DNA from: Myxococcales bacterium
GTDB lineage: Bacteria; Myxococcota_A; Polyangia; Fen-1088
Length of the DNA stretch: 37,370 bases
Assembly: GCA_003158735.1 (NCBI GenBank)
Contig: PMLB01000326.1
Coordinates: 1-37,370 of the forward strand
Reading direction: 5' to 3'
A model generated the notes under the pieces. That model had not been told where the DNA came from. It saw only the letters and a program-made list of their open reading frames with translations, and did not search any database. A program made the translations under genes and the position numbers. This document shows, piece after piece, positions 1 to 37,370 of the stretch (the stretch's first letter is position 1; each line of letters begins with the position of its first letter).

Positions 1-600
1 GAGGGTATGGCCGCAGCCATCCCCGATTTTTTCACAGTAGTGGTCGCCTGAGCTCGCCAGACAGGTGGCGGCCTGGCACACGTTGGGATCGCCCTGGCAG
101 ATGTGATCTGTGCCGCAGGTCCAGCCGGGCTGCGGGCACGTAGCCCCACAGTCGAGCGTCCCGCCGCAGCCATCGCCAATCACGCCGCAATAGGATCCGC
201 CGTCGAAGGCACACGCCAGCAGGCAATTGGTCCCTTTGCAAACGTGGTTGTTGCACGCTTGGTCGGCGGGACAATCGCCACAATGCAGGGTCTGACCGCA
301 ATTGTCTTCGACATCTCCGCAGTACTGGGTGGTTCCCGCGGTGCAAGCGAGCGCGGTACAGATACCGCCGTCGCTGGTGCGCGGCGGTTCAGCCAAGATC
401 AGGATCGGGGCCTCAGGAGCTGGCAGCCCTGCCTCAAACGAACCGATCCCCGCCGGAGCGTCGGTCGCTGCGCTCACCTTGTCGTCGACGGTGCAACCGG
501 CGGTCCACGCCAGAACACAGATCGCCCACACCTGAACAGAAACTTTGACCTGATGGCACACCTGTACCCTCAGGCCGTTGACGGACTGGTCACGCCTCAT
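1..600 (-). CDS. Cys-rich repeat lipoprotein (3' end cut by window edge)
   Basis: Two hundred codons are visible from an ATG at 600 down to the left edge, with no stop, so the C-terminus is missing. An AGGAG-type ribosome site lies about 7 nt upstream of the ATG. A hydrophobic stretch (residues 21-35) ends in T-A-G-C36, a borderline lipobox, so a lipoprotein is likely but not certain. From residue 81 the protein is built of Cys-rich units of about 45-50 residues. The second and third carry the signature YCGVIGDGCGGTLDCG (138-152) and a diverged YCEKIGDGCGHTL (188-200); the first has YCGDVEDNCGQTLHCG (93-108). The regular cysteines suggest disulfide-stabilised modules outside the cytoplasm. 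I know similar modules only as hypothetical repeats in myxobacterial surface proteins, and I assign no function. Confidence 0.8.
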   Translation of the reverse strand, partial: MRRDQSVNGLRVQVCHQVKVSVQVWAICVLAWTAGCTVDDKVSAATDAPAGIGSFEAGLPAPEAPILILAEPPRTSDGGICTALACTAGTTQYCGDVEDNCGQTLHCGDCPADQACNNHVCKGTNCLLACAFDGGSYCGVIGDGCGGTLDCGATCPQPGWTCGTDHICQGDPNVCQAATCLASSGDHYCEKIGDGCGHTL

Positions 601-802
601 TCGTTTCTCCTAGTCACTAGCTAGATCGTACCCGTGAGCAGGCTTGTTCTGCAAGGGATGAAACGTAGGCTTAATTGCCTATCATACCCTATGCTACACG
701 TGGGTTTGCACCGGTCGCAAACCGACTGGAGACGCCCGAGGAGAGACCGAGGCTCAAGCGCGTGACACAGCTCTGCCGGGCAACGGATCGCGATCTCGCT
801 CG

Positions 803-1951
803 CTATTTCTGGATGACCTGGCCCCCGGGGCAGCCCATGAGGATCTGCGCGGACGCATATTTCCCGCTGGTGACGTCGTCGCACCACGTTCCGTAGAGCT
901 GGATGGTGGTGTCGGCCGGCGTCGTGTAGTCCCAGCCGTTGGTGTGCGAGGTGTCGTGCGGCGCCCACAGGGTGCTGTCATTATTGAACTGGACGGCCAC
1001 GTTGGTGGGAACCGGCGGAGCCTTGCCCAGACCGAAGCTGCAGGTGACCACCGAGCCCATGATACTCGCCAGGGCTGTGGTCAACGCGTCGGGCGTGAGG
1101 GCGGGATAGTAGTCGGTCGTGCCGCCGGCGTTGGCGAGGCCGGTCAGGTTCGTGGTCTCGGGACCAACCCCGAGGACGTACACTTTGTACCCGGCGGTAA
1201 GCGCCGCAGTGGCTGCGCCTTCCGCCCCTGTCAGGTCCGTGGCCCCGCCGCCCCCTCCACCACCATTGGTGCCGTTGAGACAGTTGGGCTCTCCGTCCGT
1301 GGCCAGCAGGATATACTTGGGGTTCAGATCGGTCATGGTCTGCAAGTAGGTCACGGCGGTGCTGATGGCGAGCTTGGTGGGAGTGGCCCCGTTGGGAGTG
1401 ATTCCGGCAATGTACGTTTGCACAGCGGTAGCACCAGCCGCCCCTGGCGTGATGGGAACCTCCGGCGGATCGACGCCGCAGCTCCCGTCCGAGTTGAAGG
1501 TCTCGAGTCCCCAGTTCACGTTGGCCGATGAGCTGGTGAGAACGGCGTTGAGGCCGGCCACCAGAGTGGCCCAACGTTGCTGGCAGGTGGTGGAGCCGGC
1601 CGCACACTGGTTTTTCGAATCCATGGCATCCAACAAAGAGCCCGTCTTGTCCAGCACCAGCAGCACATCCGGCGGCTGCTTGTTCAGCGGGGCGGTCGTA
1701 ATGCCGCAGTTCCCGCCGTCGGCCGTGCTGACCGCGATGCCGGTGTCAGTGCCGATGCTGACGTTGGTATTCGATTTGGTGTTCAGCCCGAGGTCGGTTT
1801 TGGTACCGCTCCCGCCTCCCGCGCCGAGTAGGGCGCTGCTGCCGGGGATCGGCACAGGACCTCCGCAGGCCAAGAAGGCAGCAGCTATCAAAACGGCCGC
1901 TCCGTCAAGCCACAGCCAACTAGTTTGGCTGAGTAATCGTAGCCTGGTCAT
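803..1951 (-). CDS. VWA-domain lipoprotein
   Basis: The 382-residue product starts at the ATG at 1951, preceded by a strong GGAGG five bases upstream; an in-frame codon further up lacks this. The signal peptide ends in a lipobox (F-L-A-C29), giving a lipid-anchored protein. Residues 30-90 are a Gly/Ser/Thr-rich spacer. Residues about 95-330 form a von Willebrand factor A domain. Its metal site reads D101-K-T-G-S105, with Thr where DxSxS proteins usually have Ser, and it also has the G-A-T-P-T motif (188-192) and L-A-T-D219-G. The last ~70 residues contain extra cysteines and no domain I recognise. VWA domains bind protein partners through a divalent metal. The partner is unknown, and the neighbouring partial gene at 1-600, on the same strand, is another exported protein. 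Confidence 0.85.
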   Translation of the reverse strand: MTRLRLLSQTSWLWLDGAAVLIAAAFLACGGPVPIPGSSALLGAGGGSGTKTDLGLNTKSNTNVSIGTDTGIAVSTADGGNCGITTAPLNKQPPDVLLVLDKTGSLLDAMDSKNQCAAGSTTCQQRWATLVAGLNAVLTSSSANVNWGLETFNSDGSCGVDPPEVPITPGAAGATAVQTYIAGITPNGATPTKLAISTAVTYLQTMTDLNPKYILLATDGEPNCLNGTNGGGGGGGATDLTGAEGAATAALTAGYKVYVLGVGPETTNLTGLANAGGTTDYYPALTPDALTTALASIMGSVVTCSFGLGKAPPVPTNVAVQFNNDSTLWAPHDTSHTNGWDYTTPADTTIQLYGTWCDDVTSGKYASAQILMGCPGGQVIQK

Positions 1952-2294
1952 GGTGACCTCCTTGAACTGCGTGCGGTGATTCAGGGCTGCCCGAGAAGCC
2001 CTACTCGTCCACACTATACCTATGCGTGTAAGGTTAGGGCATTCATGAGCCTTCGTCTCTCAAAAAATCGAGCCCACCTGTCCCGACACACGCGCACTCG
2101 TCTCGGAGAGCTGGCGCTGGGATCCAGTAATTTCAGATAGTTAGCGGCCGCAAACCGGGACGGCGATGGCACAGCGGCCTTCTGTGCCGCTGCCATTCAG
2201 TGACGCATGATGAGGTTTGAATGCTTCGCTGGGCGAAAATCGAGCTTGCGGGATCGCGAATTTCTTCTCCCTTGAACTTGAAGAGGAGCGGGCT
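1952..2294. other. Intergenic region without a gene (343 bp)
   Basis: No convincing reading frame is present. It holds the leader of the VWA gene on the minus strand, including a small hairpin (stem AGGGCT/AGCCCT, 1983-2002, loop 8). A second stem, GGCACAG/CTGTGCC (2168-2188, loop 7), lies beyond the stop of the minus-strand gene that ends at 2295. It has no T-run, so I do not call it a terminator. A TATAGT-like hexamer on the minus strand near 2016-2021 has no matching -35 box. Confidence 0.4.
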
Positions 2295-4280
2295 CTATAG
2301 CCGAGCGGCCTGGGCCAGCGCGGCCGCGTCCACACCCTCGCGGCTGCGCAGGTCAAGGTACAAGCTAGCCACGGCCAGCGCCGGCACCGGCAGGCCCACG
2401 ATCATCAACAGGTCGCCCAAGAAGAGGCGCACAAACACCATGCTGCGACGGCCGCTTTCGGGCATCACCAGGTCGGCCAAGATGAAGACCGCTGCGCTCA
2501 GCACAGCGACGGCCAGTGCGACCACAACCACGCGCACGGCTTCCGTCCTGACCAGGGCGATGCTGCGCACAAGCGCCGCCTTGCCCGCCACTCGCTCGAA
2601 CAGCACGACCGCCGGCACGAACAAGAGCAAGACCGCCGCCACCAAGCCGGGCAGGAAGAACAAGGCACTCCCCAGCGCCACCAGCGCGGCCGCGGGCAGC
2701 AGAGCGGTGATGAAGCGCAGACGCCGACGCCACAACAAGGCCCACACGTCGATGAATGACGGCAACGGCGCGCCCGCGCGTCGATCGAGCAACGCCACGG
2801 TCAGGATCGCGTAGGCCAGCGGAACCGCCAGCCCGAAGACCAGAAAGCCCGTCGCCAGAACGGCCGCTAGCCAGCGCGCGACCACAGCCACCGGACTGGG
2901 CACGTCCACCGCGACTCCTGCGCCGACCGCACTTGCGGCCGACACGGTCTCTAGCGCCGCCAGCTCGGCCAATGCTGCCTTGTCGATCTTCCCTTGCGCA
3001 CGGCTGGCCTCCGCCCGACGGACCAGTTCCTGCCTGGCTCGCGAGAAATCGACCGTCGCGGCCGAGCCATCGACCAGCGGACTCGGCGCAGCCGAGCCCA
3101 TGACTGCGGCCACCATACACGACTTCGCCGCAGTCACAGGAAGCAACAGGATGGCCACCAAGAGCAGCAGCGGCCTCCAATTCCGCCAGTAGATCGTGCC
3201 CGCTTCGGCCAGCAAGCGCAGGCCGTCCAGTGCGTCAGCCGAGACCCGCGCCCACCGCGACAACTGGCGCAAGGCCATTCCGCCCCGACTCGGCAAGCCA
3301 GCAGGGCCTGGCTGCGGCGGGCGCGAGTTGGCCACGACGGGCGCAAGAGCGGCCGGCAAATCCACCGGCACCCGGTCCACCGCAGTGACGCCTTCGTCGA
3401 GCGCGGCCACGGGAGCACGGACGGCTGGGGGCGGCTCAGGGGCCGGCGGCCGAGCGCTGACCCTGGCCTCGGTCGGTGGCAAGGGTGCGGAAAATGGCGT
3501 GACCGGCGCATCCAGTTTCACACGGACCGCGCCTGCTGGATCGTCGCGACTCTCCACCACGCTCGGCTGCGGAGCGGGCGGCGGGACTGACACGTCCTTG
3601 GGCGCTGGGGCGAGAGGCGGAGCAGCCACTTGGCTGCGCATGATGAGAGTGCGGCCCTTCTTTCCATCCTCGGAAAAAAAACCTGGGTACGCCGGCTCGT
3701 GCTTGCCTGCCGGCGGGACAGGCGGGATGGCGGCTGCGGCCGGCGCGGTAGCAGGAAGCGCCGGTGGCGGGGCGGAAAAGACTGGCTTGGGCGGACTCGG
3801 TGCAGGGGGCGACACCGGCTTTGCGGGCGGCGCGGCTGCCACCGCCTTGGCCGGCGGTGCAGCCGACATGGGCTTGGCCGGCGGCGCGACTGCCACCGCC
3901 TTGGCCGGAGGTGCGGCTGCTATCGCCTTGGCCGGCGGTGCAGCCGACATGGGCTTGGCCGGCGGCGCGACTGCCACCGCCTTGGCCGGAGGTGCGGCTG
4001 CCACCGCCTTGGCCGACGGTGCAGCCGACATGGGCTTGGCCGGCGGTGCCGCTGCCGACGACGTCTCTTGCTGGGGCTCCGATTTCATCGCGGCCGCAGG
4101 TCTGGGAAACCCCGCGGGCATGGCCAAGCTTGGCGGCGCTGCCAGACCCACCATGGTCTTACCCAACGTCGGACTGTCGAGAGGCTTTCCCGTTATGGGA
4201 CAAGTGCGCGTCTCGGGCCGATGCTGTCTTTGGCAGTGGGGACAGGGCTTCACGGCGAATCTCGGCGAGTGAAGGGCCAT
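2295..4280 (-). CDS. Zinc-ribbon / Ala-Pro-Lys repeat / multi-pass membrane protein
   Basis: The 661-residue product is predicted from the ATG at 4280; an upstream ATG at 4331 is possible. The N-terminus has a zinc-ribbon-like knuckle, C13-P-H-C16 with C27-P-I-T-G-K-P-L, a form common in myxobacterial regulatory and envelope proteins. Residues about 75-150 are an array of nine-residue units of the type A-P-P-A-K-x-x-x-A, followed by a long Pro/Ala-rich low-complexity stretch to about residue 330. From about residue 365 there are several membrane segments. One contains the sequence FERVAGKAALVRSIALVR, and the end has a short Y-L-D-L-R-S-R-E-G segment; both resemble the membrane domain seen in glycerophosphodiester-phosphodiesterase/YciC-type proteins. 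That likeness is my inference. The function is unknown; an inner-membrane scaffold with a cytoplasmic metal knuckle fits the layout. The gene is divergent from moxR. Confidence 0.75.
   Translation of the reverse strand: MALHSPRFAVKPCPHCQRQHRPETRTCPITGKPLDSPTLGKTMVGLAAPPSLAMPAGFPRPAAAMKSEPQQETSSAAAPPAKPMSAAPSAKAVAAAPPAKAVAVAPPAKPMSAAPPAKAIAAAPPAKAVAVAPPAKPMSAAPPAKAVAAAPPAKPVSPPAPSPPKPVFSAPPPALPATAPAAAAIPPVPPAGKHEPAYPGFFSEDGKKGRTLIMRSQVAAPPLAPAPKDVSVPPPAPQPSVVESRDDPAGAVRVKLDAPVTPFSAPLPPTEARVSARPPAPEPPPAVRAPVAALDEGVTAVDRVPVDLPAALAPVVANSRPPQPGPAGLPSRGGMALRQLSRWARVSADALDGLRLLAEAGTIYWRNWRPLLLLVAILLLPVTAAKSCMVAAVMGSAAPSPLVDGSAATVDFSRARQELVRRAEASRAQGKIDKAALAELAALETVSAASAVGAGVAVDVPSPVAVVARWLAAVLATGFLVFGLAVPLAYAILTVALLDRRAGAPLPSFIDVWALLWRRRLRFITALLPAAALVALGSALFFLPGLVAAVLLLFVPAVVLFERVAGKAALVRSIALVRTEAVRVVVVALAVAVLSAAVFILADLVMPESGRRSMVFVRLFLGDLLMIVGLPVPALAVASLYLDLRSREGVDAAALAQAARL
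3833..4060 (-). repeat. In-frame 81-bp tandem repeat (nested 27-bp units)
   Basis: The marker GCAGCCGACATGGGC occurs at 3859, 3940 and 4021, an exact period of 81 bp. Each 81-bp unit is three 27-bp (nine-residue) subunits encoding A-P-P-A-K-x-x-x-A variants. The near-identity of the units at DNA level points to recent slippage or unequal exchange, so copy number may differ between strains. Confidence 0.85.
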
Positions 4281-4385
4281 TATACCCGGGCTGCGCAAGC
4301 CGCCGGTCAAATCCTGGCCATGCCTCGCCATCGGTGACTGCCTCTGCCTTTGCCGCTTGCTCGGACGCGTGGCATTCTGTGGCCG

Positions 4386-5447
4386 ATGTCGGACTCACAG
4401 GAAGCTGCGGTTCTCCCGTCTGGTGCTGGTGATGCAAGCGCCCGGCCGGCGCCTGAGGTCGTCGAGCGCGACGTCACCGCAGCACGCGAGCTGTGCGACG
4501 CCCGACGCGTCCTGTGTGCCGAGATCGGCAAGCGCATCATCGGACAGCACGATGTCATCGACCACCTCTTGATTGCCCTCTTTTCCCGCGGCCACTGTCT
4601 GTTCGTCGGGGTGCCCGGCCTGGCCAAGACCCTGCTCATCCAGACCCTGGCCGATGTGCTCGACCTGTCCTTTGGCCGCATTCAGTTCACGCCTGACCTG
4701 ATGCCGTCGGACATTACCGGCTCGGACGTTCTGGAAGAGGACCGCACCACGGGCCGGCGGGTGTTCCGCTTCGTGCGCGGCCCGATCTTCGCCAACGTCA
4801 TTCTGGCCGACGAGATCAACCGCACCCCACCCAAGACACAAGCCGCGCTTCTGCAATCCATGCAGGAGTATCGCGTGTCGGCCGGCGGCACGACCTACGA
4901 CCTGCCCCTGCCCTTTCTGGTCTTCGCCACGCAGAACCCTATCGAGCAAGAGGGCACCTATCCCTTGCCCGAGGCGCAACTCGACCGCTTCATGTTCGAG
5001 GTGGACGTGGGCTACCCCAGCGCCGAGGAAGAGGTCCGCATCGCCAGCCAGAGCGCGGGCAGTTACCACCCGGTGCTACGCAAGGTGCTCTCGCCCCAGC
5101 GCATTATCGATATGCAAAATCTGGTACTGCGCGTGCCTGTGGCGGACCATGTCCTGCGACACGCGGTGACCCTGTGTCGCGCTACCAGGCCGACGCCGGC
5201 CTCGCCCGACCCCGTGGGCAAGTACGTCGCGTGGGGCGCTGGTCCGCGCGCCTCGCAGCACCTGGTGCTGGCGGCCAAGGCGCGGGCCGTGCTCGACGGC
5301 CGCTATGCGGTTTCCATCGAAGACGTGCGCCGTATGGCACCTCCGGTGCTCATCCACCGCCTGGTCCGCAACTTCCACGCCGAGGCCGACGGCGTGTCGT
5401 CGCGCGCCCTGGTCGAGCGTCTGTTGCAAACCGTCCAACCTGACTGA
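4386..5447 (+). CDS. MoxR-family AAA+ ATPase
   Basis: The 353-residue product starts at the ATG at 4386; an upstream in-frame ATG at 4350 would add 12 residues of low plausibility. The AAA+ core has Walker A G75-V-P-G-L-A-K-T82, Walker B V-I-L-A-D-E-I-N (138-145) and a sensor-1 stretch F-A-T-Q-N-P. It also has the MoxR hallmark P-E-A-Q-L-D-R-F. MoxR ATPases act as chaperone-like partners of VWA-containing proteins. The next two genes, spaced by 9 and 3 bp, encode exactly such partners (a DUF58 protein and a BatA-like protein), so this is one operon. The substrate is not known; roles in envelope stress or surface complex assembly are described for the family. Confidence 0.93.
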   Translation: MSDSQEAAVLPSGAGDASARPAPEVVERDVTAARELCDARRVLCAEIGKRIIGQHDVIDHLLIALFSRGHCLFVGVPGLAKTLLIQTLADVLDLSFGRIQFTPDLMPSDITGSDVLEEDRTTGRRVFRFVRGPIFANVILADEINRTPPKTQAALLQSMQEYRVSAGGTTYDLPLPFLVFATQNPIEQEGTYPLPEAQLDRFMFEVDVGYPSAEEEVRIASQSAGSYHPVLRKVLSPQRIIDMQNLVLRVPVADHVLRHAVTLCRATRPTPASPDPVGKYVAWGAGPRASQHLVLAAKARAVLDGRYAVSIEDVRRMAPPVLIHRLVRNFHAEADGVSSRALVERLLQTVQPD

Positions 5448-5456
5448 GAGCCGGCC

Positions 5457-6416
5457 GTGAGCGAGGACGGCAGAGCAGCAGGCGACCCAGCGCGGCCCGG
5501 GTTGCTTGACCCGACGGATTTGGCGCGGCTGGCGTCCTTGGATCTGCGTGCCCGCACCATCGTCGAGGGCGCGTTTTCCGGCATGCACCGCAATCTGCAC
5601 CCGGGCACGTCGGTGGAATTCACCGAGCACCGCGAATACGCGCCGGGCGACGAGATTCGCCGCATCGACTGGAAAGCCGTGGGCCGCGCCGATCGCTACT
5701 ACGTCAAGCGCTTCGAGGACGAGACCGAGATGCACACCTTTCTCGTGCTCGATGCCTCGGCCTCCATGGGCTATCGCCGGCGGGGCGTGTCCAAGCTCGA
5801 CTACGCGGGCTATTTGGCGAGCGCGCTGGCCTATCTGGTCGGCCAGCAGGGCGACGCCGCGGGGCTGCTGCTCTTCGACGAGAAGGCGCGCAGCTTCCTG
5901 CCGCCCTCGACCCGGCCCGGACAGATCCGTGAGGTGTTCCGCCTGTTGGAGGCGGCCCAGCCTGCGGGCCGCACCGATGCAGCGCTCGCTCTCGGACACC
6001 TGGGCGAGCTCATCGACAAACGCAGCCTCATCATTGTCATGTCCGACCTGCTCGACAGCGAGCCGGATGATCCCAGCGACGAAGTGCGCGGCCCCCTGCC
6101 CGGACGTTTGCGCCAGTTGCGCGCGCGCGGACACGACGTGGCGCTCTTCCATCTGCTCGATCCCGACGAGGTGGAGCTGCCCTTTGACGACCTGATCTTC
6201 TTTGAAGGCATGGAACCGGGTGACACGCGCACTCTGCTCGCGCAGGCGCCGGACCTGGCCCAAGCGTTCAAGCGCGAGTCGCAGGCGTTTCGCGATCGCT
6301 GGCGAACGGCCTGTCTGGAAGCCAGTGTGGAGTATCGCTTCACGCGCACCGACGCTGCGCCGACCGATGTTCTGCGGGCTTTTCTGGCTGACCGCCAGCG
6401 CGCGGTGAGGCTGTAG
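5457..6416 (+). CDS. DUF58 domain protein (VWA-like)
   Basis: The 319-residue product starts with GTG at 5457, nine bases after moxR. The DUF58 signature is clear: residues about 45-85 contain the stretch E-Y-x-P-G-D-E-I-R-R-I-D-W-K-A followed by Y-Y-V-K-R-F-E-D-E. A VWA-like core follows, with a metal-site motif L-D-A-S-A-S-M. No signal peptide or membrane segment is seen, so the protein is cytoplasmic or peripherally membrane bound. DUF58 proteins regularly sit next to moxR and are thought to work with it. The order moxR-DUF58-BatA-like is the classic arrangement. Confidence 0.92.
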   Translation: MSEDGRAAGDPARPGLLDPTDLARLASLDLRARTIVEGAFSGMHRNLHPGTSVEFTEHREYAPGDEIRRIDWKAVGRADRYYVKRFEDETEMHTFLVLDASASMGYRRRGVSKLDYAGYLASALAYLVGQQGDAAGLLLFDEKARSFLPPSTRPGQIREVFRLLEAAQPAGRTDAALALGHLGELIDKRSLIIVMSDLLDSEPDDPSDEVRGPLPGRLRQLRARGHDVALFHLLDPDEVELPFDDLIFFEGMEPGDTRTLLAQAPDLAQAFKRESQAFRDRWRTACLEASVEYRFTRTDAAPTDVLRAFLADRQRAVRL

Positions 6417-6419
6417 CGC

Positions 6420-8537
6420 ATGCATTTTCTCGCGCCCTCGCTGCTCCTGGGCCTGCTGGCGGCCGCTCTGCCTTGGCTGGTGCACCTCATCGGCAAGCGG
6501 CGCGCCCAGCCGCTGCGCTTCGCGGCCATGCAACTGCTCCTGCGCTCCGAGCGGCGCATCTCGGCGCGCCGTCGCTTGCGCGAGATCCTGTTGCTGGTGG
6601 CGCGCACCGGCGTGGCTGCGGCCTTGCCTCTCATCTTCGCCCGCCCGTTTGCCGAGCGCACAACCGACCTGCCGGTGGCCAGCCTGGACCCACAGAGCGC
6701 GGTCATCGTGCTCGACGATTCCGCCAGCATGAGCCGCAGCGCTGGCTTGTCGACCATGTTCGAGCGCGCCCGCGACCGCGCGCGCGCCTTGCTACGCCAG
6801 TTTCCCTCGGACGTGGATTTGGCCTTGCTCCAGGCCTCGGCCGGCTCCAGCCCCAAGATCAGCGAACTTTCCCCTGAACGAGCGCGCGTGCTGGAAGCCC
6901 TGGAGAGCACCGTGTGTTCCGCGCGGCCGGCCGACTTTGCCAGCGCCCTGCGAAGTGCATCCCTCATCCTGGCGGGATCAACGCATGCCAAACGTCGTAT
7001 CTATCTCTTCACTGATCTGCAGGCCGCGGGCTGGGAGGCCGGCACCGGCTTGCCGGCCGAGGGCGCGCCCGAGGTCATCATCAACGACGTCTCGGGGGCG
7101 GCCCGGTGGGAAAATCGCGCGGTACTGGAAGTCAGCGTGGTGCCTGCACCCGAGGTGGGAACCGGCGGAATCGCGGTCGACGCCGAGTTGGCGGATTTCT
7201 CCGCAAGCGGGCGGCGCGCACTGGGAATGGCCTTGAAAGTGGACGGTATCTCGGTGGCCAAGGGTTTTGTCGATCTCGCGCCGGGTGGGCGTAGCCACAA
7301 GCGCTTCCTGCACCGACTGACCGGCGAGACCGGCGGCGCGCACGACGTTGAGGTGGAGATTGATGGCGACGCCTTCCGCCTGGACGATCACCGCTTGGCC
7401 CATGTGGAGTTGGCACGCAGCATGAGCGTTCTCATCGTCAACGGCGACCCGCGCAGTGCGCGCAACGAGGACGAGCCATTCTTCTTCGCGGCTGCGCTTC
7501 GCAATGGCCTGCCTGGCGCGGCGGTGACCATCAAGTTGCCCGACGACGTGTCGCCTGAAAGCCTGGACAACACGACTCTGGTCGCACTTCTGAACCTGGC
7601 ACAGCCCTCGCAAGCCATGGCTTCCGCCCTGGCGCGATTCGTGTCAGCGGGCGGTGGGCTCTTTATCTCAGTCGGCGACCGCGTGGACGCGACGGCGTGG
7701 AACGAGCGCATGGCCAAGCTGCTGCCGCAACCGCTGGGACTGCCGCGCACGGCCTCGGCCTTGCCTGGCCAGCACGCGGGCGAAATCGTCGATGATCGAC
7801 CAGCCGAACGCCTGGCGCCCATCGACCGCAGCCATCCCCTGCTGGCCAATTTCCCCGAGCGCGGCGAAGGTCTGGTATCAGCGCGTTTTTTCAAGTACAT
7901 GCTGCTCGACCCAGCGGTCGAGAGCCCGGAGCGCAGCGTGATTCTGCGCTACGAGAGCGGCGCGCCGGCTCTAGTGGAAAAGCAGGTGGGCAAGGGCCGC
8001 GTGATGTTGCTGTCCACCACGGTGGACCGTGAGTGGACCGATCTGCCCATCCGCACCGGGTTTCTGCCGCTCGTGCGCGAGGCCGCGCGCCGCCTGGTGG
8101 GGGTTACCGGCGATGAAGAGTCCGCTTCGCTGCGGGCCGGCGAGGCGCGGACCCTGGTATTTGCGGGCGACGAGCAACGCCTGGAGGTGTCTCAGCCCGA
8201 CGGCTCGGTGTGGGTCGCGCGGCGCGAACAAGCCAGCCTAGCCCACAGCGTGCTTTACAGCGAAACCGATCGCCTGGGCACCTACCACGTACGCGCCGTC
8301 GGTTCTGACGGCAGAATCACGGCACGGCCCGAGCAGGACTTCGTGGTCAACCTGGACACGCGCGAGTCCAACCCCGCGCGCCTCGACCCCAGCCAAAGGC
8401 CCGATCGCATCGCGGTGGCGTCACCCGGAGTCAAGCCGCCCAAGCACCGGGTCGAGTTGTGGCACAGTCTGGCCGCGGTCATGATCGTCCTGCTGCTGTG
8501 TGAGTCGGTGCTGACGCTGCGAAGGCGAAGAATCTAG
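6420..8537 (+). CDS. BatA-like VWA membrane protein
   Basis: The 705-residue product begins three bases after the DUF58 stop. The first 80 residues are the double-membrane-segment module typical of the BatA family: a first helix at 4-23, a basic loop with L-I-G-K-R-R, then a second helix near 58-76. A VWA domain follows with the full metal motif L-D-D-S-A-S-M (about 97-103). The middle (about 330-560) looks like a glutamine-amidotransferase-like fold, including V-G-K-G-R-V-M-L-L-S-T-T. The C-terminus has one membrane segment and ends in R-R-R-R-I. Most of the protein is expected in the periplasm. No further Bat or DUF4159 gene follows, because the next gene is convergent. Its TAG overlaps the stop codon of that gene in the palindrome CTAG (8534-8537). 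Confidence 0.9.
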   Translation: MHFLAPSLLLGLLAAALPWLVHLIGKRRAQPLRFAAMQLLLRSERRISARRRLREILLLVARTGVAAALPLIFARPFAERTTDLPVASLDPQSAVIVLDDSASMSRSAGLSTMFERARDRARALLRQFPSDVDLALLQASAGSSPKISELSPERARVLEALESTVCSARPADFASALRSASLILAGSTHAKRRIYLFTDLQAAGWEAGTGLPAEGAPEVIINDVSGAARWENRAVLEVSVVPAPEVGTGGIAVDAELADFSASGRRALGMALKVDGISVAKGFVDLAPGGRSHKRFLHRLTGETGGAHDVEVEIDGDAFRLDDHRLAHVELARSMSVLIVNGDPRSARNEDEPFFFAAALRNGLPGAAVTIKLPDDVSPESLDNTTLVALLNLAQPSQAMASALARFVSAGGGLFISVGDRVDATAWNERMAKLLPQPLGLPRTASALPGQHAGEIVDDRPAERLAPIDRSHPLLANFPERGEGLVSARFFKYMLLDPAVESPERSVILRYESGAPALVEKQVGKGRVMLLSTTVDREWTDLPIRTGFLPLVREAARRLVGVTGDEESASLRAGEARTLVFAGDEQRLEVSQPDGSVWVARREQASLAHSVLYSETDRLGTYHVRAVGSDGRITARPEQDFVVNLDTRESNPARLDPSQRPDRIAVASPGVKPPKHRVELWHSLAAVMIVLLLCESVLTLRRRRI

Positions 8538-9937
8538 GGAGAGTAGCTGGGCAGTTCGAGGACGTAGCTATCGACGGACGTGCCGTTGCCCCAATCACTG
8601 GCGAACACCGCCCGCGTGCCGCTTGGGCTGGGAACCGTGTGCGCCTCAGCCCAGTAGCCGAGCACGGAGTTGTTCTTGCCCCAGCTGCGATGCCTTCCCA
8701 CGCGACAGACCACGCCCGTGTTGGTGTCGGCGATGAGGTTCTCCAGCCCGAGCAGGGTCTTCCCCTGGAGTCCCGCACTGTCGTCTGGCACGGTCGACAC
8801 GAAGATCCAGCCCGGCCGCTTGTACGCCATCGCCGAGATGTGGCCGTCGGGCGGATATGGCCAACCGGTCTTGGGTCCGATGACCGCGCCGCCGGTGCCA
8901 TCGGTCATATCCCAGGTCACCAGGATCCCTACGTTGCTCAGTGGGTCGTCGTTGCCGTCGTCGTAAACCGCGCCGTTCCAGGTGTCGTGCCCACTTGCCA
9001 GCCGTCCCAAAGAGGCATGATTGTCGGGCACCTGCAACCCCAGGGAGCGGACCAGATTGAGGTTGGCGTCCAGAACCTGTCCGCTGCCGGCCTCAAGGTA
9101 GGCCAGCGTGCCGCTGGGCGCGACCTGCGACGGCGGTGTTCCGCTGATTGGCTTTGGTCCGAGCACGGAATCAGTGGAGCTGTCGTAGATGAACATCTGC
9201 TTTCCGCAATAGAGGCCAAGACGATGGGAATCCCAAGAAGTGAACATCGGGTCGTCGCCGTTGCTGACCGAGTCTGAGCCGCATAGTCCGCTGAAGCTGT
9301 GCAGCTTGTCCTGCGTCCCGGCGTTGACGTGATAGCGGATGAATTCCTGATCGTCGACGTAATAGAGAATGTCTGGATCGGAAGTGTCCCAGTAGACTTG
9401 CTCGATGTCGGCGGGATTGATGTCGAGGGACCGAAGCAGCTTGTAGGTCTTGCCGTCGTAGAGCTGATGCCCTGCACCGCCGGCGACGCTGTAGAGAATC
9501 AGCAGAGATTCATCTGCGTTCCAGGCGGAGATGGTCGTGTACATGGGAACGATCGCGGCGTCGGCACCCGAGCCCGCGACCGCAGTGATGCGCCGGATCT
9601 TGGTCCCGAACTCGGCATCGATGACCGTCGCCCCCACCGCAGGTTTGGCCAGCGCGGTCATGGGGTGCGGATCCTTGTCCGTGATCATCCCGGCGCAAAG
9701 ATCGGGCAGACTACTGCTGCCACCCTGGCCGCTCACGACGCTGCTGCCTCCGCCGCTCGCAACGCTGCCAGCTCGGCTACCCGCTGCGCTGCCACCTTGG
9801 CCGCCCGCTGCGCTGCCACCCTGACCACCCGCGACGCTGCCACCGACACCATTCTGCCCGCCACTCGCCGCCGTTCCGGCAGATCCGCTGCAGGCGGCGA
9901 GTAGGGTGATGACCAGACCAAGAGCCAGCCGTGCCAT
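8534..9937 (-). CDS. Lipoprotein with Gly-rich stalk and beta-propeller-like domain
   Basis: The 467-residue product starts at the ATG at 9937. A signal peptide ends in L-A-A-C16. Residues about 18-72 are a Gly/Ala/Ser-rich stalk of G-G-Q-G-G-S-A-A-type units. The rest (about 80-467) is a series of short beta-rich blades with motifs such as W-N-A-D-E-S-L-L and S-P-S-G-T-R-A-V-F-A-S-D-W. These resemble WD40-like/TolB-type propellers, in which an aromatic-Asp/Ser-Gly pattern recurs. I see no catalytic motif. It is 39 bp downstream of another exported protein on the same strand, probably in one transcript. Surface binding of a polymer or protein is plausible but unproven. Confidence 0.82.
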   Translation of the reverse strand: MARLALGLVITLLAACSGSAGTAASGGQNGVGGSVAGGQGGSAAGGQGGSAAGSRAGSVASGGGSSVVSGQGGSSSLPDLCAGMITDKDPHPMTALAKPAVGATVIDAEFGTKIRRITAVAGSGADAAIVPMYTTISAWNADESLLILYSVAGGAGHQLYDGKTYKLLRSLDINPADIEQVYWDTSDPDILYYVDDQEFIRYHVNAGTQDKLHSFSGLCGSDSVSNGDDPMFTSWDSHRLGLYCGKQMFIYDSSTDSVLGPKPISGTPPSQVAPSGTLAYLEAGSGQVLDANLNLVRSLGLQVPDNHASLGRLASGHDTWNGAVYDDGNDDPLSNVGILVTWDMTDGTGGAVIGPKTGWPYPPDGHISAMAYKRPGWIFVSTVPDDSAGLQGKTLLGLENLIADTNTGVVCRVGRHRSWGKNNSVLGYWAEAHTVPSPSGTRAVFASDWGNGTSVDSYVLELPSYSP

Positions 9938-9976
9938 GGCTGGTACGATATCACTTTGCCGTGAATCGCTGCTGAA

Positions 9977-10915
9977 CTAGCGTCTGCGCCGGCGGGCCAG
10001 CGTGACGACCACACCGAACAGACCCGCCAGAAGCCAGGGACCGAGGGCTTTGGCCGAAAGCCAGCCGCCCACTGCGCAGCCGCTGCTGTCGCTCGGCTTG
10101 ACGTCGCTGCCGCTTGTGCCACCAGCGGCGCCCGTGGCTGCCATGCCGGATCCGCCCATCGCAAAATTTCCGCCTGCAGGAGGGGCTGAGGTGACGACGC
10201 TCTGTCCGCCGGTCCCGCCCGCGGCGGGAGCCGAGGCCACTGCACTCTGCCCGCCGGTCCCGCCCGCAGCGGGAGCCGAGGCCACTGCACTCTGCCCGCC
10301 TGTCCCGCCCGCAGCGGGAGCCGAGGCCACTGCACTCTGCCCGCCGGTCCCGCCCGCAGCAAGAGCCCCGCCCTGTCCGCCCGTCGCGCTGGCGTCAAGC
10401 GCCGCTGGCGTGCTGGCGTCGGGTCCAGGAGCGGGAGGAGAATAGGGAAGGCAGCCGCCCGCGTTTGATCCGCCGTCGGGGATAGGAGGCAACGGCCAGA
10501 TGGTGGGGCTGAGAACGTTCAGAATTTCTGAAGGGACGGGAGCCCCGTCGCCCTTGAGCCGACACCATAGCTCGGTATAGGCCGAGGCGCCCCATGTCTT
10601 GCAGACCTTGCTGTAGCAGTAGGGCGAAAGCAGCGGGCTACACCGGCCGAAATTATTATAGTCCGCCGCGCAGGCCAGGCACTCCGACGTCGCAGTCTGC
10701 TTGTTGGCAAGGGTGCAAGTCTCGACGTAGCCATCCGGGGGAGGTACGTCCGCCCGAGCCGCGCCGGCCAGAGTCAGAGAGCCGGCCGCGGCCAGCGCGA
10801 GACCGAAGTACCAAATCTTCGTCGCACGCCCTGTGCCCGCGAGCAAGCGCACGAGAGAGCGCCTCAGTTGCCGGTCGGGATTCAGAACTGACACCGATGG
10901 CTTCGCTGTTTTCAT
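9977..10915 (-). CDS. Secreted protein with Gly-rich repeats and MYXO-CTERM-like tail
   Basis: The 312-residue product is taken from the ATG at 10915, with GAGG seven bases upstream; a TTG four codons earlier is the alternative. A basic N-region and hydrophobic stretch (about 33-54) form a long signal peptide ending near A-R-A-D. A Cys-rich segment follows (about 60-135, eight or more Cys). Next comes a run of 15-residue repeats, A-A-G-G-T-G-G-Q-S-A-V-A-S-A-P. The end reads S-G-C-A-V-G-G, a membrane segment (about 288-304) and R-R-R-R-R. A Cys just before a membrane segment and terminal Arg cluster is the layout of the MYXO-CTERM surface-sorting tag, so the protein is probably processed and anchored at the cell surface. 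The function of the Cys-rich head is unknown. Confidence 0.82.
   Translation of the reverse strand: MKTAKPSVSVLNPDRQLRRSLVRLLAGTGRATKIWYFGLALAAAGSLTLAGAARADVPPPDGYVETCTLANKQTATSECLACAADYNNFGRCSPLLSPYCYSKVCKTWGASAYTELWCRLKGDGAPVPSEILNVLSPTIWPLPPIPDGGSNAGGCLPYSPPAPGPDASTPAALDASATGGQGGALAAGGTGGQSAVASAPAAGGTGGQSAVASAPAAGGTGGQSAVASAPAAGGTGGQSVVTSAPPAGGNFAMGGSGMAATGAAGGTSGSDVKPSDSSGCAVGGWLSAKALGPWLLAGLFGVVVTLARRRRR
10186..10365 (-). repeat. 45-bp in-frame tandem repeat, four units
   Basis: Units start at 10186, 10231, 10276 and 10321, read on the plus strand. The middle units are almost identical; the first and last have diverged. Each codes for 15 residues of the Gly-rich linker of the protein at 9977-10915. 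This is a coding minisatellite, not a CRISPR array. Confidence 0.88.
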
Positions 10916-11182
10916 TGGCCGCCTCAAAGATCAGGCTTTAAGCATCCCTCCGGCCTTCTCGCTCTGTCAACCAAAACACTCGTTGTTCCGTGCGTGAGCT
11001 GTGTCCTCGATCACAGGAAACTCTGCTGCCGCTTCGTCAGCACGCCTCCTCGGCAAGCTTGAGTGATGGCCCGGCAATTTGTAAGATCCCCTAACCAATG
11101 GCCCCTGTAGCGAAATCTGTCGGCCCGTGCCCCTGTGGCGGCGGGGGCCAGCGGCTTTTGCAGCCGGCCGGAATATTCGCGC

Positions 11183-13360
11183 ATGCCTGAGAACACGCCG
11201 AGCTATCCCTTCCTGGACCCAGAGCTTCCCCTCGACGAGCGCGTCCAGGATCTGGTGTCACGGCTGACCCTGGCGGAAAAGGCCCAGCAGATGCTGCACG
11301 CCGCGCCCGCGATCCCGCGCCTGGGCGTGCCCGCATACAACTGGTGGAACGAGGGCCTGCACGGAGTGGCGCGGGCTGGAATTGCTACGGTCTTTCCCCA
11401 GGCCATCGGCCTGGCTGCCATGTGGGATGCCCAGCGCCTGCACGCGGTGGCGGCGGCCATTGCCAACGAGGCGCGCGCCAAGCACCACGAATACGCGCGC
11501 AAAGGCGACCGCGGCCTGTACAAGGGTCTCACGCTTTGGGCGCCCAACATCAACATATTCCGCGACCCGCGCTGGGGACGCGGACACGAGACCTACGGCG
11601 AATGCCCGTTTCTCACCTCGCGTCTGGCAGTGGCCTTTTGCCGCGGCTTGCAGGGCGACGATCCAAAGTACTTGAAGACGGTGGCCACGCCCAAGCACTT
11701 TGCGGTCCACAGCGGGCCCGAGGGCCTGCGCCACAGCTTCGACGCGGTGGTCAGCCAGAAGGACCTGCGCGAAACCTACCTGCCCGCTTTCCACGCCTGT
11801 ATCACCGAGGCCAAGGCCGAAAGCATCATGGCCGCCTACAACCGCACCAACGGCGAGCCTTGCTGCGGCAGCCCCACGCTCTTGCGCCGAATCTTGCGCG
11901 AGGAATGGGGCTTTGGCGGTTTCGTGGTCAGCGACTGCTGGGCCGTTCAGGATTTCCACGAGAGCCACCGGGTGACCAACAGCTTCGCGGAATCGGCGGC
12001 ACTGGCGGTGCACTCGGGCTGTGACCTCAACTGCGGCTGCGCCTACAGTCACATTCCCGCTGCGGTGGCCGCTGGGCTTCTGCGCGAGGAGGATCTCGAC
12101 ACCAGTCTGCGCCGGCTGTTCCGCGCCCGCATGCGCCTGGGCCTGTTCGATCCGCCCGAGCGCGTGCCCTACGCGTCCACCCCCTACGAGACCAACGACT
12201 GCGACCAACACCGAGCCCTGGCCCGCGCCACGGCCTCGGCGTCGATGGTCTTGCTGAAGAACGACCATGGGCTCCTGCCACTGCGCAAGGACCTGCGCAG
12301 CATCGCGGTCATCGGTCCCAATGCCTACGACCATCACGTGCTTTGCGCCAACTACAGCGGAACTCCGTCGCGCGCGGTGACGCCACTGGAGGGGATCCGC
12401 GCTGCGGTTTCAGCGCAAACCAAGGTGTGGTACGCCCCAGGTTGCAAGCGACAGGGGACCGAGACCGATGGCCTGGACTGCGCCGGGCACCTGGCTGAAG
12501 CGGTGAGCATTGCCGAACGCGCCGACGCGGTCGTACTTTGCCTAGGACTGTCCGCCGAGATAGAGGGCGAGCAAGGGGATGCGGGCAACTCGGAGGCCGC
12601 AGGGGACAAAGTGGACCTGGAGTTGTCGGGCTTGCAGCCGCGTTTGCTGGAAAGCATCGTGGCCCTGGAAAAGCCCACGGTGCTGGTGGTCATCTCGGGC
12701 AGCGCGCTCAATCTTGCGTGGGCCCACGACCATGTGGGCGCCATCGTCCAGGCCTTCTATCCCGGCCAAGAAGCGGGCAGCGCTCTGGCCGACGTCCTCT
12801 TTGGTGACGTCAGTCCCGCGGGCCGCCTTCCCATCACATTTCCGCGCTCCCTGGCGGACGTTCCTGATTTCAAGGATTACAGCATGAAGGGGCGCAGCTA
12901 CCGCTATCTGGAAAAGCCACCCCTCTATCCCTTTGGCTACGGCCTTTCCTACACGCGTTTTCACTACCAAGACATTGCGGTATCGCCAGCGCCAGTTCCA
13001 GCCGGTGCCAGCGCGTCCGTATCTGTCACGGTCAAGAACATAGGCAGCCGGCCGGGAGACGAGGTCGTGCAACTCTACCTGGCAGATCTGGAGGCTTCGT
13101 GTCGCGTGCCCCGCCACGACCTGCGCGGCTTTGCCCGTGTGCACCTTCTGCCGGGCGAGACCCGGCGAGTTTCTTTCGAGCTTTCTCCGCGCGATCTTTC
13201 GCTCATCGACGAGCGCGGCCGCCGCGTGCTGGAACCGGGCCGCTTCTGTGTCAGCGTGGGCGGCAGCCAGCCCGATGCGCGCAGCCAAGAGCTGACCGGG
13301 CAATCGCCTCTGTCGGTCGAGTTCGACCTGTTGGGCCAGACCGTCGAGCTGCCGTACTAG
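11183..13360 (+). CDS. Glycoside hydrolase family 3 (beta-xylosidase/beta-glucosidase type)
   Basis: The 725-residue product is taken from the ATG at 11183 (M-P-E-N-T); an upstream ATG at 11135 would add 16 residues with no domain content. The N-terminal GH3 barrel includes W-N-E-G-L-H (55-60), the K171-H172 pair and the nucleophile motif V-V-S-D251-C-W-A. The C-terminal alpha/beta sandwich has G-L-S-A-E-I-E-G-E, where the acid/base Glu normally lies in xylosidase-like members. A fibronectin-III-like domain follows at about 640-710. There is no signal peptide, so the enzyme probably acts inside the cell on imported oligosaccharides. The overall pattern is closest to xylan 1,4-beta-xylosidases; exact sugar specificity cannot be read from sequence. 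Confidence 0.93.
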   Translation: MPENTPSYPFLDPELPLDERVQDLVSRLTLAEKAQQMLHAAPAIPRLGVPAYNWWNEGLHGVARAGIATVFPQAIGLAAMWDAQRLHAVAAAIANEARAKHHEYARKGDRGLYKGLTLWAPNINIFRDPRWGRGHETYGECPFLTSRLAVAFCRGLQGDDPKYLKTVATPKHFAVHSGPEGLRHSFDAVVSQKDLRETYLPAFHACITEAKAESIMAAYNRTNGEPCCGSPTLLRRILREEWGFGGFVVSDCWAVQDFHESHRVTNSFAESAALAVHSGCDLNCGCAYSHIPAAVAAGLLREEDLDTSLRRLFRARMRLGLFDPPERVPYASTPYETNDCDQHRALARATASASMVLLKNDHGLLPLRKDLRSIAVIGPNAYDHHVLCANYSGTPSRAVTPLEGIRAAVSAQTKVWYAPGCKRQGTETDGLDCAGHLAEAVSIAERADAVVLCLGLSAEIEGEQGDAGNSEAAGDKVDLELSGLQPRLLESIVALEKPTVLVVISGSALNLAWAHDHVGAIVQAFYPGQEAGSALADVLFGDVSPAGRLPITFPRSLADVPDFKDYSMKGRSYRYLEKPPLYPFGYGLSYTRFHYQDIAVSPAPVPAGASASVSVTVKNIGSRPGDEVVQLYLADLEASCRVPRHDLRGFARVHLLPGETRRVSFELSPRDLSLIDERGRRVLEPGRFCVSVGGSQPDARSQELTGQSPLSVEFDLLGQTVELPY

Positions 13361-13589
13361 CCACCGACGCGCAGATCCTGCGCGGGCGTGACGCCCAACT
13401 GAATTTGCGCCCGCTGTTTGAAACGAGACGCGGCCTGTGGAATCAAACCGGACGATGTGACCAGGCTGAAGAGAAAGGGCTTAGGTTTTGCCAGCGGCTG
13501 CCGATGTCACCAGAACGGGAGGATCAGTTGACATCTATGAGTCGAACGAACTGCGTCTGCCTGAACGCTCGCAGCCTCGGAGCTACGCC

Positions 13590-14066
13590 ATGAGCGACCT
13601 CGTGCCGCACATTCGCGTGGTGGCTGCCGTGATCGAGCAACAGGGGAGATTCCTCATCACCCAACGGCGTATCACGGCTGTGCTCGCTGGCTTGTGGGAA
13701 TTTCCAAGTGGCAAGGTCGAGACGGGCGAGACCGACGAGGCCGCGCTACGCCGGGAGCTGCAGGAGCGCGTCGGCGTCGATGTGAATGTTGGAGGATCCA
13801 CCGCACACCGCACCCACCGCTACGACGGCTACGTCGTCGAGTTGGTTCTCTATCGAGCCAGCATTGCGCCTAGCCAAGAACCGCGCCCGATTCGCGTGGC
13901 GGATGTGCGCTGGGTGGCGCCCCAGGAGTTGGAGAACTACGCCTTTCCCCCGGCCGACCAGGCCACCACCGATTTGCTTCTCGGGATCAACCGCGACACG
14001 TGTATGTTTCGGCCCGCCAATGTGAGGGCCGCGCGCGAGCAGACACTCCAGTCTGAAACACACTAG
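13590..14066 (+). CDS. Nudix hydrolase, MutT-like
   Basis: The 158-residue product starts at the ATG at 13590; the frame extends upstream but without family sequence. The Nudix box spans about residues 43-65, G-K-V-E-T-G-E-T-D-E through R-E-L-Q-E-R-V-G-V. In the consensus REUxEExGU the second of the paired Glu is Arg here. That position is a metal ligand in E. coli MutT, so activity may be altered. The rest fits the MutT/(d)NTP pyrophosphohydrolase branch: a Q-R-R stretch, then L-W-E-F-P-S-G-K, and a C-terminal F-P-P-A-D-Q similar to the F-P-P-A-N of MutT. The likely role is removal of damaged nucleotides, with moderate certainty given the Arg. Confidence 0.87.
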   Translation: MSDLVPHIRVVAAVIEQQGRFLITQRRITAVLAGLWEFPSGKVETGETDEAALRRELQERVGVDVNVGGSTAHRTHRYDGYVVELVLYRASIAPSQEPRPIRVADVRWVAPQELENYAFPPADQATTDLLLGINRDTCMFRPANVRAAREQTLQSETH

Positions 14067-14175
14067 CAGCCCCAGCTGCCGCGACCCTGAAGGCGTGACT
14101 GCGGTTGAGTTCCGTGTGGGTTTCCTGAACTGACCCTTTGCCCGGTGGGGCGTTCGGGGTAAAAAGCGGGCGGCC

Positions 14176-16029
14176 ATGCGGAACGCGACCGCCAAGAAGA
14201 AGCCCAGGCCATCGGGCCGAGCTGCAGCCAAAGGCGGCGAGCGCACGCCACCGGCGCCGGTGCCCGAGTCGCGTTGGGTCGCGCTCGGCTGGTGGCCCGC
14301 CGTCATCTTGACCTGCTGGTCCTTTGGTTTCACCACCATGCAGGGCTCGGATCTGTGGTGGCACCTAGCCGGCGGCAACTGGATCGCGCAGACCCACACT
14401 CTCCACTTCACCGAGCCCTTTTCCTTCACCTGCCACGGCCATCCCTGGTTCCATGCCGAATGGCTGTCGGACATCGTCTTTCACACCTGGGCCAAGCTCT
14501 TCAGCCTGGCTGGCTTGGTCTGGTGGAAGTGGGGCATGCTGGTCGCCACCTTCGGCCTGCTCTTTCGTCTGCTGCGGCAGATCTGCGGCCGCTCGGGAAG
14601 CGCCTACCTGGCAGTGCTGGCCGGCATCGCAGTGGGAGCGCCTTTCTTCGACATCCGCCCTCAGCTCTATACCTTCCTGGGTTTTGTCGTGGTTCTGTCT
14701 TTCGCGCTGCCCTTGTCGCGCAGGCTGTGGATCCTTCCCCTGGTCTTCCTGCTGTGGGCGAACCTGCACAGCGGCTTCTTGCTCGGATTGGTCACGTTGG
14801 TTGGGGTTCTGGCTCTTTCGTACTTCTACCGCGAGACTCCCCGCCGCGCGGTCTACCTCGCGCTGGCGTGCCTGCTCGCCTGTTTCGTGAATGGCAACGG
14901 GACCGACGCCATACTTTGGCCCCTTCGATTTGCCCAAGAAAGCAGTTCGCCTTTTCTGCGCATAGCCGAGTGGTTGCCCCCCTGGGAACCGGGAGGCATC
15001 CGAAGCAGCCTGTACTACCCTTCGATTGCCGTCTTCGTCGTGTCTGTTTTGATCGTGGTGGGTTCGGGCGCCTACCGACGACAGCCCCGCCTCACCCTGT
15101 CCAGCATTGCCATCGGGCTGATCACCTTCGTCCTGTCCATTAGAAGCCGCCGCTTCATCCCTCTCTTCGGCATCGCGCAGAGTCTGCTGCTGGCTCCGGC
15201 GCTGGCGGTGGTGTTTTCGTCGCTGCGCTCGCGCCTGGTGCGCCGTCTGCCCTGGCTCGACCGACCCCGCGTCTGGTCCATCGCCCTGCCGGTGGCGGCC
15301 TTGGTCTGGGGCGGCTGGCAGCTGGCGCCCTATCCACTTTCTCGCAACGCTTTCCTCTACCTGACCGCCGAGGACACCTTCCCCGTGGAGGCGATGAATC
15401 TCATCGAGGCCAACCACATCGAGGGCAAGGTCTTCAACTTCTACAACTGGGGTGGCTACATCGACTTGCGAACCCAGGGACGCCTGCAGGTCTTCATCGA
15501 CGGCCGCGCCGGAACGGCGTTTGACGAAAAAACCTACCGGCAGTACCTGGCGGTGCTGGGCATGTACAACCGATGGGAGGAAGTGGTGTGGGCCTCGGGC
15601 GCGGATTACGTGCTGTGGCCGCAACACAGCCCGAGACAGGTTGAACAGCTGCGCAAGTCCGGGCGCTGGCGCGTGCTCTACTTCGACCACGTGGCGACCT
15701 TACTGGTCCGCGCGGAACGTCCCCAGGCAGACGCGCTGGTGCCCACGCCCGATTCGCCCTGGCGGGACCTGGCTTTGGGCTGGTCGAGCATGCGCACCCG
15801 CGACTACCTCACCGCCGCAGGCCAGTTCGAGCGAGCCCTGCAACGCATGCCCAACCTGCGCGCGGCCTGTGAAGGGCTCGCCGACGGGCAATCTCTGTCG
15901 GGCCGACTGGCCGAGGCCGAAGGCACGGTCGACCGCTGTCAGCGCATGTTCCCGGATCCGGGGCGCCGCGAGCAGCTCCGCGGAGTCTTCGAGAAACGGG
16001 CCCGCACTTCCAGCGGTCCCAGACCGTAG
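14176..16029 (+). CDS. Polytopic GT-C-like membrane protein with C-terminal TPR-like tail
   Basis: The 617-residue product starts at the ATG at 14176. A basic Ala/Pro-rich cytoplasmic head (1-35) is followed by about ten membrane segments to about residue 400. The first outer loop has D-L-W-W-H-L-A-G-G-N-W-I and then W-F-H-A-E-W-L-S-D. These resemble the acidic-loop region of GT-C membrane glycosyltransferases that use polyprenyl-phosphate sugars. After the membrane part comes a soluble domain with F-N-F-Y-N-W-G-G-Y (about 417-425) and F-I-D-G-R-A-G-T. The tail (about 530-600) looks like one or two TPR units. Similar proteins are annotated only as hypothetical, so the GT-C assignment is inferred from topology and loop motifs. 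Confidence 0.75.
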   Translation: MRNATAKKKPRPSGRAAAKGGERTPPAPVPESRWVALGWWPAVILTCWSFGFTTMQGSDLWWHLAGGNWIAQTHTLHFTEPFSFTCHGHPWFHAEWLSDIVFHTWAKLFSLAGLVWWKWGMLVATFGLLFRLLRQICGRSGSAYLAVLAGIAVGAPFFDIRPQLYTFLGFVVVLSFALPLSRRLWILPLVFLLWANLHSGFLLGLVTLVGVLALSYFYRETPRRAVYLALACLLACFVNGNGTDAILWPLRFAQESSSPFLRIAEWLPPWEPGGIRSSLYYPSIAVFVVSVLIVVGSGAYRRQPRLTLSSIAIGLITFVLSIRSRRFIPLFGIAQSLLLAPALAVVFSSLRSRLVRRLPWLDRPRVWSIALPVAALVWGGWQLAPYPLSRNAFLYLTAEDTFPVEAMNLIEANHIEGKVFNFYNWGGYIDLRTQGRLQVFIDGRAGTAFDEKTYRQYLAVLGMYNRWEEVVWASGADYVLWPQHSPRQVEQLRKSGRWRVLYFDHVATLLVRAERPQADALVPTPDSPWRDLALGWSSMRTRDYLTAAGQFERALQRMPNLRAACEGLADGQSLSGRLAEAEGTVDRCQRMFPDPGRREQLRGVFEKRARTSSGPRP

Positions 16030-16034
16030 CGCGG

Positions 16035-16065
16035 GACGAGATCGCGCGAAAAGTGCGACCTCGTC
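16035..16065 (+). terminator. Hairpin between membrane protein and glgC
   Basis: GACGAG (16035-16040) and TCGC (16042-16045) pair with GCGA (16055-16058) and CTCGTC (16060-16065), with one A-C mismatch and a nine-base loop. Only a weak AGTTTG follows, so this is either a poor intrinsic terminator or an attenuator/processing hairpin 25 bases ahead of glgC. Confidence 0.45.
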
Positions 16066-16090
16066 AGTTTGTGCGGTAGATCTTCCCGCA

Positions 16091-17344
16091 ATGGACGACG
16101 TATTGGCAATCATCCTGGGCGGCGGACGCGGGACGCGCCTGTTTCCCCTCACGCTCAAACGCTCGAAGCCGGCGGTTCCCATCGGCGGCAAGTATCGCCT
16201 CATCGACATCCCCATCAGCAACTGCCTCAACGCGGGACTGCGGCACATGTTCGTGCTCACTCAGTTCAACTCGGAAAGCCTCAACACACACATCGCCATG
16301 ACCTACAAGTTCGACGTGTTCTCGTCGGGCTTCGTGACCGTGCTGGCGGCCGAGCAAACCGAAGAAGGCGGCGACTGGTTCCAAGGGACCGCCGATGCGG
16401 TCCGCCAGGGACTGCGCCATATGCGGCGACGATCCGCACGCGATCTGATGATCCTGTCGGGCGACCAGCTCTACAGCATGGACTTCCGCCAGATGCTGCG
16501 CACCCACCGCGAGAGCAATGCCGACGCGACCGTGGCGGTGATCCCCGTGGCCGAGGACCAGGCCACCGGCTTCGGCATCCTCAAGATGGACGCCAGTGGC
16601 CGCATCGTGCGCTTCGACGAGAAGCCAGCGCGCGAACGACTGCCGGCCCTCTCCTCCGACATCCCCGGTCATGGGCCTGGGTACCTGGCCTCGATGGGCA
16701 TCTACATTTTCCGGCGGGAAATCTTGGAGGAGGCAGTTTCCAATCCGCAGCTGGTTGACTTCGGCCGCCACGTCATCCCTCATGCAGTGCCGCGCCAACG
16801 CGTGCACGCCTACGTCTATCGCGGCTACTGGGAAGATGTCGGGACCATCTCGTCCTACTTCCAGGCCAACTTGGCGTTGTGCCAGCCGATTCCGCCCTTT
16901 GATTTCTACGACGGCGCCCGCCCGGTCTACACCAACCCGCGCTTTCTGCCGGCCTCGAAGCTGGAGCATTGTACGGTCCACAACGCTCTCATCTCCGAGG
17001 GCTGTCTCCTGCAGGGCGCGGACATCGACCGCGCCGTCATCGGCATTCGCAGCCGCATCGGCAAGAACGCCCGCATTCGCAACAGCTTGCTCATCGGCGC
17101 CGATAGCTATGAGACGTTGGATGAGATGCGCGCCAGCCAGGAACAGGGCATTCCGCCGGTCGGCATCGGCTCGGATTCGATCATCGAGGGCGCCATCATC
17201 GACAAGAATGCGCGCATCGGCCGCGGCGTCCGCATCGTCAACCAGGCCGGGGTCAAAGAGAAGGATGGGGACGGCTATTTCATCCGCGAGGGAATCGTAG
17301 TCGTTCCCAAGAATGGTATCGTCTCCGACGGCAGCGTCATCTAG
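16091..17344 (+). CDS. glgC: Glucose-1-phosphate adenylyltransferase
   Basis: The 417-residue product starts at the ATG at 16091; the same frame is open far upstream but overlaps the previous gene. It makes ADP-glucose from ATP and glucose-1-phosphate, the committed step of glycogen synthesis. The N-terminal nucleotide-binding motif is G-G-G-R-G-T-R-L-F-P-L-T followed by K-R-S-K-P-A-V-P. Other landmarks are G-T-A-D-A-V, the sugar-binding region R-F-D-E-K-P, and Y-W-E-D-V-G-T. The C-terminal part is the left-handed beta-helix (hexapeptide repeats with I-G-x-x-A-x-I patterns). Length is normal for the family. It is followed after 12 bp by an oxidoreductase gene. No other glg genes are present in the window. 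Confidence 0.96.
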   Translation: MDDVLAIILGGGRGTRLFPLTLKRSKPAVPIGGKYRLIDIPISNCLNAGLRHMFVLTQFNSESLNTHIAMTYKFDVFSSGFVTVLAAEQTEEGGDWFQGTADAVRQGLRHMRRRSARDLMILSGDQLYSMDFRQMLRTHRESNADATVAVIPVAEDQATGFGILKMDASGRIVRFDEKPARERLPALSSDIPGHGPGYLASMGIYIFRREILEEAVSNPQLVDFGRHVIPHAVPRQRVHAYVYRGYWEDVGTISSYFQANLALCQPIPPFDFYDGARPVYTNPRFLPASKLEHCTVHNALISEGCLLQGADIDRAVIGIRSRIGKNARIRNSLLIGADSYETLDEMRASQEQGIPPVGIGSDSIIEGAIIDKNARIGRGVRIVNQAGVKEKDGDGYFIREGIVVVPKNGIVSDGSVI

Positions 17345-17356
17345 GAGGCGCACACC

Positions 17357-18355
17357 ATGTTTCGCTTCGGCATTCTCAGCACCTCCCACTTCGCGCTCAC
17401 GCGCATGATTCCCTCGATGCTGGCGGGACGCGACATCAGCGTGGCGGCCATCTCGTCTCGTGACGGCAGCCGGGCGGCGCAGGCGGCGCGTGCCTTGGGA
17501 GTGCCCAGAAGCTACGACTCGTACGAGGCTCTGCTGGCTGACCCTGATATCGACGCCGTGTACAACCCGCTGCCTAACCACTTGCACGTGCCCTGGTCGG
17601 AGCGCGCGGCCGCGGCCGGCAAGCATGTCCTGTGCGAAAAGCCCATCGCGCTCGACGCTGCACAAGCCCGCACGCTGCTGGCCGCTCGCGATCGCTACCG
17701 CGTGCTCATCTGCGAAGCCGCCATGGTACGCGTTCAGCCGCGCTGGTTGGCGGTGCGTGACCTCCTTGGGCAAAAAGCCATCGGCGAGCTGCGTGCCTTT
17801 GTCGGGACCTTCGGCTATCGCCTGGACTCGCGCGACAACGTTCGCTACGACCCAGCCATGGGCGGCGGGGTCCTGCTCGACACCGGGTTCTATCCCGTCA
17901 CCATGAGCCGCTTCTGCTTCGGCCACGAGCCCATTGCCGTCGTGGCCCGGGCCGAGCGCGACCCGGACCGGGGCGTGGACCGGCTGACCAGCGCGATCCT
18001 GGAGTTTCCGCAAGGTCACGCGATCTTCACCGTTGGCATGGAGACCTTCCCTGTGCAACGGGCCCAGCTCATCGGCACCGGCGGCCACATGGAGATGGTC
18101 AATCCCTGGAACCCACCCGGCAATTCCCCCTCGGAGATCGTGGTCAACACCAGTTCAAGTCTGGAGGAGCCGGCACCGCGGCCTCTATCGTTCGATCCCG
18201 TGGACCAGTACACCCTCCTGGCCGAGCACTTTGCGCGCGCTGCCGAAACCGGCGGGCCTGGCCCGATTCCGCTCGAAGATTCGATCAAGAACATGGCGGT
18301 CTTGGACGCGCTTCAACGATCGGCCGCCAGCGGACAGGCCGAACTGGTTGGCTAG
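17357..18355 (+). CDS. Gfo/Idh/MocA-family oxidoreductase
   Basis: The 332-residue product starts at the ATG at 17357, with AGGAGG nine bases upstream that overlaps the glgC stop. The Rossmann fold starts at the N-terminus (F-G-I-L-S-T-S-H). A-I-S-S-R-D ends the second strand, and the catalytic-lysine motif C-E-K97-P-I-A-L-D is intact. The C-terminal domain contains G-G-G-V-L-L-D-T-G. The family uses NAD(P)(H) to oxidise or reduce sugars and related cyclic compounds. Position directly behind glgC suggests co-transcription, but the substrate is unknown and a link to glycogen metabolism would be speculation. Confidence 0.92.
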   Translation: MFRFGILSTSHFALTRMIPSMLAGRDISVAAISSRDGSRAAQAARALGVPRSYDSYEALLADPDIDAVYNPLPNHLHVPWSERAAAAGKHVLCEKPIALDAAQARTLLAARDRYRVLICEAAMVRVQPRWLAVRDLLGQKAIGELRAFVGTFGYRLDSRDNVRYDPAMGGGVLLDTGFYPVTMSRFCFGHEPIAVVARAERDPDRGVDRLTSAILEFPQGHAIFTVGMETFPVQRAQLIGTGGHMEMVNPWNPPGNSPSEIVVNTSSSLEEPAPRPLSFDPVDQYTLLAEHFARAAETGGPGPIPLEDSIKNMAVLDALQRSAASGQAELVG

Positions 18356-18454
18356 GTTCCTCAACAAAAACACACACCGCCGCCTCCATTTCGGCCACGA
18401 CCACGACCACAGCCACGGCCTCCCGGTGCCGCAGGCGTGCTAAACTGCCGCCCC

Positions 18455-19795
18455 ATGCATCCCGGAGTAAGAGGAACTACATTTTGCAAATCCTGCTCCA
18501 CCCTGACGAGAGGCGGATGGCCTGCGGCCATGTTGGCGGTGCTGGTCCTTGGTTGTAGCCTAGGATCCAACGGCTCACCGCAAGGCACCGGTGGCGTGAT
18601 TGTAGACGGCGGGACCAGCGGCAGCGCCGGATACGCGGGAAGCACCGGCGGCCAGCAAGCGTCGGCTGGCCAATCCGGGACCACACCCGCCACTGCCGGT
18701 CAGACCGGGACAACCGGCGGCCAGGCCGGGAGCACAACTGCGTCGGGCGGCCAGACCGAGGCTACAACTTCCAGCAGCCAGGCTGGGACAACCACCCGGC
18801 CTGCCTCTGGCGGTCAGGCCGGAACCACCCAGCCCGCCTCCGGCGGTCAGACCGGAGCCGCAGGCCACTCTGGCACGGCCGGAATCGCCGATGTGGGGGG
18901 CTCTGTCGCGGGAAGCGGCGGCAGCACGACTGCAACCGGCGGTCACATCAGCAGCGGTGGCGCCAGCAGCGCCAGCGGCGGAAGCACGACTGCAACCGGC
19001 GGTCGCATCGGCAGCGGTGGCGCCACCAGCGCCAGCGGCGGAAGCACGACCGCGACCGGCGGTCGCATCAGCAGCGGTGGCACCACCACCGGCTCCGGTG
19101 GCATCAGCAGCGGCGGCACCGCCAGCGCCAGCGGCGGAAGCACTGGCGGCAAGCCCGATCAGGGCTCGCTGCCGGCCATCACCGTGCACTTGGCTGGCGA
19201 TTCCACCATGGCCAATTATGCGGCGACCACCACGCAAGAGGGTTGGGGGCAGGAGTTTGGGCAGTTTTTCATCAGCAAGGTGACGATTGATAATCAGGCT
19301 CAGGGCGGCGCCAACGTGCAAAGTTTCTACTCGGGTAAGTGGAAGACGCTCATCGCCAACGTCCAGGCCGGCGACTACGTGCTGGCGGCCTTCGGAATCA
19401 ACGACAGCGGCACAACGCACGGGCCCGTCTCTGTGCCGGATTTCACGGCGGAGTTCGACACGATGGCGGATGAAGTCGCGGCAAAGAAGGCCACCTTCAT
19501 CCCCACGACATCATCCCCGCTGCAAGTGTGGGTCGGCGGCAAGGAGACCAACGATCGGTTGCAGCCGTATTGTGACGCGACGACTGCGGTGGGAAAGGCC
19601 AAGAATCTGTTGGTCGACGATCTCAACGCACGCGGCGTGGAATACTACAACTCGATCGGCCAGGCAGCCGCTGCCGCCCTCACCTTCAACGGAGACAAGG
19701 CACACTTCGACAAGGCGGGCGCCACCGAGATGGCCCAGCTTGCGGCGCAAGAGCTGACCCGCATCGGCAGTCCTTTGGCAGCCTATTTGAAGTAG
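18455..19795 (+). CDS. Lipoprotein SGNH hydrolase (rhamnogalacturonan acetylesterase-like) on a Gly-rich stalk
   Basis: The 446-residue product is taken from the ATG at 18455; a GTG at 18437 is an alternative. A signal peptide ends in V-L-G-C34, so it is a lipoprotein. Residues about 40-235 are a Gly/Ser/Thr-rich stalk containing a 60-bp repeat. The C-terminal ~210 residues are an SGNH (GDSL) esterase: block I A-G-D-S-T-M-A, block II Q-G-G-A-N, block III G-I-N-D, and block V D-K-A-H-F-D, which supplies the Asp-His of the triad. The best match by motif is the rhamnogalacturonan acetylesterase branch (CE12), which removes acetyl groups from pectin. The long stalk probably holds the enzyme away from the outer membrane so that it reaches extracellular polymer. 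Confidence 0.88.
   Translation: MHPGVRGTTFCKSCSTLTRGGWPAAMLAVLVLGCSLGSNGSPQGTGGVIVDGGTSGSAGYAGSTGGQQASAGQSGTTPATAGQTGTTGGQAGSTTASGGQTEATTSSSQAGTTTRPASGGQAGTTQPASGGQTGAAGHSGTAGIADVGGSVAGSGGSTTATGGHISSGGASSASGGSTTATGGRIGSGGATSASGGSTTATGGRISSGGTTTGSGGISSGGTASASGGSTGGKPDQGSLPAITVHLAGDSTMANYAATTTQEGWGQEFGQFFISKVTIDNQAQGGANVQSFYSGKWKTLIANVQAGDYVLAAFGINDSGTTHGPVSVPDFTAEFDTMADEVAAKKATFIPTTSSPLQVWVGGKETNDRLQPYCDATTAVGKAKNLLVDDLNARGVEYYNSIGQAAAAALTFNGDKAHFDKAGATEMAQLAAQELTRIGSPLAAYLK
18901..19080 (+). repeat. 60-bp in-frame tandem repeat, three units plus remnant
   Basis: AGCACGACTGC recurs at 18923 and 18983, with a one-base variant at 19043, an exact period of 60 bp. Each unit codes for 20 residues of the stalk (S-G-G-S-T-T-A-T-G-G-x-I-x-S-G-G-A-x-S-A). 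A partial fourth unit follows. This is a coding minisatellite within the SGNH lipoprotein. Confidence 0.88.
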
Positions 19796-19805
19796 CCGGA
19801 TAGCG

Positions 19806-19934
19806 AGCTTTCTTTCACCACAGAGGTCACAAAGGCCACAGAGCCGGACCGGAAAGGGTTGGGTTCTGTCCGATCCGAACCCCTTCTTCCCCTCCGACCT
19901 CTGTGTTCTCTGTGCTCTCTGTGGTGAAAAAGCT
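19806..19934. repeat. Palindromic intergenic element, copy A (129 bp)
   Basis: The element fills the gap between two convergent genes (stops at 19795 plus and 19937 minus). Its left end AGCTTTCTTTCACCACAGAG pairs with its right end CTCTGTGGTGAAAAAGCT. Each arm holds three CACAGAG-type heptamers at 9-bp steps, so the whole unit can fold into one long imperfect hairpin. The reverse complement of copy A matches copy B (29217-29347) at 41 of the first 42 positions. It encodes no protein and may be a MITE-like or REP-like element acting as a two-way terminator. Confidence 0.85.
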
Positions 19935-19936
19935 AA

Positions 19937-22240
19937 CTACCTCCGGCGACGCCGGCGACGGTCGCGGCCTCGTGAACCTGGCGCTCCCGGCTCTTCGCGT
20001 GCGGTCGCATCCGCTTCTGGCCCGTCGGAGGCAAAGGCAATCGCGGTTGCGCCGGCTGCGGCCAGACGGCGCTTGCTGAAGAATTCCCAGGTTATCGCGA
20101 TGAACGCGACAAGCGTGGCCACTGACATCAGGGTGTATTTCTCGTCGAGCCAGGTGGGCATACCATTGATCGGCGCCCAGGCCACGAACTGGGTGACGGC
20201 CGTGAGCAGCAACAGCCGCTGGGCCAGCCGCTCACTTTTCACGCACAGCAAGGCCACGACAATGATGAAGGAGTAGTAGTAGCAGGTCAGCTCGACCCCA
20301 AAAGGAATGAAGGTCGCCGACAACGCCAAGGCAGCCCAAGGTTCGGCCTGGCGTACGGCCAAACCCAGCAGCACCAAGAAGGCGGCCACCGCGACAAAGT
20401 ACACAGGCTTCGCCCGTCGGAAGCTGTCCAGCCGCGCCTGCTTCCATTTCACCCACGGATCGGTCGCCCCCACGCGCTCCAACTTGCGACCAACCTCTGA
20501 GGGACGATAGGCCACCACCGTGCGCAGACCCATGTTGTTGGTCAGCGCTGTCTCCGAGTGCTTCATCGTGTTGCGTACGAATTCCTGGTAGGTGTCGGCG
20601 CGCCCGACCACTGCCATGCCCGCCGGAATCAGCAAAGCCGCGCCCAGGGCAGCACCGACCAAGAAACGGGTGTAGACCGGGGGAAGCTTGCGATGCCGGA
20701 AAACGTAATACCCTGCAGCCAACACGGGCGCGACGAACAGGAATATCGGGAAGATGCGCAACAGGGTCGAGTACGCCAGCGCCAGTCCCGCCGCCAAGGG
20801 ACGTTCCTTTTTGAGCAGGCACACGCTCGCGATCATCCAGAAGAGCCAGTCCCAGCGCAGAAATGCGCCCCCGGTCCAGTAGAATCGCGAGGGGAAGTTG
20901 GTGGCAAAAACCAGCAATGCCACGGCCAACACGCGCCAGCCGAAAGCCCACGCGATCATCAGAAACCCGGCGGTCAGGAAGACAGAATCCAGCGAATTCA
21001 GGACGTAGATCTGGGTCTTGCTGGCCGGGGCCAGGTTGGAAAGCAGCGAGCCCGCGATGTTCCACACCGGGCTGCCGTTGTAGCCGTGGTCCATCTGGGC
21101 ATCGTCCCAGCGGCGCGCATTCTCCAGGGTGCGGAAGTAGGCCAGGTCGTGGTGAAACGACTGCCAGCGCTCGGGCGTAAAGTGCTGCTTGCAGCGTTCG
21201 GGATGCGCCAGAATGTTGGCCGTGGTTTCGAGAATGTTGGTGCGCAAGTTGGTGAGCTTGCGCAGCTCGACCCGACGGCGCAGCGCCGGCAGCTCGGAAT
21301 CTGCCACAGCCACGCACTCGTATAGTCGGTCGTAGCTCAGCTCGCGCGAGTACTTGGACCCGATGTAGTAGTGAAAGGTGTCCCAGCCGTGAATGAAATT
21401 GGGGAAGTGGAAGGAACCGAAATTGAAGTAGGTCAAAAACGCGACCAGTCCCAGCACTGCCAGGATGGCCCGGCGCACTTTCCCCCTCACCCGGCTGAGC
21501 CCAAGCGCGGTGGCCACTCTTTGCACAAAGCGAACGAGCGAATCCGCCATGCCAGGGGCTTCCTTGGTCTCGATGGCTGCGCCTCGTGACACCCATTGGT
21601 CCCACCACAAGAAGAGCAGCCCCAGCAGGGCCAGTACCAGCTCCCAGCGCGCGCTGGCAATGTCGTCCCAATAGACCTTGGCCACCGTCGCGGGCGGCGC
21701 ATCCACCACCTTCATCCGGGCCGGGAACGGCGTGGGTTTCTGGCAGTAGGCCGCGACCTCGGAAACCGAGTACGAGTTATCGCCCACGCCCTCGCCCACG
21801 CGCAGGTAGCGCAGCGCCACGCCTCCGGTCTCGATGGTGCGCAGGCGCAGGCCGTGGTCGGTCACGGGATCGATGTGTCCCAGCACACGGTAGTTGTTGC
21901 CGTCGAGCGAGCCCCATGCGGTGTAGGTGTCGTTGGCGTCAGCCTGGATGGCCAATGCGTTGACGGTGGTGGCCGCGCCCAGATCCCAGATCACGGTCGA
22001 CGCACCGGTGTCGAATATCACCGCCGGCGGGGCGTCCCATGCGGCGCCCTCGGGCGCCACGGTCTCGTCGGTGAGCAGGGCGAGATCGCGGCGAATGTCT
22101 TGCCAACTGACGGGTCGCCGTCCCGACAGCAAGTTTCCCGCGGGACAGGCCGCCAGCGCTGAGTAGTCATCTGCGCGTGCCGCGGGCGCTGCGAGAACGC
22201 CGACGAACAACGGCAGTAGGGCACAAAGGACACGCGACAT
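19937..22240 (-). CDS. Discoidin-like/GT-C-like polytopic membrane protein
   Basis: The 767-residue product starts at the ATG at 22240, seven bases after the phosphatidyltransferase gene on the same strand. A signal peptide (1-23, ending A-R-A-D) is followed by an exported domain (about 40-165) with the F5/8-type C (discoidin-like) pattern: V-I-W-D-L-G-A-A-T-T-V-N, then Y-x-A-W-G-S-L-D-G-N, L-R-Y-L-R-V and S-E-V-A. A membrane segment lies near 197-215, and about ten more follow. The first outer loop has H-G-W-D-T-F-H-Y-Y-I-G-S-K-Y, similar to the acidic loop of GT-C transferases. The C-terminal tail ends in R-R-R-R-R-R-R. A sugar-binding module fused to a lipid-linked sugar transferase is a reasonable but untested reading. 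Confidence 0.8.
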   Translation of the reverse strand: MSRVLCALLPLFVGVLAAPAARADDYSALAACPAGNLLSGRRPVSWQDIRRDLALLTDETVAPEGAAWDAPPAVIFDTGASTVIWDLGAATTVNALAIQADANDTYTAWGSLDGNNYRVLGHIDPVTDHGLRLRTIETGGVALRYLRVGEGVGDNSYSVSEVAAYCQKPTPFPARMKVVDAPPATVAKVYWDDIASARWELVLALLGLLFLWWDQWVSRGAAIETKEAPGMADSLVRFVQRVATALGLSRVRGKVRRAILAVLGLVAFLTYFNFGSFHFPNFIHGWDTFHYYIGSKYSRELSYDRLYECVAVADSELPALRRRVELRKLTNLRTNILETTANILAHPERCKQHFTPERWQSFHHDLAYFRTLENARRWDDAQMDHGYNGSPVWNIAGSLLSNLAPASKTQIYVLNSLDSVFLTAGFLMIAWAFGWRVLAVALLVFATNFPSRFYWTGGAFLRWDWLFWMIASVCLLKKERPLAAGLALAYSTLLRIFPIFLFVAPVLAAGYYVFRHRKLPPVYTRFLVGAALGAALLIPAGMAVVGRADTYQEFVRNTMKHSETALTNNMGLRTVVAYRPSEVGRKLERVGATDPWVKWKQARLDSFRRAKPVYFVAVAAFLVLLGLAVRQAEPWAALALSATFIPFGVELTCYYYSFIIVVALLCVKSERLAQRLLLLTAVTQFVAWAPINGMPTWLDEKYTLMSVATLVAFIAITWEFFSKRRLAAAGATAIAFASDGPEADATAREEPGAPGSRGRDRRRRRRR

Positions 22241-22247
22241 TGAGGTC

Positions 22248-22832
22248 TCAGTCTATTCTGTCCGCCGCCTGCGCATAGCCGGTCACGAAGGCCCGCGTGT
22301 AACCCCATGCGCTCAGGTAGCTGGCCAGCAGGCCGAGTCCCATGATGAGATAGGCGGCATAGGCTAGGTACGGCTCCAGGGCGGGCGCGCAGTTCGCAAT
22401 GGACAAATAGGTGGGCACGAAGCTCCACATGATCAGGTTGGACTTGGCTTTGCCCGCGAGACTGCTGGTGATGTTCATGTGCGCCGCTGCCATGAACCGC
22501 CGCAACGAAGCCACCCAGAACTCTCGCAGGAGGTACACGCAGATGACCAGCGGCGGGAAGAAACCCTGAGCCGTGGCCATGACGATGAGGAATGACTCGA
22601 AACACAGGTCGCAGAATTGGTCGAGAATCTCGCCCAGCCGCGTGACCTGTCCGGTACGACGGGCGATGTAGCCATCGAGATAGTCGGTCACGCCCGCCAC
22701 CGTCGACAGCACGATGCCCCAACCGGGAGAAATGTAGAAATACACCACCACGCCAAGCAGGACCAGGAAGATGCGCGATAGCGTGATGACGTTGGGCACG
22801 GTGCGAATGTCACGCCCGATGGTGGATCCCAT
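22248..22832 (-). CDS. CDP-alcohol phosphatidyltransferase
   Basis: The 194-residue product starts at the ATG at 22832. The full family motif is present at about residues 49-74: D-Y-L-D-G-Y-I-A-R, eight residues, G, three residues, D, three residues, D. All metal and substrate residues of the DxxDGxxARx8GxxxDxxxD signature are kept. Five to six membrane segments surround it. Length and position of the motif match PgsA (phosphatidylglycerophosphate synthase), but related enzymes using other alcohols look alike, so I give no gene symbol. It is the first gene of a two-gene unit with the GT-C-like membrane protein. Confidence 0.92.
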   Translation of the reverse strand: MGSTIGRDIRTVPNVITLSRIFLVLLGVVVYFYISPGWGIVLSTVAGVTDYLDGYIARRTGQVTRLGEILDQFCDLCFESFLIVMATAQGFFPPLVICVYLLREFWVASLRRFMAAAHMNITSSLAGKAKSNLIMWSFVPTYLSIANCAPALEPYLAYAAYLIMGLGLLASYLSAWGYTRAFVTGYAQAADRID

Positions 22833-22920
22833 GGCATTTGCATATCACAGATGGGCCACGCAATCGCCAGGGTCCTGGTCCCCGGTCGCTGGGTCGTCAG
22901 CGGCTCGCCACCCTGACCGT

Positions 22921-22938
22921 CTACAACCGCGGTGGTAG
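22921..22938. promoter_or_regulatory. 18-bp palindrome between divergent genes (possible operator)
   Basis: The site reads CTAC-A-ACCGCGGT-G-GTAG, perfect except for one base pair on either side of the central eight. It lies 41 bp before the start of the Kazal lipoprotein gene and 88 bp from the start of the divergent phosphatidyltransferase gene. This is where an operator would be expected, but there is no further evidence. Confidence 0.3.
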
Positions 22939-22979
22939 ACTCGGCACGCAGACTGCGGTGTTGCGCATATGGAGACCCG

Positions 22980-24104
22980 ATGTTCAGAATGTCAACGGCT
23001 GTGGCAGCCATTCTTGCAGTTGGCCTATTGGGCCTGGCGTGTAGCAGGTCCGGTCTGAAGAGGAGCGCAGATGGTGGAACGGGAAGCGGAGGCCAGGCAG
23101 GCACCAAAATCAGTAGCGAAACTGCCGGAGGATTGGGGGGTAGTGCTGGCATCGTTGGTGCCAGCGGTGGCGCGCTAGGCGGCAGTGGTGGCGAAGGTGA
23201 TGCCGGGGTGCCAGACGCCCCCGGTTCTCAGCCGGATGTTTCCATGGGTGGCTCGGGCGGAGGTGCAGGAGGCACTCCTGGTGTCGGTGGCGCCGGTGGT
23301 GGGACGGCCGGCGGGACCACTGGTGCCGGAGGCGGGATGGCCGGCACCGGCGGCACTGGCAACAGCTGCGGGGGCGTGAGCTGCGGCGCGTACGGGGATT
23401 TTTGCGACATCGCGGCAGGGCTCTGCAGCGCTGGCGCTGCCGACGTGTACGGAAAGTGCGTGCTCGTAGGAGCGGTGCTTTGCGCCCCGGGTCCGCCAGT
23501 GTGCGGCTGCGATGGGCAGACCTATAGTAACGACTGCGTTCGCCAAGAGTTTAGGGTGTACAAGAAATCCGACGGCGCATGCACAACAGCAGACGCAGGA
23601 GCGGGCGGCACGACGAGCACCGGAGGGACCACGGGAGCGGGCGGCGCTTCCAGTTCGGGCGGCGCCACCAGTTCCGGCGGGTCTTCCGCTGCAGGAGGTT
23701 CCGGCGGCAAGACCGGCGCGGACGGAGGAACGACAGGCTGCGCAACCGACTGCTCCGCTGCCTCCTGCGGAACCGGTTTTCGGCCCGTCTGCGATACGAC
23801 CGTGCAGCAGTGCCGGTGCAGTCTGGACTGCACCGCCAATCCCGGGACCTGTGGCACGCGCGAGAGCTGCCAGAGTGTCTGTTCCCCCGACGGGACGTGC
23901 GTGTGCCGGGGTTCATGCGGGACCGAGGGACAGATCGGCTTCTTTAAGGGCTGCTGTCCTGGACTGGTTGAAATCTTCTACTACCAGGACACCACGTCCT
24001 GCACCAATCCGCCGGGTGCGGGCTTGGTCGTGTGTACGACCTGCGGCGACAAGATCTGTGGTCTGGGCGAGAATCACTGCAACTGCCCGCAAGACTGCCC
24101 GTAG
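22980..24104 (+). CDS. Kazal-domain Cys-rich lipoprotein with Gly-rich linkers
   Basis: The 374-residue product is taken from the ATG at 22980, with GGAGA six bases upstream. A signal peptide ends in L-G-L-A-C, giving a lipid anchor. A Gly-rich linker (about 25-135) leads to a Cys-rich region (about 138-200). The end of that region has the Kazal protease-inhibitor pattern, P-V-C-G-C-D-G-Q-T-Y-S-N-D-C followed by a last Cys after 13 residues. A second Gly-rich linker follows (about 203-255), then a further Cys-rich region (about 258-374) with an even Cys pattern that ends in C-N-C-P-Q-D-C-P. Kazal domains inhibit serine proteases, so this could protect the cell from its own or foreign proteases. 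Inhibition is inferred from the motif only. Confidence 0.85.
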   Translation: MFRMSTAVAAILAVGLLGLACSRSGLKRSADGGTGSGGQAGTKISSETAGGLGGSAGIVGASGGALGGSGGEGDAGVPDAPGSQPDVSMGGSGGGAGGTPGVGGAGGGTAGGTTGAGGGMAGTGGTGNSCGGVSCGAYGDFCDIAAGLCSAGAADVYGKCVLVGAVLCAPGPPVCGCDGQTYSNDCVRQEFRVYKKSDGACTTADAGAGGTTSTGGTTGAGGASSSGGATSSGGSSAAGGSGGKTGADGGTTGCATDCSAASCGTGFRPVCDTTVQQCRCSLDCTANPGTCGTRESCQSVCSPDGTCVCRGSCGTEGQIGFFKGCCPGLVEIFYYQDTTSCTNPPGAGLVVCTTCGDKICGLGENHCNCPQDCP

Positions 24105-24161
24105 TCCTCCTAGTTCGCGGCCGATTGGCCTTTGACCACCCAGTGCCTGTAAGCTTGTCTC

Positions 24162-25484
24162 ATGTTCAGTCCGAGCACAGCGCTAGCCCTGGCAGCCTTG
24201 ATGGTTGCGGCGAATGCCTTCTTCGTCGCGTCTGAATTTGCGATCGTCAAGATCCGGCCGACCCTGGTCAAGGAACTGGTCAGCAAAGGGGGCCGGCGTG
24301 CCTGGCTCCTGTCTGGGATCACCGGCCATCTCGATTCGTTCCTGTCGGCCAATCAGCTCGGCATCACCCTGGCGTCTCTGGCCTTGGGCTGGCTGGGCGA
24401 GCCAGCTCTGGCCAGCCTCATCGAGCCCCACGTCGGATCTCTGGGGCGGTGGACCGGGATCGCCATCCAGTCTCTCGCCCTGGGCGTGGGCTTCGCGCTC
24501 ATCAGCTTTGTGCACGCGGTGCTGGGCGAACTGGTACCCAAGGCCGTGGCCTTGCAAAAAACGGAGCCAGTTGCGCTGTGGGCCGCCGCCCCCTTGCGCG
24601 TCTTTTACCTTCTGACCTTCCCGTTCATCTGGGCGCTGACCACGGCGGCCAACCTCTTCCTGCGCGTGATGCACCTGCGGCCTGCCTCAGGGGCCGAGAT
24701 GTTGCACTCACCCGACGAGCTGCGCCTGGTCCTGCAACACGTGGATCTTGACCCTGGAGCGCGGCGACTCATCGACCGCGTGTTCGACTACACCCATCGG
24801 GTGGCCCGCCATGTGATGACCTTGCGTCGGGACGTCGTGGTACTGGAGGAAGGCCGGCCCTTCGCCGAGAACGTGCAGCTGGCCACCGCCAATCAGTACA
24901 CGCGCTATCCCTTGGTCGAGCCGGGCTCCGACAAGGTCATCGGCTATGTGCACCTGAAGGACATCGTGGCGGCGCTGGCCGCGGGGCGCACGCCCAAGCG
25001 GATGCGCGAGATCGCGCGCGAGCCCATCTACTGCTCGGAGGAGACGCCCAGCGAATGGCTGCGGCGCGAGTTCCAGCGTCGCCGGGTCCACATGGCGGTG
25101 GTGCTGGGTGCAGGCAACGCTTTTCTGGGAGTCGTCACCCTGGAGGATCTCCTGGAGGAGTTCGTGGGCGAGATCCAAGACGAGCAGGACGTGGGCGAGT
25201 TGCCGCCCATCATGCATGGGGCCGAGGGTCGCTTCGAAGCGGACGGCCGCCTGACGCTCGACGTGGCAGAACGAGAACTGGGCGTGATCCTGCCGCCGCT
25301 GCGTCCCGACATCGAAACCCTGGGCGCCTACGTGCAGTCCCACCTGGGCCACCCCCTACGCCCAGGCGGCACCGTTGACCTGGGTGGATTTCGATTCACC
25401 GCCCTGGAAATTCGCGACGGCAAGATTCGCCGTTTGCGCGGCGAGCCGCTACCTCATGAAGACGAAGAGGAGACAAAAGAGTAG
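24162..25484 (+). CDS. CNNM/CorC-type membrane protein (DUF21, CBS pair, CorC_HlyC)
   Basis: The 440-residue product starts at the ATG at 24162. The DUF21/CNNM membrane domain spans about residues 1-185, with S-E-F-A-I-V-K (24-30) in the first segment and G-E-L-V-P-K-A-V-A-L in the third. Two CBS domains follow (about 205-335), including Y-P-L-V-E, G-Y-V-H-L-K-D-I and G-V-V-T-L-E-D-L-L-E-E. The C-terminal ~85 residues are the CorC_HlyC domain (G-G-F-R-F-T-A-L-E-I). Family members are linked to magnesium or cobalt export and are also labelled haemolysin-like; a true haemolysin role is unlikely. It stands alone, 57 bp after the lipoprotein gene. Confidence 0.93.
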   Translation: MFSPSTALALAALMVAANAFFVASEFAIVKIRPTLVKELVSKGGRRAWLLSGITGHLDSFLSANQLGITLASLALGWLGEPALASLIEPHVGSLGRWTGIAIQSLALGVGFALISFVHAVLGELVPKAVALQKTEPVALWAAAPLRVFYLLTFPFIWALTTAANLFLRVMHLRPASGAEMLHSPDELRLVLQHVDLDPGARRLIDRVFDYTHRVARHVMTLRRDVVVLEEGRPFAENVQLATANQYTRYPLVEPGSDKVIGYVHLKDIVAALAAGRTPKRMREIAREPIYCSEETPSEWLRREFQRRRVHMAVVLGAGNAFLGVVTLEDLLEEFVGEIQDEQDVGELPPIMHGAEGRFEADGRLTLDVAERELGVILPPLRPDIETLGAYVQSHLGHPLRPGGTVDLGGFRFTALEIRDGKIRRLRGEPLPHEDEEETKE

Positions 25485-25808
25485 CTGCGCCTTGTGGGGA
25501 GATTCGGGCCCCGATTCGCGGACCGCGTGGGCGAGGGCGTGAGGGTGAGCGTGTTCGTGGGCGGTACGCGGAAGGACGGATCGCGGCTCGCGGGCCGCAC
25601 GCGCTCACGCGAGCCGCCCACGCTAGCCGCTCTCCGCTGGCCGCTCACGCTACCGCCACCGCTCACGGGGACCGATCTGCGCGGACCACACAGCCACGAC
25701 CGCGCAATCACGGCTGCGCCTTTGCTGCGCTGCTGCGACCGACACCCGATCCCGACGCGGCTTGCGAGAAGACCGCCCCCATGTTAGACGACCGAACCGC
25801 GAACCTAC
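25485..25808. other. Gene-free GC-rich stretch with inverted repeats, upstream of tRNA-Phe
   Basis: No plausible gene is seen in these 324 bases. The sequence from about 25495 to 25690 is very GC-rich and full of short inverted repeats. Examples are GGCTCGC paired with GCGAGCC, and GTGGGCGG near 25557 paired with CCGCCCAC near 25614. It resembles degraded palindromic repeats of the kind found further right in the window. The last ~50 bases hold the likely tRNA promoter. Confidence 0.45.
25762..25789 (+). promoter_or_regulatory. Possible sigma-70-type promoter of tRNA-Phe
   Basis: TTGCGA (25762-25767) and TTAGAC (25784-25789) are separated by 16 bp and lie 20 bp ahead of the tRNA. Both boxes are imperfect matches, and the assignment rests mainly on position. 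Confidence 0.35.
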
Positions 25809-25884
<76 letters not shown>

Positions 25885-25939
25885 CCGTGGGCACTTGGTT
25901 GTTCCCGGTGTTTAGCTGGCTCGCGTCGAAGGAGACACC

Positions 25940-28561
25940 ATGGTACGCAAAATCGTAATCTTCGCTCTGGCCGCTGGCGTCGTTGTCGGCGGGTACTATC
26001 TTGGCAAAGGCAACTGGGGGGCACGCACCGTCGCGGCGAGCAAGTACGTCTGCGAAAAGGTTGGGGCAAGCGCCAACGACGATATTGAGCGCAAGTGCGT
26101 GCCGTTCGAGGGCACGCCCAAGGGCTCAGCCAAGGCGCTGGTGACCCTGGTCGAGTTCTCCGACTTCCAGTGCCCCTACTGCAGCCGTGTCGTGCCCACC
26201 ATCGAGCGGTTGGTCAAGGAATACCCGGACAAGGTGCGCGTCTTCTTCAAGCAGAATCCGCTCCCCTTCCACGACAAGGCCCAGCTGGCCGCAGAGTCAG
26301 CGCTGGCGGCCGGGGCCCAGGGGAAGTTCTGGAAGATGCATGATGAGCTCTTCGCCAATCAGTCTGCCCTTGACCGACCCGCCCTAGACAAATACGCGGC
26401 CAAGATCGGCCTGAACATGGGCAAGTTCAAAGCCGCGCTTGACAACCACACCTTCAAGGCCGCGGTGGACAAGGACCTGGCCGACGCCCGAGAGCTGGGC
26501 GTGCAAGGAACCCCCAACTTCTTCATCAACGGCCGCCCGATGCGCGGGGCTGTACCCTACGAGCAGTTCAAGACCGTGGTGGATGAAGAGATCGCCCGCG
26601 CGAAGAAACTCCTGGATAAGGGAACCTCGGTCAGCCAGCTCTATGCCGCTTTCGTCACCGGCAAGGCCAAGGGCATGGGCGTCGCAGCGCCGCCGCCACG
26701 GCCGCCGGTTTCCAACGAAGTCTACAAGGTCGAGGTCGACAAGGCTCCGCGCAAGGGTGGGCAAGCGCCCAAGATCACGCTCATCGAGTTCTCCGACTTC
26801 CAGTGCCCCTTCTGCAGTCGCGCCAAGAACACGCTCGACGAGCTACTCAAGATCTACAAGGACAACCTGCAGATCTCGTTCAAGCAATTCCCGCTGCCCT
26901 TCCACAACAACGCCATGCCCGCCGCCATCGCCTCTGTGGCGGCCGACCAGCAAGGCAAGTTCTGGCCGATGTACGACAAGTTGTTCGCCAATCAGCAGAA
27001 CCTGGATGCGGCCAGCCTGGAAAAGTACGCGCAAGAGATCGGACTCGATGTGGCCAAGTTCAAGACCGCCATCGCCGACCCCAAGACTAAGGCGGTGGCC
27101 GAGGCCGACATGAAGCAGGCCAACCAGTTCGGGGTGCAAGGGACGCCCAGCTTCTTCGTCAACGGCCGCGCCTTCAGCGGCGCCTATCCGCTGGAAAGCT
27201 TCCAGATGGTGCTCGACGAGGAGATCAAGAAGGCGGATGCCAAGCTGCAGGCCGGCACGCCGCGCGCCGAGCTCTACGCGGCCATCATCAAGGACGGACT
27301 GGACAAGAAGGAAATGCCCAAGGAGCAGGCGCGACCCAACGAGCCGTCGCCCACCGAGATCTACAAGGCCGAGGTCAAGGGCGCGCCCATCAAAGGCGCC
27401 AAGGACGCGCTGGTCACCATCGTGCAGTTCTCCGATTTCCAGTGCCCGTACTGCTCGCGGGTCGAGCCGACCATCGACAAGATCATGGAGGAGTACAAGG
27501 GCAAGGTGCGGGTGGCGTGGCGAAACAAGCCCCTACCCTTCCACGACAAGGCCAAGCCCGCGGCCATCGCGGCCCTGGCGGCCGATCAGCAGGGCAAGTT
27601 CTGGCCGATGCACGACATCCTGTTCAAGAACCAGCAGAACCTGGATGCCGCCAGCTTCGAGAAATACGCCAAGGAGATCGGCCTCGACATGACCAAGTTC
27701 AAGGCCGCCTTGCAGGACAAGAAGCTTCAGGATGCCGTCGAAGCGGACGTTGCCATGGGCGACAAGCTCGGCGCGCGTGGCACGCCGGCGTTCTTCGTCA
27801 ACGGAAGCTTCCTGTCGGGCGCGCAGCCTTTCGAGAACTTCAAGTCCCGCATCGACGAACAGTTGAAGAAAGCCGAGGAGCTGGTCAAGAAGGGCACGCC
27901 CAAGGCCAAGGTCTACGACGCACTCATGAAGACGGCCAAGGCCGAGGTGAGTGGCGGCGCAGCCCCAGCGGCTCCGGCTGCTGCGCCTGAGGCGGGTCCG
28001 GTCAAAGATGTCGATCCGGGAAACGCCCCTGCGCGCGGGCCCAAGAACGCACCGATCACGGTGGTGCTTTTCTCCGACTTCCAGTGCCCGTTCTGCGGGC
28101 GGGTCGAGCCCTCGCTGACCGAGCTGGAAAAGGCCTACCCAGGCAAGGTGCGGGTGGTTTGGAAAAACTTCCCGCTCCCCTTCCACAACAATGCCAAGCC
28201 TGCAGCCGAGGCCGCCATGGCCGCTAACGAGCAGGGCAAGTTCTGGGAGATGCACGCCAAACTGTTCGCCAACCAGCAGAACCTGGATGCGGCCAGCCTG
28301 GAGAAATACGCGAAAGAGATCGGCCTCGACATGGCCAAGTTCAAGGCCGCCACCGACAGCCACAAGTTTGCCGCCCAAATCGAGGCGGACACCAAGCAGG
28401 GCAGCTCAGTTGGCGTGCAGGGCACGCCTGCCAGCTTCCTCAATGGCCACTTCATCAACGGCGCCCAGCCTTTCGATGCCTTCAAGAAGATCGCCGATGA
28501 AGAACTGGCCAAGGGCGCGGCCACCAAAGGCAAGAAGAAGGTAGCCGCGGCCATCAAGTAG
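25940..28561 (+). CDS. Four-domain DsbA-like (thioredoxin-fold) envelope protein
   Basis: The 873-residue product starts at the ATG at 25940, after a well-placed AAGGAG. Residues 4-22 form a membrane anchor or uncleaved signal, and an extra Cys pair (C38, C53) follows. Four DsbA-like domains then repeat every 211-214 residues, with active sites C78-P-Y-C, C289-P-F-C, C502-P-Y-C and C716-P-F-C. Each follows F-S-D-F-Q and each has a cis-Pro loop of the type G-x-x-G-T-P-x-x-F-x-N-G. The family (Thioredoxin_4) oxidises or isomerises disulfides in the periplasm. Single-domain members are about 200 residues, so this is a tandem fusion. Domains 2-4 are closer to one another than to domain 1, which suggests stepwise duplication. 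A TlpA-like thioredoxin gene follows 26 bp later, and the two may form a redox unit. Confidence 0.93.
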   Translation: MVRKIVIFALAAGVVVGGYYLGKGNWGARTVAASKYVCEKVGASANDDIERKCVPFEGTPKGSAKALVTLVEFSDFQCPYCSRVVPTIERLVKEYPDKVRVFFKQNPLPFHDKAQLAAESALAAGAQGKFWKMHDELFANQSALDRPALDKYAAKIGLNMGKFKAALDNHTFKAAVDKDLADARELGVQGTPNFFINGRPMRGAVPYEQFKTVVDEEIARAKKLLDKGTSVSQLYAAFVTGKAKGMGVAAPPPRPPVSNEVYKVEVDKAPRKGGQAPKITLIEFSDFQCPFCSRAKNTLDELLKIYKDNLQISFKQFPLPFHNNAMPAAIASVAADQQGKFWPMYDKLFANQQNLDAASLEKYAQEIGLDVAKFKTAIADPKTKAVAEADMKQANQFGVQGTPSFFVNGRAFSGAYPLESFQMVLDEEIKKADAKLQAGTPRAELYAAIIKDGLDKKEMPKEQARPNEPSPTEIYKAEVKGAPIKGAKDALVTIVQFSDFQCPYCSRVEPTIDKIMEEYKGKVRVAWRNKPLPFHDKAKPAAIAALAADQQGKFWPMHDILFKNQQNLDAASFEKYAKEIGLDMTKFKAALQDKKLQDAVEADVAMGDKLGARGTPAFFVNGSFLSGAQPFENFKSRIDEQLKKAEELVKKGTPKAKVYDALMKTAKAEVSGGAAPAAPAAAPEAGPVKDVDPGNAPARGPKNAPITVVLFSDFQCPFCGRVEPSLTELEKAYPGKVRVVWKNFPLPFHNNAKPAAEAAMAANEQGKFWEMHAKLFANQQNLDAASLEKYAKEIGLDMAKFKAATDSHKFAAQIEADTKQGSSVGVQGTPASFLNGHFINGAQPFDAFKKIADEELAKGAATKGKKKVAAAIK

Positions 28562-28587
28562 CCCCTGTTCAAAGCCCGGAGTCGAGA

Positions 28588-29214
28588 GTGCCGGACAAGG
28601 GGCGGGACAAGGGAGCGCAGCCTAGGGACCGCAAAAGAGCGGTCCCTAGGGCTGTGGGTTGGCGGCGCGCGATCGCTGTGGCCATCGTCGCTCTGGCGAC
28701 CGCCACTTTGGCCGTGCGATTCTTTGCAGGAGCCGCGCGGACGGCGGCCGCAGCACGCAACAGCACCTGTGGCGCCCTCATGCCTGACCCGCTCGCACCC
28801 AAGCTGGAGGGACTGGCGCCTGACTTCGAGCTGGCCGATGCCTCGGGCAAACGATGGTCGTTGCGCGGACTTCGGGACAAGCCGGTGCTGGTCAGCTTCT
28901 GGGCCACCTGGTGCCCGCCCTGTGTCCAAGAAATGCCCTCGCTGGAAGCTCTGGCTCGCCGCCTGGGCGATCGAGCCACCGTCCTGGCGGTCAGCGTGGA
29001 TGAGAATTGGGAGGCCATTAGCAAATTTTTCCCCCATGGAACGCCGCTGACGGTCTTGCTCGATCCCAGCCGAGAGGTTCCGGCTAGCTACGGCACCAGC
29101 CAGTTCCCCGAAAGCTTCCTCATCGATCCCAGCGGGCACGTTCGCTACGCCTTCATCAACCAGCGCAACTGGTCCGTCCCCGAAGCCGCCGCCTGCATCG
29201 AGGACGTCAGATAG
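28588..29214 (+). CDS. TlpA-like membrane-anchored thioredoxin
   Basis: The 208-residue product is given from the GTG at 28588, with GGAG a few bases upstream. GTG at 28654 is an alternative start that would place the hairpin at 28621-28650 in the leader. A membrane anchor lies at about residues 27-47. The thioredoxin fold follows, with the active site W-A-T-W-C-P-P-C (about 108-115), P-D-F-E-L in front of it, and a cis-Pro in S-Q-F-P-E-S. A WCPPC site is typical of the TlpA/ResA/CcmG group, which reduce disulfides outside the cytoplasm. Its opposite expected direction to DsbA-type domains makes pairing with the preceding tetra-DsbA gene notable. Start choice is uncertain. Confidence 0.88.
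   Translation: MPDKGRDKGAQPRDRKRAVPRAVGWRRAIAVAIVALATATLAVRFFAGAARTAAAARNSTCGALMPDPLAPKLEGLAPDFELADASGKRWSLRGLRDKPVLVSFWATWCPPCVQEMPSLEALARRLGDRATVLAVSVDENWEAISKFFPHGTPLTVLLDPSREVPASYGTSQFPESFLIDPSGHVRYAFINQRNWSVPEAAACIEDVR
28621..28650 (+). other. Perfect 12-bp hairpin at the 5' end of the TlpA-like gene
   Basis: CCTAGGGACCGC (28621-28632) and GCGGTCCCTAGG (28639-28650) are exact inverted repeats with the loop AAAAGA. No T-run follows. If translation starts at GTG 28588 the hairpin is inside the coding region. If it starts at GTG 28654 the right arm covers the ribosome-binding region. Confidence 0.85.
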
Positions 29215-29216
29215 GA

Positions 29217-29347
29217 AGCCTTTTCACCACAGAGAGCACAGAGAACACAGAGGTCGGAAAGCAAGAAGGGGTCGGACCGGACCGAACCCAACCCTTCCCT
29301 TTTCGGTTTGGCTCTGTGACCTCGGTGTCCTCGGTGGTGAGAAAGCT
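29217..29347. repeat. Palindromic intergenic element, copy B (131 bp)
   Basis: This is the inverted partner of copy A (19806-19934). It begins AGCCTTTTCACCACAGAG and ends TCGGTGGTGAGAAAGCT. It has three CACAGAG heptamers in the left arm and diverged ones in the right. It fills the gap between two convergent stops (29214 plus and 29353 minus), the same context as copy A. The left arm is almost identical to the reverse complement of copy A, while the right arm has drifted. Confidence 0.85.
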
Positions 29348-29352
29348 AACTT

Positions 29353-30522
29353 CTAATCGTGGCCGAGGTCGCCGTCCTGGCGGCCGGTCAGATCGAGGAG
29401 CGGCGGCGTGCGATCATCATCGTCCTGCATCCCGTGCGCCAGGCGCGCCTTGACCCGCACGGTCTGACGTTCCTTGTAGCGCTCGTGGCTGTTCTCGCCG
29501 ATCTCGTTGGCTTCGGCCGTGCGGGCATCGACGATCTGAAACTCGGTGAGCACGAACACCACCGATCCATTGTCCATGAACAAGGCGTCCGTGGGCGGCC
29601 GGTTCAGCAACCTGTCCACGCGCACGGGAAGGTCAGCGACGAAATTCACCACCCGGTAGCTGGGCCCCGAGAATTCATTGACCACCGGCGCGCGCTTGTC
29701 AGCCGCCACCGTCGACAGATCGAGCAACTGGGGCAAGTGGCGCCGCAGGGTTGGATCGCGTTCCACAAAACCGTGCAGGTCCACGATGTCGTTGAGCGAT
29801 TCCCCGGGAATCACGTAGTTGAAGGGCACCAGCCGCTGTACCAGCTCGCGCAGGACAAAGACGATCTCGTCCTCGGAGTGCGTGATCATGCGAAAGCGCA
29901 GTTTGTCGTAGACATCGGCCGCGATGTTGTCGCGTTTGGCCAGCAGCTTGGTGATGAGGCTGTCCGGCTCCTTGCGACTCCACTCGAACTCCACGATGGC
30001 GCAGCCCGCGCCCTTCATTTCCTCGACGGTGCGCAGGACTTTGTCCTCGACCGCGCGGAAGATCTGGTCAGCACTCACCACCAGGCGGGTGATGAGCTCG
30101 CGGCCCGAGAGGTGTTGCAGCACGTGCATCACCTTGAGCACCACGCAGGCGTGGGTGCGCCGCTTGCCATTCTGCGAAGCCACCAGCAAGAGGTCACGGG
30201 CGGGAATCCGTTCCGCGACTTCTTCGGGGATGTGGAACCCCAGGTGGTGCTCCAAGTAGTCAACCGCCTGCTCTCGTAGCGCCTCGAGCCGGGCCATGTC
30301 CTGGCTATTGTCCGGGTCGAATTCATGAACGCGCAGGAAGCGATCAACCTGGTCGCGGTCGGAGAAGTACAGACGGTGCCAGTCGATGACCGAGCCACCG
30401 CGGATCAGGTTCCGTATGGCTGTCAGATCGGCGATGGTTAGAAGAGCCAAGCGCCCGTCTTGCAAATCACCCTCGCGTTTCGCGCCATTCCGAGCCGCAG
30501 CTTCAATTCCATCTAACGTCAT
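29353..30522 (-). CDS. TIGR04552-type protein with RelA/SpoT-like motifs
   Basis: The 389-residue product is taken from the ATG at 30522; the frame runs on upstream through a repeat element, which argues against an earlier start. I recognise it as the myxobacterial TIGR04552 family, whose function I do not know to be established. Residues 182-213 read S-R-K-E-P-D-S-L-I-T-K-L-L, then V-Y-D206-K-L-R-F-R-M-I. This matches the layout of the (p)ppGpp synthetase domain (basic-Ser-Lys helix, then Y-D-x-x-x-x-R-x-I). Y289-R-V-V-N and a final strand V-L-T-E327-F-Q-I-V-D fit the conserved Tyr and the E-x-Q-I strand, though the usual His four residues after the Tyr is Asn. No signal or membrane segment is seen. 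A nucleotidyltransferase-like role is inferred. Confidence 0.75.
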   Translation of the reverse strand: MTLDGIEAAARNGAKREGDLQDGRLALLTIADLTAIRNLIRGGSVIDWHRLYFSDRDQVDRFLRVHEFDPDNSQDMARLEALREQAVDYLEHHLGFHIPEEVAERIPARDLLLVASQNGKRRTHACVVLKVMHVLQHLSGRELITRLVVSADQIFRAVEDKVLRTVEEMKGAGCAIVEFEWSRKEPDSLITKLLAKRDNIAADVYDKLRFRMITHSEDEIVFVLRELVQRLVPFNYVIPGESLNDIVDLHGFVERDPTLRRHLPQLLDLSTVAADKRAPVVNEFSGPSYRVVNFVADLPVRVDRLLNRPPTDALFMDNGSVVFVLTEFQIVDARTAEANEIGENSHERYKERQTVRVKARLAHGMQDDDDRTPPLLDLTGRQDGDLGHD

Positions 30523-30579
30523 GCGGCCTGCCGGTTGCTTTTGCCCGGGAGTGTAGGCGGCGGGATCGCGTCCGGCAAG

Positions 30580-30788
30580 GCGAATTCGCGTGGGGAGCCG
30601 GCCGGCTTTGCCCCCTACGGGGACTTCGGGACGTCCCGCCACCCTGCCCGCTTCGCGCGCGCCCTCGCCGGCCGCGCACCATCGCGGGAGGGCATGGCGA
30701 GGCCGAGCGTCAGCGAGCGGGGTGGGTGCAGGGCGTGAAGGGGCCGAAGTACGGAGCGAACCCTCTGAGGGTTCCCATGTGAATTGCG
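30580..30788. repeat. GC-rich palindromic repeat, copy C (209 bp)
   Basis: The left end GCGAATTCGCGTGGGGAGCC is an imperfect inverted match to the right end GGGTTCCCATGTGAATTGCG. Just inside the right end is the hairpin GAACCCT-CTG-AGGGTTC. Blocks at both ends are shared with the shorter copy D (32828-32909). An inner block (about 30600-30670) matches, in inverted orientation, part of copy E (about 34124-34200). It lies upstream of the TIGR04552-type gene and encodes no credible protein. Confidence 0.75.
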
Positions 30789-30806
30789 GGCACGCCGCTA
30801 GCTCGG

Positions 30807-30923
30807 CTACTGCAGCTTGCTGCGCGGAGCTCGGCCCAGACGAAGCGTGGCCAGGAAAAGCGCGAAGGCGCCGAGGGCCGTGAGCGAGCTGCCTATGACA
30901 GGAATCATTGCCATGGGTAGCAT
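30807..30923 (-). CDS. Possible 38-residue single-pass membrane peptide
   Basis: A short frame starts at the ATG at 30923, with AGGA four bases upstream, and ends in TAG at 30807-30809. The product is mostly one hydrophobic helix (about residues 4-24, M-A-M-I-P-V-I-G-S-S-L then A-F-A-L-F-L) followed by the basic tail R-L-G-R-A-P-R-S-K. It sits 61 bp after the ABC1 kinase gene on the same strand. Codon use looks ordinary and no other gene occupies the space. It may be a real small membrane protein, but the evidence is only start site, hydrophobicity and position. Confidence 0.42.
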   Translation of the reverse strand: MLPMAMIPVIGSSLTALGAFALFLATLRLGRAPRSKLQ

Positions 30924-30984
30924 TTTATCCTACATCTCCTACCCGGCAAACTTTCTTTGCATTTCCCTTCGATTCTCGACGCAC

Positions 30985-32793
30985 CTACCGCCGCCGTCGC
31001 TTGCGCAGACGGCGGCCGCGCAGCAGGGAAATCAGGAGTAGCCCGCCAAAGATCATGGCCACCCCGGCCGATATGAGACGCGCGCTTTCCTGTCCGCGAC
31101 CGTCGAAGACGACGGACAGACTGAAAGCCGTGGCGCCCAAGAAGCCCCAAAGCAGCTGCTGCCCCAACGCGTACAGGACATCTACGCTGGCGTCGATCCC
31201 CCGAATACGGACCTCGACATCTCCGCGCGAAGCCAGGGTCAAGAAGCGGCCCAATTCGCCAGGCAAGGCAAAGGCGGAAAGGGCCGACTCTCGAAGCGTA
31301 TCGAGCATCGCCTCGGACCATTCCTTCTTCTCGCCCAGCAGGAAGCGGTCCACATAGGGTTGGATCACCGCCGACGGATCCATCTCTGGGTCCAAGGTTG
31401 TGCACACGCCCAGCAGGAGAAGCAGCGTCCGCTCCAGCAGCACCCATTCCTTGGGCACCACGAAGGCGTCGGTCAGATCGCGCAGCGACACATTCAGATC
31501 GCGCAGGTCAAGCAGGGTCGCAAGCTGCGCACGCGGATCGATCTTCAGGTTGGACAGGGAGAAGCCTTCGAAACGCATCTGTGCGCGAAAGTGCTCGTAG
31601 AAGTGCTGCACCACCCGGTCGAAGACTTCGTGGTCCGCATGGCGCGCCAGAAAGCCCATCTCCTTGAGCGAGGTGACGATGCGCCCCACGTCGCGAGTCA
31701 TGGCGCCCTGGAGAAAAGTCACGATACCCTTGCGCATGCCTTGCGACACGCGCGCGGTGGCCCCAAAGTCGAGAAACACGACCGTAGGTCCAGCCTCGCC
31801 AGGGGCGGGCGGCCGCAGCAAGAGGTTCCCGGGGTGCGGGTCCGCGTGATACACGCCGTCGACGAAGATCTGCTTGCAATACGCTTCCACGCACAGACGG
31901 GCGGCTTGCTTGCGGTCCACGCCGCACGCGTCCAGGGTTTCGATGTCGCCCACGCGAATGCCCGTCATCCATTCCGTGGTGAGCACACGCTCGGTCGAGA
32001 ACTCGTCAATCACGCGCGGGATGACCACGTCCTTGCGATTGGTGAAGTTGGCGGCAATGGCGCGAATCGCGGCGGCTTCGTGCTGGTAGTCGAGTTCGGC
32101 CAGCACCATCTCGCGGATCTCGCGGTAGATGGTGGCCCAGCCCCAGTCAGGCAGAAACCGGCGCAGCAGGGAAAAGATACGCCGGATCACGCCCAGATCG
32201 GTCTTCACAATGGTCTCGATGCCCGGGTATTGCACCTTGACCGCTACCTTCTCACCCGAATGCAGGCACGCCACGTGCACCTGGCCAATGGACGCAGAAG
32301 CCACCGGCGTCCGATCGAATTGGGCAAAGACCTGGCTCGGCTCGCGACCCCCGAGTTCCGCCACCAGCCTGGCCTCGATGTCTTCATACGGTCGCGGCGG
32401 CACGCGATCCTGCAGGGTCTGCAGTTCCTTGCGAAAAGCCTCAGGCAGCATGTTGGCCATCACGCTGATGAGCTGCCCGACCTTGATGAACAGTCCCTGC
32501 AGCTCGACGATGCTGGCCAGGACCCGGCGCGCGTTCTGTCGATGGACCGCCTGCACCAGTTCGGCCGCGGCTTCGTCGCTGCGGAAACGCCGGCGCACGC
32601 GCAGCAGCGCGTAGGACAGCACAATCTGCAGAGTCACGCGATAGGCTCGCAACAGGCGGCGCAGAGGTCGACGGTACCCGGCACTGCGACGGGCGGCCTG
32701 AGCAGAGTCTACCGGCACGGCCGGCGCACCCATGCCTGGGGTCGCAGCACCCGATCGATCCAGCGCGTTTTCACCGGTCAAGACTTGCAGCAT
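30985..32793 (-). CDS. ABC1/UbiB-family atypical kinase
   Basis: The 602-residue product is taken from the ATG at 32793; the frame continues upstream to 32883 but there it runs through repeat copy D. The family hallmarks are all present: the N-terminal F-I-K-V-G-Q motif, the Ala-rich nucleotide loop A-S-A-S-I-G-Q-V-H, V-A-V-K-V-Q-Y-P-G, E-L-D-Y-x-x-E-A, the catalytic H-A-D-P-H-P-G-N and L-D-F-G-A. Two membrane segments lie at the C-terminus (about residues 548-566 and 574-592), followed by the basic end R-K-R-R-R-R. Members support ubiquinone synthesis or lipid handling as ATPases rather than as protein kinases. No ubiquinone genes are nearby, so I give no symbol. Confidence 0.93.
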   Translation of the reverse strand: MLQVLTGENALDRSGAATPGMGAPAVPVDSAQAARRSAGYRRPLRRLLRAYRVTLQIVLSYALLRVRRRFRSDEAAAELVQAVHRQNARRVLASIVELQGLFIKVGQLISVMANMLPEAFRKELQTLQDRVPPRPYEDIEARLVAELGGREPSQVFAQFDRTPVASASIGQVHVACLHSGEKVAVKVQYPGIETIVKTDLGVIRRIFSLLRRFLPDWGWATIYREIREMVLAELDYQHEAAAIRAIAANFTNRKDVVIPRVIDEFSTERVLTTEWMTGIRVGDIETLDACGVDRKQAARLCVEAYCKQIFVDGVYHADPHPGNLLLRPPAPGEAGPTVVFLDFGATARVSQGMRKGIVTFLQGAMTRDVGRIVTSLKEMGFLARHADHEVFDRVVQHFYEHFRAQMRFEGFSLSNLKIDPRAQLATLLDLRDLNVSLRDLTDAFVVPKEWVLLERTLLLLLGVCTTLDPEMDPSAVIQPYVDRFLLGEKKEWSEAMLDTLRESALSAFALPGELGRFLTLASRGDVEVRIRGIDASVDVLYALGQQLLWGFLGATAFSLSVVFDGRGQESARLISAGVAMIFGGLLLISLLRGRRLRKRRRR

Positions 32794-32827
32794 ATCGCGC
32801 CTAGGCTTTCGGCGCACCCATAGCGGA

Positions 32828-32909
32828 ACGTCGCGTGGGGAGCCGGCGAGCTCTGCTCGCCGCGCACCATCGTGGGAGGGCATGGGAACCCTCTCAGGGT
32901 TCCCACGTC
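32828..32909. repeat. GC-rich palindromic repeat, copy D (82 bp, short form)
   Basis: It shares with copy C the blocks CGCGTGGGGAGCCGG, CCGCGCACCATCG, GGGAGGGCATGG and the terminal hairpin, here GGGAACCCT-CTC-AGGGTTCCC (32884-32904), a perfect 9-bp stem. The inner parts of copy C are missing. The ends ACGTCGCGTGGG and CCCACGT are inverted. It lies in the divergent gap between the ABC1 kinase gene and a small plus-strand gene. Confidence 0.78.
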
Positions 32910-32937
32910 AACGAGGAGACATGCTAACCTGTACTTC

Positions 32938-33294
32938 ATGGCGGAAAATCCGGAAAATCCCGGCGCGACCGGTGCGAGCGGTGAAGCCAAGGCCGGCCTC
33001 GACAGCGAGCCGACACGCGAGCGTGGCGATCGCGGCCTGTCTGATCTGGTCAAGCGGGCCATGTCGGCCGGGCTGGAAGTGGCCAGCCGTTCCAAGGACG
33101 ACTTCGTACGCGTGGCCACCACCGAGATGCGGGCTTGGCTCGATCGACTGGACCTGCAGAGTGAGCTGGCCAGGGCTCTGACCAAGATGGTGGTGGAGGT
33201 GAAGGCAGAGGTCCGTTTCCGTCCGCGCAGCGACGGGAAACTCGAACCCGAGGCCAAGAGCGAGATCAAGGTCAAACCAACGACCAAGACCTGA
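32938..33294 (+). CDS. Conserved small hypothetical protein
   Basis: The 118-residue product starts at the ATG at 32938. Its ribosome site is odd: the only GAGGAG (32913-32918) is ideally placed for an ATG at 32921 in another frame and is 19 bases from this start. The N-terminal 35 residues are polar and probably disordered. Residues about 36-100 form amphipathic helices, with K-D-D-F-V-R-V-A-T-T-E-M-R-A-W-L-D-R-L, and the block V-E-V-K-A-E-V-R-F-R-P ends the conserved part. I recall similar small proteins in myxobacteria without known function. There is no signal peptide, membrane segment or cysteine. It is 68 bp before the aldolase gene. Confidence 0.75.
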   Translation: MAENPENPGATGASGEAKAGLDSEPTRERGDRGLSDLVKRAMSAGLEVASRSKDDFVRVATTEMRAWLDRLDLQSELARALTKMVVEVKAEVRFRPRSDGKLEPEAKSEIKVKPTTKT

Positions 33295-33362
33295 TCGGGC
33301 CTATATCGACGCACCGAATGTGATACCCTGGCGAATATCACTAGCGCCCACGCGGAGGGTTC

Positions 33363-34049
33363 ATGGAAAAGTCCGAGGTGCTTGCGCAAATCCGCGCCGT
33401 CGGCGTCGTGCCGGTTCTTCGCTTGGCCTCGGCGCATGACGTCCAGGCCATGGCCCAGGCGCTCCACTCCGGCCAAATTGACGCCATCGAGGTCCCCTTG
33501 GACGTGCCCGATGCCGTCGATGTGATCTCGAACCTGGTGCAGCTCTTTGACGAGAAGGTGTTGGTTGGCGCCGGCACGGTTCTCGACGTCGAATCGGCAT
33601 CCACCGTGATCGCGGCGGGCGCCAGCTTTGTCACCAGCCCATGCTTCGACCTGGAAGTCGTCAAGTACTGCAACGCAACTGATCTGGCGGTCTTTTCTGG
33701 TGCGCTCACAGCCACGGAAATCGCGGCGGCCTGGAAGGCTGGGGCCGACATGGTCAAAGTCTTTCCCTGTTCCGCGCTGGGCGGACCGAGCTATGTGCGA
33801 ACCATCAAGGCTGCCCTGCCCCAGATCGATCTGTTTCCCAGCGGTGGCGTGACACTACAAAACGCAGCCGCGTTCATCGAGGCCGGCGCCTGCGTCGTCG
33901 GGGTGGGGAGCGATCTCGTCGACCTGGCCTCGCTGCGCGAAGGGCGCGGGGACCGCATCGCAGAACGCGCGCGACTTTTCATCGAGTTGGTGCGCGACGC
34001 CCGCGGGGACGCGCCCACGCCGCCGCCGACAGCCGTGAGTCCGCGCTAG
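33363..34049 (+). CDS. KDPG/KDPGal-type aldolase (class I)
   Basis: The 228-residue product starts at the ATG at 33363, with GGAGG five bases upstream. It is a small TIM barrel of the Eda/DgoA family, which cleaves 2-keto-3-deoxy-6-phospho-sugars to pyruvate and glyceraldehyde-3-phosphate. Visible catalytic features are E43 in A-I-E-V-P-L, the G-A-G-T72-V-L phosphate/carboxylate loop, and the Schiff-base lysine K132 in V-K-V-F-P-C-S-A-L-G-G. The stretch E-V-P-L-D-V-P has Asp where E. coli Eda has Arg49; it looks more like the E-I-P-L-N-S-P of DgoA. Substrate is therefore left open between KDPG, its galactose epimer and hydroxy-oxoglutarate. The last ~18 residues are a Pro-rich extension. Confidence 0.9.
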   Translation: MEKSEVLAQIRAVGVVPVLRLASAHDVQAMAQALHSGQIDAIEVPLDVPDAVDVISNLVQLFDEKVLVGAGTVLDVESASTVIAAGASFVTSPCFDLEVVKYCNATDLAVFSGALTATEIAAAWKAGADMVKVFPCSALGGPSYVRTIKAALPQIDLFPSGGVTLQNAAAFIEAGACVVGVGSDLVDLASLREGRGDRIAERARLFIELVRDARGDAPTPPPTAVSPR

Positions 34050-34054
34050 GTACC

Positions 34055-34225
34055 GATGGCCGGAACCGGTGGCCGGTGGCCGCAACCGGTAGCCGGTAGC
34101 CGGATCCGCCGTCCGGCCCCGGATTCGGCGAGGGCGAGCGCTGCGCGCGGGGTGGGCAGGGTGGGTGGCGGGTTCCGAAGTCCCCGAAGGGGGAAGCGGA
34201 TCCGGCCACCGGCCCCGGCCCCGCT
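34055..34225. repeat. CCGG-rich palindromic repeat, copy E
   Basis: It begins with ACCGGTGGCCGG (34063) and ends with CCGGCCACCGGCCCCG (from 34202), which are inverted relative to each other. In between are CCGGTAGCCGG repeats, two GGATCC sites and a block (34124-34200) that matches the inner part of copy C in inverted orientation. It fills the convergent gap between the aldolase gene and the response-regulator gene. Confidence 0.72.
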
Positions 34226-34226
34226 A

Positions 34227-35660
<1,434 letters not shown>

Positions 35661-35672
35661 AGACTCACAATA

Positions 35673-37097
35673 CTACGCGGCCGGCGCAGTGCGAGTCGCG
35701 AAACGGAAGCGGGCGCCGCCTTCCGGCCCGCGGTCCACCGTCACTTCGCCGCCGTGGTCGCGCGCGATCTCGCGCACGAAGGCCAAGCCCAACCCGGTGC
35801 CCTTCTCACGCGTCGTGAAAAATGGGGCAAAGATCTTGTCCTTCAGTTCTTGGGCGACGCCGGGACCGCTATCGCGCACCTCCCATTCGACCAAACCGCT
35901 AGCGCTGCGCGCGGCGACCACCACCTGGCCAGGAACGCCCGCCGCGACCATGGCATTCTTGACCAGGTTGATGAGGGCACGGCGCAGTTGGCCTCGGTCG
36001 CCTTCGGCGACCAGGCCCGGGGTGGCCTCGGCGCGCAACGCAGGCCCCGTGCCAGCGGGAAACCGACAGATCTCGCACACCTCATCCAGCAAAGGCGCGA
36101 CGGGGACGGGTTCCATCACCGGCGGCGTCCGGCGTGCGAATTCCAAGAAGTCGGACACCACGTTCTTGAGGTAGCCGATCTCGCGCTCCACTCGCGCCAC
36201 CTCGGCCAAGCGCTCGGGCTGCTGCGCCAGACCTTCGCGCAGTAGGCCCGCATAGAGCTGCAAGCCGCCCAAAGGATTGCGCACCTCGTGTGCAATTCCC
36301 GCCAGCATCATCTGCAGGCGCTCGTCGCGCGCTTGCAGCGCGGCCCGCATCTCGTCCAGACGAGCCGCCAGATAGCCGATCTCATCGCGGGTTTCGACCG
36401 CTACCGGCCGGGTCAGATCGCCGCGCCCGATCCCTTCCGCGGATCGTGCCAGGCGCGCCAGCGGCCCGGTCATCCGACGAGAAAGCCACCCCGCCAACCC
36501 AGCGATAAAAACCATGCACAGGGCGCCGCCCGCCACCAGCCAGCGACGAAAAGCGGCCAACTGAGCGAAGTACTGCGCGCTGCCCTCCACCACCACGAAT
36601 CCTGCGGGTTCGAATCCGCCGACGCGGGCATAACCACGCTGGTAGGGCCGGCCATCGCGTCCCCAAAACAAGGGCGAGCCTGCCAGCGCGCCGGTTGCCG
36701 CCCGCTCGATCTCGGGCTGGTCGGCGCCCAGCTCGTAGGCGCGTGCGCCCAAGGCCACTAGCCCCTCGGTGTCACCTCGCCCGGACAGATCGCGGGCCAC
36801 CAGCAGAACCCGCCGGACACCCAGCCGCTGCCGCGCCAGCTCGATGCGCCGGGTGAGATTGGCGTAGGTGTTGGATTGTTCGTCGCCGGACCCGATGGCC
36901 GCCAACTGCTCGGGCAAGATCTGCATGGCAACGCCGGACGCCGCCGTGGCGAGCCGCTGGCCCAGTTCGTCTTCCAGCGCCCGCCGCGCCACCGCGTGGG
37001 CCAGCGTGCCGAACAGCACCAAGGCGACGGCCGCGGGCAGCAGCGCGGCCACCAGCACTTTGGCGAGGAGTCTTGCTTTCGGTGGCCGGGAGAGCAT
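35673..37097 (-). CDS. Sensor histidine kinase
   Basis: The 474-residue product is taken from the ATG at 37097; an upstream start at 37169 would add 24 residues in front of the first membrane helix. Membrane helix 1 is at about 11-36, a periplasmic sensor domain spans 37-184, and helix 2 lies at about 186-206. HAMP follows (207-258), then the dimerisation helix with phospho-His H270 in G-I-A-H-E-V-R-N-P-L-G-G. The ATPase domain has L-I-N-L-V-K-N-A (N box), D-S-G-P-G-V (G1) and G-T-G-L-G-L (G2). The sensor domain has no recognised ligand motif. The following gene encodes its NtrC-type partner. Confidence 0.94.
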   Translation of the reverse strand: MLSRPPKARLLAKVLVAALLPAAVALVLFGTLAHAVARRALEDELGQRLATAASGVAMQILPEQLAAIGSGDEQSNTYANLTRRIELARQRLGVRRVLLVARDLSGRGDTEGLVALGARAYELGADQPEIERAATGALAGSPLFWGRDGRPYQRGYARVGGFEPAGFVVVEGSAQYFAQLAAFRRWLVAGGALCMVFIAGLAGWLSRRMTGPLARLARSAEGIGRGDLTRPVAVETRDEIGYLAARLDEMRAALQARDERLQMMLAGIAHEVRNPLGGLQLYAGLLREGLAQQPERLAEVARVEREIGYLKNVVSDFLEFARRTPPVMEPVPVAPLLDEVCEICRFPAGTGPALRAEATPGLVAEGDRGQLRRALINLVKNAMVAAGVPGQVVVAARSASGLVEWEVRDSGPGVAQELKDKIFAPFFTTREKGTGLGLAFVREIARDHGGEVTVDRGPEGGARFRFATRTAPAA

Positions 37098-37370
37098 CCC
37101 GGGACCAGTGTACCAATGGACGCCGGCTGAGAACACTGAGGGGAGAAGGGAGGACCCAGAGTACCCCAAGCACCGCCTCTTTCGTCACCGCTGCCTGTTG
37201 CCGTTCCGGCGCCGAGACCGGTGGCCGGTAGCCGACTCCGGATCCGGAAGACGGCCGGCGGATCCGGTTCCGGCAACCAGTTCCGGCCACCGGCCCCGCC
37301 GCTGTCACGCCGTCCGCTCAACCAGCTACGGACTTTCGAGAGGCGGCACTAGTGCCTCCGGTCAGAAGAG
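37098..37370. other. Gene-free right edge upstream of the kinase gene
   Basis: No credible gene is visible in the last 273 bases. It contains the presumed promoter region of the kinase-regulator operon (minus strand), the CCGG-rich repeat copy F and a 12-bp perfect palindrome GGCACTAGTGCC (37345-37356). A gene further right may begin beyond the edge. Confidence 0.4.
37217..37297. repeat. CCGG-rich palindromic repeat, copy F
   Basis: It starts ACCGGTGGCCGGTAGCCG and ends CCGGCCACCGGCCCCG, the same inverted ends as copy E, with two GGATCCGG sites inside. It is shorter than E and lacks the block shared with copy C. E and F bracket the two-component operon. Confidence 0.7.

Follow-up and report, generated by a model that had tools for sequence, protein, structure and literature searches.

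Four DsbA-like domains in one membrane-anchored protein of a Myxococcota genome, a candidate disulfide isomerase multiplied within the chain

The known bacterial DsbA-like isomerases gain their isomerase activity by oligomerising single catalytic domains. Their telling feature is that oligomerisation provides them with several catalytic domains, and GT-cisP is found in all five of the oligomeric DsbA/DsbC-type isomerases that were compared, CPYC being the motif of CcScsC (PMC6450060). In the case of PmScsC, the combination of trimerisation and a flexible linker makes the isomerase: as a monomer the protein turns into an oxidase, and with a rigid linker its isomerase activity is lost (PMC5524982). 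The 2009 thioredoxin-fold atlas noted DsbA-like sequences from bacteria that contain two or three DSBA domains, and its passages on them go up to three domains and give no function (PMC2757866).

The protein described here, which we call the array protein, is encoded in a window of 37,370 nucleotides, the whole stretch of DNA analysed (contig PMLB01000326.1 of a Myxococcales bacterium). It has in common with ScsC (Proteus, Caulobacter) and with Wolbachia alpha-DsbA2 the DsbA fold, the GT-cisP loop and multiple active sites on flexible tethers, probably so in the array. ScsC and alpha-DsbA2, however, trimerise through an N-terminal helix, whereas the multiplicity of the array is covalent. The fold, the CPxC motif and the GTP loop are also common to its domains and to C. 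diphtheriae DsbA/TsdA (4pwo/7unn), S. pomeroyi 3gyk and B. subtilis BdbD (3eu3), which have one catalytic domain per chain against the four of the array, with their probably flexible linkers and membrane anchor. Among eukaryotic proteins, the redox-active foldase PDI resembles the array by its several thioredoxin-fold domains per chain, but these are classical Trx domains arranged as a-b-b'-a', two of them active, while the array has four of the DsbA type with all sites intact. The folding-sensor region of UGGT also holds four DsbA-like domains in one chain, but with a rearranged topology, a glucosyltransferase fusion and no significant sequence match to the array domains. Since the atlas already records two- and three-domain proteins, the array extends an architecture that was known before: it has four domains, all conserved and with their active sites intact, and a relative has as many as seven. 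Our literature searches found no paper describing what the tandem DsbA proteins of Myxococcota do.

Architecture and conservation of the array protein

The array gene is an ATG-start open reading frame of the forward strand (25940-28561) coding for 873 residues, and a Shine-Dalgarno-like AAGGAG (25929-25934, by direct reading) stands 5 bases ahead of the ATG. The product begins with a hydrophobic helix (residues 2-23, 25943-26008), predicted to span the membrane and likely to be an uncleaved anchor, in agreement with the envelope protein proposed by a first, sequence-only reading of the window; the relatives begin with a comparable hydrophobic N-terminus. An extra pair of cysteines, C38 and C53 (26051-26098), precedes domain 1 (residues 57-222, 26108-26605; CPYC 78-81, GTP 190-192). 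Domain 2 (residues 267-432, 26738-27235; CPFC 289-292, GTP 401-403), domain 3 (residues 480-645, 27377-27874; CPYC 502-505, GTP 614-616) and domain 4 (residues 694-859, 28019-28516; CPFC 716-719, GTP 828-830) follow. They are joined by linker 1 (residues 223-266, 26606-26737), whose spacing is ~28 aa longer in three genus members, linker 2 (residues 433-479, 27236-27376) and the Ala/Pro-rich linker 3 (residues 646-693, 27875-28018), with low AlphaFold2 confidence at 242-253, 460-465 and 673-685, respectively. The protein contains exactly ten cysteines, namely C38, C53 and those of the four CxxC motifs (at 78, 289, 502 and 716), which recur with periods of 211, 213 and 214 residues; the GTP of the cis-Pro loop comes ~112 residues after each CPxC. 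As CP[YF]C and GTP are present in each domain, all four active sites and cis-Pro loops are intact and none has decayed, as had been proposed.

Searched alone, each 166-aa domain scores 101-109 bits with Thioredoxin_4 (PF13462, Pfam cut-off 23.2) and 86-101 bits with DSBA (PF01323, cut-off 25.6), which bears out the earlier description of four CxxC thioredoxin-fold domains with a period of 211-214 in a single chain. Membership of NCBIfam NF041057 (Rcas_1661 family thioredoxin-like (seleno)lipoprotein) was rejected: single domains reach 90-114 against a cut-off of 190, and the whole-protein score of 412.8 is a sum over the four domains. Structure prediction also gives four DsbA-fold domains. In the full-length AlphaFold2 model, built with a 29-sequence alignment, pLDDT is mostly ~80-97 in the domains and <50 in the linkers, and the linkers are probably flexible; because of their low confidence and a pTM of 0.37, the relative arrangement of the domains is not fixed by the model. 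At the N-terminus, this one-chain model has a TM-like helix and then a short loop, with no separate soluble oligomerisation helix visible. Domain 3, modelled alone (pLDDT 98.3), is predicted to be a thioredoxin fold with an inserted helical subdomain, the CxxC at a helix start and a cis-Pro loop, and its top PDB matches are DsbA structures. Its fold neighbours are C. diphtheriae DsbA/TsdA, the nearest solved relatives by both sequence and fold, S. pomeroyi 3gyk, Wolbachia alpha-DsbA2, BdbD and ScsC; for the DsbA/TsdA-3gyk-BdbD group the TM score is 0.85-0.89 (domain-normalised), with an rmsd of ~1.7-2.6 and 24-38% identity. The viral structure library gave no match at E<=0.001.

Pairwise, the domains are 44-55% identical over ~200 aa, a similarity well above chance (E=1e-63 for domains 1 and 3). 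The divergence attributed to domain 1 is real but modest, its identity to the others being 44-51% against 50-55% among domains 2-4. The claim that domains 2-4 share near-identical DNA holds for the short QQNLDAAS segment, in which 23-24 of the 24 bases match, and fails for the whole domains, where third-codon identity is just 0.55-0.58, so that the domain duplication is old. Over 24 codons, 56-64 of the 72 bases are identical among the three domains, and the shared local segment is found in other genus members too.

The four CxxC and the four GTP motifs are invariant in 29 aligned four-domain homologues; since these were picked for having four CxxC, the invariance of GTP is the independent part of this result. 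When the array gene is compared with its counterparts in six other genus genomes, dN/dS is 0.06-0.18 in every domain, lowest in domain 3, which is the most constrained, and rises to 0.67 in the N-terminal region and to 0.47 in the linkers; these ratios indicate a strong purifying selection on all four domains. The C38/C53 pair, which the sequence-only reading had also singled out, is present in the 7 genus genomes and in one other genus (g5) and absent from the other 21 aligned homologues; being confined to two genera, it lies outside the core design. In five four-domain relatives (L085, L087, L091, L094 and L142) the CxxC is lost in the first domain alone, and its retention in the lineage of the window is thus not automatic. 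The non-catalytic substrate-binding domain of PDI resembles this CxxC-less first domain.

Redox neighbourhood and candidate function

A gene for a CNNM/CBS/CorC-type protein and a tRNA-Phe (25809-25884) lie upstream of the array gene. A TlpA/ResA-like thioredoxin gene (28588-29214, forward strand), coding for 208 aa with a hydrophobic N-terminus and a WCPPC motif (CPPC at 28912-28923), begins 26 bp downstream, and TIGR04552 and ABC1 kinase genes are further neighbours. Neither scsA nor scsB is among the neighbours, the lack of a visible ScsA setting this locus apart from scs; the fourth gene of the scs locus, scsD, codes for a TlpA-like protein, and the array gene has its TlpA-like neighbour. 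In 79 relative loci, a TlpA-like gene stands next to the multi-DsbA genes downstream in 19, upstream in 0 and on the other strand in 1, the overlapping frames of L046 making its placement there not scorable by script. It occurs in the family of the window, in several other lineages and in Nannocystis clusters, and was not seen beside the Myxococcaceae three-domain genes in this comparison. The linkage is conserved in part of the class, and the TlpA/ResA-like protein is a probable partner of the array protein. In two genus members (L010 ~4159-4558, L042 ~8659-9058), the TlpA-like neighbour lies in pieces in different frames, which appears to reflect a frameshift, gene decay or a sequencing error. 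In Nannocystis (L102-L105, ~4170-10100), genes with two, three and two DsbA-like domains are followed by a TlpA-like gene, making seven DsbA domains over three adjacent genes. As to the other redox partners, DsbD_TM proteins and VKOR are encoded in 7/7 genus genomes and a recognisable DsbB in 0/7. The best VKOR match in the genome of the window carries a fused DsbA-type domain (CPHC/CPYC) with GT-cisP, and no N-terminal periplasmic domain of the ScsB/nDsbD type was read, by eye, in its DsbD-family proteins.

The best explanation, to which we give nearly an even chance, is that the array protein is a disulfide isomerase of the ScsC/DsbC kind, which is multimerised covalently and which TlpA/CcdA keeps reduced. 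Anchored in the inner membrane and facing the periplasm, it would be a thiol-disulfide exchange enzyme whose DsbA-fold domains, all four catalytically competent, sit on flexible linkers, the active sites that are joined elsewhere by dimerisation or trimerisation being fused here in one chain. One domain would attack the wrong disulfide while the others would hold or resolve it, and the TlpA-like neighbour and the CcdA/DsbD-type reductase of the genome would supply the electrons that keep the array protein reduced. The periplasmic location, the isomerase activity and the role of TlpA as electron donor are what we infer. In favour of this reading, a single chain combines multiple GT-cisP domains with linkers that are probably flexible, its gene has a reductase-type neighbour and ScsC offers a precedent; the conserved active sites in domains under purifying selection, the DsbD_TM proteins of the genus and the presence of ScsC and of the Wolbachia isomerase alpha-DsbA2 among the fold neighbours of domain 3 speak for it too. 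Against it stand the nearest solved relatives, C. diphtheriae DsbA/TsdA, which to our knowledge are not known as isomerases, as well as the Myxococcaceae three-domain forms without visible TlpA-like neighbour and the lack of a ScsB/nDsbD-type domain. Furthermore, GT-cisP is not diagnostic of an isomerase, as the VKOR-fused DsbA domain, presumably an oxidase, has it as well.

The sequence also fits an oxidase, the GTP loop being common to this VKOR-fused domain, and the main rival, a serious possibility, is a multi-site dithiol oxidase whose four domains would introduce disulfides into secreted proteins and be re-oxidised by VKOR, and whose array would simply bring more active sites together at the membrane. 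The occurrence of VKOR and the lack of DsbB throughout the genus, the DsbA/TsdA and BdbD type of the nearest solved relatives and a CPxC dipeptide compatible with oxidases argue for it; but the best VKOR match, to which a DsbA-type domain is already fused, may do without another partner, and the conserved neighbour gene belongs to the TlpA/ResA type, in which the characterised members are reductants. The raised local oxidase concentration suggested earlier is compatible with the data but unspecific, since it suits the isomerase as well as the oxidase.

It is improbable that the array protein chiefly holds substrates as a chaperone or senses folding in the manner of UGGT, with redox chemistry secondary. 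UGGT, which also has four DsbA-like domains (PMC7687155), is the top fold match of the full-length model, and the first domain without CxxC in some Myxococcota relatives would suit such a role; but the match extends over 846 alignment columns with an rmsd of 26.8 and a TM of 0.12-0.18, the 50 best fold matches of a single domain include no UGGT chain, the UGGT domains differ in topology, TRXL4 being discontinuous (PMC7687155), and every CxxC is kept in the lineage of the window. The UGGT families Thioredoxin_12-15 reach E ~0.02 at best on 77 domains, none significantly (Thioredoxin_15 in 5/77 and Thioredoxin_14 in 2/77, the remaining two not being among the 25 families listed). Homology to UGGT was rejected, the fold match being a mere effect of chaining four domains with no single-domain or sequence support, and the likeness is a parallel, not a relationship.

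Very unlikely, finally, is the intramolecular electron relay that had been suggested, in which electrons would pass from CxxC to CxxC, for instance towards a distal substrate from the membrane side. It could draw on the multiple redox sites of the chain and, in two genera, on an extra Cys pair near the membrane. But this pair is missing in most homologues, the motifs are equivalent at every site, the domains are joined by low-confidence linkers, the model predicts no ordered packing and the number of domains ranges from 2 to 7; positive evidence for a relay is nil.

Distribution and history of the arrays

All seven genus genomes encode the four domains in one frame, with 87-96% identity to the protein of the window, and in most other members of its family the ORF has four domains too and is 57-69% identical; one member of the family (L023) has three domains, without counterpart of domain 1. 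Four-domain forms are present in independent MAGs of other families, and three-domain forms in isolates of Corallococcus, Myxococcus, Pyxidicoccus and Hyalangium; Myxococcaceae and Archangiaceae carry three-domain versions, and two- and seven-domain versions occur across Myxococcota. The 133 complete multi-domain ORFs comprise 69 with three domains, 48 with four, 15 with two and one with seven, proportions which are no census, as similarity guided the choice of the loci and some genomes entered twice. In more than 110 of 379 phylum genomes, among the matches listed, a match is long enough to cover two or more domains, and many families of this spread have single-domain matches only. The array is a widespread and old protein design in Myxococcota, and the view that multi-domain forms are exceptional has to be given up, three- and four-domain forms being common in this phylum and two- and three-domain ones being recorded in the DsbA-like passages of the 2009 atlas (PMC2757866). 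The fear that single-domain orthologues dominate and that an assembly or mis-binning artefact of repeated reads made the four-domain ORF, understandable for a fragmented assembly (467 contigs, 82% complete), deserves practically no credence and is ruled out by these independent genomes: the genus and other families have the four domains in frame, isolate genomes hold three-domain homologues, and reads of domains just 44-55% identical would not collapse.

In a tree of 127 domains, made by a quick method with support by SH-aLRT only, the domains of the window's family cluster by position, so that the array is older than this family; between genera, the identity is 0.62-0.70 for the same position versus 0.54 for different ones. 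A recent tandem duplication is ruled out by this clustering together with the third-codon identity of ~0.55. In L046, L048, L050, L054 and L061, the domains cluster more by lineage. In the seven-domain L061, d1 groups with d5, d3 with d6 and d4 with d7, and this protein looks as if a block of a four-domain array had been duplicated.

The L061 frame (5884-10920, 1679 aa), with CxxC and GTP in all seven domains, is also found in G217 and is partly represented by L135. The genome of the window holds a two-domain paralogue (L002/L003, G000:C180:16037-17338), which starts, by eye, with a lipobox-like VGNC and shares, in its second domain, 72% identity with domain 3. A second homologue of four-domain length (G013:C50:15045-17495) occurs in a genome that has the main one (L017) too, the array gene being duplicated there. 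In L004 (769-1977, reverse strand), a putative lipoprotein joins a single-domain relative to an N-terminal region rich in cysteines. Outside the phylum, plasmid pACIX901 of Granulicella tundricola (Acidobacteriota; L154, 2429-3937) encodes a degenerate tandem DsbA-like protein with CPFS in the first domain, CPVC in the second and a degenerate third repeat.

Could the arrays represent a distinct strategy of Myxococcota, in which DsbA-type domains, 2 to 7 per chain, are multiplied covalently into membrane-anchored foldases for periplasmic disulfide proofreading? We put forward tentatively, as a possibility, such a bacterial counterpart of eukaryotic multi-domain PDI, with positions 1-4 conserved, separate and probably specialised. 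If the arrays are isomerases, a whole phylum would have reached through duplication within the gene, like eukaryotic PDI, what the known bacterial DsbA-like isomerases achieve by oligomerisation, and the natural series of two, three, four and seven domains would directly test the number of active sites that a foldase needs. The arrays would also inform on how secreted proteins rich in disulfides are dealt with in large, social and predatory Myxococcota. The window itself encodes, at 22932-24104, a putative Gly/Ser/Thr-rich lipoprotein with many cysteines, no Pfam match and, by eye, a Kazal-like stretch (CGCDGQTYSNDCVR), which might be the kind of disulfide-rich secreted protein that such foldases serve.
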